In this document: piece after piece, positions 1-49,382 of the stretch | Numbering within the stretch: the stretch's first letter is position 1 | Layout of the letters: each line of letters begins with the position of its first letter | Source of the DNA: Geobacteraceae bacterium | Lineage (GTDB): Bacteria; Desulfobacterota; Desulfuromonadia; Geobacterales; Geobacteraceae | Reading direction: 5' to 3' | DNA: 49,382 bases | NCBI GenBank assembly: GCA_017861285.1 | Contig: JAGFXO010000008.1 | Span: forward strand, 1 to 49,382 | Notes under the pieces: generated by a model | Databases searched by the model: none | What the model saw: only the letters and a program-made list of their open reading frames with translations | What the model was told of the DNA's origin: nothing | Position numbers and translations under genes: made by a program

Positions 1-54
1 TGGTCCAAGGAAAAAATCCAGGGATGGAAGAAGGGGAGTGAAAACAATGCTTAG
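1..54 (+). CDS. possible 3' end of an upstream gene (modB-like?), partial
   Basis: The first reading frame is open from the window edge to a TAG at 52-54 and overlaps the ATG of the next gene by a few bases, as translationally coupled transporter genes often do. The visible residues (W-S-K-E-K-I-Q-G-W-K-K) are basic and tryptophan-rich, which would suit the cytoplasmic tail of an ABC permease such as ModB. The stretch is too short to identify. Another frame, ending at 41, is also possible. The modB idea rests only on the neighbouring ModC-like ATPase. Confidence 0.2.
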   Translation, partial: WSKEKIQGWKKGSENNA

Positions 55-736
55 AGCTGAGATACGCAGAATACTGCCGGACATGACAATTGACGTGGAA
101 CTTGCCTTCAGCCGGGGCATATTGGTTCTTTTCGGACCTTCCGGAGCCGGGAAAACCACGGTGCTGAACTGCCTGGCGGGCTTGCAGAAGCCTGACAGCG
201 GTATTATTTCCCTGGATGACAAGGTTTTCTTTTCCTCGAAGGATTCCATAAACATTCCGGCCCGAAGCCGCAGAATAGGCTATGTCTTTCAGGATTACGC
301 CCTTTTCCCGCACATGACCGTAAAAGATAACGCCCTGTACGGCATTCCCGGCCGATGCAAAAAGGATCAGGGGTACCGGATGAGCGTGCTTGAGGTAATG
401 GAGATGCTGAAAATCACGCACCTTCAGGATCGCTATCCCGGCCAGTTGTCAGGGGGAGAGAAGCAGCGGGTGGCCCTGGCCAGGGCCCTGATGGTCGAGC
501 CTGATCTGCTCCTTCTTGATGAACCCCTCTCCGCGCTCGATTTCACGTCACGAAGAAATCTTCAAGCTGAACTGAAGCAATTGCAAAGAATCTGGCGGAT
601 TCCTTTTGTGCTGGTTACCCACAGCCGCAAGGAAATGCATGCCCTGGGAGATGAAGTCCTTTTCCTGGAGAACGGGAAACATTCCAAAAGCCTTCTTTCG
701 ACACGGGGCCTTACCCAGCTTCAAATGGCCGTGTGA
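47..736 (+). CDS. modC: ModC-like ABC transporter ATP-binding protein
   Basis: ATPase subunit of an importer, most like ModC, which powers molybdate or tungstate uptake on the cytoplasmic face of the inner membrane. Visible motifs are Walker A GPSGAGKT near residue 30, Q-loop FQDYALFPHMTV, signature LSGGEKQRVALARAL, Walker B LLLLDEPLSALD and the H-loop in LVTHS. The early P-loop and the FPHMTV stretch are typical of ModC/CysA/PotA importers. The protein is 229 aa; classical ModC is about 350 aa and carries a C-terminal TOBE (molybdate-binding) domain, which is missing here. I chose ATG 47 because AGGGGAG lies 8 nt upstream. A GTG at 38 is in frame but overlaps that ribosome site. The permease gene would lie off the left edge. 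A ModA-like protein is encoded about 47 kb away. Substrate is inferred. Confidence 0.75.
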   Translation: MLRAEIRRILPDMTIDVELAFSRGILVLFGPSGAGKTTVLNCLAGLQKPDSGIISLDDKVFFSSKDSINIPARSRRIGYVFQDYALFPHMTVKDNALYGIPGRCKKDQGYRMSVLEVMEMLKITHLQDRYPGQLSGGEKQRVALARALMVEPDLLLLDEPLSALDFTSRRNLQAELKQLQRIWRIPFVLVTHSRKEMHALGDEVLFLENGKHSKSLLSTRGLTQLQMAV

Positions 737-794
737 AAACCGGAAACATGTTTTCTCCTTGCACCGGCGGCGCGGGATTCGGTACACTGTCCCC

Positions 795-1730
795 ATGAAG
801 AAAGAAACTTCCTCCCCGCAGAAGCGCTATAATGCTTTTTCCGATGAACTGAAGCGCCTGTTCGGCTGCCGGGTCCACCGTATCTCTGTCGATGCCGGAT
901 TTTCCTGCCCCAATCGCGATGGAACCCTTGGCGCCGGCGGTTGCATCTACTGTGGCGGCAAAGGCTCGGGTGCCTTCGGCATCGTGCCGGGGATCCCTGT
1001 AGCCGACCAGGTTGAGGCCGGTAAGGAAATTATGGCGAGGAAGTATAAGGCGAAGCGGTTTATTGCCTACTTCCAGGCATACACGAATACCTATGCCTCG
1101 CCGGAACATCTCCGGTCGCTGTATAATGACGCACTTGCAGTCAGGGACGTTGTCGGGCTTATTGTCGGTACCCGCCCGGATTGTCTCCCCGCGGACATTA
1201 TCGATCTGCTCGTTGAATTTTCAGAAAGGACCTATTTCTGGCTCGAACTGGGGTTGCAGTCCGCTTTGGACAGGACCCTGGATTACATCGGCAGGGGGCA
1301 TGACTTCGCTTCCTTCGTGCAGGCAGTGCAGACATGCAAAAATCGTGGAATAAGGGTTTGTGCCCATGTGATTCTCGGCCTGCCGGGGGAGACAAAAGCG
1401 GAAATGCTGGCAACTGCAGGCATCCTTAACGACCTTGGAATCGACGGAGTGAAAATCCATCTTCTGCATGTGATGAAGGACACTCCTCTTGCTGAACTGT
1501 ACAAAGAGGGGCAAATCCGGCTGCTGGACAGGGATGACTATGTGGGGCTGGTCTGCGATTTCCTGGAGAGGCTGAAGCCGGAAATATCCATTCAAAGGCT
1601 TACCGGTGACGGCGGCAGGGACCACCTGGTTGCTCCGCTCTGGTCACTGCAGAAATTCGAGGTGCTGAACTCCATCGATTATGAACTGGTGCGGCGTGGG
1701 ACACGGCAGGGGAGTGCACTCTTGCCGTAA
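795..1730 (+). CDS. radical SAM protein, YhcC/TIGR01212-like family
   Basis: 311-aa radical SAM protein of the uncharacterised YhcC-type family. The N-terminus (RYNAFSDELKRLFGCRVHRI) and the cluster segment CPNRDGTLGAGGCIYC, with cysteines spaced C-x11-C-x2-C, are characteristic. That triad should ligate the SAM-binding [4Fe-4S] cluster. Later motifs include YFQAYTNTYA, GTRPDCLP, ELGLQSA and HVILGLPGET, all usual for the TIM-barrel core. The start is ATG 795; an open frame runs upstream to 606 but overlaps the ModC gene and lacks family similarity. The enzyme's substrate is unknown in the family. It ends 19 bp from the convergent outer-membrane gene. Confidence 0.85.
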   Translation: MKKETSSPQKRYNAFSDELKRLFGCRVHRISVDAGFSCPNRDGTLGAGGCIYCGGKGSGAFGIVPGIPVADQVEAGKEIMARKYKAKRFIAYFQAYTNTYASPEHLRSLYNDALAVRDVVGLIVGTRPDCLPADIIDLLVEFSERTYFWLELGLQSALDRTLDYIGRGHDFASFVQAVQTCKNRGIRVCAHVILGLPGETKAEMLATAGILNDLGIDGVKIHLLHVMKDTPLAELYKEGQIRLLDRDDYVGLVCDFLERLKPEISIQRLTGDGGRDHLVAPLWSLQKFEVLNSIDYELVRRGTRQGSALLP

Positions 1731-1749
1731 CGGTCTGGTGAATGTGGGA

Positions 1750-2997
1750 TCAGAACGGGTACCCGAGCCCAACGAACACTGCAGGCCCCTCATTTCCGAC
1801 GCCGATATCGATCCGTCCGACGATGTTCGGCCGTACAACCGCCCGGAAGCCTATGCCGGGGTTGAATTCGAAGTTTTTCGCTCTTGCCTTGTCCAGAGTT
1901 TCCATGACGGCTCCCAGGTCGATGAATGGGGCTACCTCCCAGTCGGAATTGACGTTGAATATGGACCAGCGGAACAGCCTGATGCGCTCCTCGAGGTTGC
2001 AGAGGAAATAGCTGCTGTCTATGAACCGGTTTCGGCCGTATCCCCTCAGGGTTGTCTCTCCGCCGAGAATGCTTCTCTCCAGGAAGGGCACGTTGCCGCC
2101 GAGGGTCTGATTGTAGGCAAGCCTGGCTACGGAGATGTACCTTGCCTCCTTCAGGGGGAAATATCCCTTTGTCTCCGCTTCGTAGTGACGGTAGCCGTCA
2201 GTGCTTCCGAGGAGTTTCGAACTGTTTTCGATGGAGATTTTTCCGTAAAACCCTTGTGTAGGCATGTCCCTGGAGTCCATCGTGCTGTAAACGAGTGAAA
2301 TTTTCTGGGCATTGACGGTGAAGCCGAAGATTCCGGGAACCTCGCTTTGGGAAAACCTGTCCGCAATGAAGGGGAGGCCTTTTATCGCGCCCTTCCGTAT
2401 ATTGACATCCTTGAAACGTTCACCGACAATCACCTGCAAGCGGTCCGTAAGTTTGTATCCCGCCGAAACGATGAATCCTGTTTCCTCATCACCATAATTT
2501 GTCTCGTTTTCCGCTGAACTGTCCGACTGGAATCCGAAGAAGCGGGCTGAACCGTCCGTGAAACGGAAGAGGAAGGCGTTCAGTTCAAGTTTTTTTCCCA
2601 AAAAGGAATTGTCGCGAATTTTAAACTCGTAATCCTCGTTGACTTTTGTCGATTTGGACAGGTTGATCTCCCAGTTCCTGTCGGCGGACGGGTAAAAGGC
2701 TCCGTACAGAGTGGTGGTTATCCCGAAATTCTGATTATTGTTGATCTGGGGCGCCAGAAGGGTGCTTACCTCGTCTTTGCTGTTGTGAAGCAGAAAGGCG
2801 GACAGTGCGCCATAGGTAATACCCTCGTTGGGGCTGGATGCGATGACGGGTAATGGAATCGATACAGTTTTGACCTGGTCGCCGAAAGACTCGTTGGTGA
2901 GCGGGTATGGCAGGTTCTTCCGGGGTACCATGGTAGTGCAGGATGTTGCGAGGAATAAAAGAACTATGGTCGGCAAATACCATGCTGCAAGACGCAT
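1750..2997 (-). CDS. Omp85/BamA-type beta-barrel protein with lipobox
   Basis: 415-aa predicted outer-membrane protein. A hydrophobic signal peptide ends in a possible lipobox (FLATSC), so Cys20 may be lipidated. The remainder fits a bacterial surface antigen (D15/BamA-like) barrel: alternating beta-strand sequence, the barrel signature ETTLRGYGRNRF near residue 316, and a C-terminal aromatic (GLGYPF) typical of outer-membrane assembly signals. Only a short linker separates the lipobox from the barrel, so the POTRA domains that BamA, TamA and FhaC use to handle substrates are absent. This argues against a BAM role and suggests a pore or transport function; that is inference. Transcribed convergently with the radical SAM gene. 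Confidence 0.75.
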   Translation of the reverse strand: MRLAAWYLPTIVLLFLATSCTTMVPRKNLPYPLTNESFGDQVKTVSIPLPVIASSPNEGITYGALSAFLLHNSKDEVSTLLAPQINNNQNFGITTTLYGAFYPSADRNWEINLSKSTKVNEDYEFKIRDNSFLGKKLELNAFLFRFTDGSARFFGFQSDSSAENETNYGDEETGFIVSAGYKLTDRLQVIVGERFKDVNIRKGAIKGLPFIADRFSQSEVPGIFGFTVNAQKISLVYSTMDSRDMPTQGFYGKISIENSSKLLGSTDGYRHYEAETKGYFPLKEARYISVARLAYNQTLGGNVPFLERSILGGETTLRGYGRNRFIDSSYFLCNLEERIRLFRWSIFNVNSDWEVAPFIDLGAVMETLDKARAKNFEFNPGIGFRAVVRPNIVGRIDIGVGNEGPAVFVGLGYPF

Positions 2998-3149
2998 CGT
3001 TGTTTCTCTGGGGGGTTATTTTCAAACCGGCCAAGAATATATGTTATTGTGTTGCCCTTCAAGAGAAACTCTTGGAAAATTTATTGAAACTATCTTGACC
3101 GGCCGGTTTTCGAACTGTTTGTCCATCAGTGGGGCAAACTCGTGCTTTT

Positions 3150-3186
3150 GGCGGGAATCGGCGCCGTTTTCCGGGGGATTCCCGCC
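3150..3186 (-). terminator. hairpin downstream of glgP, terminator-like
   Basis: A perfect 10-bp inverted repeat (GGCGGGAATC and GATTCCCGCC) with a 17-nt loop lies 12 bp past the stop codon of the alpha-glucan phosphorylase gene. No T tract follows on the minus strand, so it is not a classic intrinsic terminator. It could stabilise the mRNA 3' end. Confidence 0.4.
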
Positions 3187-3197
3187 AGTGGCAGTGT

Positions 3198-5762
3198 TTA
3201 TCCCCAAAGGATGAGCCCGGGTTCATAGACGGCTCCCAAACGGGAATGCTTCGGCATAACCCGTATCAGAAAACCGTGACGGCCGCAGAACCGGCTCTCA
3301 ATCTCACCCGTGAAGAGGTACAGCCCCTGATCAAGCTTTTGGAAAGCTTCGATCGGCACCATTTCCCCGCCGACAATGTTGCCCCTGGAATCAAGGACGC
3401 CAAAATAAACATTCACGGAGATATCATCCGGCATAATGTCTCCGACAAAAACTTTCGTTTGTACCGGAATCATCATCCCGACGGTTATTTCCCCTTCCGT
3501 TTCCGCGCGGGTTTCATCAATCCTCACCTGCGGCCATAGCCGGTACATGGTGTTTTTCCACTGTGCGAGATCCTTAGCAAGGGCCTGGCTCATGTCGTTC
3601 AGTTTGTGCCACTGCTCATGGGCCGGTATATAAAAATGCTCGGTATACTCCTGGACCATTCGTTCGGTGCTGAATATAGGACAGATGGTTTGCAGGGAAG
3701 ATTTCATCGTCGCCAGCCAGCCCCGGGGAATCCCGTCCTGACCCCTGTCGTAGAACAGTGGGGCGATCTCTTTTTCCAGTAAATCATAAATTGCCCTGCT
3801 TTCCACTTCATTCTGGTATTCTACGTCGTCGTAAACTTCGCCTTTTCCGACTGCCCAGCCGTTGTTTCCCCGGTACCCTTCAGGCCACCAACCGTCGAGA
3901 ACGCTCATATTGAGGCCGCCGTTAAAGGCCACTTTCATGCCGCTGGTGCCGCTTGCTTCCAGGGGGCGGCGCGGGGTGTTGAGCCACACATCCACTCCCT
4001 GAACCATCCGTCGGGCCACTGCGAGATCGTAATCCTCGATGAAAACGATTCTGTGCCGGAATTCCTCCTTCAACGATAATTGCACAATCTGCCTGATGAG
4101 CTCCTTGCCTTCGAAGTCGGCGGGATGGGCTTTGCCGGCGAAAATTATCTGGACCGGCCGCGAAGGGTTGTTCAGTATTCTCGCCAGGCGCTCGATGTCG
4201 TGCAAGAGAAGGGTGCCGCGCTTGTACGTCGCAAACCGGCGGGCAAAGCCGATGGTCAATGCCTCCGGATCGAGCACTTCGTCAGCTACCGCTACTTCCT
4301 TTGCCGTGGCTCCAACCTGGAAAAGATGTTCCTTGAGCCTGGTGCGGGCAAAAGCCACCAACCGCTCCCTGCACCTTTCATGGGTGCGCCACAGTTCCGC
4401 ATCCGGAATGTGAGCCGCTTTTCTCCAGATGCTGTAGTCGGTAGGGTCGTCAATCCAGCGGGTTCCGAGATAACGGTGCAGGAGGCCGGTCATTTCGTTG
4501 GACAGCCAGCTTTTGGTGTGCACGCCGTTGGAAATCGAGGTCAGCGGGAGATGCTCTTCGGGAAGCTCCGGCCAGATGTTTTTCCACATCCTCCGGGAAA
4601 TTTCGCCGTGCAATTGGCTTACCCCGTTGCAATGATCCGCAAGTTTCATTGCCAGAACCGCCATACAGAATGTCTCATGGGGGTTTTTCGGATTCTGTCT
4701 GCCAAGACCTAAAAATTCCTCGCGGGTCAGGCCGAGTCCGCGATAGAACCCTCCCAGATATTTGTCCACAAGTTCAGGCGAGAAATGGTCTATGCCGGCT
4801 TCAACAGGAGTATGGGTGGTAAAAATATTACCGGCATTGACAATTTCCAGTGCTTCGCTGAATTTCAGCCCCTTTTCCTCCATCAGGTGCCTGATCCGCT
4901 CCAGGGACATGAAGGCAGAGTGCCCTTCATTCATATGGCAGACATTCGGCTCGATACCGAGCAGCTTCAGTGCCCTGATGCCGCCAATACCGAGCAGTAT
5001 CTCCTGCTTGATCCTCATCTCTTGGTCTCCGCCATAGAGCTGGGCTGTAATTTCACGGTCTTCCGGGGTGTTTTCGTCAAGGTTTGTGTCGAGAAGGTAC
5101 AAGGGGACCCTGCCGACCTGCATCCGCCAGATGTTCACCCTGACTGTACGCCCGGGAAAGTCCAGTTCAATGGTAAACGGCGCCCCCGAGGAATCCCTCT
5201 CCTGATGGATCGGCATGTTGTAAAAATCATTTTCCGGGTAGAACTCCTGTTGCCACCCTTCGATATTCAGATACTGGCGAAAGTATCCCTGCCTGTACAG
5301 AAGCCCCACACCCGTCAGGGGGATGCCGAGATCACTGGCCGATTTCAGGTGATCGCCCGAAAGGATTCCAAGCCCGCCGGAATAAATGGGAATGGATTCG
5401 TGAAGTCCGAATTCCATGGAGAAGTAGGCCGCCCTGATAGAGGTGCTGCCATTGTGTGTTTTGTGGAACCAGGTTTTGCCGGACATATACTCGCGCAGTT
5501 TTTCGTCAACCCCCGCCAAATGAACCATAAATCCGTCATCGGACTTGAGTCCGTCGAGGCTTGCCTGCTGGAGGATTCCAAGCATCTGCACGGGATTGTG
5601 CCGGGTTTCTCTCCACAGTTCGGGATCCATTCTCTTGAATAGCTCGATGGCCTGCGGTTCCCAGGTCCACCAGAGGTTGTAGGCAATCCTTTGAAGTCCG
5701 ACAAGTTCTTCCGGAAGTGAGGGAATTACGGTGAAGCGGTGAAGTTTCTTGCTGAAGTCCAT
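3198..5762 (-). CDS. glgP: alpha-glucan (glycogen/maltodextrin) phosphorylase
   Basis: 854-aa glucan phosphorylase of the TIGR02094-type subfamily, which releases glucose-1-phosphate from glycogen or maltodextrins using pyridoxal phosphate. The N-terminus (IAYNLWWTWEPQAIELF) is the DUF3417 region that marks this branch and is absent from classical GlgP/MalP. Further motifs are AYFSMEFGLHESIPIYSGGL, the HMNEGHSAF stretch, FTTHTPVEAGIDHF, and the PLP-lysine region EASGTSGMKVAFNGGLNMS around residue 605. Full length for the subfamily. The start has a good ribosome site (AAGGAG 6 nt before ATG on the minus strand). No other glycogen gene is adjacent; it lies 59 bp downstream of an NtrC-type regulator on the same strand. 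Confidence 0.93.
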   Translation of the reverse strand: MDFSKKLHRFTVIPSLPEELVGLQRIAYNLWWTWEPQAIELFKRMDPELWRETRHNPVQMLGILQQASLDGLKSDDGFMVHLAGVDEKLREYMSGKTWFHKTHNGSTSIRAAYFSMEFGLHESIPIYSGGLGILSGDHLKSASDLGIPLTGVGLLYRQGYFRQYLNIEGWQQEFYPENDFYNMPIHQERDSSGAPFTIELDFPGRTVRVNIWRMQVGRVPLYLLDTNLDENTPEDREITAQLYGGDQEMRIKQEILLGIGGIRALKLLGIEPNVCHMNEGHSAFMSLERIRHLMEEKGLKFSEALEIVNAGNIFTTHTPVEAGIDHFSPELVDKYLGGFYRGLGLTREEFLGLGRQNPKNPHETFCMAVLAMKLADHCNGVSQLHGEISRRMWKNIWPELPEEHLPLTSISNGVHTKSWLSNEMTGLLHRYLGTRWIDDPTDYSIWRKAAHIPDAELWRTHERCRERLVAFARTRLKEHLFQVGATAKEVAVADEVLDPEALTIGFARRFATYKRGTLLLHDIERLARILNNPSRPVQIIFAGKAHPADFEGKELIRQIVQLSLKEEFRHRIVFIEDYDLAVARRMVQGVDVWLNTPRRPLEASGTSGMKVAFNGGLNMSVLDGWWPEGYRGNNGWAVGKGEVYDDVEYQNEVESRAIYDLLEKEIAPLFYDRGQDGIPRGWLATMKSSLQTICPIFSTERMVQEYTEHFYIPAHEQWHKLNDMSQALAKDLAQWKNTMYRLWPQVRIDETRAETEGEITVGMMIPVQTKVFVGDIMPDDISVNVYFGVLDSRGNIVGGEMVPIEAFQKLDQGLYLFTGEIESRFCGRHGFLIRVMPKHSRLGAVYEPGLILWG

Positions 5763-5821
5763 ACGGATCTCCTTTAGAAAGCATTTAATTTGACCGGCGT
5801 TTTTTCGTTGGGATATTCCCG

Positions 5822-7210
5822 CTACACTCCTGCTGAAGTTGTCTTCTCGGGCTTTTCAATGCCGAATTTTTCCAGCCGGTATTGCAGAGTTTTGTATGTC
5901 ATTCCAAGTAGGGGTGCGGCCTTGCCTATTACCCACTCAGCCCTTTCCATAGCCTTAATTATAAGATCCCTCTCCAGTTCTTCAATTGAAATTCCTTCCG
6001 GAGGGAAGGGAAAAGGGAGGCTGGTGCTGGGGGCATGTTCCCTGCGCACCTCTTCAGGCAGATCTTCCGGCTGTATATGGTCACTTTCAGTCATCAGGAC
6101 CCCACGCTCGATAACCGATTCAAGCTGCCTGACATTTCCCGGCCATGAATAATTCATGAGGAGCTTTAATGCCGGCTTCGAGATGCCTCGGACCGGTGCC
6201 GCGGTGTCGGACCCGTATTTTTTCACAAAAAAATCGGCAAGGGTCGCAATATCACTGCCCCGTTCACGGAGCGGCGGAAGGTTTATCCGTATCACATCGA
6301 GACGATAGAACAGGTCCTCGCGGAAATTTCCTTTCCGTATTTCCTGTTCCAGGTCCTTATTGGTTGCCGATATGATGCGTACGTCCAAGGGAATATTTAC
6401 CTTGCCTCCCACCCGGCGTATCTCCTTTTCCTGGATTGCCCTGAGCAGCTTTGCCTGCATTGCCGTATTGAGTTCCCCTATCTCGTCGAGGAAAACGGTG
6501 CCTTTTTCGGCCGCTTCGAAGATTCCCAACTCACGCCTCTCAGCTCCTGTAAAGGAGCCCTTCTCGTGGCCGAACAGCTCGCTTTCCATCAGTGTGTCCG
6601 GAATGGCCGCGCAGTTAATGGCAAAGAACGGATTGCTTTTCCGCGGGCTTCCTTCATGGATGGCCCGTGCCACCAGCTCTTTGCCCGTGCCCGATTCGCC
6701 GCAGATCAGCACGGTCGAACTCGTTGCCGCAATCTTGCCGATAATACGGAATACCTCCTTCATTTTCGGGTGGGCGCCTATGATGCTGGGGATTTTTTGA
6801 GTTTCTTCTAGCCTCTTTTGCAGCACCCTGTTCTCGCGAACCAGGTTTACGAGGTCAAGCGCCCTGCGCAGGGTCAGCAGCAGATTGTCCTTCTCCAGGG
6901 GTTTCTCCAGGTAATCGAAGGCCCCCTTCTTCATTGCCTCCACGGCGGAATCGATCGTCCCGTGTGCCGTCATCATGACAATGCACTGATTTGGATTCTC
7001 ATCCAGTATCCGGTCCAGCAGGTCCATGCCTGACAAGCCCTTCATTTTCAGGTCTGTCAGGATTATGTCGAATTCCTCCTTGTCGAGCCTTTCCATTGCT
7101 TCCCGCGCACCGGGAACGTCAACGACATGGTAACCATCCTTCTTGAGGATGGTGTTCAGGATTTCCCGTTGCCCTTTTTCATCATCAATAACGAGGATCC
7201 TTCCCTTCAT
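5822..7210 (-). CDS. sigma-54-dependent response regulator, NtrC family
   Basis: 462-aa transcription activator with receiver, AAA+ and Fis-type helix-turn-helix domains. The receiver has the acidic pair in VIDDE, phosphoacceptor Asp near residue 53 (IILTDLKMKGLSGMDLL) and the conserved Lys in YLEKPLEKDN. The AAA+ domain has Walker A GESGTGKE, the sigma-54 contact loop as GSFTGA (Ser in place of the usual Ala) and Walker B GTVFLDEIGEL. The C-terminus (LLGMTYKTLQYRLEKFGI) is the DNA-binding helix-turn-helix. It overlaps its kinase gene by 4 bp (ATGA), so the two are a coupled two-component pair. Targets cannot be read from the sequence. Confidence 0.93.
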   Translation of the reverse strand: MKGRILVIDDEKGQREILNTILKKDGYHVVDVPGAREAMERLDKEEFDIILTDLKMKGLSGMDLLDRILDENPNQCIVMMTAHGTIDSAVEAMKKGAFDYLEKPLEKDNLLLTLRRALDLVNLVRENRVLQKRLEETQKIPSIIGAHPKMKEVFRIIGKIAATSSTVLICGESGTGKELVARAIHEGSPRKSNPFFAINCAAIPDTLMESELFGHEKGSFTGAERRELGIFEAAEKGTVFLDEIGELNTAMQAKLLRAIQEKEIRRVGGKVNIPLDVRIISATNKDLEQEIRKGNFREDLFYRLDVIRINLPPLRERGSDIATLADFFVKKYGSDTAAPVRGISKPALKLLMNYSWPGNVRQLESVIERGVLMTESDHIQPEDLPEEVRREHAPSTSLPFPFPPEGISIEELERDLIIKAMERAEWVIGKAAPLLGMTYKTLQYRLEKFGIEKPEKTTSAGV

Positions 7211-8643
7211 GATGCCTGCTCCTTATCGTGCACGGGGATGAGCAGGGTGAAGGTCGTCCCCGTCCCGAGAACGCTGTCTACCGTCATTTTCCCTCCGTGT
7301 TCCTTGATGATCCGTTCGGTTATTGCCAGCCCGAGCCCGATCCCCGCCTCCTTGGTAGTAAAATAGGGCTGGGATATCTTCGGGATATCTTCCGGTTTTA
7401 TTCCCACTCCCTCGTCCTCGCAGGTGAGGCGGAATACGCCTGCCTCGTTGTCATAACACGCCCCCAGGGTTATTTTCCCCCCATTGGGCATTGCCTGGGC
7501 GGCATTTGAAATCAGATTTGCAAGACAGTTGCGCATGAGTTCCTGATCCACATACATGATCGGCAGGTTCCGCTCGATTACGGTTATTATTTCGATGTGC
7601 TGTTCCGCAAGCCTGTCCTGCAACAGCGGGATAACCCGTGAAAGCAGGTCCTCGTAGGACACTTCATGTAACCGCAGCTTCAATGGCCTGCCGTAGTTCA
7701 TGAAATTCAGGACCATATAATTGACCCGGCGAATCTCTTCCTTGATCTTGCCGGTAAGGGTCTCCAGTTCCTCCCGACGGTCGGAACAGCCCGGAAGGAG
7801 CTCGCTTTTCAAATGGTCTATGGCAAGGCTGATGTAATTGAGGGGGTTTCGTATTTCATGGGCGATGCCCGATGCAAGCTGGCCTACCTTGGAGAGGTGT
7901 TCAGCTTCATAGAGTCTCTTTTCAAGGTCTTCCCTCTCCTTCAGCTTTTTCACCATTTCATTGAAATTTGCCGCCAGTTCACCGATTTCGTCGTTTCTCC
8001 TGACGGGAAACGTTTCGGAAAGGTCGCCCGCCGACACTTTTTTAACGCTTTCCGCGAGCTTTTGTATGGGGGATGTATATTTCCTGGCGAGAAAAATGGT
8101 GGCAAAAATACCGAGCATGAAGACCAGAAAAGTCGCGGTCAGGCGCTTGATGAAGTTGTCATGCTGAATCGTCTCGATGTTGTCGAGGAGGAGATGTATG
8201 CTGATGTAACCGAGTTGCTCGTCGCCGACAATGACGGGAACCAGGAGATCGTACTGGCGGTGCGAAATGTCCCGATCAGATTTCTTCGATGATGATGTCC
8301 TCGAGGCCCTGAGCCCCTTTTCTGATCTTCTGACATCACGTTTCTTCCCTACCTTGGCGGGATCGGAAGAGTTGATGATTTCGCCTTCGTTATTGATGAT
8401 ATTGACTTCCGTTATACCTTTTTTCTTCGCTTCCTTGAGGTAGTCTTTCAAGCGGGAAGGGACAATGTCCTCGGAGGTGAGGTCTTCGACACTGATCTGG
8501 ATCGCCTTGGAGATTTCCGTCGAGCTCTCCTGGATCTCTTTGACAAGTTCATTCTGGCTGTACTGGTTCAGAATAAAAAGCGCGCACATTGCGATGACCA
8601 GCAGCGACACCATGATAAGGACGAGTTTTGTGTTGAGTTTCAT
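7207..8643 (-). CDS. membrane sensor histidine kinase (HAMP-HisKA-HATPase)
   Basis: 478-aa inner-membrane histidine kinase, cognate to the overlapping NtrC-type regulator. The order is TM1 (about residues 7-26), a periplasmic sensing region of about 135 residues rich in Ser/Lys/Arg, TM2 (FLVFMLGIFATIFLARKY), HAMP linker, H-box GIAHEIRNPLNYIS and ATP-binding N, G1 and G2 boxes (NLISNAAQAM, EDEGVGI, GLGLAI). I start at ATG 8643 (MKLNTKLVL), where TM1 begins at the N-terminus; the frame stays open to 8829 but would place about 60 non-family residues first. A sigma-70 promoter lies immediately upstream. The sensed signal is unknown. Confidence 0.9.
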   Translation of the reverse strand: MKLNTKLVLIMVSLLVIAMCALFILNQYSQNELVKEIQESSTEISKAIQISVEDLTSEDIVPSRLKDYLKEAKKKGITEVNIINNEGEIINSSDPAKVGKKRDVRRSEKGLRASRTSSSKKSDRDISHRQYDLLVPVIVGDEQLGYISIHLLLDNIETIQHDNFIKRLTATFLVFMLGIFATIFLARKYTSPIQKLAESVKKVSAGDLSETFPVRRNDEIGELAANFNEMVKKLKEREDLEKRLYEAEHLSKVGQLASGIAHEIRNPLNYISLAIDHLKSELLPGCSDRREELETLTGKIKEEIRRVNYMVLNFMNYGRPLKLRLHEVSYEDLLSRVIPLLQDRLAEQHIEIITVIERNLPIMYVDQELMRNCLANLISNAAQAMPNGGKITLGACYDNEAGVFRLTCEDEGVGIKPEDIPKISQPYFTTKEAGIGLGLAITERIIKEHGGKMTVDSVLGTGTTFTLLIPVHDKEQAS

Positions 8644-8685
8644 TGAGAGGCTTTCAGTCGGCAAAAAAGTAAGAAGTAGTGCGAA

Positions 8686-8714
8686 ATTATACATCAGCGT
8701 GGATGGGGAGACAA
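8686..8714 (-). promoter_or_regulatory. sigma-70 promoter for the histidine kinase operon
   Basis: On the minus strand a TTGTCT -35 box (8714-8709) and a perfect TATAAT -10 box (8691-8686) are separated by 17 bp. The start of transcription would fall roughly 35 nt before ATG 8643. Read from sequence only. Confidence 0.6.
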
Positions 8715-8894
8715 GGAGTATATCGAAAAGGCGGGCAAAGGGCACGGAGCACGGAATATTACTGCTTGCTATTGTTTTTCCTGATTTGGTACTATAAAAA
8801 AGTTGCATGATGATGAGAAGCACATTCATAAGCCCGATACTTTCCCCCTTTTTCCGGTGAAGGTAAATCGGCTATTTTTTTGGCGGTGGTTTAC

Positions 8895-9227
8895 ATGCAC
8901 GAGATGTCCATAACGCAAGGTGTCGTAGAGATATGCGAGAGCACCGCAGCCGGAAGGCGGGTCCTCTCGGTTGTTCTGGAAATAGGCGAATTGAGCAATG
9001 TGATTCCGGAAGCCGTGGAGTTCTGTTTCGAGGCATGCACGAAGGATAGCGGCCTCGAAGGAGCCAGGCTCACTATCGAGCGCATACCGGGGCGGGGACT
9101 TTGCAGGGAGTGTGCCGAAGAATTTGCCGTCAAGGCATACTACGGAAGCTGCCCATCCTGTGGCGGTTACCACGTCGATATCATTTCCGGCGAGGAATTA
9201 CGGGTTAAAGAACTGGAGGTAGAATAG
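8895..9227 (+). CDS. hypA: hydrogenase nickel insertion protein HypA
   Basis: 110-aa HypA, the nickel chaperone that works with HypB to load Ni into NiFe-hydrogenase large subunits. The start MHEMSI is diagnostic: His2 with the N-terminal amine binds nickel, so I chose ATG 8895 over a TTG five codons upstream. A zinc finger with two Cys pairs (CRECAEEF and CPSCGG) occupies the C-terminal third. It heads a hypA-hypB-hypF-hypC-hypD-hypE cluster and ends 2 bp before hypB. It diverges from the kinase gene. No hydrogenase structural genes are in the window. Confidence 0.95.
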   Translation: MHEMSITQGVVEICESTAAGRRVLSVVLEIGELSNVIPEAVEFCFEACTKDSGLEGARLTIERIPGRGLCRECAEEFAVKAYYGSCPSCGGYHVDIISGEELRVKELEVE

Positions 9228-9229
9228 CC

Positions 9230-10048
9230 ATGTGTACAACGTGCGGGTGCGGTCCCGCTGAGCATCATCATCACGATCATGACCACGGCCATGATCATAA
9301 ACACGAACATGATCATTCTCATCATGACGACCATACCCATGAGCATGATCACGGCAATGAGCATCGGCATCACCACAAAGTGGACACCACGGCGAAGTCC
9401 ATAACCGTGGAAACCGATATCCTTGCCAAAAACAACCGGCTGGCGGCGGGAAACCGGACCCTTTTCACCAGTAAAGGTGTTTTCGTGCTGAATCTCGTCA
9501 GTTCACCCGGCTCCGGCAAAACAACGATTCTCGAAAGGACCCTCCGTGACCTGAACGGTACATTCGCTTTTGCCGTTATCGAGGGGGACCAGCAGACGGA
9601 CAACGATGCCATGCGCATCGCCGCCACCGGAGTTCCGGTAAAGCAGGTCAACACCGGAGCGGGATGTCATCTGGATGCGCATATGGTCTGCCATGCAGTT
9701 GAAAATTTTGATATGGACAATCTTGATATCCTGCTGATAGAAAATGTCGGGAATCTTGTGTGCCCGGCCTCCTTCGACCTGGGTGAAAATCACAAGGTAG
9801 TCGTCCTGAGTGTTACCGAGGGAGAGGACAAACCCCTCAAATACCCGAGCATGTTTCACAATGCCGACGTCATGCTGCTCAACAAGGTCGATCTCCTGCC
9901 GCACATAGATTTCGACGCCGAAAAGTGCAAAGCCTTTGCCCGCCGGGTTAATCCCGACATCCTCATATTTGATGTCTCCAGCAAGACCGGCGAGGGGATG
10001 AATGCCTGGTACGAATGGCTTGGAGCAGGTGCAAGGAAAAGCCGTTAA
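9230..10048 (+). CDS. hypB: hydrogenase nickel incorporation GTPase HypB, His-rich
   Basis: 272-aa HypB GTPase, which drives nickel delivery to the hydrogenase precursor together with HypA. The N-terminal MCTTCGC supplies the high-affinity CxxCGC nickel site. It is followed by a long His/Asp/Glu-rich run (about residues 12-49), as in HypB proteins that store nickel. The G domain shows P-loop SSPGSGKTT, EGDQQTDNDA, the metal-binding GAGCHLDAHMV segment, and LLNKVDLLPH for guanine recognition. The gap to hypA is 2 bp, and 74 bp separate it from hypF. The repetitive His codons give a methionine-rich antisense frame that is not a gene. Confidence 0.96.
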   Translation: MCTTCGCGPAEHHHHDHDHGHDHKHEHDHSHHDDHTHEHDHGNEHRHHHKVDTTAKSITVETDILAKNNRLAAGNRTLFTSKGVFVLNLVSSPGSGKTTILERTLRDLNGTFAFAVIEGDQQTDNDAMRIAATGVPVKQVNTGAGCHLDAHMVCHAVENFDMDNLDILLIENVGNLVCPASFDLGENHKVVVLSVTEGEDKPLKYPSMFHNADVMLLNKVDLLPHIDFDAEKCKAFARRVNPDILIFDVSSKTGEGMNAWYEWLGAGARKSR

Positions 10049-10122
10049 ACAGTTCGGGAACACAGGACCCCGGATCCGGACCCGGTGCATTTCACCTGCT
10101 GTTATAAGGGGAGTCTCACACG

Positions 10123-11643
10123 ATTAGAAGAGTCAAGGTCCACATAGAAGGAATAGTCCAGGGGGTTGGTTTCCGCCCCTTTATATACAGGCTGGCGAAA
10201 GGCCATCGGCTGACGGGTTGGGTAATGAATACCCCTTCCGGGGTGTTTCTCGAGGCGCAGGGGGGGGAGGAAGATGTCGAGTGTTTTCTTCGCGGGGTGC
10301 GTGAGCAGGCGCCTCCCCTTGCGGTAATCAGTTCTGTCAGGTCCGGGGACATGACGCCTGTGGCCGAGAACGGCTTTGCCATCCGGGAGAGCGGCGGAGG
10401 CGGCAACGCGGTGCAAATTGCCCCTGATTGCGATGTTTGTCCCGACTGCCTGCGCGAATTGTTCGATCCTGCCGACCGCCGCTACCGGTACCCCTTCATC
10501 AACTGCACAAATTGCGGTCCGCGATACACCATCATCAATGGCATTCCGTACGACCGGTCGTATACCACCATGGCCGGTTTCACCATGTGTGATCAATGCC
10601 GCGCCGAATACGAGGACCCGGCCCACCGCAGATTTCATGCCCAACCTAATGCCTGTCCGGTATGCGGCCCATCGCTCAGGCTATTCGATTCGCGGGATAA
10701 TAATGTTGACGGTGAACCCCTGGAAACGGCGGTCAGTCTGCTGAAACGAGGGAAGATCCTTGCCCTTAAGGGGCTTGGGGGGTACCATCTGGCGGTTGAC
10801 GCGTGCAATGATGAAGCCGTCCGGGAATTGAGGAAACGGAAAAAACGCGATGAGAAACCCTTCGCGATCATGTCGCCGGCGCTTGCCGATATCGCGGAGT
10901 TTGCCGTTTTCGATGAGACTGAAAAAAGGCTCCTCTCCGGGCCGGAACGGCCTATTGTGCTGCTCAGGAAACGGGAGGGGAATCACATTGCGCCCCTGAT
11001 CGCCCCGGCGAACGGCTATTTTGGCGTAATGCTGCCCTATACGCCGCTGCATCACCTGCTGCTCAGGGATGCCTTCCCGGCACTGGTAATGACCAGCGGC
11101 AACCTGTCCGATGAACCGATCTCCTACCGGGATGACGAGGCGTTGCGGCGTCTTGCGGATATTGCCGATTTCTTCCTCACCCACAACCGTGAGATTCATA
11201 CCCGTACCGATGATTCGGTGATCAGGGTGTTTCAGGGAAACCCGATTTTCCTCCGCCGCTCGCGGGGGTATGTGCCACGCGGCATCACACTGCCTGCAAC
11301 TCAGAAGAGTGTCCTTGCGGTAGGCGCCGAACTGAAGGGGACGGTTTGCCTCACCAGGGGAGACAAGGCTTTTCTCAGCCAGCACATCGGTGATCTGCAA
11401 AATTCCGCAACCCTTGCTTCAATGGAAGAAACGGTTCATCATCTCGGTCAGATCCTGAAAATAGAGCCGCAAGTGGTTGCCCATGATCTCCATCCGCGGC
11501 GTGCAACACCACCATGCCCATATGGCGTCCTGCATGGCGGAAAACGGGTTGGAGGGAGCGGTACAAGGGGTGATTTTCGATGGTACCGGATACGGACCGG
11601 ATGGAACCATCTGGGGCGGAGAATTTCTGGTCGGCGGCTATGA
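10123..11643 (+). pseudogene. hypF: carbamoyltransferase HypF, N-terminal part; frame broken by internal deletion
   Basis: N-terminal portion of HypF, which makes thiocarbamate on HypE for the CN ligands of NiFe hydrogenase. Intact here are the acylphosphatase motif (VQGVGFRPF, from about 10153), two zinc fingers (CPDC...CTNC and CDQC...CPVC) and the YrdC-like domain (GLGGYHLAVDA). No ATG, GTG or TTG exists between the in-frame stop at 10105 and the conserved motif. AGGGGAG (10106-10112) instead points to ATT 10123. Starting at ATG 10225 would remove the acylphosphatase active site. The HypF frame is lost just after HDLHP (about 11496); the last 49 or so codons to 11643 are out of frame. Either a recent pseudogene or an assembly error. 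Confidence 0.8.
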
Positions 11644-12343
11644 GGATTTCCGGCGAAAGGGGCATTTGCGGGCGGTGCCCCTGCCCGGCGGTGATGCCGC
11701 GGTGCGGGAGCCATACCGTATGGCACTTTCCCACCTTTATTCGGTTTTTGGTGATGAGCTTTTCGAACTGCCGCTGGCCTGTGTACAAGCGGTCCCTGCC
11801 GCCGAACGAAAACTTTTCCTGAAAATGCTGGAGCGGCGGCTAAATTCGCCGCTTACTTCCAGTTGTGGCAGGCTGTTTGACGCCGTTGCCGCAATGACCG
11901 GATTACGCGGCATGGTTTCCTATGAGGGACAGGCGGCAATCGAACTGGAGGCCCATGCCGAATCGGTTGAGACGTCCCTTCGTTATCCTTTCGAAGTAGT
12001 GACGGAAGAAGATTGCTATGTCACCGATTTCAGTCATATGATCCGTTCAATTGTCCGGGACATGGGGTTGGGAAGGCCGGGCGCGGAAATCGCCAGATGC
12101 TTTCACAATACCCTTGCGGCCGCCGTGGCCGAGACCTGCGGTTTAATCCGCGGGGATACGGGAATAGGGAGGGTTGTCCTGTCCGGCGGGGTTTTCCAGA
12201 ACAAATTGCTGAGCGAGGGTATTCATACTCTCTTGACGGAGAATAAATTTCATGTTTTTACCCAGCGGCTTGCCCCTCCCAACGACGGGGGGATTGCCCT
12301 GGGGCAGGCAATAATTGCGGGAAGGAGTATTTCATGTGTTTAG
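11477..12343 (+). pseudogene. hypF: carbamoyltransferase HypF, C-terminal (Kae1-like) part in shifted frame
   Basis: Continuation of HypF in another frame. It resumes at GVQHHHAHMASCMAENGL (from 11501), which holds the metal-binding histidines of the Kae1-like carbamoyltransferase domain. It ends normally with SGGVFQNKLL and APPNDGGIALGQA. In the family about 20 residues separate the DLHP motif from VQHHHAH; only 4 bases (11497-11500) separate them here. This fits a deletion of roughly 50-60 bp whose length is not a multiple of three. Two in-frame ATGs (11477, 11483) could restart translation, but no clear ribosome site precedes them. The end overlaps hypC by 10 bp, as in an intact operon. 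Confidence 0.8.
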
Positions 12344-12567
12344 CGGTTCCGATGCAGGTTGTCAGAATAGAAGGAGGCATGGCTATTGCGGAAGTTGACG
12401 GAGTCCGGAGGGAAGCAAGTCTCATGATGCTGAGCGAAGAGATAAAAGAAGGTGACTACATCCTGATCCATGCCGGTTTCGCCATCAGCCGGCTCGATGA
12501 GGACGAAGCCCTTGAAACCCTGGAACTGATGAGGGACTGCCTCGAACTTGGACAGGAAACGGCATGA
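12334..12567 (+). CDS. hypC: hydrogenase assembly chaperone HypC
   Basis: 77-aa HypC/HupF-family chaperone. The start MCLAVPMQV is diagnostic: Cys2, exposed after Met removal, binds the Fe(CN)2CO moiety and the hydrogenase large-subunit precursor. HypC carries the iron centre with HypD. Usual length is 75-90 aa. The gene overlaps the hypF tail by 10 bp and shares an ATGA overlap with hypD, so it is translationally coupled within the cluster. The tight spacing suggests the operon is still arranged for co-expression despite the broken hypF. Confidence 0.96.
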   Translation: MCLAVPMQVVRIEGGMAIAEVDGVRREASLMMLSEEIKEGDYILIHAGFAISRLDEDEALETLELMRDCLELGQETA

Positions 12568-13661
12568 TCAATCTTGAAGAATTCCGGAGCCGCGATATCG
12601 TCAAAGGTCTGGCCGCAAGCATACGAAACCGAACCTCTGGCCTCTCGGAACCGATCACGCTCATGGAAATCTGCGGCACGCATACCATGTCCATTTACCA
12701 GTACGGTATACGCAGCCTCCTTCCGCCGCAGGTACGCCTGATTTCGGGGCCGGGCTGCCCGGTCTGCGTTACACCTGTTGATTACGTGGATCAGGCTGTT
12801 GCCTGCGCCCGCCTGCCCGAGACAATCGTTGCCACCTTTGGCGATATGCTCCGGGTCCCCGGCTCTACCTCGAACCTGATGCAGGAGCGCGCCCGTGGCG
12901 CCGATGTCAGGATTGTTTATTCACCACTGGATGCCGTAAATCTTGCCGCGAAACATCCCGGCAAAAAGATAGTTTTTCTCGGGGTCGGTTTTGAGACGAC
13001 TGCTCCGACCATTGCAGGGAGTATCCTGACCGCCGCCTCCCGGGGACTTGACAATTTCCTTGTCCTTACTGCGCACAAGACGATCCCGATTCCCATGCGG
13101 ATATTGTCCGCGGATCCCGATCTGGGGATAGACGGATACATCTGCCCCGCGCATGTGAGCGCCATCATTGGCGCCAATGCCTACCGTTTCCTTGCGGAGC
13201 GGCACGGGGTCCCGTGTGTCGTTACCGGTTTCGAGCCGGCTGACGTCATGCAGGGAGTGGAGATGCTTGTCCGGCAAATGGTTGAAGGCCGTAGTGAAGT
13301 GGAAATACAATACAGCCGGTTTGTGACCTGGGAGGGAAATCTCAAGGCCCAGGGACTTCTCGATGACGTGTTCAACCCCATTGATGCCACCTGGCGCGGA
13401 TTGGGCGTCATTCCGGGAAGCGGATTGCAAATAACTGACAGGTATGCTCCCTTTGATGCGGCAAAGGCGCTTCCCGTTACGGTTGAAGAAGCGAGAGAGC
13501 CTGAGGGGTGCCTGTGCGGCGAGGTGCTGAAGGGTAAAATTGCTCCCTTCGACTGTCCGCTCTTCGGCAAAGCCTGTACCCCGGAGGCGCCGGTAGGAGC
13601 ATGCATGGTTTCTTCCGAGGGGAGCTGTGCGGCTGCCTACAAATATGGGCAGGTTTGCTGA
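12564..13661 (+). CDS. hypD: hydrogenase formation protein HypD
   Basis: 365-aa HypD, the [4Fe-4S] scaffold on which the Fe(CN)2CO group of NiFe hydrogenases is built with HypC. Conserved motifs are MEICGTHTMSIYQYGI, GPGCPVCVTP (redox-active cysteines), GFETTAPT and FEPADVMQG. The C-terminal cysteine set (GCLCGEVLKG, FDCPLFGKACTPEAPVGACM, GSCAAAYKY) should ligate the iron-sulfur cluster. Full length. The start ATG overlaps the hypC stop. Confidence 0.96.
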   Translation: MINLEEFRSRDIVKGLAASIRNRTSGLSEPITLMEICGTHTMSIYQYGIRSLLPPQVRLISGPGCPVCVTPVDYVDQAVACARLPETIVATFGDMLRVPGSTSNLMQERARGADVRIVYSPLDAVNLAAKHPGKKIVFLGVGFETTAPTIAGSILTAASRGLDNFLVLTAHKTIPIPMRILSADPDLGIDGYICPAHVSAIIGANAYRFLAERHGVPCVVTGFEPADVMQGVEMLVRQMVEGRSEVEIQYSRFVTWEGNLKAQGLLDDVFNPIDATWRGLGVIPGSGLQITDRYAPFDAAKALPVTVEEAREPEGCLCGEVLKGKIAPFDCPLFGKACTPEAPVGACMVSSEGSCAAAYKYGQVC

Positions 13662-13751
13662 GCGTCCCGGTAATTTGCCTGCTCTCTGCCCTTTTGTAAA
13701 GGGTGCCCGTCATTGGTTCGTTACTATCATCACAATTTCCAGGAGCATACT

Positions 13752-14765
13752 GTGGATTCAGATATCATCCTTCTTGGCCACGGCAGTGGCGGAAAACTTT
13801 CCCACCAATTGCTGGAGGACCTTATTATTCCGACGCTGTCCGGAGTTCCCGTTGCCGGGCAGAACGATGCAGCGGTGCTGGTGCAAAACGGGGAGCGTCT
13901 CGCGTTTACCACCGACTCCTACGTGGTTGATCCGATCTTTTTTCCCGGCGGCAACATTGGCGATCTGGCAATTAACGGTACGGTCAATGATCTGGCAATG
14001 GTCGGGGCTACACCGTTGGCAGTCAGTGTGGGGCTAATCCTGGAAGAAGGATTCAGCAAGGGAGATCTTGCCCGAATACTTGCTTCCATGCGGGAGGCTG
14101 CCGACCGGGCTGGCGTCTCCATAGTGGCGGGCGATACCAAGGTTGTGCCGCGGGGCAAGGCGGACCGGATATTCATTAATACTTCGGGTATCGGCATATT
14201 CACCCATCAGCTCGATATAAGCGGGGCCAATGCGCAGGTCGGAGACAAGATAATCATTAACGGTACCATTGGCGACCATGGCATAGCCGTAATGGCAAAA
14301 AGGGAGGGTCTGGAGCTGGAAACGGACATCGTCAGCGATTGTTCGGCCCTGAACGGCATGGTAGCGGACCTGCTCAGGGAAGATGGCTGTTCCATCCATG
14401 TGCTGCGGGATCCCACCCGCGGAGGGGTTGCAACTACCCTGAAGGAGATAGCGCTGCAGTCCGATGTCTCGCTGACCCTCCATGAGGACTCGCTGCCGCT
14501 GAAAGGTGCGGTGAAGGGGGTTTGCGCGGTGCTCGGCCTCGATCCCCTCTATGTGGCGAATGAAGGAAAGGTTCTCGTTTTTGCCGCAGCCGACGCGGCT
14601 CACCGTGTGCTTGAGCGGATGAAACGGCATCCCCTGGGGAGTGATGCGTCAATCATCGGGGAAGTGACGGCGGAAGGCGGCGGCAGGGTGCAGATGGAGA
14701 CTCTCGTGGGGGGGCTCCGCGCAGTGGAAATGCTTGCCGGAGAGCAATTGCCGAGAATCTGCTGA
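13752..14765 (+). CDS. hypE: hydrogenase expression/formation protein HypE
   Basis: 337-aa HypE, a PurM-like ATPase that dehydrates a C-terminal thiocarbamate to thiocyanate for the CN ligands. The protein ends in PRIC, the conserved tail whose cysteine accepts the carbamoyl group from HypF. N-terminal LLGHGSGGKL and ATP-site segments NDAAVL and FTTDSYVVDP are visible. The start is GTG 13752, with AGGAG 6 nt upstream; a TTG at 13713 would add 13 non-family residues. The gap to hypD is 90 bp. Without a working HypF this cysteine would have no carbamoyl donor. Confidence 0.94.
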   Translation: MDSDIILLGHGSGGKLSHQLLEDLIIPTLSGVPVAGQNDAAVLVQNGERLAFTTDSYVVDPIFFPGGNIGDLAINGTVNDLAMVGATPLAVSVGLILEEGFSKGDLARILASMREAADRAGVSIVAGDTKVVPRGKADRIFINTSGIGIFTHQLDISGANAQVGDKIIINGTIGDHGIAVMAKREGLELETDIVSDCSALNGMVADLLREDGCSIHVLRDPTRGGVATTLKEIALQSDVSLTLHEDSLPLKGAVKGVCAVLGLDPLYVANEGKVLVFAAADAAHRVLERMKRHPLGSDASIIGEVTAEGGGRVQMETLVGGLRAVEMLAGEQLPRIC

Positions 14766-14855
14766 ATAATCTTTTCCGCCGGCCATCCGAAAAAAGAAAG
14801 TCGTCTGTCCGGTTTTCACATGGAAACAGTGAAGGGTCTGGACCCATCTGCTTCA

Positions 14856-15215
14856 TTAGATGCCCGGTACTGGAATACGCGTAATGGCACTTTCGATTTC
14901 ACGCTGGACACCGTATTTGACCATGCCGTTTTCTATGCAAACGGATGTGAAAAAAGGGAAAAAATACCGATAATCGCCTTGTCGGCACTCAACCTTGCAT
15001 TGAAGGATTTCCCTGATCGAGTTTGCGACGCCTGCAACGTCCCGGTTGCCGCTTGCTTCGAGCAATTCCGCCAGGGGTTTTTCGTATGTTGCCTGCGGAC
15101 CTGACTTATTGATGCTGTTTTGCGCGTTTACATACAATGCCCTGAAGCATGCAAAGGCGCCGGCATTCAGTTCCGTGCCGAACGCGGAGAAATTCAGATT
15201 TATCTGCTCGCCCAT
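14856..15215 (-). CDS. hypothetical protein, 119 aa
   Basis: I do not recognise this protein. Translation begins at ATG 15215 (MGEQINLNFSAFGTEL), with a near-ideal AGGAGG 5 nt upstream on the minus strand, which is the main evidence that it is real. The sequence appears soluble, with no signal peptide or membrane segment. Four cysteines are scattered (FACF, LQCKVEC, TSVC). A middle section (YEKPLAELLEASGNRDVAGV) looks helical. It is convergent with hypE and divergent from the pterin dehydratase gene. A competing frame on the other strand lacks a comparable ribosome site. Confidence 0.6.
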   Translation of the reverse strand: MGEQINLNFSAFGTELNAGAFACFRALYVNAQNSINKSGPQATYEKPLAELLEASGNRDVAGVANSIREILQCKVECRQGDYRYFFPFFTSVCIENGMVKYGVQREIESAITRIPVPGI

Positions 15216-15366
15216 GTTTACCTCCTGGAAATTTTCGGCAGTATAGCATGACACCTGACAAAGACAACACAAAATCTCTCCTAACCGTTCTGTTAATTAT
15301 AGCTGGTGAGGAAGCGTTGTATGCGATACGCTTCAAGTGAGTCGACAAGAGAGGGGGTACACTACC

Positions 15367-15702
15367 ATGACTGAGCTGGCAAAGAGGGAATGCGTCCCAT
15401 GCAGCGGCGGGGTTCCGGCGCTCCGGGGGAAGGAACTGGCAGCCCTTCTGGAAAAGCTGGGAGGAGGCTGGCGGGTGATTGACGGGCATCACCTGGAAAA
15501 AGAATACCGGTTCAAGGATTTCCGGGATGCCCTGGCATTTGCCAACAGGGTAGGGGAGCTTGCGGAGGCACAGGCGCATCACCCCGATATGTATCTTGCC
15601 TGGGGCAAGGTAAGGCTCACCGTTTGGACACACAAAATTGACGGTCTTACGGAAAGCGACTTCATTTTTGCCGCCAAGGCGGATGCCCTGGAATTACAAT
15701 AA
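15367..15702 (+). CDS. phhB: pterin-4a-carbinolamine dehydratase
   Basis: 111-aa PCD/DCoH-type enzyme that dehydrates 4a-hydroxytetrahydropterin. The family signature is clear: EAQAHHPDMYLAWGKVRLTV then WTHKIDGL, holding the catalytic His-His pair and the third His. I chose ATG 15367 (MTELAKRECVPC), the common start of bacterial homologues, with GAGAGGGGG about 9 nt upstream, over a GTG ten codons earlier. No phenylalanine hydroxylase is adjacent. Bacterial PCDs without one may serve molybdopterin or other pterin pathways, which is inference. The last 9 bp overlap the convergent Nudix gene. Confidence 0.93.
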   Translation: MTELAKRECVPCSGGVPALRGKELAALLEKLGGGWRVIDGHHLEKEYRFKDFRDALAFANRVGELAEAQAHHPDMYLAWGKVRLTVWTHKIDGLTESDFIFAAKADALELQ

Positions 15703-16569
15703 ATCAAGAAATGCCCTGATCTTCTCCCTGTCGTTTTCCGACAGGCCGGTATGCTCCTGACCGGCCATTTCACCGAGTGTTGCCTTGACGAGAGCGCAAT
15801 GGCTGGCATAAAGGTTTCGCACCGTCTCGGGCACCAGCGGTAACCATCGGACTGCCCTGGCGTCGCTGCCGGCCCGCAGGTTCATCCTCGCCGCCGTTTC
15901 GCCGGACAGATGCACATGTTTTGCAGTCGTCTCCATCCAGGCGTGATCCGTATTTCTCGGATCGTCAACGTAACCGCGGTATATTACGTGACCTTCCGCC
16001 ATATCCAGGACCACCCCGGTCTCTTCCTGAAGCTCTCTCGCAAGAGTCTTCGACACCTCTTCTCCCTTATCCACCATGCCGCCCGGAATAGCCCACTGGC
16101 CATTGTCCTGTCGCTTTATGGCAAGCATCTCCACATCGCCGGTTACACGGTTGATCCTCGTGATTATAGGGTCCGCCGCATAATTCGGCCCCCATTTGCC
16201 CAGAAGTCCACGCCCGGCAATGCCTGTCCTGCCCACAGGATTCTTGGGCCTCCCCGCTTCGTCGCATTTCAGTGCGCCGGAAAAGCTTTCCCTGGGAGTT
16301 TCGCGCACCTCCTTGATGTCTTCGGGATCCGCCCATCCGGCAGGATTCTTCGTGCAATCGTTTTTCAGTACCACTGGAGACACATAGTACGGGGGGGTAT
16401 AGCCGGGGAAAACGGTCTCCCAGAGGACGAGATCATCGGGGACGGGGAATCTTGCCGGGTATTCGGGTGGCCTCTCGGTACGCGCCTTGATGTGCCATCC
16501 CCTGGCTTCGGGATTGACAGCGGTCATATGCACCTTGCCGAAAAAGTCTGCTTCGGCAGGGAAATCCAT
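15694..16569 (-). CDS. NUDT9-like Nudix hydrolase (probable ADP-ribose pyrophosphatase)
   Basis: 291-aa Nudix protein resembling eukaryotic NUDT9, which splits ADP-ribose into AMP and ribose-5-phosphate. The long N-terminal half is the telling part: PDDLVLWETVFPGYTPPYY and GRTGIAGRGLLGKWGPN match the NUDT9 cap and core, followed by AADPIITR. The Nudix box (about residues 163-186, GMVDKGEEVSKTLARELQ then EETG) keeps the G-x5-E-x7-REUxEE pattern and so should bind metal and be active. Ordinary bacterial ADP-ribose pyrophosphatases are about 200 aa and lack this N-terminal region. It lies 12 bp downstream of the tandem receiver gene, possibly in one operon. Substrate is inferred from family resemblance. 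Confidence 0.85.
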   Translation of the reverse strand: MDFPAEADFFGKVHMTAVNPEARGWHIKARTERPPEYPARFPVPDDLVLWETVFPGYTPPYYVSPVVLKNDCTKNPAGWADPEDIKEVRETPRESFSGALKCDEAGRPKNPVGRTGIAGRGLLGKWGPNYAADPIITRINRVTGDVEMLAIKRQDNGQWAIPGGMVDKGEEVSKTLARELQEETGVVLDMAEGHVIYRGYVDDPRNTDHAWMETTAKHVHLSGETAARMNLRAGSDARAVRWLPLVPETVRNLYASHCALVKATLGEMAGQEHTGLSENDREKIRAFLDLL

Positions 16570-16581
16570 GCTAAAGGCCTG

Positions 16582-17322
16582 CTATGCCGTTTTCTTCCTA
16601 AGGTAACCGAGGAACTCGTCACGGGAAAGCTCCTTTTTTCTGACCAGATGATCAATCTGACGGCTCATTGCCGCCCGCTCCCCTTCCTTCATGCTGTCTT
16701 TTATCAGGATAAAAAATGGAATATTCCTGGTACGGGGATAGAGACGAAGCCGGTCAAGCAACTCGAATGCGGACATGTCAGGCAGCATGAGAGTGCTGAA
16801 TGCCAGGTAATAGGGGCCGGTTGACGCTACGGCCAATCCTTCCTTCCCCGTATATGCCTTTACTACCTCGAAATCCAGTTCCTCCAACGCACGTGAAAGT
16901 TGTTCCTCCCCGCTCCGGGAAACAACGAGAGCCCGCAGATCCCAGTCCTGGGCGTCGTCGGCAAGTCCCAGGACAGCGAGCCTTTCAGCAACATAACCGG
17001 TATCGACCGGAATGGTGAAAAAGCCCGCACAGGGGAAAACCCCGCCTACTTTCCCTTCTTCGCTCAGGTACAGGGGCAGAATGGGTATGTCGCGAGTTTT
17101 GGTGGAAGTGATGAGCTGCAGAAGAATATTCCATCCGTCCGTGGAAAATGGTGAAAGATCCAGAAGTATGCCCTGCGGCCTCCCGTTTGCCAGTTCTTCC
17201 AGCTTTGCCGGGCGGGATTTGTAGCCCCCATACGCCAAATAGCCGCAGAGTGTCCGTCCCCTGCCGTCACATCCGTCAATGCCGAGAATCCAGATTTCAC
17301 CTTCGTATTTTGTGTCGGCCAT
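16582..17322 (-). CDS. tandem degenerate receiver-domain protein
   Basis: 246-aa protein that reads as two CheY-like receiver domains in a row with no output domain. Domain 1 (about residues 10-118) keeps an Asp at the phosphoacceptor position (GILLDLSPFSTDGW) but has only one N-terminal acidic residue and no clear Lys. Domain 2 (about 128-240) follows the receiver pattern (LRALVVSRSGEEQL, LMLPDMSAFELLDRLRLYPR), but Thr replaces the phosphoacceptor Asp (FSTLMLPDM). It may therefore act as a phosphorylation-independent adaptor. No kinase gene is adjacent. It precedes the NUDT9-like gene on the same strand, 12 bp apart. The role is unknown. Confidence 0.65.
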   Translation of the reverse strand: MADTKYEGEIWILGIDGCDGRGRTLCGYLAYGGYKSRPAKLEELANGRPQGILLDLSPFSTDGWNILLQLITSTKTRDIPILPLYLSEEGKVGGVFPCAGFFTIPVDTGYVAERLAVLGLADDAQDWDLRALVVSRSGEEQLSRALEELDFEVVKAYTGKEGLAVASTGPYYLAFSTLMLPDMSAFELLDRLRLYPRTRNIPFFILIKDSMKEGERAAMSRQIDHLVRKKELSRDEFLGYLRKKTA

Positions 17323-17417
17323 GCATGCTCCCGTACCGAGAATTTTGCCTTTTTCGAACGTTTAGATATCACATTTTTGCACAACCGCAAAGAAAACTTT
17401 CGGGCAAACCGGCACCG

Positions 17418-17445
17418 TTGACAAATCATCTGTCGTCCGTATACT
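17418..17445 (+). promoter_or_regulatory. sigma-70 promoter for the DUF362 gene
   Basis: A perfect TTGACA -35 box (17418-17423) and TATACT -10 box (17440-17445) are separated by 16 bp. The implied 5' leader to ATG 17557 is about 105 nt. It also marks the divergent boundary with the receiver-domain gene. Confidence 0.7.
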
Positions 17446-17556
17446 GGTTCAACGCGTCAAAACAGGCACTGGCAGTCTGCCGGAAGACGGTGCGGGCGGG
17501 GGAGGGCTGCTTTTGCGTGTCGTATGATGGTTAACAACGAAAACGGAGGTTTACAA

Positions 17557-18663
17557 ATGCCTGCAATGGTCTACTTTACTGATATGAGAGCGAATCAAAA
17601 CGAGAATCTTTTTGCAAAGATAGGAAAGTTACTGCATCGGTGCGGCTTGCAGGAAAAAATTGTGCAGGGTGACCTGGTTGCAGTCAAGCTCCATTTCGGT
17701 GAACGGGGTAACCATGCGTTCATCCGTCCCGTTTTTGTGAGGAAAATTGTGGAAGAAATAAAGGGATGTCAGGGCAAGCCATTCCTCACCGACTCTTCGA
17801 CCCTGTATCCCGGCTCAAGGAAGGAGGCGGTTTCGGCCCTTACCTGTGCCATAGAAAACGGATTCGCCTATGCAGTGGTCGGCGCACCTCTCATCATGTG
17901 CGACGGCATCAAAGGGCACACGGCGGTTACCGTGCCGATAGAAGGCGACGTGCTGCAAACGGTTCAGATAGGGGCGGAAATTGTCGAGGCCGATGCGATG
18001 GTTGTCGTGTCCCATTTCAAGTGTCATGAATTGATGGGATTCGGCGGTGCGCTGAAAAATCTCGGGATGGGCTGTTCCAGCAGGCAGGGGAAGCTTCAGC
18101 AGCATTCAGATGTTGCCCCGGAAGTGGCGGAGGACATGTGTACCAGTTGCGGGATATGCCTGAACTCCTGCGCCCATGCTGCTGTTACCCTGCTGGAGGG
18201 AAAGGCGAAAATTGACCCGCGGCGGTGTGTCGGCTGCGGGCGCTGCATCAGCGCCTGCCAGCAGAAAGCCATCAAGGTCAAATGGAACGAAGCAGCGCCG
18301 CTGGTCATGAAAAAAATGAGCGAATATGCACTGGGTGCGATCAGGGGCAAGGAGAAAAAGACGATATACCTGAACTTCATCACCCAGGTTTCCCCTGCCT
18401 GCGACTGTTATGGCCATGCGGATGCCCCGATTGTAAACGACATCGGCATCTGTGCCTGTTCGGACCCTGTCGCCCTCGATCAGGCCTGCGCCGACCTGGT
18501 AAATGCCGCTTCCGGCAACCCGAATTCCGCCCTGAAAAGCGGCCATGAACCGGGAGGTGACAAGTTCCGGGGCGTCTCCCCGACTATAGACTGGGAAATA
18601 CAACTTGAGCATGCCGAAAAGATAGGACTCGGCAGGAGAAGGTATGAACTGGCGGGAATATGA
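17557..18663 (+). CDS. DUF362 protein with two [4Fe-4S] ferredoxin motifs
   Basis: 368-aa protein with an N-terminal DUF362 domain (VKLHFGERGNHAFIRP, FLTDSSTLYPG, VVSHFKCHELMGFGGALKN) and, from about residue 195, an 8-iron ferredoxin insert: CTSCGICLNSC and CVGCGRCISAC. After this the DUF362 fold resumes (GICACSDPVALDQACADLVN). Members are cytoplasmic iron-sulfur proteins of uncertain function, proposed to handle electrons or clusters. ATG 17557 has GGAGGT 6 nt upstream; an earlier in-frame ATG at 17524 lacks that support. The strong upstream promoter suggests steady expression as a single gene. Confidence 0.85.
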   Translation: MPAMVYFTDMRANQNENLFAKIGKLLHRCGLQEKIVQGDLVAVKLHFGERGNHAFIRPVFVRKIVEEIKGCQGKPFLTDSSTLYPGSRKEAVSALTCAIENGFAYAVVGAPLIMCDGIKGHTAVTVPIEGDVLQTVQIGAEIVEADAMVVVSHFKCHELMGFGGALKNLGMGCSSRQGKLQQHSDVAPEVAEDMCTSCGICLNSCAHAAVTLLEGKAKIDPRRCVGCGRCISACQQKAIKVKWNEAAPLVMKKMSEYALGAIRGKEKKTIYLNFITQVSPACDCYGHADAPIVNDIGICACSDPVALDQACADLVNAASGNPNSALKSGHEPGGDKFRGVSPTIDWEIQLEHAEKIGLGRRRYELAGI

Positions 18664-18733
18664 ACCCGCCCTTTGCGGCAGTGCGCCGGAGGAGCGACTT
18701 TTTTCCCGCAGGATATCCGGTACGGCGGGGGTA

Positions 18734-19297
18734 TTATCGTACCAGTTTTGAAAGCTTCTTGAACTCTTCCGTGCCGGCGGTCTTCAACAGCTGGAACAAT
18801 GCGGTTTCGGTGGATGTTACGACGGCTCCTGCCGAAGCCGCCATATTCAATCCCAATTTCCAGTTTTTCTTTTTTCTGCTTATTACCGCGTCGCTTATTA
18901 CATGGACGCTGCAGCCTTGCGCAAGCAGATCGATCACTGTTTGCAGAACGCAGATGTGAGCCTCCATCCCGGTAACAATGACCTGCTTGCGCTGTAAATT
19001 CCGAAACCTTTCTACGAACGCCTCTTCTCCGCAGCAGCTGAAACTCATTTTATCCATTGCAGGCGCCGAAAGTTTTTCCCCGACAGCCGGCAGCGTCTCG
19101 CCGAGACCTCGTTTGTACTGCTCAGTAGCCAGGACGGGAATTCCCAGCTCTTTTGCCGCTTCCAGCAGGATGGAGACATTGCAGGATACTTGTCCGAGGA
19201 CTTCGGGGTCCATTGCCCGGCATAATTTTTCCTGAATGTCTATTACCAGCAGCACGGCCGAATTTCTGTCAAGAGAATACTTTTCAAGAATGTTCAT
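18734..19297 (-). CDS. isochorismatase-family cysteine hydrolase
   Basis: 187-aa isochorismatase-like hydrolase. The catalytic triad is visible: Asp in LLVIDIQEKL, Lys in MDKMSFSCC and the nucleophilic Cys in GMEAHICVLQTV. The short length and the position of the cysteine resemble ycaC/nicotinamidase-like proteins, but no specific substrate can be assigned. It is the last gene of the dusB-ntrB-ntrC run, starting 19 bp after the ntrC stop, with GAGGGGA as ribosome site, so it is probably co-transcribed with the regulators. Confidence 0.88.
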   Translation of the reverse strand: MNILEKYSLDRNSAVLLVIDIQEKLCRAMDPEVLGQVSCNVSILLEAAKELGIPVLATEQYKRGLGETLPAVGEKLSAPAMDKMSFSCCGEEAFVERFRNLQRKQVIVTGMEAHICVLQTVIDLLAQGCSVHVISDAVISRKKKNWKLGLNMAASAGAVVTSTETALFQLLKTAGTEEFKKLSKLVR

Positions 19298-19316
19298 TAT
19301 GACTTCCCCTCTTGTT

Positions 19317-20756
19317 TCAGTCTTTCCTTACCTCAATCCCCAGTTCCTGTATCTTTTTCCGCAAGGTGTTTCTGTTGATCCCGAGCACATCGGCCGCCTT
19401 AACCTGGTTGCCCCTGGTTTTCTCGAGCACGAAGCGGATAAGCGGCCTTTCGACCTGCGCCAGGACCATTCCGTGCAGGTCTCCGGTCTCCATCTTGTCA
19501 AGATTGTCAAGGCTCGAGCGGAGCTTTATCTCCACCAGCGCCTCGAGGGAAAGCTCCTCATTGCGCAGGTTCCCCACCTTCTGTGTCGGGAGGCTGGAAA
19601 AGTCGGCGGCTGTGAGAAATGGGTCCGAGGAAAGAATCACTGCCCTCTTGATGGTATTTTCCAGTTCCCGGACGTTTCCCGGCCAGGGATAATTTGTCAG
19701 CAGGCGCATTGCGTCCAAGGAGCACTGTTTCACCGGTATTTCAAGTTCAGCGGAGGAATTCTTGACAAAGTAATCCACAAGCAGCGGAATGTCTTCCCTT
19801 CTCTCCCGCAGGGGCACCAGGTGTATCGGGACCACGTTGAGCCGGTAGTACAGGTCCTCGCGGAATGACCTGTCGCGCACCTTTACCTCGAGATCCTGGT
19901 TTGTCGCCGCGACGATCCGGGTGTCAACCGTAATACTCTGGTTGCCCCCCGTCCTGGTAACCTCCTTTTCCTGCAGAACCCTCAGGATCTTGGCCTGGAG
20001 ATCGAGAGGCATATCCCCGATTTCATCAAGGAAAATAGTCCCGCCGTTAGCCTGTTCGAATTTCCCCAGTTTCCTTTCTACCGCCCCCGTAAAGGCCCCT
20101 TTTTCGAAACCGAAAAGTTCGCTCTCCAGCAGTTCCTTCGGTATGGCGGCGCAGTTCAGGGCGATAAACGGTTTGCCGAGACGTTTTGAATTAAAATGTA
20201 TTGCCCGGGCGATCAATTCCTTTCCCGTACCCGACTCTCCCTGTATCAGCACCGTTACGTCGCTCGGGGCAACCTTGCCGATGGTCTTGTAGACATCTCT
20301 CATGGCAGGAGAATTCCCGATAATGGTCTTCTCCAGCTGGTAGCGGTCTTTCAATTCTTCCTTGAGCATGGTGACCTGCGAAGTCATTTCCCGCGCCTTG
20401 TCGATTTTCTCGATGATGGCATCGATGACATCCAGGTCGAAAGGTTTGGTTATGTAGTCGTAAGCCCCCCTTTTCATGGCTTCGATTGCATTTTTCATGC
20501 TGGCTTCTGCCGTCATGATGACGACAAGAAGGTCATTTTTCGTTTCACGGACCCTGTCCAGCAAATCAAGGCCGGACAGGCCGGGCATTTTAATGTCCAG
20601 GATTGCAAGGTCGTACGCGTTTGCATTGATCAAAGACAGGGCTTCGTCGCCGTCCCTGGCCAAATCAACGGAAAATCCTTTCCTTTTCAGGGCCTTGGAA
20701 AGGACCCAACGCATGCTTTCTTCGTCGTCGGCAACAACGATTCTTTTGAGTTGCAT
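19317..20756 (-). CDS. ntrC: nitrogen regulation-type response regulator NtrC
   Basis: 479-aa sigma-54 activator closest to NtrC itself. The receiver has VADDEESMRWVL, phosphoacceptor Asp in LAILDIKMPGLSGLDLL and Lys in YITKPFDLD. The AAA+ domain has GESGTGKE, GAFTGA and GGTIFLDEIGDMPLDLQAKI. The C-terminal helix-turn-helix (DVLGINRNTLRKKIQELGIE) matches the NtrC type. I start at ATG 20756 (MQLKRIVVADDEE); the longer open frame would run into the kinase gene. 98 bp separate it from ntrB. Gene order with dusB and ntrB matches the classic nifR3-ntrB-ntrC operon. A nitrogen role is inferred from this order and the sequence type. Confidence 0.88.
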   Translation of the reverse strand: MQLKRIVVADDEESMRWVLSKALKRKGFSVDLARDGDEALSLINANAYDLAILDIKMPGLSGLDLLDRVRETKNDLLVVIMTAEASMKNAIEAMKRGAYDYITKPFDLDVIDAIIEKIDKAREMTSQVTMLKEELKDRYQLEKTIIGNSPAMRDVYKTIGKVAPSDVTVLIQGESGTGKELIARAIHFNSKRLGKPFIALNCAAIPKELLESELFGFEKGAFTGAVERKLGKFEQANGGTIFLDEIGDMPLDLQAKILRVLQEKEVTRTGGNQSITVDTRIVAATNQDLEVKVRDRSFREDLYYRLNVVPIHLVPLRERREDIPLLVDYFVKNSSAELEIPVKQCSLDAMRLLTNYPWPGNVRELENTIKRAVILSSDPFLTAADFSSLPTQKVGNLRNEELSLEALVEIKLRSSLDNLDKMETGDLHGMVLAQVERPLIRFVLEKTRGNQVKAADVLGINRNTLRKKIQELGIEVRKD

Positions 20757-20854
20757 AAAGATAGACCTCGCAAAAAAAATAGATGGATATGTAGCTCTGT
20801 ATATTCCTGGAGCAGCCCCTGTTGAGAAGAGGTCGCGGTTGTCTTTTGCCTGTT

Positions 20855-21958
20855 CTACAGTATCAAGGGAAGCATTGCGGTGAATGTCGTTCCTTTTCCT
20901 GCTTCCGAGTCGACTTTGATCATTCCGCGGTGCTCGGAAACTATTTTCTGGCAAATGGCGAGACCCAAGCCCGTTCCCTTCGATTTGGTCGTAAAAAACG
21001 GCGTGAAAATGTGATCGATACGGTCTTTATCCATTCCCGGCCCGTTATCACTGACATCTATTGCGACAAAACGTGATGGTCGCTCCCCCTTTTTTGTCAG
21101 GCTGTAGTCTGAGACGACCCGGGTGATTATTTTGATTGTTCCTGAACCCTTGTATTCAATCACTGCTTCAACGGCATTCTTTATGAGGTTCAGAAAAAGC
21201 TGGGTCAGTAGGGCTTCGTCCGCCAGGAAGGGGGGAATGCTCACATCAAAGCTCTGCAGGAAGGATATTTTGTTCAGGTGTTCGGCCCGCTTCTGCAGCA
21301 GGACGATTTCGCCGAGAATCTGGTTGAGATTTATCTTGTCCAGTTTTAACTTGCGCGGGGTTGTAAGGTTCAACAGTTCTTCGACGATTTTGTTTACCCT
21401 GCCGACTTCTTTCAGCATTACCTTGATATATTCGACGAGTTCACTTCCATCCGGAAGTTCTCTTTCGAGTAGCTGTGCAGCGCCCTTTATCCCTCCGAGC
21501 GGGTTTTTGATCTCGTGGGCAAGGCCGGCCGCCAGAGTCCCGAGAGTGGAAAGTCTGTCCGCCTTCCTGACCGCTTCCTCCAGTTCCCTGATATTCGTCA
21601 GGTCGCGCAGCACGAGGATGGTGCCGATTCTTTCTCCGTCGCTCATCAGAAGGGGGGATGTCGTGGCGCTCACCGGGATCACATGCAAACCTTTCTTCAT
21701 CGCCAGATTCTCGTAATCCGAGATGGTCATCCCGGTCGCGGAGGTTTTTTCGACCATTTCCCTGAGAGCGTCCTCTCCGGCAAAGATCGCGGAAAATGCA
21801 CTTTCCTGCGCCTGTCGCCGCGAAACACCCGTAATCTCTTCCGCTGCCGGGTTCATGAGGGTTATTGTCCCCTTATTGTCAAGGACGATGACCCCGTCTC
21901 CGACGCTGTCGATTACATTGGCGAAATATTCCATGACATGGGTTGCGGAGTCGTTCAC
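20855..21958 (-). CDS. ntrB: soluble PAS histidine kinase, NtrB type
   Basis: 367-aa cytoplasmic kinase with no membrane segments. An N-terminal PAS domain (VIDSVGDGVIVLDNKGTITL, PAAEEITG) is followed by a HisKA H-box (GTLAAGLAHEIKNPLGGIKG) and HATPase boxes (NLIKNAVEAV, DVSDNGPGMD, GTGLGLAI). This layout is that of NtrB/GlnL, the bifunctional kinase-phosphatase for NtrC that answers to PII proteins. It starts within the end of dusB (4-bp ATGA overlap), so it is translationally coupled. No glnA or glnB is in the window. Confidence 0.88.
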   Translation of the reverse strand: MNDSATHVMEYFANVIDSVGDGVIVLDNKGTITLMNPAAEEITGVSRRQAQESAFSAIFAGEDALREMVEKTSATGMTISDYENLAMKKGLHVIPVSATTSPLLMSDGERIGTILVLRDLTNIRELEEAVRKADRLSTLGTLAAGLAHEIKNPLGGIKGAAQLLERELPDGSELVEYIKVMLKEVGRVNKIVEELLNLTTPRKLKLDKINLNQILGEIVLLQKRAEHLNKISFLQSFDVSIPPFLADEALLTQLFLNLIKNAVEAVIEYKGSGTIKIITRVVSDYSLTKKGERPSRFVAIDVSDNGPGMDKDRIDHIFTPFFTTKSKGTGLGLAICQKIVSEHRGMIKVDSEAGKGTTFTAMLPLIL

Positions 21959-22929
21959 GGTAACCCCAGGTTGAAGAACGTTTCAAGAATGGTTGTCATA
22001 TCATCTCTGTTTTCCGTTCGGTTGATGGCGTCGCGTGCCTGAGCTGCACCCGGGAGGCCTCTCGTATACCAGGAAAGATGCTTGCGCAGTTCGCGGAGAG
22101 CCGCCTTCTCTCCGATGAGCGATGTCAGCATGTCCATGTGCCATACCGCAGTTGCAAGGCGCTCTGAGGGGCTCGGGGGGTGCGCCCCCCTGCCTTCGCC
22201 AAGGGCGAGGGCTTCGGAGAAAATCCACGGGTTGCCGAGAACGCCTCGAGCAACCATTACGCCGTCACAGCCGGTCAGTTCGAGCATGGCCATGATGTCG
22301 CGAGGGCTGAAAAGATCTCCGCTGCCGATAGTGGGCAGTCCGGTGCAGTTCTTCAGTTCGGCAATCCTGCTCCAGTCGGCTCTGTTGTTGAACATCTCCG
22401 CACGATTCCTCGGATGCAGAGTTATGGCGTCGCATCCTTCCCCTTCGGCTATGCGCGCAATTTCCAGAAAGGTCGGCTCGTGTGCGCTCCAGCCGGTTCG
22501 TATCTTGATGGTGAGGGGAAGCCTTGTCGCCCGGCGTGCGGCCCTTACTATTGCCCTGACCTTTTCCGGTTCCCTCAGCAGGGCGCTCCCTGACCCGCTG
22601 TTCACGACTTTTCTTACCGGACATCCCATGTTGATGTCGATCAGGTCGCCATATTCCTCAATGACCCTGATACCCTCGGCAATCAGGTTCGGATCGTCCC
22701 CGAACAGCTGAATGCCGAGCGGCCGGTCTTGCGGCACACTTCTCAACAGATCGAATGTTTTTCTGCCATTGCGTATCAGGCCGTGGGCGCTTACCATTTC
22801 GGTAAAGCAGAGGGCTGCCCCGTTTTTCCTGGCGAGAAGGCGAAGCGGAAGATTTGTTATTCCCGCCATGGGTGCCAGGATGAGATTGTTTCTGAGTGCC
22901 AAGGCACCGATTGTAAGGCTCTTGATCAT
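21955..22929 (-). CDS. dusB: tRNA-dihydrouridine synthase DusB
   Basis: 324-aa FMN-dependent enzyme that reduces uridine to dihydrouridine in tRNA D-loops. Characteristic segments are the FMN-site LAPMAGITNLPLRLLARKNG, DINMGCPVRKVVNSGSGSAL (catalytic Cys region), TIKIRTGW, ITLHPRNRAEMF and GSGDLFSPRD. The extended Dus fold continues to the C-terminus (KHLSWYTRGLPGA). It leads the operon with ntrB and ntrC, the same linkage that gave this family its old name NifR3. Confidence 0.94.
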   Translation of the reverse strand: MIKSLTIGALALRNNLILAPMAGITNLPLRLLARKNGAALCFTEMVSAHGLIRNGRKTFDLLRSVPQDRPLGIQLFGDDPNLIAEGIRVIEEYGDLIDINMGCPVRKVVNSGSGSALLREPEKVRAIVRAARRATRLPLTIKIRTGWSAHEPTFLEIARIAEGEGCDAITLHPRNRAEMFNNRADWSRIAELKNCTGLPTIGSGDLFSPRDIMAMLELTGCDGVMVARGVLGNPWIFSEALALGEGRGAHPPSPSERLATAVWHMDMLTSLIGEKAALRELRKHLSWYTRGLPGAAQARDAINRTENRDDMTTILETFFNLGLP

Positions 22930-23118
22930 AATTCCGAGAGAAGCTCTGTGTCATTGGCAATACCGCAACACTGCAGATTCGTGAAGAAGAGTGAAAGGCC
23001 GCATGATTCGTACCGCTGCCTGGCGGGATGAAAACAAGCCTGTTCTTCGCTGTTCTGTTGTGAGCAATCGGTATCCGGTGATTTTTCTGAGGCAAAAAGA
23101 AAACTGGGCGTAAGATGC

Positions 23119-23139
23119 AATGCCTAATTTTTAGGCATT
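23119..23139. repeat. perfect 9-bp palindrome with 3-nt centre
   Basis: AATGCCTAA and TTAGGCATT flank TTT. In RNA it would make a tight hairpin; in DNA it has the form of a dimeric repressor operator. It lies 190 bp upstream of the dusB start and 172 bp before the -35 box of the TSCPD gene, so either gene could be affected. Its regulator is unknown. Confidence 0.5.
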
Positions 23140-23310
23140 CTAGCACAGGGAAAGAAAAAGGCAACAGTAAATTTGCAGATACTGGAATCTTGTCCGAATT
23201 GTCGTGTCTTCCGGGGAAAAACGGCAGAAATGTCCAGACATGGAACGGGGACGGTGGCGGACAAGGAAACATGTCCGTGGGATGCCTGAAAATAATGGAG
23301 AAAAGTCTTG

Positions 23311-23339
23311 TTGACATTTTTCACGGTGAAAGCTATACA
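23311..23339 (+). promoter_or_regulatory. near-consensus sigma-70 promoter for the TSCPD gene
   Basis: TTGACA (23311-23316), 17-bp spacer, TATACA (23334-23339). The implied leader before ATG 23372 is only about 26 nt. Confidence 0.75.
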
Positions 23340-23371
23340 GCTAACGATTTCACGTGTAAAGGGGCATCTCC

Positions 23372-23617
23372 ATGAAAGTGAGCTTTGAAACAGAAGGTTC
23401 CTGTGCAAAGAGGATAGATCTGGAAATAGAGGGAGGCAAAATAGTCACCTGCGAATTCATAGGCGGGACACCGGGCAACCCCGAGGTTATTGCCGCCCTT
23501 GCCGAAGGAATGGAGGTGACGGAGGCAATTAAATGCCTGAGAAATTTCGCTTGCAATGGGGATGCCTCATGCCCCGGCCGGTTGGCGCTTGCACTCGAAG
23601 AAGCATTGGGTAAATAA
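23372..23617 (+). CDS. small TSCPD-domain protein (TIGR03905-like)
   Basis: 81-aa protein whose whole length matches the TSCPD domain, also found at the C-terminus of some adenosylcobalamin-dependent ribonucleotide reductases. Typical segments are GSCAKRIDLEIEGGKI, FIGGTPGNPEVIAALAEGM and the end NGDASCPGRLALALEEAL, with four cysteines (the paired GSC and SCPG motifs could bind metal). Free-standing copies have no known function. AAGGGGC precedes the ATG by about 8 nt and a strong promoter lies immediately upstream, so it is probably expressed as a single gene. Confidence 0.85.
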   Translation: MKVSFETEGSCAKRIDLEIEGGKIVTCEFIGGTPGNPEVIAALAEGMEVTEAIKCLRNFACNGDASCPGRLALALEEALGK

Positions 23618-23647
23618 CCGGCAAAATTGTCCTGATGCATGCCGGTT
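23616..23647 (+). terminator. hairpin after the TSCPD gene
   Basis: AACCGGCA and TGCCGGTT form an 8-bp stem with a 16-nt loop, starting in the TAA stop codon. Only short T runs follow (TTTCCGTTT), so termination may be partial. It could also act on the convergent HD-GYP gene. Confidence 0.4.
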
Positions 23648-23703
23648 TCCGTTTCATCCACGAGGAACGGAACCCCGGTTTCGCTTGCCACGCTGATGAT
23701 CTG

Positions 23704-25374
23704 TCAACGCCGTTTTTGAGCTGATTGCCGGCCGCCCGGCCGTGCCGGCAACAACTTTCCTTCAGCGGTCAGTTTGTGTGCGACCCCAGTGCAAAAGCAT
23801 TTGACCACGAACGGATCGAACTGGCTCCCCGCCCCGTTTTCCAATACCTTCACGGCCCTTTTCGCTGAGAAACCCTTTTTGTAAGGCCTGTCGGATACCA
23901 TGGCGTCAAATGCATCCGCGACCGCGACGATTCTGGCCTGAAGAGGGATATCTTCACCCTTGAGGCCATCCGGATATCCCTCGCCGTCATACCTTTCGTG
24001 GTGGTGGAATATGGCCGGCAGGACATCTTCCAGCTGTTCGATGGGCGACAGGATGGCCACCCCCTTTTCCGGGTGCAGCCGCATTGGCGGGAATTCCTCG
24101 TCGGAGATCTTCTCGGGTTTCTCCAGCAGTGCTTCGAGAATTCCTATCTTGCCGATGTCATGAAGCAGTCCCGCAATTTCGATCTGTTCGACATTTTCCT
24201 CTGAAATCCCCATTTCCCGCGCAATATCCGCGGCGATCTTCATGACCCTCTCCGAATGCCCTTTGGTCCAGGGGGACTTGGCGTCTATGGCATTTGCCAG
24301 GCTCGTCACCGTGTTGATGAAGAGACTCCTCATATCTTCGTAAAGCCTTGCATTTTCCAGAGCTACCGAAATCTGCGCGGCGATCTTCTCTATCACGAAC
24401 GTCTCATCCCGGACGAACCCGCCGGGCTGGCGGTCTCCCAGAAGAAGGACCCCCTTTGCCTGTTCCCTGCTGATGAGGGGAGCCGCGAGCAGGGTAGCGA
24501 TACCGGCCCCGGCAAGGATGCCGTCCAGTCGTCCCGGCCTCTGTATTGTCCCGAGTGCATCAATCGAGCAGGTTTTCCCCTTGGCGAAAGCGTTGCCGGC
24601 CGCGGAGTTTTTCAGGGAAAGACATGAGCCCGGCTTCATAACCGAAGCCGGCTCCCCGTCCTTCCAGTGGGAAGCTGTAATGAAAAATCTCCCTTTCTCT
24701 TCCTGGATAATAGCGACAAGAGTGCAGGGGATAATACGTTCTATTCCCTGGATTGCCGTTTCAAGAATCTTTTCACTGCTGAGGGACGATGATATTGCCT
24801 TGTTTATTTCGTCGAGCGTCAGGATGGTGTCGAACCTTTTTGCCAGATTGATGGCAGTTTCCAGTGTTTCATCGTACAGCCGCATATGGCTCACCGATAT
24901 TGCGGCGTTGGAGGCCATGTACTTGATGAGATTGATGCCTTTTTCCGTGAAAGGCGGGAGACTCTTGTGCCGGGCGACAAAAACCGTTCCCAGGACATGG
25001 TTTCTGACGATCATCGGCACTGCAAGAAGCGTCAGGTCACTGAGGAATTTGCGGTAGGCAGGGTTCACCATGTCCGATTCTGCCGCGTCCGGTATGAGGA
25101 GGTGCTGTTTTTTGAGGAGCATGGATCGGAGGATTGGCACCTTGTCCGGATGGAGCGGGGTGTTTTCGAAGAGCCGGACATACCTTTGGGGTAATCCGTA
25201 TCCGCGGGCGGGAGTGAAATTATGACGCTCCCTGTCGAAAAAATATACCAGGGCCCAGCGGATATTGGCGGTGTTTTTCATAAGGATCGAGGATGTTCTG
25301 ATGACATCGTCGAGGTCGCTCAGACTACCCAGACTGCCTACTCTCTGCAACATTTTCGCGAATGCATCCTGCAT
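23704..25374 (-). CDS. GAF-GAF-HD-GYP protein, probable cyclic-di-GMP phosphodiesterase
   Basis: 556-aa cytoplasmic signalling protein. Two GAF-type sensor domains occupy about residues 5-165 and 185-335. An HD-GYP domain follows: HSERVMKIAADIAREMG, the metal-binding GLLHDIGKIGI, HHHERYDGEGYPDGLKGEDI (with the GYP triplet) and VADAFDAMVSDRPYKKG. HD-GYP proteins hydrolyse cyclic-di-GMP to GMP or pGpG, so this one probably couples a small-molecule or redox signal to second-messenger levels. All HD and GYP residues are present, so activity is expected. No cyclase is adjacent. The upstream region toward fabI is markedly AT-rich. Confidence 0.92.
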   Translation of the reverse strand: MQDAFAKMLQRVGSLGSLSDLDDVIRTSSILMKNTANIRWALVYFFDRERHNFTPARGYGLPQRYVRLFENTPLHPDKVPILRSMLLKKQHLLIPDAAESDMVNPAYRKFLSDLTLLAVPMIVRNHVLGTVFVARHKSLPPFTEKGINLIKYMASNAAISVSHMRLYDETLETAINLAKRFDTILTLDEINKAISSSLSSEKILETAIQGIERIIPCTLVAIIQEEKGRFFITASHWKDGEPASVMKPGSCLSLKNSAAGNAFAKGKTCSIDALGTIQRPGRLDGILAGAGIATLLAAPLISREQAKGVLLLGDRQPGGFVRDETFVIEKIAAQISVALENARLYEDMRSLFINTVTSLANAIDAKSPWTKGHSERVMKIAADIAREMGISEENVEQIEIAGLLHDIGKIGILEALLEKPEKISDEEFPPMRLHPEKGVAILSPIEQLEDVLPAIFHHHERYDGEGYPDGLKGEDIPLQARIVAVADAFDAMVSDRPYKKGFSAKRAVKVLENGAGSQFDPFVVKCFCTGVAHKLTAEGKLLPARPGGRQSAQKRR

Positions 25375-25585
25375 GAAACACCCCTGCTTCCCATCAATAC
25401 GTTTCAGCCATATTCCTTGCCAAAATATCGTTTTTTTATTACTATCTCAATTCGGCGGACATTTTGCAAAAAAAATTTATAAATAATTGTTTTATTTGCT
25501 CCAATTCGATTCTCGCCGAATCCCGGGAGGGTGAGTCGGGCGCCGGATAATCATTTTGCGGGCACTACATTGAGGAGGAATGGGA

Positions 25586-26356
25586 ATGGGTTTGCTGGAC
25601 GGTAAAAAAGCGGTTATCTTTGGAATTGCAAACGAGAGAAGCATTGCATGGGCAATTGCGGAAGCCTTCAGGAAGGAAGGGGCGGAACTTGCATTTACCT
25701 ATGCCAACGAAATGGTGGAAAAGCGTGTAAGGCCTCTTGCCGAGAGCCTTGGTGTCGAACTGGTTCTTCCCTGCGATGTTACGGATGACGGCCAGATAAA
25801 AACCGTCTTTGCCGAGATTGGAAAGGTGTGGGGAGGGCTTGACTCATTGGTTCATTCCATTGCCTATGCAGGCAAGGAGGAATTGCGCGGTTCTTTTCTC
25901 AATACGACGCGTCAGGGGTTTTCCCTTGCCATGGATATCAGTGCCTATTCCCTCATTGCCCTTGCCAGGGAGGCGGCTCCCCTGATGAATGGCAGAAATG
26001 GCAGTATCATTGCCATGACATACTACGGCTCGCAAAAAGTCTTTCCCAATTATAACGTCATGGGTGTTGCAAAAGCTGCACTGGAGGCAAGTGTCCGTTA
26101 CCTTGCCGAAGCGGTTGGACCCGACGGAATCAGGGTAAATGCAATTTCTGCGGGACCGTTGAAGACTCTGGCCGCTTCCGGAGTGGGTGGGTTTAACCAG
26201 ATTGCGAGCCATGTTTATGACAAGGCGCCGCTCCGGACCAATATCGAGCAGAGTGATGTGGCGGGGGCCGCGCTGTATCTTTGCAGCGACCTGTCGACCA
26301 AGGTAACCGGAGGGATACATTTCGTCGACGGCGGGTATAATATTATCGGCATGTAA
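25586..26356 (+). CDS. fabI: enoyl-[acyl-carrier-protein] reductase (NADH) FabI
   Basis: 256-aa short-chain dehydrogenase-type FabI, which carries out the last step of each fatty-acid elongation cycle. The cofactor region is [19 protein letters not shown], followed by [11 protein letters not shown]. The catalytic Tyr and Lys show FabI spacing (Y-x6-K in [13 protein letters not shown]), and [11 protein letters not shown] forms the substrate loop region. Of two nearby ATGs I chose 25586 (MGLLDGKK), 7 nt after GAGGAGG; the one at 25580 sits almost on the ribosome site. HflX follows on the same strand. Confidence 0.96.
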
Positions 26357-26373
26357 GGGGAGCATTCCCGCCG

Positions 26374-28071
26374 GTGCGGGAGATGCTTCGGTACTTTTCC
26401 AGAGGGGGTAATCCAATAAAGAACCTTTACGGCAACCTCACGGGCCTGAAACAGAACCAGTTGAACAGATTGGAACGACTTTACAGGCGTCGCATCCCCG
26501 CTGATGAACTCATTACCGCGGAACTTGCCGAAAGGATGCTGGAGTTGTCGGAAGAGACGGGACGCCAGATAGGGGTCCTGATCAACCGTTTCGGAACGGT
26601 TGAGTATGTCATTATGGGGGATGAGCGGGGTTTGTTCATTCCCGAACTGTCTGACTATCCGCTGGGGAGAAAACGCTTGCGCGGCCTCCGCATGTGCCAT
26701 ACCCACCTGCGGGGGGAACTGCTCTCCGATGACGACCTTACCGACCTTGCCCTGTTGCGGCTTGATCTGGTCGCTGCCATCCTCGCGTCTCCCGGTTCAC
26801 GCAAGACATCCATTCAGATTGCATATCTTGCCCCCCCGGCTCGGGGGGATGCCCCCTATACAGTGGAGCAGCCGCAGCCGTTCGATCGCTTTCAGCTGGA
26901 TGCCTTCCCTTTTATCGAAGCACTGGAAGAATCCCTGGAGAAGTCCCTGGGAGGAGCCAGAGAGGTCTGGGCTGAAGAAAGGGGAATCCTTATTTCGGCA
27001 AGCACTTCGCCGCGCGCTGAGGCAGAAGATTCCCTCGATGAACTGAAGGAACTGGCTCGAACGGCGGGGATCGAAGTTCTCGATACGGTAATCCAGCAGC
27101 GACGCGAATTCAACCCCAGGTTTCTGATGGGCGAAGGGAAGATTCGGGAAGTTGTAATCCGTGCGCTGCAACTGGGGGCCACCCTGCTGGTTTTCGACCA
27201 GGAGCTTACTCCCGCTCAGGTCCGCTGCATTTCAGAGATGACGGAACTCAAGGTCATAGACAGAAGCCAGCTGATTCTCGACATTTTCGCCAAGAGGGCT
27301 ACAAGTCTTGACGGCAAGGTCCAGGTTGAATTGGCTCAACTGAAGTATATCCTGCCCCGATTGACGGGCCGTGGCGTGCAGATGTCGCGTCTGATGGGAG
27401 GAGTGGGCGGGCGCGGTCCCGGTGAGACCAAGCTCGAAATGGACAGAAGGCGTATCAGGGACCGGATAGCAAGGCTGGAGCGGGAATTGGGCGAGCTTTC
27501 CAGGGGTAGATTTGAGCGCCGCAGAAAAAGGGTCAAGGCTGGTATACCAATCGTTTCAATTGTGGGCTACACGAATGCCGGCAAATCAACCCTGCTGAAC
27601 ACACTGACGAAAAGTTCCGTTTTCACCGAGGACCTGCTCTTTGCCACACTCGATACGTCGACCCGGAGACTCCGTTTTCCCCGGGACCGGGAAGTGATAA
27701 TAACCGATACCGTCGGCTTCATCCGCTCTCTTCCCAAATCCCTCATGGGTGCTTTCAGGGCTACCATGGAGGAACTAAACGATGCCGACTTGCTCCTGCA
27801 TCTGGTGGACTGCTCGAACCCCCGCTTCGAAGAGCAGATTTCCCAGGTGGAAGAAATACTCGGGGAGCTTGAGCTGTCCACGAAACCCCGTCTGCTCGTC
27901 TTCAATAAGAGCGACCTGCTTCCGGGCCTGAAAAAGAAGGATCCGCTTGCTTTCATGAAAGTGAAGCAGTTTGCACGCCGCTTTGGAGCCATTCCGGTTT
28001 CTGCCGTGGATGCCCCCAGCCTGTCCCCTCTCATTGCTGAAATGGAAAGGCGCTTCTGGCCGGGGGAGTAG
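26374..28071 (+). CDS. hflX: GTPase HflX
   Basis: Ribosome-associated GTPase that splits stalled or stressed ribosomes. The HflX N-terminal domain (VDLVVFD-like segment [19 protein letters not shown]) and the glycine-rich linker [20 protein letters not shown] precede a G domain with GYTNAGKST (around residue 398), [10 protein letters not shown] and NKSDLL. It is longer than E. coli HflX because of about 150 extra N-terminal residues. The start is uncertain: GTG 26374 is 11 nt after AGGGGAG, but AGAGGGGG at 26401-26408 sits 7 nt before an ATA at 26416. Residues encoded before that (including RGGN) look like a translated ribosome site. With ATA the protein is 551 aa, otherwise 565. Confidence 0.92.
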
Positions 28072-28142
28072 CTGCGCCAGGCGGGGGATTTTCGCGATGC
28101 TCATTGATTGTTAAGTAAATACAAATAGTTAACCCATATAAG

Positions 28143-28171
28143 TTGACAGTGTGGGAAATCTTTTCTATACT
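28143..28171 (+). promoter_or_regulatory. sigma-70 promoter for the lytic transglycosylase gene
   Basis: Perfect TTGACA (28143-28148), 17-bp spacer and TATACT (28166-28171). The predicted leader before ATG 28237 is about 60 nt. Confidence 0.75.
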
Positions 28172-28236
28172 TTTACCTTTCCTGCTTACTTCATACGCAT
28201 GTCCGGTAAGAGTATGCGAGTAAAGGAACCCCATCT

Positions 28237-29769
28237 ATGAAAAGCATACTGTTTTTACTTGCGATACTGCTAGTGCCCCATTCATTGCGGGCAGAACAGA
28301 TACAAACAGAGACTCCCGAAAAGAGCCTCCTTATAGCTTCGACATCCGTTTCTTCTCTCCGCGGCGGCAATGGAAAAGAAGGGCGTTCCGCCAGGAAAGA
28401 GGCAAGCCAGAGTGAAGAAAGTGCGCTCAGCAAGGCTCTGGAATTGCCGGCCTCGGATATCTTTGCTCTGGATGACCCCCCCGAAAATACAGCCGATTTT
28501 GAACTGCAGCTGCCCGAGGAATCTCTGCCCCAGTCGGATATCCCCTTGACGGTCAACAACAAGGTCGAATACTTCATCAGATATTTCCAGACATCCGGGA
28601 GAAAAGTGTTTGCCAAATGGCTTTCGCGGTCCGAACGCTATATTCCCATGATGAAGCAGATCCTCAATAAAGAGGGGTTGCCGGAGGATCTTGTCTATCT
28701 GGCCATGATCGAAAGCGGTTTCTCTCCCCATGCCTATTCAGTTGCCAGTGCAGTAGGTCCCTGGCAGTTCATATCCGGCACGGGCAAACGGTATTCGCTG
28801 AGGATAGATCCCTGGATCGACGAGCGCCGTGACCCCATCAAATCCACCGTAGCAGCGGCCATGTATCTCAAGGAACTGTACAGTCTATTCAACAAGGACT
28901 GGTATCTTGCGGCTGCCGGGTACAACGCGGGGGAAAACAAGATTCTTCGGGCCATGGACATGTACAACAGCAGGGACTTCTGGCAATTGACGCAGGGTAC
29001 CTATCTCAAGCGGGAGACAAAGGATTACGTGCCGAAACTCCTTGCTGCCGCAATCATTGCCAAGGACCCTGCCCGATACGGGTTTGCGGATGTTGCCTAT
29101 CTGCCCCCCATAGATTTCGATACCGTGGTCATACCATCAAGGACCGACCTCGCTCTCGTTGCGGGACTTACCGGTGTACCTCTTCAAAACATCCGCGAAC
29201 TGAATCCGGAATTGAGGCAATCCTGTACCCCCCCGAATTATCCCGGCTATGAACTGAAGCTGCCGAAAGGAAAGAGGGACGTATTTCTCCGGGGGTTCGC
29301 AAAAATCTCCGAAGATAAAAGGTTTGAAGAAAAAAGGTTCGAAGAAAAAATCGCCTATAGACGGTACAGGGTCGGCAGAAAGGACACCCTTGCTTCGATT
29401 TCCAGGCGTTTTGGAGTCAAACCCGCAGAAATTGTCGCATTGAATCGCCTTGGTAACACCAGAAAACTGCGCGGCAAGGTACTTGTCCTTCCGTCGAACC
29501 CTGATGCGGTTGTCGCGTCATCCGCCGTCAATCCTGCTTCGGTCGGGGCTTCCAGGAAAGCGGCGAAAGAATTTGTCAAATATTATACAGTCAAAAAGGG
29601 TGATACCATTCATGCCGTGGCCAAGCGGTTCAATGTATCGGCAAAAATCATTGCGGCATGGAACAATCTGAAGGGCAGAATGACCCTCAATCCCGGCAAG
29701 CGCATCATTGTCGCCAAGTTTATTGAGAAAAACGGATCCATGGTTCGCCAGGGCGATGGCAACGGATAA
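28237..29769 (+). CDS. mltD: membrane-bound lytic transglycosylase MltD-like, SLT plus two LysM
   Basis: 510-aa exported murein hydrolase. A Sec signal peptide (LFLLAILLVPHSLRA) ends near residue 21. A low-complexity region follows, then the SLT domain, with catalytic Glu159 in YLAMIESGFSPHAYSVASA and the usual GPWQFISGT and AAGYNAGENK motifs. Two LysM peptidoglycan-binding repeats lie at about 365-412 (YRVGRKDTLASISRRFGV) and 448-495 (YTVKKGDTIHAVAKRFNV). No lipobox is visible, unlike E. coli MltD. A 15-bp tandem duplication at 29317-29346 gives the repeated KRFEE in the linker. It precedes a membrane-anchored protein gene by 36 bp. Confidence 0.93.
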   Translation: MKSILFLLAILLVPHSLRAEQIQTETPEKSLLIASTSVSSLRGGNGKEGRSARKEASQSEESALSKALELPASDIFALDDPPENTADFELQLPEESLPQSDIPLTVNNKVEYFIRYFQTSGRKVFAKWLSRSERYIPMMKQILNKEGLPEDLVYLAMIESGFSPHAYSVASAVGPWQFISGTGKRYSLRIDPWIDERRDPIKSTVAAAMYLKELYSLFNKDWYLAAAGYNAGENKILRAMDMYNSRDFWQLTQGTYLKRETKDYVPKLLAAAIIAKDPARYGFADVAYLPPIDFDTVVIPSRTDLALVAGLTGVPLQNIRELNPELRQSCTPPNYPGYELKLPKGKRDVFLRGFAKISEDKRFEEKRFEEKIAYRRYRVGRKDTLASISRRFGVKPAEIVALNRLGNTRKLRGKVLVLPSNPDAVVASSAVNPASVGASRKAAKEFVKYYTVKKGDTIHAVAKRFNVSAKIIAAWNNLKGRMTLNPGKRIIVAKFIEKNGSMVRQGDGNG

Positions 29770-29805
29770 TCTCCCCTCTTTACTATTCTGAAAGGATTCC
29801 ATTAA

Positions 29806-30537
29806 ATGTATAATTTGCTGATTTCCATCGGTGCAGCGATAGCCGCCTTCCTTGTCTTAAAGTTTGTGGTCGGACTTTCCCTGACACTCTCGCTCCTCCT
29901 GGCGGTTCCTTTCTTTCTTGTCAATTATTTCCTGATTGCCCGGCTTGTCATGAAAAAGGTCATGGCAATAATGGAAACCGCAAACCGTGACTTGCAGGGG
30001 CAACGTATTGAAAAAGCGGTGCGCGAGTTGCAATCGGCCTATCGGTACGGTAAGTGGCAGTTTTATGTCACCGGTCAGATTAACTCCCAGATAGGGGTCA
30101 TTTACTATGTCAAGCGAGATTTCTCGAATGCTTTTCCCTACCTCGAGAAGTCTTTCGTCAAAAACTGGGTAGCCATGGGTATGCTTGCCATCACCCATAT
30201 GAAGCGTAACAAGAAGGAAAAAATGCTCGAAACCTTTGAAAAAGCGGTCCGCTGGACCCAGAAGGAATCGCTTTTGTGGAGCCTCTATGCGTATTGCGTG
30301 AGCGAGGTCGGGGATGTCGGTAAAGCGAAGCAGATACTCACCAGGGGGCTGAAAAAACTTCCCGGAGATGAACGCCTCAAGCACAACCTCGAGGCACTGA
30401 ATGAAGGGAAAAAGATGAAGATGAGGAATTATGGAGACATGTGGCTTCAGTTCCACCTGGAAAAGCAGAGCGTTGTCATGAAGCAGCAGGCGGCGGCTAT
30501 GGGGGGAATGGCAAAACGACGCATCATTCGGAAGTAG
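29806..30537 (+). CDS. inner-membrane-anchored TPR-like protein
   Basis: 243-aa protein with an N-terminal pair of hydrophobic segments (about residues 5-45, IGAAIAAFLVLKFVVG and LSLLLAVPFFLVNYFLIA) and a soluble helical remainder. The helices (ERTL-like units such as YLEKSFVKNWVAMGMLA, TFEKAVRWTQKESLLWSLYA, ILTRGLKKLPGDERL) have the spacing of tetratricopeptide repeats, so a scaffold role is likely. I do not recognise a named family. It lies 36 bp after the MltD-like gene and before a good terminator, so the two probably form an operon concerned with the envelope. Confidence 0.75.
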   Translation: MYNLLISIGAAIAAFLVLKFVVGLSLTLSLLLAVPFFLVNYFLIARLVMKKVMAIMETANRDLQGQRIEKAVRELQSAYRYGKWQFYVTGQINSQIGVIYYVKRDFSNAFPYLEKSFVKNWVAMGMLAITHMKRNKKEKMLETFEKAVRWTQKESLLWSLYAYCVSEVGDVGKAKQILTRGLKKLPGDERLKHNLEALNEGKKMKMRNYGDMWLQFHLEKQSVVMKQQAAAMGGMAKRRIIRK

Positions 30538-30556
30538 TCCGGGTGTCAATGTGTAG

Positions 30557-30582
30557 AAGGGACCTTTCAGGTTCCTTTTTTT
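30557..30582 (+). terminator. intrinsic terminator
   Basis: A 9-bp stem (AAGGGACCT with AGGTTCCTT, one G-T pair) and TTC loop is followed by a run of seven T. It closes the MltD-like/TPR unit. Confidence 0.8.
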
Positions 30583-30628
30583 ATTAACTCTGGCCGCTTC
30601 GCTCGCTGAAGGAAAGAAATCAGGGACT

Positions 30629-31318
30629 ATGAAAAAAAAGAGAAATACAGAGCAGAAAAAGAAGGAATTTATTCATTCGCCGTTTCAAGCCCTGAAAGGT
30701 TTCACAACCGAAAGAACCGAAACTGACGCGAAGCAGAATGAGGCGCCGAAACCCGCCGTGGACAACGCCGAGGAAGATGATCGAGGGCTTTTTTTACGTT
30801 CCGTAGCGGATGTAAAAAGAATCAATCCTGGATCTGCCGGGGAAAAAAGCAAGAAAACCGTGCCGCCTGTCCGCAAAAAGAATGAGGATGAGGAGAGGAG
30901 ACTTTTTCTTGATTCTCTCAAAAAGATGGATGTAACTTTTGAGGACGAAATTCCCGACGTCAGACCGATAAGGCCAATGGCTGTAAGCAGGATGCGCCAA
31001 CTGAAGACGGGGGCTGTTCGCATCGACCTGCAGTTGGACCTGCACGGAATGACGCGCGATCAAGCCCTGGAAAGCATCAGGCATTTCATAACCGGAGCTT
31101 ACAACCGTGGACAGAAGGCGGTGCTGGTCATTACCGGAAGGGGTAACAACTCTCCCGGGGAACCGGTGCTTCAGGGAGCAGTCATGTCCTGGCTGCGTGA
31201 GACGGGAAAGGGTATGGTGGCGGAATTCTCTCCTGCGCCGCACCAGATGGGCGGTTCAGGGGCCCTCGTGGTATTTCTCAAGGACAAGGATAAAGAAAGA
31301 TCTGTTCCGCGCAGGTGA
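30629..31318 (+). CDS. Smr-domain protein
   Basis: 229-aa protein with a charged, probably disordered N-terminal region (about residues 1-130, rich in Lys and Glu) and a C-terminal Smr domain. The domain shows LDLHGMTRDQALESI, VLVITGRGNNSP and GGSGALVVFL, matching the MutS2-type Smr nuclease or nicking fold. Two acidic stretches in the N-terminal part (DRGLFLRSVADVKRI and ERRLFLDSLKKMDV) look like duplicated short motifs, as in other stand-alone Smr proteins. RNA or DNA cleavage is the family activity; the target is unknown. Confidence 0.9.
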   Translation: MKKKRNTEQKKKEFIHSPFQALKGFTTERTETDAKQNEAPKPAVDNAEEDDRGLFLRSVADVKRINPGSAGEKSKKTVPPVRKKNEDEERRLFLDSLKKMDVTFEDEIPDVRPIRPMAVSRMRQLKTGAVRIDLQLDLHGMTRDQALESIRHFITGAYNRGQKAVLVITGRGNNSPGEPVLQGAVMSWLRETGKGMVAEFSPAPHQMGGSGALVVFLKDKDKERSVPRR

Positions 31319-31382
31319 TTACCCCTTCGGACATTTTCCTGACAGTCATCCGCTATCAATTCGTCACGATCTCTTTGCAGTG

Positions 31383-33749
31383 CTACAAGCCCAGTTCCCT
31401 TTTAACTTCCTGCAGATACCTTCTGATTTCCGTCCCGCTTTCCATTCCCAGTGCCTGCCGTGCTACTTCTTCTGCCTTCCGGTTCGAGGTCTTCCTGATC
31501 GCCTGCTTGATTGCCGGTATATACGGGGCGGAAAGGCTGAAATCACATATTCCCATTCCGAGCAGCAGGACGGCATTGACGGGATCAGCCGCCATTTCGC
31601 CGCACAGTGATACCCGCTTGCCCGCCAGCATGCCGACCTCGGCAACTCTCCTGATGGAATGGAGGACCGCGGGATGGTAGGGATCGTAATATTTTTTTAC
31701 CTTCGGATTATTCCTGTCCGCGGCAAGAGTGTACTGTATAAGATCATTGGTGCCGATACTGAAAAAGTCGACTTCCTTGATCAACTGGTGGGCGGTTTGA
31801 ACGGCTGCGGGTAATTCAACCATGATTCCGAGGGAAATGTTGCGGTCGAAAGCATGGTTTTCTTTTTCCAGTTCTTCCATTACCTCAGCGAGGATGCCCC
31901 TGATAGTCCTTATTTCGTCGACACTCGAAACCATGGGGAACATGATATTCGCCTTACCGTGAACCGAAGCCATCAGGACGGCGGCCAACTGTTCCCGGAA
32001 GATATCGTCCCGCTCCAGCGAGAAACGTATGGATCGCCATCCCATGAAAGGGTTGTCCTCTTTCGGGCACGTGAAGTACGGTAACCCCTTGTCTCCACCG
32101 ATATCAAGTGTGCGGATGGTGACCGGCAGGTTTTCGAACCCCTCCAGGATCCTTTTGTACAACCTGTATTGCTCTTTTCTGGTCGGGAAGGAGTTCCTCG
32201 CCATGTACGGGAACTCGGTACGATACAGTCCCACTCCTTCGGCGCCGTTTGCAAGCGCTATCCTTATGTCGCTGAGAAGCCCGATGTTGGCGCGCAGGCA
32301 AGCCCTGACCCCGTCAGTGGTAACTGCCGGGACGTCCCGCAGTCCGTCGAGCTCTCGTTTCTTTACATGATAATCATGATGCAGGCGTTCGTATTCCTCC
32401 CGGACTTTGCTTTCTGGATTGACAAAGATGCAGCCGGTATTCCCGTCGATAATCACATCGTCTCGAGGAGAGATGCCGGCAATCAGTTCCTTGCCGCCGA
32501 AAACCGCCGGTATACCGAGGGATCTCGCCATAATCGCCGCGTGGGAATTGCTGTCTCCGCCTGCCGTTATAATACCGAGGATCTTGCCGTGATCCAAAGT
32601 GGCAAGGTCCGAAGGCAGAATGTCCTCGGCTATGATGATCCTTTTTTCACGGAGGATGATCCGGGTGGGCCCATTACCGGCTAAGCAGCCGATTATCCTT
32701 CGTCCGATATCTTCCATGTCCGCGGACCTCTCCCGGAGGTACGGGTCTTCCATGCGGGAAAAGGCGTTGACATAGTAGGAGACGGCGTCATGCACCGCCC
32801 GGGCGGCGCCGAGTCCGCCGTCGATACGCTCCTGCACCTTCGAGATAAACCCGCGGTCTTCAAGGATCATCAGGTGGGTGTGGAATATCGCCGCATCTTC
32901 CTTGGACAGGGTTTCCACAACGCGTTTTTCCAGGTAGATGGTTTCTATTCGCGCCCTTTCAAGGGCGATATGAAACCGCTTCCTCTCTTCTGCGGGCGCT
33001 CCAGCCTTCTCCAGTTCGAGGATATTCTTTCCTGAGTCCCTGGTGATTATGTAAACCTTGCCAAGCGAAAACCCGGGGGACACAGCGGTACCTGTTATCA
33101 TCCGCGGCCTTGCTCTTTGTTTGCCGGTCTGTCCGGCGCCCGTCAGCGTCGACTTTTCAATCGTCTTGAGCTTTTCCAGTTCACGCTCGAAAAACGCCCT
33201 CTCCTCCTCCTTCTTCCGTATGTGATCGAGGAGTTTCGCGTTCATGATAATGCTGCTGATCTGGCAGGCTATGGTAGTCAGGGCGCTGATTTCTTCCCTG
33301 GTGAAACTTCTCGGCTCTATTGTCTGGATAATAAGAACACCGGCCGGGCTTTTTCGCTCGAACAGCGGAAGTCCGAGAAAGGAGAGAAAGCGCTCTTCTT
33401 TCGTCTCACGGAAATACTTGTAGCGCGGGTGGGAAGGAGCATCTTCCAGTGCGACCACTCCCCTCTGTTCGACGACGAGACCCGTCAAACCCTCCGAGGT
33501 GTTCATCCTGACCTTGCCGACCGCGCTCCGTGCCAGACCCTTGGAAGCTTGCAGCACAAGCGTTTCCCCATCATCCTCCAGGAGATAAATGGAGCAGACA
33601 TCCGAGCCCATGCGCCGTGCAATCAGCGTTACGATGTTGTTCAATGTATCCTGCAGGTCGTGTGAATGAAGGATAAGGGCGCTGATGTCTTCAAGAATCC
33701 TCAGACCCATTGATTCAGCATTTTTTTTTGCCACACTTTCTCGGGGCAT
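31383..33749 (-). CDS. ptsP: phosphoenolpyruvate-protein phosphotransferase PtsP (EI-Ntr)
   Basis: 788-aa EI of the nitrogen phosphotransferase system. An N-terminal GAF domain (about residues 15-165) is followed by the HPr-binding region and the phospho-histidine domain (GGDSNSHAAIMARSLGIP, active His about residue 403). The PEP-binding TIM barrel carries GLYRTEFPYM, TLDIGGDKGLPYF, MFPMVSSVDEI, SIGTNDLIQYTLAADRNN and the catalytic Cys near residue 716 (VSLCGEMAADP). PtsP takes phosphate from PEP to a PTS HPr-like protein; the GAF domain of EI-Ntr binds glutamine and alpha-ketoglutarate in E. coli. No HPr or EIIA-Ntr gene is adjacent. Confidence 0.95.
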   Translation of the reverse strand: MPRESVAKKNAESMGLRILEDISALILHSHDLQDTLNNIVTLIARRMGSDVCSIYLLEDDGETLVLQASKGLARSAVGKVRMNTSEGLTGLVVEQRGVVALEDAPSHPRYKYFRETKEERFLSFLGLPLFERKSPAGVLIIQTIEPRSFTREEISALTTIACQISSIIMNAKLLDHIRKKEEERAFFERELEKLKTIEKSTLTGAGQTGKQRARPRMITGTAVSPGFSLGKVYIITRDSGKNILELEKAGAPAEERKRFHIALERARIETIYLEKRVVETLSKEDAAIFHTHLMILEDRGFISKVQERIDGGLGAARAVHDAVSYYVNAFSRMEDPYLRERSADMEDIGRRIIGCLAGNGPTRIILREKRIIIAEDILPSDLATLDHGKILGIITAGGDSNSHAAIMARSLGIPAVFGGKELIAGISPRDDVIIDGNTGCIFVNPESKVREEYERLHHDYHVKKRELDGLRDVPAVTTDGVRACLRANIGLLSDIRIALANGAEGVGLYRTEFPYMARNSFPTRKEQYRLYKRILEGFENLPVTIRTLDIGGDKGLPYFTCPKEDNPFMGWRSIRFSLERDDIFREQLAAVLMASVHGKANIMFPMVSSVDEIRTIRGILAEVMEELEKENHAFDRNISLGIMVELPAAVQTAHQLIKEVDFFSIGTNDLIQYTLAADRNNPKVKKYYDPYHPAVLHSIRRVAEVGMLAGKRVSLCGEMAADPVNAVLLLGMGICDFSLSAPYIPAIKQAIRKTSNRKAEEVARQALGMESGTEIRRYLQEVKRELGL

Positions 33750-33918
33750 CGACGAAACCTCTGCTATGTTTTATGTCGCCTGGCACTGATACAGGTGCCC
33801 GGCGCAAGGGACTTCTTTCAAGATGCCACAGCCAGCCGCGGCTCTATGAATTTCTGCCGCGGCATGACAACAACTATAAGATATAAAATTCTCAAAGGGA
33901 AGTAATTGTGAAATAAAT

Positions 33919-33932
33919 CCGGTTAAAACCGG
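33919..33932. repeat. 14-bp perfect palindrome upstream of the TPR gene
   Basis: CCGGTTAAAACCGG lies 30 bp before a TATAGT -10-like box (33963-33968) and 68 bp before the TPR gene. The position suits an operator, but no regulator is known. The intergenic gap to ptsP is about 250 bp and AT-rich. Confidence 0.4.
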
Positions 33933-34000
33933 GTAGTTCTGGAATCACAATAATACATCTGTTATAGTGTGAAAAATTGCCAAAGAATTTGGGGGGTCAA

Positions 34001-34795
34001 ATGGCGGAGAATTTCGACGAGATCATCACGGAAGGTATCGCCCTTATCGAATCGGGTGAAGTAAAAGCAGCCGCGGAGAAATTCAGGCGCTGTATCGAAC
34101 TTGAACCGGAAAGGCCGGAAGGACATTTTTATCTGGGCCAATCACTGGCCGAATCAGGAAAGCTGGAGGAGGCGCAGAAGGTCTATGAGGCAGGGCTGAG
34201 GCTTGCTCCCCGGGATGCCGATTCCCTGACAGCCTTGGGAGACATTTACTTCGAGCTCGGGAAATACAAGGACGCGATAGAGGCCTACAAGAAGGTCACC
34301 GACATCAATCCGCGCGACCCTGACGGTTATGTGAGTCTCGGGCTTGTCTATAACAGTATGGACAGGGTGGAGGATGCACTGAAAGCCTATGAGGCTGCAT
34401 TGGAGATGGATCCGCGTAATGTATTCGCCTACAATGCCCTTGGTGACGCCTTCTATGGTCTGAATGAACGCGAAAAGGCCATCGCCGCTTACAGCAAGGG
34501 GATAGAGATCGACCCGAACGACGCGGCCGCCCATTTCAATCTGGGCGAACTTTTCTATGATCTGGAGGAGCTTGAAAAAGCGGAAAAAGAATGTCTTGAG
34601 GCCATTCGTCTTGACCCTTCGTTTTCGCTCGCATACCTGACCGCGGGCAATCTCTGCCTTGATCAGGAGCGCATTTCCGACGCCATCAAATATTTTGAAA
34701 TGTATCTCAAAAAAGAGAAATCACCCCGGGCGGAAGAGATGATTGCGGAGGTAAAGGCTGTATTGGAAACTCTGAAAGAGGAGATAAAGGGGTAA
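34001..34795 (+). CDS. tetratricopeptide repeat protein
   Basis: 264-aa soluble protein made of about seven TPR units, for example HFYLGQSLAESGKLEEAQKV, DIYFELGKYKDAIEAYKKV, LVYNSMDRVEDALKAYEAA and LFYDLEELEKAEKECLEAI, with the usual alternating Gly/Ala/Tyr pattern and proline caps. No signal peptide or membrane segment is visible, so it probably acts as a cytoplasmic protein-interaction scaffold. The start ATG 34001 follows GGGGGG by 4 nt; an upstream TTG is in frame but unsupported. The partner is unknown. Confidence 0.88.
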   Translation: MAENFDEIITEGIALIESGEVKAAAEKFRRCIELEPERPEGHFYLGQSLAESGKLEEAQKVYEAGLRLAPRDADSLTALGDIYFELGKYKDAIEAYKKVTDINPRDPDGYVSLGLVYNSMDRVEDALKAYEAALEMDPRNVFAYNALGDAFYGLNEREKAIAAYSKGIEIDPNDAAAHFNLGELFYDLEELEKAEKECLEAIRLDPSFSLAYLTAGNLCLDQERISDAIKYFEMYLKKEKSPRAEEMIAEVKAVLETLKEEIKG

Positions 34796-34802
34796 GTAAG
34801 CA

Positions 34803-34830
34803 TGTCAACCAATTTCAGGTGTATAAGTTA
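34803..34830 (+). promoter_or_regulatory. possible ECF-type promoter before the DUF3047 gene
   Basis: TGTCAAC (34803-34809), 16-bp spacer and AGTTA (34826-34830), with the same spacing and nearly the same bases as the motif ahead of the ECF sigma gene at 37739-37766. ATG 34861 follows 30 bp later. Hypothetical. Confidence 0.3.
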
Positions 34831-34860
34831 TCCGTGGGTACTCTGGGGTGTGATCGTACG

Positions 34861-35517
34861 ATGAAGAGATATCTCGCCGTTCCTGTCCTTTTTTTGCTGC
34901 TGGCGGGCGACTGTTTCGGCGCGGAGATAACAGTCGGAAATTTTGCTTCCGGAGATATGACCGGATGGAAGCCGAAGATATTCAAGGGCGAGACGCTGTA
35001 TTCTTTTGTCAGGGACGGAAAGCGGACGGTGCTGAAGGCATACAGTAAAAATGCCGCTTCGGGACTGTTCAAAAAGGTTAAAGTCGATTCCGCCGAATAC
35101 CCGGTTCTGCGCTGGTCCTGGAAAATAGATCGCCTCCTGGAAAGGGAAGATGCAGCCAGCAAGCAGGGGGACGATTTTGCCGCGCGGGTATACGTCGTGT
35201 TTCCGGGTACGCTTTTCTGGAGAACCAGGGCTATCGTGTACGTATGGTCTGGAAAGCTTGCAAAAGGATCGGCGCTGCGGAACCCTTATACCGGGAACGC
35301 AATAGTGATAGCGGTTGAATCCGGCCATGAACGGATCGGCACATGGGTTCATGAAGAACGGAATTACCATGAGGATTACCGGCGCTTCTTCGGGGAAGAG
35401 CCGCCGAGGTTGGGGGCCGTGGCCGTCATGACGGATACTGATAATACCGGTGGGGAGGCGGTTGCCTGGTACGGAAACATTTCCCTGGCAGGGGGGCGGT
35501 CGCCTGCATCCCCCTGA
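34861..35517 (+). CDS. DUF3047 family exported protein
   Basis: 218-aa protein with a Sec signal peptide (YLAVPVLFLLLAGDCFG, cleavage about residue 19-20) followed by a beta-rich periplasmic domain matching DUF3047: VLRWSWKIDRLLEREDAASK, DDFAARVYVVFPG and TVMTDTDNTGGEAVAWYG-like end. Function is unknown in the family; homologues are single-domain envelope proteins of Geobacter-like bacteria and some other proteobacteria. The start is ATG 34861; longer frames lack the signal-peptide position. A possible ECF promoter motif lies just upstream. Confidence 0.82.
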   Translation: MKRYLAVPVLFLLLAGDCFGAEITVGNFASGDMTGWKPKIFKGETLYSFVRDGKRTVLKAYSKNAASGLFKKVKVDSAEYPVLRWSWKIDRLLEREDAASKQGDDFAARVYVVFPGTLFWRTRAIVYVWSGKLAKGSALRNPYTGNAIVIAVESGHERIGTWVHEERNYHEDYRRFFGEEPPRLGAVAVMTDTDNTGGEAVAWYGNISLAGGRSPASP

Positions 35518-35545
35518 TATTTCTTCGCCCGCCTGCCTGGAATTA

Positions 35546-35890
35546 TCACCCTATCAGTTTGGCCAGTCTGCTGCGCTGCTTTTCCAGCTTTTCCTGCCCT
35601 TTCTCGAAGGCTTTCAGCAGATCCTTCTTGGTTTCATATGCCAGGTCTTTTCCCCTGTCGAGGATATCCTCGGCCGTATCTCCCGCCGCCTCCACCATTT
35701 TGGAGACGTTGTCGGAAAAATCCTCAACAATATCCTCCGCCCGGCGTTTTGCTCTTCCTGCACATCTCACGATGTCCTTACGGGTTGCTTTTCCCGACTG
35801 CGGCGCAAAAAGCAGGGCTATACCCGCGCCGATTATTCCTCCGGCAATGAGCATCAGTGCCCCGGCCACCTTATTGTTATCTTCAGCCAT
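35546..35890 (-). CDS. YtxH-like membrane-anchored protein
   Basis: 114-aa protein with an N-terminal hydrophobic segment (ALMLIAGGIIGAGIALLFAP, about residues 10-29) ending in the FAPQSGK stretch typical of YtxH-domain proteins. A Lys/Glu-rich, probably coiled-coil tail of about 80 residues follows (AEDILDRGKDLAYETKKDLL). It is probably an envelope stress or cell-surface organisation protein; the family has no defined activity. The ribosome site GGGAGGT lies 5 nt before the ATG. The longer in-frame extension has no such support. Confidence 0.8.
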   Translation of the reverse strand: MAEDNNKVAGALMLIAGGIIGAGIALLFAPQSGKATRKDIVRCAGRAKRRAEDIVEDFSDNVSKMVEAAGDTAEDILDRGKDLAYETKKDLLKAFEKGQEKLEKQRSRLAKLIG

Positions 35891-36213
35891 TTTGTACCTC
35901 CCTTTAAGATTGATCACTTACAGATTACCTCAAAATGAACATGTGTAAAGGATTCACACCAAATATTTTGTCAATCTCCAGCAAGGATCGGCAGGTTGTT
36001 CCGGGAATAAAGAAAAACCGCATCAACCGGGGTGGATTTTCGAGGTAATAGTTGATAAATCTCTCCTCTCCTCTATACTTTTATACGGGGCTTTACCGTT
36101 GATACTGGCATGTCGACCGGCTGGAAAAACAGGCGGTTGCGATATGTCCGGCAGCGCGTGGATACCAGGAAATCGAAATTGCATTCATTCTGACAAAAGA
36201 GGGAGGTAATGGC
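35891..36213. other. 323-bp divergent region between ytxH-like and encapsulin genes
   Basis: Contains the ytxH-like ribosome site, a promoter for the encapsulin operon (36052-36079) and a leader of about 130 nt. I saw no clear Fur-type box and no other gene. Confidence 0.5.
36052..36079 (+). promoter_or_regulatory. sigma-70 promoter for the encapsulin operon
   Basis: TTGATA (36052-36057), 16-bp spacer and TATACT (36074-36079). The predicted transcript has a leader of about 130 nt before the ferritin-like cargo gene. Confidence 0.65.
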
Positions 36214-36597
36214 ATGCCTGATTTTGGAAACCCGTTTTCCGGTTTGGCAGCTGGAAGAACACTGACCCACGAAGAGCTGGTCAGGGCTGTACGTTTCATG
36301 GTCGCGGCGGAATATGAGGCCGTACAGCTTTATGTGCAGCTTGCCGAATCCACCGGCAACGAACTGGCAAAGCGTGTCCTGATGGATATTGCGGATGAGG
36401 AAATAGTTCATGCCGGTGAATTTATGAGGCTTCTCAAGGAGCTTGCCCCGGGGGAGGAAGCCCTCTATGCGGAGGGAGCCCAGGAAGTGGAGGAAATGAT
36501 CGATGCTTTGAAGGGTGAGGTGACGTCGGCTGCCGGAGATGTGGTTGAGAATGCTGCTCCCGCTCTGACAGTCGGGAGCCTCATGGACAAAGAATAA
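36214..36597 (+). CDS. encapsulated ferritin-like cargo protein (EncFtn)
   Basis: 127-aa helical ferroxidase cargo of an encapsulin. Residues E33, E63 and H66 have the same spacing as the E32/E62/H65 ferroxidase centre described for Rhodospirillum rubrum EncFtn, and E35 and Y40 match its secondary metal site. E63-x2-H66 lies in DEEIVHAGEF. The C-terminus, after a linker, ends in LTVGSL (residues 118-123) plus MDKE, the known encapsulin loading peptide that binds the shell interior. The protein would oxidise Fe(II) inside the compartment for storage. GGGAGG lies 7 nt before the ATG. The shell gene follows 134 bp downstream. Confidence 0.93.
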   Translation: MPDFGNPFSGLAAGRTLTHEELVRAVRFMVAAEYEAVQLYVQLAESTGNELAKRVLMDIADEEIVHAGEFMRLLKELAPGEEALYAEGAQEVEEMIDALKGEVTSAAGDVVENAAPALTVGSLMDKE

Positions 36598-36731
36598 ACA
36601 GCAGTCTGCCGTAATCGAGGCGCAGAGAGCATACAATCTATACAGGGCGAAAAGTTCCTTGCGGGACGGCTGGAAGCAAAACCGGATCGGCCTTCCGAAA
36701 CAGGTTGCAATCGCCCGTGATGGGAGGAAAC

Positions 36732-37568
36732 ATGGATTTTCTGGACAGGAGTTCGGCTCCGCTTACCGATGAAGAATGGCGCCGTGTTGATGAAGCAGTG
36801 GTTGAGTCCGCCCGCAGGATGCTGATCGGCCGTCGCATCCTGAATATTCTCGGACCCCTTGGATCAGGAGTGTATAGTATTCCCTATTCGGTATTCAGCG
36901 GCAAGACGCAGGCTGGTGTCGATATGATTGGTGAAAAGGAAGATCTCGTTGTCGAAGCTGACCGCCGGGCAACGATAAATCTCCCGATCCTTTACAAAGA
37001 TTGCAAGATATTGTGGCGTGATGTCGAGGCCGACCGGCATCTGGGTATACCCCTGGATGTCAGCACCTTTGCCGTTGCGGCCAGTTTCGTAGCTTCCCAG
37101 GAAGACAATCTCGTTTTTAACGGAAATGTCGAACTCGGTCATGAAGGTCTTTTTACGGCTTCGGGAAGACTCTCAGTTCCGATTGGAAGCTGGGACAAGA
37201 GCGGAACTGCCCTTGCCGATGCGGTGAAGGCTGCCGGAGCTTTGTCCTCTGCCGGTCATTACGGACCATATGCCATGGTTGTCAGCCCGGTTCTTTTCGG
37301 GAGCATGGTGCGGGTATACGGCAATACCGGAATGCTTGAACTCGATCAGGTGAAAGCGCTGATGGGCGGGGGAGTCCATTATTCGAATGTTATCAGTGGC
37401 AAGAAAGCGGTGGTGATTGCCCTTGGTCAGCAGAACCTCAATCTTGCCGTCGGCCAGGATATGGCGACCGGTTATATGGGGCCGGTCAATATGAATCATC
37501 TGTTCCGGGTGATGGAAACCCTGGCCCTGCTGATCCGGCGTCCGGATGCCATTTGTACCATTGAATAA
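36732..37568 (+). CDS. encapsulin shell protein, family 1
   Basis: 278-aa HK97-fold shell protein (linocin/CFP29 family) that self-assembles into a hollow icosahedral compartment. Typical N-terminus MDFLDRSSAPLTDEEWRRVD and motifs SVFSGKTQAGVDMI, IPLDVSTFAVAASFVASQED, SPVLFGSMVRVY and the C-terminal LALLIRRPDAICTIE agree with characterised family 1 shells, as does the length. ATG 36732 has GGAGG 4 nt upstream; a TTG further upstream is in frame but unsupported. With the upstream EncFtn cargo, it would form an iron-storing nanocompartment. Confidence 0.95.
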   Translation: MDFLDRSSAPLTDEEWRRVDEAVVESARRMLIGRRILNILGPLGSGVYSIPYSVFSGKTQAGVDMIGEKEDLVVEADRRATINLPILYKDCKILWRDVEADRHLGIPLDVSTFAVAASFVASQEDNLVFNGNVELGHEGLFTASGRLSVPIGSWDKSGTALADAVKAAGALSSAGHYGPYAMVVSPVLFGSMVRVYGNTGMLELDQVKALMGGGVHYSNVISGKKAVVIALGQQNLNLAVGQDMATGYMGPVNMNHLFRVMETLALLIRRPDAICTIE

Positions 37569-37640
37569 AACCCGTCATGCTGGTAGTTTTCTTCCGGGTC
37601 GACACGAAATCACCTTATCATTCCGGGTAACGAGTATCAG

Positions 37641-37672
37641 GACAGGGGCAGCCGTTTTGCGGCTCCCCTGTC
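37641..37672 (+). terminator. hairpin downstream of the encapsulin gene
   Basis: A 13-bp stem (GACAGGGG, bulged C, AGCCG; CGGCT, CCCCTGTC) with a 5-nt loop lies 72 bp after the shell stop codon. No T tract follows. Probably a transcript 3'-end structure. Confidence 0.5.
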
Positions 37673-37738
37673 TTCACGTGAAAAACGCTGTCTCCTGCCC
37701 CCCCCCATTTCCCGTTGTACCGGTATTTTCAAAATTTG

Positions 37739-37766
37739 TGTCAACGAGCGGCAGTGATATGCGTTA
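37739..37766 (+). promoter_or_regulatory. possible ECF-type autoregulatory promoter
   Basis: TGTCAAC (37739-37745), 16-bp spacer, CGTTA (37762-37766) directly upstream of the sigma-factor gene. ECF promoters often have AAC in the -35 and CGT in the -10. No convincing sigma-70 alternative is visible. A near-identical arrangement precedes the DUF3047 gene. Confidence 0.35.
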
Positions 37767-37811
37767 CTATAAGTAAAAAGGCTGAAATCCACTTGTCATG
37801 GGCAGGAGCAG

Positions 37812-38495
37812 ATGGCTGCATTTCATTGTCAGGACAACGGTGCGCAAGACCGGAATGATCGAACAGGATTCAAGCTCGGAGAAGCCGGGGCGGAGTGCAT
37901 CGCGGAATTGACGGCTACCATAGGGAAGCCTTCATACAGGGAGGTCACGCTGGAGAGTACAGAGGCACTGAACCGGTTTCTCGGTAATGTGGAAAGACAG
38001 TCGTTCATTATGGCGCAAATGGCCACGCGCAACCAAGATGATTCACTTGATATCGTTCATGATGCGATGTTCGGATTCTTGAAGAGGTATACCTCGCGTC
38101 CGGAGGAGGAATGGAAGCCGCTGTACTATCGGGTCTTGAACAGCCGTATCAGGGACTGGCAGCGGCGTGCCGTCGTCCGCGGCCGGTTCCGTGCCTGGCT
38201 GGGTTTTGCAGGAGATGAAGAAGATGAAGCCGCTGATCCACTGGAAAAATTCCCGGACATATCGACTCCCGATCCAGCCGCGCAGATTATATTGAACGAT
38301 GCTGCCGATGCCATTAAAACCGCTCTCAGGTCCTTGCCCCTGCGGCAAAGGGAGGCATTTCTATTGCGGGCGTGGGAAGGGATGGATGTTCGGGAGACTG
38401 CTTATGCAATGGGCTGTTCTGAAGGAAGTGTAAAAACACATTATTCACGGGCAGTGCATACGCTGCGAGGCCTTTTGGAGGAGCACCGGCCATGA
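37812..38495 (+). CDS. sigma-70 family (ECF-type) RNA polymerase sigma factor
   Basis: 227-aa sigma factor with regions 2 and 4 only. Region 2 runs about residues 54-115 (FIMAQMATRNQDDSLDIVHD, GFLKRYTSRPEEEWKPLYYR, RIRDWQRR) and region 4 at about 175-222 (LRSLPLRQREAFLLRAWEG, GCSEGSVKTHYSRAVHTL). The linker is acidic (GDEEDEAADPLEKFPDI). The first 50 residues lack family features, and the start (AGGAG only 3 nt before ATG) is uncertain. It overlaps the next gene by 4 bp (ATGA), typical of a sigma/anti-sigma pair. It probably answers to an envelope signal. Confidence 0.88.
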   Translation: MAAFHCQDNGAQDRNDRTGFKLGEAGAECIAELTATIGKPSYREVTLESTEALNRFLGNVERQSFIMAQMATRNQDDSLDIVHDAMFGFLKRYTSRPEEEWKPLYYRVLNSRIRDWQRRAVVRGRFRAWLGFAGDEEDEAADPLEKFPDISTPDPAAQIILNDAADAIKTALRSLPLRQREAFLLRAWEGMDVRETAYAMGCSEGSVKTHYSRAVHTLRGLLEEHRP

Positions 38496-38851
38496 GAGGA
38501 AACGAATCGGAAAAAAATCTTCAAGATAAAATCAGAAAGAGTCTCGATGAGGAAGCGGAGAATCTGGATAGGACGACTGTGCGGGCTCTCAGGAGTATGC
38601 GGATGGAAGCGCTGGAGACACTGGAGAGCAAGGGGGGCTTTGCCAGAATTCCCCGGTGGTTGACGGTGGGCGGTATTGCCTCGGCTGTTGTCCTGGTGGC
38701 AACGATTTCCATGGTTTTCTTCTCGTCACAGAAAACCCTGCCGGTCAAAAATCCGGAGGATTTTGAGCTTTTGAGCGCAAAAGAGCAGCAGGAACTCTAC
38801 ACAGATCTGGAATTTTACCGCTGGCTGGCAGAGCAGGAAAATGAGGGCTAA
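38492..38851 (+). CDS. probable anti-sigma factor, single transmembrane protein
   Basis: 119-aa protein with a cytoplasmic N-terminal helical region (about 55 residues), one transmembrane segment (WLTVGGIASAVVLVATISMV, about residues 56-75) and a periplasmic C-terminus with DLEFYRWLA near the end. It contains no cysteine, so it lacks the zinc motif of classical anti-sigma domains. The call rests on topology and on the 4-bp overlap with the ECF sigma gene. I do not recognise the family more precisely. Confidence 0.65.
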   Translation: MRGNESEKNLQDKIRKSLDEEAENLDRTTVRALRSMRMEALETLESKGGFARIPRWLTVGGIASAVVLVATISMVFFSSQKTLPVKNPEDFELLSAKEQQELYTDLEFYRWLAEQENEG

Positions 38852-38899
38852 TCCTTGCCCGGCGTTACATAAAGCGAATCATGGAAAAGGAAGAGGACG

Positions 38900-39391
38900 A
38901 TGAGGAAAAGGGTAGGGGGTATGGTTGTATTTATTCTGATGCTGTTCGCCACAGGCGCTTTGGCGCGTGAACCGGGCGTCGCCTGGGACCAGTTGACCAG
39001 GGATGAGCAGCAGGTTCTGAAGCCATTCAGGGAAAAGTGGGAGCAAATTCCCCCTGCCCGCCAGGAGCACCTTCGCAGAGGAGCGGAAAGGTGGCAACGG
39101 ATGACCCCCGATGAGCGCAAGGAAGCCCAGGAGCGTTTCCAGCGTTGGCGTGATCTCCCTCCGGAGCAGCGGGAAAAAATCCACAAGCGCTACGAGGAGT
39201 TCCGCAAACTGCCCCCTGAAGAGCAGGAAAAGATTCGCAGCAGGTACCGTTGGTTCCGGCAGCTGCCGCCTGAAGAGCGAAAAGCGTTGAGGGAAAAAAT
39301 GCAGGGGATGGCTCCCGATGAACGACGAGAATTCAGAGAGCGGTTGCATTCCATGACGCCTGAAGAGAGACAGAAGTTTTTGGGCCGGTAA
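38900..39391 (+). CDS. periplasmic DUF3106 protein with helical repeats
   Basis: 163-aa exported protein. After the signal peptide (GGMVVFILMLFATGALA) it has about eight repeats, first of 18 residues (LPPEQREKIHKRYEEFRK, LPPEEQEKIRSRYRWFRQ), then of 15 (LPPEERKALREKMQG, MAPDERREFRERLHS). Each begins with a [LM]xP[ED]E/Q turn and continues as a basic-acidic helix. It matches DUF3106. Similar repeat architecture occurs in periplasmic stress proteins such as CpxP/ZraP (inference only). It lies 48 bp after the putative anti-sigma gene and is presumably part of that operon. Confidence 0.82.
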   Translation: MRKRVGGMVVFILMLFATGALAREPGVAWDQLTRDEQQVLKPFREKWEQIPPARQEHLRRGAERWQRMTPDERKEAQERFQRWRDLPPEQREKIHKRYEEFRKLPPEEQEKIRSRYRWFRQLPPEERKALREKMQGMAPDERREFRERLHSMTPEERQKFLGR

Positions 39392-39396
39392 CATGA

Positions 39397-40095
39397 TTAA
39401 TCGAGGCGGACGGGGAGGGACTTTGCCAGATAGATTTCCTGGGGACTAACCTTCGCCTGGTAGGCAACGGCCTCCACGCCGTTTTTGACCGCCAGGCGTA
39501 ACAGCCTGCCGTATTCGGGGTCTATTTCGTCTGCCGGTGCAACAAAGTGGGCATCGGTCCGCTGCACTACAAAGAAAATCACTCCCCTGTACCCGTCCCG
39601 CACTACACTCACGAGCTCGTTCAGATGTTTCTGCCCCCGCACGGTAACGGCATCGGGAAACATTGCTGCATCGTCCTCGACCAGAGTAACATTCTTTACC
39701 TCGACGTAGCACAAGCCTTTCGTTCCGGAAAGGAGAAGATCGATCCTGCTGTTCTTCCCGTAGGGCACTTCCGGGCGTATTGAGTCATATCCCGCAAGTT
39801 CCTTTACCGTTCCACGTTCGATCGCATCCCGTGCCAGCCTGTTGGGAAGAAACGTATTGATGCCGACCCACAGGCCATTCAGCTTTACCATTTCCCATGT
39901 AAAACGAAATTTTCTTTTCGGATTGTCGCTGATTGAGAGAAGAACGCTGCTTCCGGCAATGGCGCACCCTTTCATGCTTCCTGAATTGGGGCAGTGGGCC
40001 GTTATGATTTCTCCGTTTTCCAGTTCGACATCGGCAAGGAACCGTTTGTAGCGTCGTATCAGTGTACCGGCGTGAAGTGGTTTCGGTAGCAGCAT
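39397..40095 (-). CDS. sfsA: sugar fermentation stimulation protein SfsA
   Basis: 232-aa SfsA-family protein. The N-terminal part (RRYKRFLADVELENGEIITA, HCPNSGSMKGCA) and later segments NTFLPNRLARDAIERGTV, YGKNSRIDLLL and GLCYVEVKNVTLVEDDAAMF are characteristic. The latter pair has the acidic and lysine residues of a PD-(D/E)XK nuclease-like core. E. coli SfsA has DNA-binding ability, and its physiological role is unclear. GAGGA lies 5 nt before the ATG. Convergent with the DUF3106 gene, 5 bp apart. Confidence 0.94.
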   Translation of the reverse strand: MLLPKPLHAGTLIRRYKRFLADVELENGEIITAHCPNSGSMKGCAIAGSSVLLSISDNPKRKFRFTWEMVKLNGLWVGINTFLPNRLARDAIERGTVKELAGYDSIRPEVPYGKNSRIDLLLSGTKGLCYVEVKNVTLVEDDAAMFPDAVTVRGQKHLNELVSVVRDGYRGVIFFVVQRTDAHFVAPADEIDPEYGRLLRLAVKNGVEAVAYQAKVSPQEIYLAKSLPVRLD

Positions 40096-40330
40096 TTTTT
40101 CCTCCCTGATAGTGGGGACACCGCAAACAATAAGTGCTCATGAGACGAATTTCCGTGAGAGACTGAAAAAATCCCCCTTCTGCCTTTACCATTGCACAAA
40201 AAAACGGTATGTTTTCACTATAAAAGATTCGCCCGGCAAACGCAACGGCAGGAGGATTGCGGGCCGGCCGCGCTCGATGTAATGCTGGCAGAATTGATTC
40301 ACATTCATTGAGTAAAAGGATAAATTTGCC

Positions 40331-42091
40331 TTGCCGAAATACAGACTTTTGCAGGTATTCCTAATCGTGATTTGGACGGCGTCTTCGACAGTTCTCTATG
40401 CCACGGAACAACTTCAGGTAATTGTCCGGGGTGTCGAGGGAGAGGTCCGGGAGAATGTCGAGTCGGCACTCGCGGTGCCACCCGGCCTGGTGCGTGACGG
40501 AATAATTGACAAGGTGTGGCTGCAGGTTTACGAAAAAGAGGCTGAGGCAAGGGTCCGAGCGGCGCTGCAGCCATTCGGGTACTACAATGCCGGTGTCCGG
40601 GCATCCCTGCTGAAATCCGTCGGTGAAAAATACCGCTTTCAGGTTGATATCGACCCGGGAGTCCCGGTCAAGATTGTATCGGTCAGTATTGCCATGCAGG
40701 GTGAAGGCTTCGATGAGGAATCCCTCAATGAACTTGTGGACGAATTCCCTTTGTACAATGGAGATGTCCTGCGGCATCCGACTTACGAGGAAGCGAAAGC
40801 GGCACTCAAGGGGCGGGCTATTGAACTTGGTTATCTGGATGCGGATTTTTCCGTCCATGAAATACTCATTTCCGAGAAAAAGACTTCCGCGGATATCCAG
40901 CTTGTTCTGGATACCGGTCCTCGGTATTTGTTCGGTGAAGCCAGTCTGCCGGCGGCTACAAGATATCCTAACCGTTTCCTGAAACGCTACCTCGCATTCA
41001 GGCCCGGCGATACTTTTTCCCAGGAGAAAATCGGTGAAACCCAGCTCAATTTCATTAACTCCGACCGGTTCCGGGAAATTGCCGTCATTGCGGAAAAGGA
41101 AAAGTCCGTCGATTTGAGAATTCCGGTTGTTGTCCAGCTGAAACCTGCTGCCAGCCAAAGACTGAGAGTGGGCGCAGGGTACGGTACTGATACCGGTGCA
41201 AGGTTTACAGGGAATTACAGGGATTTGAACATGTTCCGTCTCGGCCACGAATTCCTTGCCGAGTTGTTCCTGGCCGAGCGTCTGCAGGGAGCGGGTGCAG
41301 GTTATACAATACCCAGTTCCAAGGGAATAAACAGTTATACCGGGTTGAGGGTGAATTTCCAGAGGGAGGACATAGCCACCTATGAGGATAGGCTTGTGTC
41401 GCTGGAGGTCAACAGGAGCAGGAATTTCGGGCCGGGTATGCTGGGAATGGTCTATCTTCAGTTGCTGTATGAGGATTTTACGGTTGCCTCGGACGAATCA
41501 AGCTCAATTCTCGTCCTTCCCGGCATACGCTTTACCATTCGCCGGTATGACGATCTGATACGGCCGACACGGGGATTTCGTTATTCTATCGAAGTTCGGG
41601 GCACTCACCAGGATATCGGCTCCGATACAGGCTTCATCCAGCTTCTGACTGACGGTAACGCGCTTTTTTCTTTGCCGTGGAAACTGAAATTTTTCGTCAG
41701 GGGGAATGTGGGCCTGACGGCGCAGAACGATCCGTTGGCGGATTTGCCGGCTTCCTTGAGATTTTTTGCCGGAGGGGACACCAGCGTTCGCGGTTATTCC
41801 TACCAGAGCCTTGGCCCTCGCGATGCCAGCGGCAGGGTCGAGGGTGGGAAGAATCTGCTTGTCGGCAGCCTGGAGCTTGAACGGAGTCTATTCAAGGACT
41901 GGGGGATATCTGCCTTTATTGATACGGGAAATGCCTTCAATTCTATCACCAATATCCGCCTGTATTCCGGAGCGGGGCTCGGCCTGCACTATTATACCAG
42001 GGTTGGCGCCATCAACCTCTTTTTTGCACGTCAGATCGGTGTTCAGGATCCGGCAAACCATATCCATTTTACCGTGGGGTTCGAACTGTGA
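40331..42091 (+). CDS. tamA: TamA-type outer-membrane assembly protein (Omp85)
   Basis: 586-aa Omp85 protein with a signal peptide (LLQVFLIVIWTASSTVLYA), about three POTRA-like domains (residues 28-260; for example VWLQVYEKEAEARVRAALQP) and a C-terminal 16-strand barrel (residues 270-586), with the conserved GGDTSVRGYSYQSLGPRD segment. Such proteins assist insertion of some outer-membrane proteins and help lipid transport with TamB. The start is TTG 40331, with AGGA about 10 nt upstream; no ATG serves. The stop overlaps tamB by 4 bp (GTGA), so the pair is translationally coupled. Confidence 0.9.
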   Translation: MPKYRLLQVFLIVIWTASSTVLYATEQLQVIVRGVEGEVRENVESALAVPPGLVRDGIIDKVWLQVYEKEAEARVRAALQPFGYYNAGVRASLLKSVGEKYRFQVDIDPGVPVKIVSVSIAMQGEGFDEESLNELVDEFPLYNGDVLRHPTYEEAKAALKGRAIELGYLDADFSVHEILISEKKTSADIQLVLDTGPRYLFGEASLPAATRYPNRFLKRYLAFRPGDTFSQEKIGETQLNFINSDRFREIAVIAEKEKSVDLRIPVVVQLKPAASQRLRVGAGYGTDTGARFTGNYRDLNMFRLGHEFLAELFLAERLQGAGAGYTIPSSKGINSYTGLRVNFQREDIATYEDRLVSLEVNRSRNFGPGMLGMVYLQLLYEDFTVASDESSSILVLPGIRFTIRRYDDLIRPTRGFRYSIEVRGTHQDIGSDTGFIQLLTDGNALFSLPWKLKFFVRGNVGLTAQNDPLADLPASLRFFAGGDTSVRGYSYQSLGPRDASGRVEGGKNLLVGSLELERSLFKDWGISAFIDTGNAFNSITNIRLYSGAGLGLHYYTRVGAINLFFARQIGVQDPANHIHFTVGFEL

Positions 42092-45000
42092 AAAGGGTGC
42101 TCACATACGGCATCGCGGTGGTGCTGCTCGCGGTGGCAATTAGCTGCCTGGCCGCCCTGGGCTGGCTTGCCGGGACATCCGAGGGCGCCAGTTGGCTTAT
42201 GGATCAAATCTCCCGGCGGTCAGACATTGTCATTTCCGCATCCAGGGTGGAGGGGTCTTTGCTGGAAGGGTTGCGCCTTGAAAACCTGCGCCTGCACTTC
42301 GACGACGAAGAAATCAGGGCAGCCGGTGTCAGGCTCCGATGGCGGCCGCTTTCCCTGTTTTTCGGGAAAGTGGCAGTGCGGGAGCTTGACATTCACGGCA
42401 TGGAAATCACGGACAATCGGCCTAAAATAGCGAAGCCTTTTGACTTGAGTTGGCCGAAGGTAACGGGAATACCGGCCTGGATGGACGTGCGGGTCAGGGT
42501 CTTGCGGGTTACCGGATTCACCTATCGCAGATTGAATGACCGTCCCACAATGATTGACCGTTTCTCCGCGCGGGTCATGTGGCGTGACGGTGTACTGACA
42601 GTTGAAAAGCTGAAGCTGGCAATGCCAACCCTCAGCATGGAGGGTGACATGCTGGCAGGGTTTCGCAGACCGGCCCTTTTGTTGAAAATCCGGTGCAAGA
42701 CTCGCCATCCTTTGGCAGGCGCTGACGAATTTCTCGTTTCTTCGCGTCTCTCCGCGGCAGGCAATAACGGGCAACTCTCCGGGCCGGTAGAAGTCATCTC
42801 CAAGTCCGGCTCCAAACAGCACCTGCAAATTGAAGGCGGACTGGGGCTGTCCAGGAATACCGTCGCATTGAAGAAAATGGCGCTGCGGCAGCACGGCAGG
42901 CGCGGTACCGTAAACTGCGACGGAATTCTCGGTTTTACCGAAACCGGGAAAATGATTTTTGACCTCCAATTCGGGTTGGCTGATATCAACCTCTATCCGG
43001 AACTCCACGCCGCTGTTTCCCTTGGCGGCATTGTCTCCCTTAAGGGCTCTCCAGACAGCTACCGCGGACGTTTTGCGGTTGAGAGCAAAGGGAAGAATTG
43101 GTATCGGGCGAACCTTTCGGGGGGATTCAAGGGGGATACCGGAACGATCAGCTTTGCAGACCTTAAAGGTTCCCTGCTTGACGGTCAGGCATGGGGTGAT
43201 GTCCGGATTGACTGGCGGCAGGGACTTCTGGTGAGTGGGAAAATTTCCGGCACCAATCTCAACCCGGCGAAAATCAATCCATCCTGGAAAGGAGTGGTTA
43301 ATGGGGACATGGGGGGATCGGCGCGATGGTCAGAGGGGAAACTCGTTCACGCTGACATAAGCGGCCGATTTCGGGAGAGCCGCTTTCTGAACAGGTCTTT
43401 GACGGGGGAGGCCGATATTCGGCTGATAAAAGGGAATCTCCTCATTGACCGGCTTTTTGCCAGAGGCAAAGGGTTTGATGTCCGCGCTTCCGGAGACTTG
43501 GCGAAAAGGCTTGCTTTTGCTGCCTCGGTAAGCGAGCTTTCCGGACTTGTGCCGGACGTTGCCGGGGCTGTTCGCGCCGAGGGATGGGTCAGCATGTCGG
43601 GCGGGCGTGTGGGAGGGAGTGTAAAAGCCCGCGGAAGCAATCTTGCCGCACGGGGTGTCCGTATTGCATCTGCAGATATTGATGCCGGCCTGTCAGGTGA
43701 TAAAGGAAAGTATTTGAATGCGACAGTTGGGTTCAAGGGTTTCAAGTACCATGATCTCCAAATCGATAAAGGCAACCTTGCCGGGCGCGGCAGTCTCGAA
43801 CGTCATACGGTTGAAGCGGCAATATTTTCGCCTGGTTTCGAGCTTCGGATGACTTTGAGCGGTCGTTACGCTGCGAAAACATGGGAGGGGGAAATAGTTA
43901 GGCTAGCCGGCCACGACCCCGTGGGGCCATGGAAATTGCAGTCCCCGACTTCTTTGCGGATTGCTCCACAATCAGTATCTTTTGCAAGGATTACGCTGGA
44001 TGGCGTGGAGGGGGAACGGCTCGAAGCCGATGGCCGGATTACGTTCAATCCTTTACGGGGCTTTGTCCGTGCTGATTGGCGTTCATTGAATCTTGCCCGG
44101 ATTCCGTGGATGCCAAAGGGCCTTGATCTTCAGGGACGCCTATCAGGATCTGCCACGGGGACTTTTTCTCCGGGCATGAATCTGGCACTAAGCGGGAATG
44201 CAGAACTGGCTCACGGTCTGGCAACCTGGCGGAAAAACGGTAATCAGTTCCGTAGCGTCGTAGACAATGCGGGGATTTCCTGGAACTGGGAGGGAGTAAA
44301 GACAGAGTCCGGAACGGGAAGCGGGTCTATTCGTACGCGCAGCCTCACCCTGAATGGGCGGATAGAAGCAGCAGGGACGGCTGTGGTAGACGGTCGCCTT
44401 ATAAAGGTGCCGCAGGTTTCCATGAGAATGGACTGGAATGAAGACGGGATGAACAACATGCTGGATGTTCGTTTTGCTGAAGGAGGGACTTTGAGTGGCA
44501 GATTTTTCTCCCTGTTGCCTTCACGGAAAGCCTTTCCGGGCGAGGGAGAAATTGAAGCTGAGTGGCAAGGTTTCGACCTGTCCCTGGTTCGTCCCTGGCT
44601 GCCGGCAGGACTTGACCTGGAGGGACGGGTCGGGGGCCAGATGAAGGGGAAACTGTTGACAGGCAACCGTCTCCAATTGAAAGGTACCTCGTCCCTGTCC
44701 GGGGGGCGTGTCCGTATGCTGAAAAACGGCAGGCAATTTGCCGCGGATGTCCGCAGTGCCGATCTCTCGTGGGATTGGGCTGAAAACGGTCTCGGTGGGG
44801 AATTTGCCACGGTCCTTGCGGATTATGGAAGTATCGGCGCCAAGTTCCATCTGCCGCTGGCGGCGCATTTCCCGATAGTATTGAATGAGCAGGCGCCAAT
44901 GGTCGTTGACATCACCGGCAAAGTCCGTGAGACCGGACTTCTTACAAGCCTTTTCCCCGGCTTGATTCAGGAAACGCAGGGTGAACTGAGTCTTTCGGCG

Positions 45001-46155
45001 CGGCTTCACGGGAAATTGCGGGAACCGGTTATTTCCGGTAACATCGAGTTGGCGAAAGCAGGCGCATATCTTCCCACCGCGGGAATTCGCCTGAAGGATG
45101 TACGCATGAACGCCTCTTTTGACAGGGACAGGATCTCCATCACATCCCTGAATATCGCATCCGGGTCGGGACGCATCGAAGGGAAGGGGGTTGTCCGGCT
45201 CAAGGGGTGGCAAGTAGAAGGATATCAGGGCACCGTGAAAGGTGAGCGATTCCAGACAGTTTATCTGCCGGAATTGCAGGTTCTGACGAGTCCCGACCTC
45301 AGTTTCACCGGCTCTACCGATACTCTCACCGTGCGCGGGAATATCTCCGTACCGGAACTTCTCGTCTCAGGGCAATCGACAAGAGCGACCGTGCAGCCAA
45401 GCAGTGATGTGGTCCTCCGGGGTGAAGCAAAACCGGCGGAAAAGAAATTCCCATTGGCTCTCGATATCCAGGTAGGGGTGACTCTCGGAGACAGGGTTCG
45501 GGTCAAGGCGGAAGGGATAGACGCCCAACTGCAAGGAAAGTTGAACCTTCTCATCCGCAAACTCGATGAAATCAGAAGCACCGGCGAAATACGGGTGGTC
45601 AAGGGAAAATACAAAACGTACGGTATAAACCTTGATATTACCAAGGGAAGAATCTACTACGCCGGCGGTCCGATCAATCAGCCGACGCTGGATATTCAGG
45701 CATCGCGCAAGGTCGGGGATGTCAAGGCGGGAGTGGCTATCGTCGGAACCCCGAGGACGATGGTGGTCAAGTTGTATTCGGAACCGCCCATGCCGGACAG
45801 CGTTATAATGTCGTATATCGTTTTGGGGCAGCCAGTTGCCTACACCAATGAACAATCGGGCCTTCTGGAACAGGCTTCCGGTAAGCTTTTACCTGCATAT
45901 ACCGAACGCAAGGGCATATCCGGGGGGATTTCCGGCGCGGCGACTTCCAAAACGCAAGCCAGCACGCTTCCTCAATCGATGATCACTATAGGCAGGTATC
46001 TGACCCCGGAGTTGTATATCAGTTATGGACGCTCGCTGTTGAATGATAGCAACCTGGTTCGCCTGCGGTATGCGTTATCAAAAAAATGGGAAATCGAAAC
46101 CCAGACGGGGAGCGAGAGCGGTGGGGACATTTATTTCAAGATAAATTTCAAGTAA
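42088..46155 (+). CDS. tamB: TamB-type translocation/assembly module protein
   Basis: 1355-aa periplasm-spanning protein. An N-terminal membrane anchor (AVVLLAVAISCLAALGWLAG) is followed by a long beta-rich AsmA-like bridge made of repeated 'GxLxGxxxxGxLxL' strands (for example SGNIELAKAGAYLPTAGIRL). The C-terminal DUF490/TamB domain occupies about the last 350 residues (IRSTGEIRVVKGKYKTYGIN, ITKGRIYYAGGPINQPTLDI, SYIVLGQPVAYTNEQSG). TamB carries phospholipids between membranes and works with TamA. Full length for the family; the GTG start overlaps tamA. Confidence 0.95.
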   Translation: MKRVLTYGIAVVLLAVAISCLAALGWLAGTSEGASWLMDQISRRSDIVISASRVEGSLLEGLRLENLRLHFDDEEIRAAGVRLRWRPLSLFFGKVAVRELDIHGMEITDNRPKIAKPFDLSWPKVTGIPAWMDVRVRVLRVTGFTYRRLNDRPTMIDRFSARVMWRDGVLTVEKLKLAMPTLSMEGDMLAGFRRPALLLKIRCKTRHPLAGADEFLVSSRLSAAGNNGQLSGPVEVISKSGSKQHLQIEGGLGLSRNTVALKKMALRQHGRRGTVNCDGILGFTETGKMIFDLQFGLADINLYPELHAAVSLGGIVSLKGSPDSYRGRFAVESKGKNWYRANLSGGFKGDTGTISFADLKGSLLDGQAWGDVRIDWRQGLLVSGKISGTNLNPAKINPSWKGVVNGDMGGSARWSEGKLVHADISGRFRESRFLNRSLTGEADIRLIKGNLLIDRLFARGKGFDVRASGDLAKRLAFAASVSELSGLVPDVAGAVRAEGWVSMSGGRVGGSVKARGSNLAARGVRIASADIDAGLSGDKGKYLNATVGFKGFKYHDLQIDKGNLAGRGSLERHTVEAAIFSPGFELRMTLSGRYAAKTWEGEIVRLAGHDPVGPWKLQSPTSLRIAPQSVSFARITLDGVEGERLEADGRITFNPLRGFVRADWRSLNLARIPWMPKGLDLQGRLSGSATGTFSPGMNLALSGNAELAHGLATWRKNGNQFRSVVDNAGISWNWEGVKTESGTGSGSIRTRSLTLNGRIEAAGTAVVDGRLIKVPQVSMRMDWNEDGMNNMLDVRFAEGGTLSGRFFSLLPSRKAFPGEGEIEAEWQGFDLSLVRPWLPAGLDLEGRVGGQMKGKLLTGNRLQLKGTSSLSGGRVRMLKNGRQFAADVRSADLSWDWAENGLGGEFATVLADYGSIGAKFHLPLAAHFPIVLNEQAPMVVDITGKVRETGLLTSLFPGLIQETQGELSLSARLHGKLREPVISGNIELAKAGAYLPTAGIRLKDVRMNASFDRDRISITSLNIASGSGRIEGKGVVRLKGWQVEGYQGTVKGERFQTVYLPELQVLTSPDLSFTGSTDTLTVRGNISVPELLVSGQSTRATVQPSSDVVLRGEAKPAEKKFPLALDIQVGVTLGDRVRVKAEGIDAQLQGKLNLLIRKLDEIRSTGEIRVVKGKYKTYGINLDITKGRIYYAGGPINQPTLDIQASRKVGDVKAGVAIVGTPRTMVVKLYSEPPMPDSVIMSYIVLGQPVAYTNEQSGLLEQASGKLLPAYTERKGISGGISGAATSKTQASTLPQSMITIGRYLTPELYISYGRSLLNDSNLVRLRYALSKKWEIETQTGSESGGDIYFKINFK

Positions 46156-46275
46156 CGAGAATTCGTCCGGCGAAACCTTCCTTTGTATGCGAAAGTCCCA
46201 TCAGCCTGCGGTACGAAAGAAAAAGCAGTAAATTGAACCGGGGCAGGAAGCACGGACTTCAAAGCCCCCATCCAG

Positions 46276-47334
46276 TCATGAGCCCCGTTTGCTTTTTGCG
46301 AAATTTCGCGAGTCTCCTCTGCCCTCACCGATTTTCCGTCCAATGGAAAGAATTCTCCGGTGTATATTTGCGCGGGATTCTTCAGGTGTCTCGTCCGCAG
46401 CGGCTTTAGCAGGGTATATCTCATACATGGCTCGATATTTCAGCGGAGTCAGGTTCGGCATTACTATGTTTGCTCCCCGTGAAAGCCCGAGTTCACGCCC
46501 TTTATCCCTGTTCAATGTGGCGATTGCCGTCGTGCTGGGGATATTGGCCTGGGGGCAGACGAGGCGGGTCAGAGCCACAACTTTATATGCCATCAATTCC
46601 GTATTCGGTACCTGCTCACCCTCGGGGGCACGGAGGTTTCCGGGTGAACGGCCCATCGGTGTCTCGGCATGGGGTATATACGGACCAACACCGATCATGT
46701 CGAGATCAAGACTTCTGAAAAGTTCTATGTCTTCGGCAAGATCCGCGTAAGTCTGCCCGGGGATGCCCACCATGATCCCGCTGCCAACTTCAAAACCGAT
46801 TTCTCTGATTCTCCCTATCATCGCAATCCTGTCCGAGGGCACTCCGGGCAGGGGCGGGTGAATGCTGTCGTACAACACTCTGTTGGAAGTTTCGAAACGA
46901 AGCAGATATCGATCGGCACCCGCTTCCCGCCAGGCAGCAAGCTCTTCATCGCTCCTCTCCCCAAGACTCAGGGTTATGGCAAGGTCCGTTTCTTTTTTGA
47001 TATGGCGTATGATCTCGCTCATCCAGTCCTTTTTTATGCCGTAATCTTCTCCGCACTGAAGCACGACAGTGCCGTAACCGAATTCCACCGCCAGGTTGAC
47101 ACAGGACATTATTTCATCCTCGGTCATCCGGTATCGCCCGATTTTATGATTGTCTGCACGAATGCCGCAGTATCCGCAGTTGCGGGCACATATGTTCGAA
47201 ACTTCTATCAAGCCGCGCAGATACACTTCCTCCCCAACGTTCCTGAGACGCACTTCGTCCGCCCGCTGCCACAAATGATCGAGAGAGGCACCATCTTCCG
47301 TCTTGAGCCATCTGATAATTTCATTTCTTTCCAT
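46276..47334 (-). CDS. hydE: [FeFe]-hydrogenase maturase HydE (radical SAM)
   Basis: 352-aa radical SAM enzyme that helps make the dithiolate-bridged diiron subcluster of [FeFe] hydrogenases. The SAM cluster cysteines C49, C53 and C56 lie in NICARNCGYCGIRADN. HydE-like segments VVLQCGEDYG, YLLRFETSN, GIMVGIPGQTYADLAEDIEL and GVGPYIPHAETPMG follow. The auxiliary-cluster cysteines known from Thermotoga HydE are replaced (PAKAAADETPEESRAN). That cluster is not universally conserved. No hydF, hydG or hydrogenase gene is nearby. An alternative within the BioB/PylB/HydE group cannot be fully excluded. Confidence 0.85.
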   Translation of the reverse strand: MERNEIIRWLKTEDGASLDHLWQRADEVRLRNVGEEVYLRGLIEVSNICARNCGYCGIRADNHKIGRYRMTEDEIMSCVNLAVEFGYGTVVLQCGEDYGIKKDWMSEIIRHIKKETDLAITLSLGERSDEELAAWREAGADRYLLRFETSNRVLYDSIHPPLPGVPSDRIAMIGRIREIGFEVGSGIMVGIPGQTYADLAEDIELFRSLDLDMIGVGPYIPHAETPMGRSPGNLRAPEGEQVPNTELMAYKVVALTRLVCPQANIPSTTAIATLNRDKGRELGLSRGANIVMPNLTPLKYRAMYEIYPAKAAADETPEESRANIHRRILSIGRKIGEGRGDSRNFAKSKRGS

Positions 47335-47650
47335 ATGATTACAATCCTTTCCGTATATTCAATGTTTTCTTGAGCAATGCATCCTCTATACAATGAACAA
47401 TGAGCGGGCCGTTTACACTGCTTTTCCGTATTACATCTTAATTGATTTTGTAAAGAATGTTCAAGGGGAATCCGACAATGAGTTGATTATGACAAAAGAG
47501 CATAGTGATACATAATTAATCGCATCAAGATGGATTTTTCGGCAGATCGACACGACTTTATATCTTTCATGGGTCTCTGCCAGGCTTTAAGCATGATGCC
47601 GGCTTCCACGAATCGTTGACACCCGGGCTTTCAGTGAAAATTAAAACTTT

Positions 47651-47666
47651 TGGCATATTGCATGCT
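47651..47666 (+). promoter_or_regulatory. candidate sigma-54 (-24/-12) promoter for modA-like gene
   Basis: TGGCATA (47651-47657) and ATGCT (47662-47666), with GG and GC exactly 10 bp apart. The consensus is TGGCAC-N5-TTGC[AT]; there is one mismatch in each half. The transcript would have a leader of about 110 nt before ATG 47789. Confidence 0.4.
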
Positions 47667-47710
47667 CTGTTTTGAAATAGAACCAGATCTATTTGTTGCC
47701 GTGACACAGG

Positions 47711-47740
47711 AGTCCGGAAAGGGTTTATCCCTCCCGGACT
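47711..47740 (+). promoter_or_regulatory. structured leader hairpin before modA-like gene
   Basis: AGTCCGG and CCGGACT form a 7-bp outer stem; inside, GGG and CCC form a second short stem around TTTAT. TTATCGTTTT follows. It could be an attenuator or part of a metabolite-sensing leader. I cannot match it to a known riboswitch. Confidence 0.4.
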
Positions 47741-47788
47741 TTATCGTTTTGGCGTGCAGCGGGCAAATACCATTGAGGAGGAAACAAA

Positions 47789-48583
47789 ATGGACGGAGCT
47801 TTAAAAATAATTACGATATTGAGTTTGATTGCAACCTTGATTATAACGGTTTTATCGCCTGATGGTGCGATGGCGGGAGAGAAGACACAGCTCCACGTTT
47901 CCGCGGCTATAAGTCTCAAGGAGGCTCTCGAGACGGTAAGAACCATGTACGCCAAGAAAGAGCCCGGTGTGGAAATCCGGTTCAATCTGGCGTCTTCCGG
48001 ACTCCTTCAGAAGCAGATCAAGGAAGGGGCGCCCGTTGACCTTTTCATCTCGGCCGGGAGGCAGCAGATGGATGAACTTGCGGTACAGGGATTCCTCCTT
48101 CCGGAAACAAGGGGAGACTTGCTGGGCAACGAGCTTGTGCTGATCGTTGCCAGGGAAAAAAAAGGCTCCATCAGAGCCTTTTTCGACCTTCCTGGAAAGA
48201 TACAATCCATGAGCATCGGGCAGCCGGAGGCGGTACCGGCCGGAAAGTATTCCATGGAAACACTGAAAAATCTGCGACTGTGGGATTCTCTTGAGAAGCG
48301 GATCATCTTTGCCAAGGATGTGCGGCAAGTCCTTGCCTATGTGGATTCGGGGAATGTGGATGCAGGGCTGGTCTACCGCTCCGATACGGTTGCATTGAAG
48401 AGCGGATTCGTGGTGACAACTGCCCCGAAGGGTTCCCATTCGCCCATTGTCTACCCGATGGCCGTTATCAGAGCCTCCAGGCAGGTGGCGGCGATTCGGA
48501 AGTTTGCGGCATTTCTCACGACAAGCGAAGCGGCCGGAGTGTTTGCCTCGTATGGATTCATGCCACTGAAGGGAAAGCGGTAG
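47789..48583 (+). CDS. modA: molybdate ABC transporter substrate-binding protein ModA-like
   Basis: 264-aa exported solute-binding protein. A hydrophobic N-terminus with signal features (IITILSLIATLIITVLSPDGAMA) precedes the ModA fold. Ligand-binding segments are SAAISLKEALETV, ASSGLLQKQIKEGAPVDLFI, SIGQPEAVPAGKYSMETLKN and DAGLVYRSDTVAL. These match molybdate (or tungstate) binding proteins. GAGGAGG lies about 7 nt before the ATG. No permease is downstream, since a terminator and a tRNA gene follow. It may pair with a permease elsewhere or with the ModC-like ATPase at the other end of the window. Confidence 0.92.
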   Translation: MDGALKIITILSLIATLIITVLSPDGAMAGEKTQLHVSAAISLKEALETVRTMYAKKEPGVEIRFNLASSGLLQKQIKEGAPVDLFISAGRQQMDELAVQGFLLPETRGDLLGNELVLIVAREKKGSIRAFFDLPGKIQSMSIGQPEAVPAGKYSMETLKNLRLWDSLEKRIIFAKDVRQVLAYVDSGNVDAGLVYRSDTVALKSGFVVTTAPKGSHSPIVYPMAVIRASRQVAAIRKFAAFLTTSEAAGVFASYGFMPLKGKR

Positions 48584-48599
48584 TGCCTGAAGGACAAAA

Positions 48600-48633
48600 A
48601 AAGCGCGAGGATTTGTAACCCTTGCGCTTTGTT
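48600..48633 (+). terminator. intrinsic terminator after modA-like gene
   Basis: An 11-bp stem (AAAGCGCGAGG with CCTTGCGCTTT, one G-T pair) with a 9-nt loop is followed by a short T-rich tail (TTTGTTT). It ends the modA unit before the convergent tRNA gene. Confidence 0.7.
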
Positions 48634-48645
48634 TCATGTATTAAT

Positions 48646-48722
48646 TGGCGGGCGGCATGGGATTCGAACCCACGACCCCAGGCTTCGGAGGCCTGTACTC
48701 TATCCAACTGAGCTAACCGCCC
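48646..48722 (-). tRNA. tRNA-Arg (anticodon CCG), CCA encoded
   Basis: 77-nt tRNA on the minus strand. Acceptor GGGCGGT pairs with GCCGCCC (one G-T), G discriminator, and an encoded CCA end at 48648-48646. The D arm starts GCTCAGTTGGATAGAG. The anticodon loop CTCCGAA has CCG (48688-48686), reading the Arg codon CGG, between stem halves CAGGC and GCCTG. The T arm is GTGGG-TTCGAAT-CCCAT. All arms are complete. Confidence 0.97.
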
Positions 48723-48878
48723 GCACCGAATATACTTACACTATTTTCGAAATTTACTCAAGTCTTAAGCGTGGCCCTTTTCAGAAAACCACCTTTTGGG
48801 GGATTTGAGGGTTTTCAGATCCGGTAAACAGGTACCGGCCTTTGGAAGCCGCCGAGGCAGTATGGTTTATCATGAGCG

Positions 48879-49382
48879 TCATTTGGCCACTGATGCGTAG
48901 ACAGGTATTGTAATCTCAGGTTTAGCGGGGTTGTCGGTTTTTACGGTAACGTATCCGCCCAGGAAGCGGTCCTCTTTGCGGGGTGCCACCGTAATTTGTA
49001 TGACAGCTTTTCCGCCGGGCCTAACCTTGCTCTTCACAGGTTTAACGGTTACCTGGGGAATGGTTGATTTTGCAGATGCAAGAGTTAGCGGCTGCTTGCC
49101 CCTGTTTTCGATGGTAACGGTTGTATCCTTCCTGGTGCCGGCCTGTAGTTCCCCCAGATTGATCTGTTTCGGTATAACTTGTATTTCCTCAAGTACCGTT
49201 CCTTTCATGGTAAGCGTATGGACTGGAACTTTCGGATCATTTGTCTGTACCAGTATATTTTTGCTGACGTTCCCGGAAAAGTTCGTGGAATTGAAAGTCG
49301 CACTGATCTCGGCTTTTTTGCCGGGAGCAATGGTACGCGAAGAGACATCCGCGACAGTGCATCCACAGGAAGTGCTCACACG
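48879..49382 (-). CDS. DUF1573 protein, partial (N-terminus beyond window)
   Basis: At least 167 residues visible; the frame is open across the right edge, so the true start lies outside the window. The sequence contains about two immunoglobulin-like DUF1573/ASH units: STSCGCTVADVSSRTIAPGK, ILVQTNDPKVPVHTLTMKGTV, then IENRGKQPLTLASAKSTIPQ and VTVKTDNPAKPEITIPVYAS. The CGC motif in the first unit is typical of DUF1573. Such proteins are usually exported with a signal peptide, which would be in the missing part. Role unknown. The tRNA-Arg gene lies downstream. Confidence 0.85.
   Translation of the reverse strand, partial: RVSTSCGCTVADVSSRTIAPGKKAEISATFNSTNFSGNVSKNILVQTNDPKVPVHTLTMKGTVLEEIQVIPKQINLGELQAGTRKDTTVTIENRGKQPLTLASAKSTIPQVTVKPVKSKVRPGGKAVIQITVAPRKEDRFLGGYVTVKTDNPAKPEITIPVYASVAK

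Follow-up and report, generated by a model that had tools for sequence, protein, structure and literature searches.

A probable near-cognate start codon and a 50-nt interior lesion in hypF of a Geobacteraceae hyp operon

Described systems and the hypF locus

To our knowledge, conserved non-canonical start codons have been characterised in few bacterial genes. The infC gene encodes translation initiation factor IF3 and starts with ATT in E. coli and with ATC in Streptomyces. All NiFe hydrogenases require HypF, as part of the HypA-F pathway, for their cyanide ligands, and we know of no link between HypF and translation initiation. Through its near-cognate start, infC is under feedback from IF3, which it encodes (PMC5472188). 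In Streptomyces, sigR has a GTC start and was shown by experiment to be repressed by IF3 (PMC5472188). Such starts are misannotated because gene-finding programs accept only ATG, GTG and TTG (PMC5472188).

The hypF gene studied here lies on the + strand of a 49,382-nt stretch of DNA, called the window below, from a Geobacteraceae bacterium (GCA_017861285.1, contig JAGFXO010000008.1). As in infC, a near-cognate start that follows a good Shine-Dalgarno sequence appears to be conserved over long distances, but the hypF start alternates with ATG. As in sigR, an operon gene would be kept low by a non-canonical start and misannotated by gene finders. However, sigR uses one codon in one lineage, whereas hypF varies among ACG, ATT, ATC, ATA and CTG. 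On these sequence comparisons, hypF would join infC and sigR as a gene of this kind, with unusually changeable codons. The open literature searched yielded no account of a non-canonical hypF start; one might be listed in a preprint on genes that prefer non-AUG starts by Gvozdjak and Samanta 2020 (arXiv:2008.10758, cited in PMC9845219). At the protein level, the full domain order is the same as in known HypF, the carbamoyltransferase of NiFe-hydrogenase maturation (structures 3vth, 4g9i and 3tsp), and the HypF protein of an intact relative matched 3vth with 686 bits. The window hypF differs from known HypF in that its Kae1-like domain has lost one helix and one strand and the reading frame is changed.

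Table 1. Positions of the hyp genes and of the hypF features in the window
Feature	Position	Strand	Basis or remark
hypA	8895-9227	+	ATG 8895 inside ORF 8880-9227; used as start control
hypB	9230-10048	+	ORF; 74% identical to L054
In-frame TAA upstream of hypF	10105-10107	+	sequence
Shine-Dalgarno GGGGAG	10108-10113	+	duplex of -7.8 kcal/mol with the anti-SD, start 10120
ACG, most likely hypF start (near-cognate)	10120-10122	+	column has ATG in other relatives
ATT, second-choice hypF start (column -9)	10123-10125	+	alignment
hypF N-terminal part	10120-11496	+	domain matches
hypF deletion junction	11497-11500	+	4 nt vs 54 in relatives
hypF C-terminal open frame	11477-12343	+	homology from GTG 11501 (VQHHHAH) to end
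hypC	12334-12567	+	ORF
hypD	12564-13661	+	ORF
hypE	13752-14765	+	ORF, GTG start

Elsewhere in the window, an encapsulin-type shell protein (Linocin_M18, PF04454) is encoded at 36705-37568 on the + strand, with TTG as its first start.

The start codon of hypF and its Shine-Dalgarno sequence

The preliminary description had stated that hypF lacks an ATG, GTG or TTG start before its acylphosphatase motif, and this was true back to the in-frame TAA: no such codon was found in frame between the TAA and the VQGVGFR motif, and the first canonical start is ATG 10225. After the TAA, only GGG GAG TCT CAC ACG ATT precedes the conserved N-terminus. The ACG is a one-base variant of ATG, it is properly spaced from the Shine-Dalgarno sequence, and its alignment column holds ATG in other relatives. 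The same column also holds ACG in four further genomes (G001, G021, G029 and G031). Judged from the alignment, the window hypF thus most likely starts at ACG 10120, and ATT 10123, which had been put forward as the Shine-Dalgarno-supported start, becomes the second choice.

The lack of a canonical start was not confined to the window. In the order, 17 of 86 hypF genes, the window included, had no in-frame ATG, GTG or TTG before the acylphosphatase core, among them an intact hypF from the same genus. Outside the order this was seen in one of 54 distinct hypF genes (L119, on a Methylococcaceae metagenome contig). The absent canonical start is an inherited trait of the clade's hypF and not damage, because intact relatives, the same-genus one included, have it too. 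Hence the earlier view that hypF is broken twice held for the interior lesion and failed for the start.

When the start position was chosen by Shine-Dalgarno pairing alone, the codon found there was ACG, ATT, ATC, ATA or CTG in 14 of the 17 genes, compared to 20 one-base ATG variants among the 157 other codons of the same stretches (binomial 1e-10, a value that ignores relatedness in a survey whose relatives are not independent). Codons also exchanged with ATG at fixed positions of the alignment. In genus g18, three genomes have ATG and three ATA in a single column; in f2 and g21 column -10 has ATG, and in g1 and g11 it has ACG or ATT, the neighbouring codons varying; and across families f1 to f3, ATG, ACG, ATT and ATC interchange at columns -10 and -9. 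The near-cognate label required at least 13 changes, or nine in the strict set, over those branches of the HypF tree that were supported. Two limits apply to these assignments. A hydrophobic second residue that is conserved may partly account for the Ile and Leu codons at column -9, and the start in genus g17 could be a GTG at -18 or -21 instead of CTG. The g17 CTG is ambiguous because sisters with an ATG start have the same Leu codon, and it was retained in the counts. In the same tree, the hypF genes L035 (G067, family f4) and L181 (G046) grouped with the window's genus, contrary to taxonomy, which suggests a transfer of hypF or its operon.

The other genes of the operon served as controls, and none lacked a canonical start (hypA 0/22, hypB 0/52, hypC 0/89, hypD 0/81 and hypE 0/21; 0/265 in total). 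As a further control, infC came out with ATA after GGAGGT in genomes of the order. Since infC is a known non-ATG gene, the survey method detects true cases. Among the infC loci L188-L212, the one of the window's own genome (L201, G000:C144) also has this ATA start. The non-canonical start of hypF is probably functional, and we infer initiation at ACG 10120 in the window.

It is very unlikely that translation of hypF instead begins at a canonical start farther upstream, with frameshifting or by extension of hypB. An overlap of hypB with the hypF start (ATAG or CTGA) does exist in several f4 genomes, but in the window and in G001 the ACG has an in-frame stop four codons ahead of it, and the Shine-Dalgarno sequence, at proper spacing, comes after this stop.

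The strength of the Shine-Dalgarno sequence differed with the start codon. Median pairing energies for hypF were -6.1 with near-cognate starts and -3.0 with ATG (p 7e-9), and the difference held on genus means (p 4e-4). In a tree-aware test with 12 independent pairs, about seven agreed and about 0.5 disagreed, a borderline result (median p 0.04, and 0.07 in the strict set). One hypothesis is that HypF synthesis is kept low either by a weak Shine-Dalgarno sequence or by a poor start codon. Extended to the whole order, the proposal would be a recurrent swap between ATG with a weak Shine-Dalgarno sequence and a near-cognate codon with a strong one, and we put this at a little under even odds.

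The interior lesion

The change of frame at 11497-11500 was confirmed. Past 11496, the N-terminal frame reads on in the wrong register until TGA 11641-11643, the open C-terminal frame spans TTG 11477 to 12343, and both pieces have no further stops. The nearest intact relatives do not differ from one another in length in this stretch; between HP and VQHHHAH they have 54 nt where the window has four. The window therefore lacks 50 nt, equal to 16 codons plus 2 nt. A loss before VQHHHAH had been recognised earlier, but its size had been given as about 20 residues or 55 bp. Pfam matches (PF00708, PF07503, PF01300, PF17788 and PF22521) extended over the two frames and together gave the HypF domain set of acylphosphatase, zinc-finger, YrdC/Sua5-like and Kae1-like domains. 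The N-terminal part carries the acylphosphatase, two zinc-finger matches, the YrdC/Sua5-like domain and the beginning of the Kae1-like domain, which continues in the C-terminal frame. No single uninterrupted reading frame with a complete Kae1-like domain was found in the window hypF: HypF_C matched in two pieces, positions 2-69 and 79-99 of 99, and positions 70-78 were absent. HypF_C runs uninterrupted over the deletion stretch in each of the 91 relatives with this domain, and none of them shows the lesion. Comparison with relatives, proposed in the preliminary description, showed that they lack the deletion and that several of them, the same-genus one included, share the absent canonical start.

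Frame changes of other kinds were seen in other hypF genes. In G002, a single-contig genome with two hypF copies, L041 has a frame change inside VQGVGFR and the other copy, L042, is intact. In the Geotalea toluenoxydans draft (G028; L176 and L129), the hypF frame stops after about 300 residues and the remainder is in another frame, which is either real or a sequencing error.

The lost residues start with HPDYxS, which is invariant in the 49 relatives of the commonest length. In a structure model of an intact HypF protein from the same genus (pLDDT 89.6), the lost stretch corresponds to a helix (460-467) and a strand (472-476), both conserved parts of the Kae1-like domain. This bears on the suggestion that the two halves act in trans, that is, as separately made proteins working together. 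The C-terminal frame has possible starts at TTG 11477 and ATG 11483, and the absence of further stops in both pieces would also suit a split HypF. However, the deletion takes a helix and a strand, placed with high confidence, and the invariant HPDYxS, rather than a linker, and such a split occurs in no relative; we therefore regard a working split protein as very unlikely.

Selection on the two fragments appeared normal. On the window branch, synonymous and nonsynonymous changes numbered 53-63 and 9-11 in the N-terminal part and 29-32 and 7-13 in the C-terminal part, resembling the counts of an intact relative and of hypD and hypE. No relaxed selection was seen in the hypF fragments, and these counts led us to reject an old pseudogene. 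The source genome (2.46 Mb in 225 contigs, 98.4% complete) yielded no second hypF, contrary to the idea of another copy. The protein of the intact relative gave otherwise weak matches to Sua5/TsaD-like paralogs, and these candidates were rejected. The search for NiFe-hydrogenase large subunits that had been proposed at the outset gave matches at several loci of the same genome; the match on contig C37 is full length and several others are cut by contig ends. No loss of pathway partners was seen, with hypA to hypE and the large-subunit matches all present. On the minus strand of another contig (L138, G000:C116), a second hypA and a second hypB, identified from translations read by eye, lie at 3346-2981 and 3003-2323 beside a group-4-like hydrogenase cluster.

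Because selection is normal, this hypF is the only one, and the hydrogenase loci and hyp partners are retained, the lesion is very young, confined to a strain variant or an assembly error. Of the earlier suggestions, a pathway that has just been lost and a wrong assembly both remain as readings of the interior lesion. We find it somewhat more probable than an even chance that the 50-nt gap stems from misassembly or from a minority strain variant and that the hypF of the dominant genome is intact. The assembly is a draft of 225 contigs, purifying selection is intact, all relatives are intact at the deletion stretch, and the junction lacks flanking repeats suggestive of slippage, none useful having been found there. 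However, a clean single loss of 50 nt would fit a real deletion equally, and no split pairs appeared among the other window ORFs scanned against Pfam, which also led us to reject a generally poor assembly. An unlikely possibility is that hypF is a true pseudogene, with start and middle both lost and NiFe-hydrogenase maturation abandoned. The broken frame and the failure to find a second hypF in the genome are in its favour, but the absent start is common to intact genes, amino-acid changes are not in excess, and several NiFe-hydrogenase loci are retained along with the other hyp genes.

Interpretation and significance

The reading that we prefer, with a probability of about 0.8, is an ordinary hyp operon in which hypF habitually has a near-cognate start and which carries one 50-nt lesion, a recent deletion or an assembly error; the assembly error or minority variant weighed above is one branch of this reading and compatible with it. 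It rests on comparison, namely intact genes without a canonical start, a Shine-Dalgarno-spaced near-cognate codon, the size of the deletion and normal selection. Under it, translation of hypF would normally begin at a near-cognate codon, which in the window is ACG 10120, preceded by GGGGAG. Such a start would recur across the order and probably limit HypF synthesis, a strong Shine-Dalgarno sequence going with a poor start codon and the relatives with ATG having a poor Shine-Dalgarno sequence. The 50-nt deletion would then have taken one helix and one strand out of the Kae1-like carbamoyl-transfer domain and shifted the frame, too recently for a trace of selection and perhaps in part of the population; alternatively, it would be an assembly error.

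If the deletion is real, all NiFe-hydrogenase maturation would be lost, but this concerns the source organism only, and the non-canonical start is the more interesting half of the case. If the start is as proposed, automatically annotated HypF proteins of Geobacter-like bacteria would lack some 35 residues at the N-terminus, the acylphosphatase motif among them, and apparent 'broken starts' can be regulation. If the order-wide swap also holds, it would mean a conserved initiation-level control in NiFe-hydrogenase maturation, perhaps through IF3, that was overlooked because annotation programs trim the HypF N-terminus.
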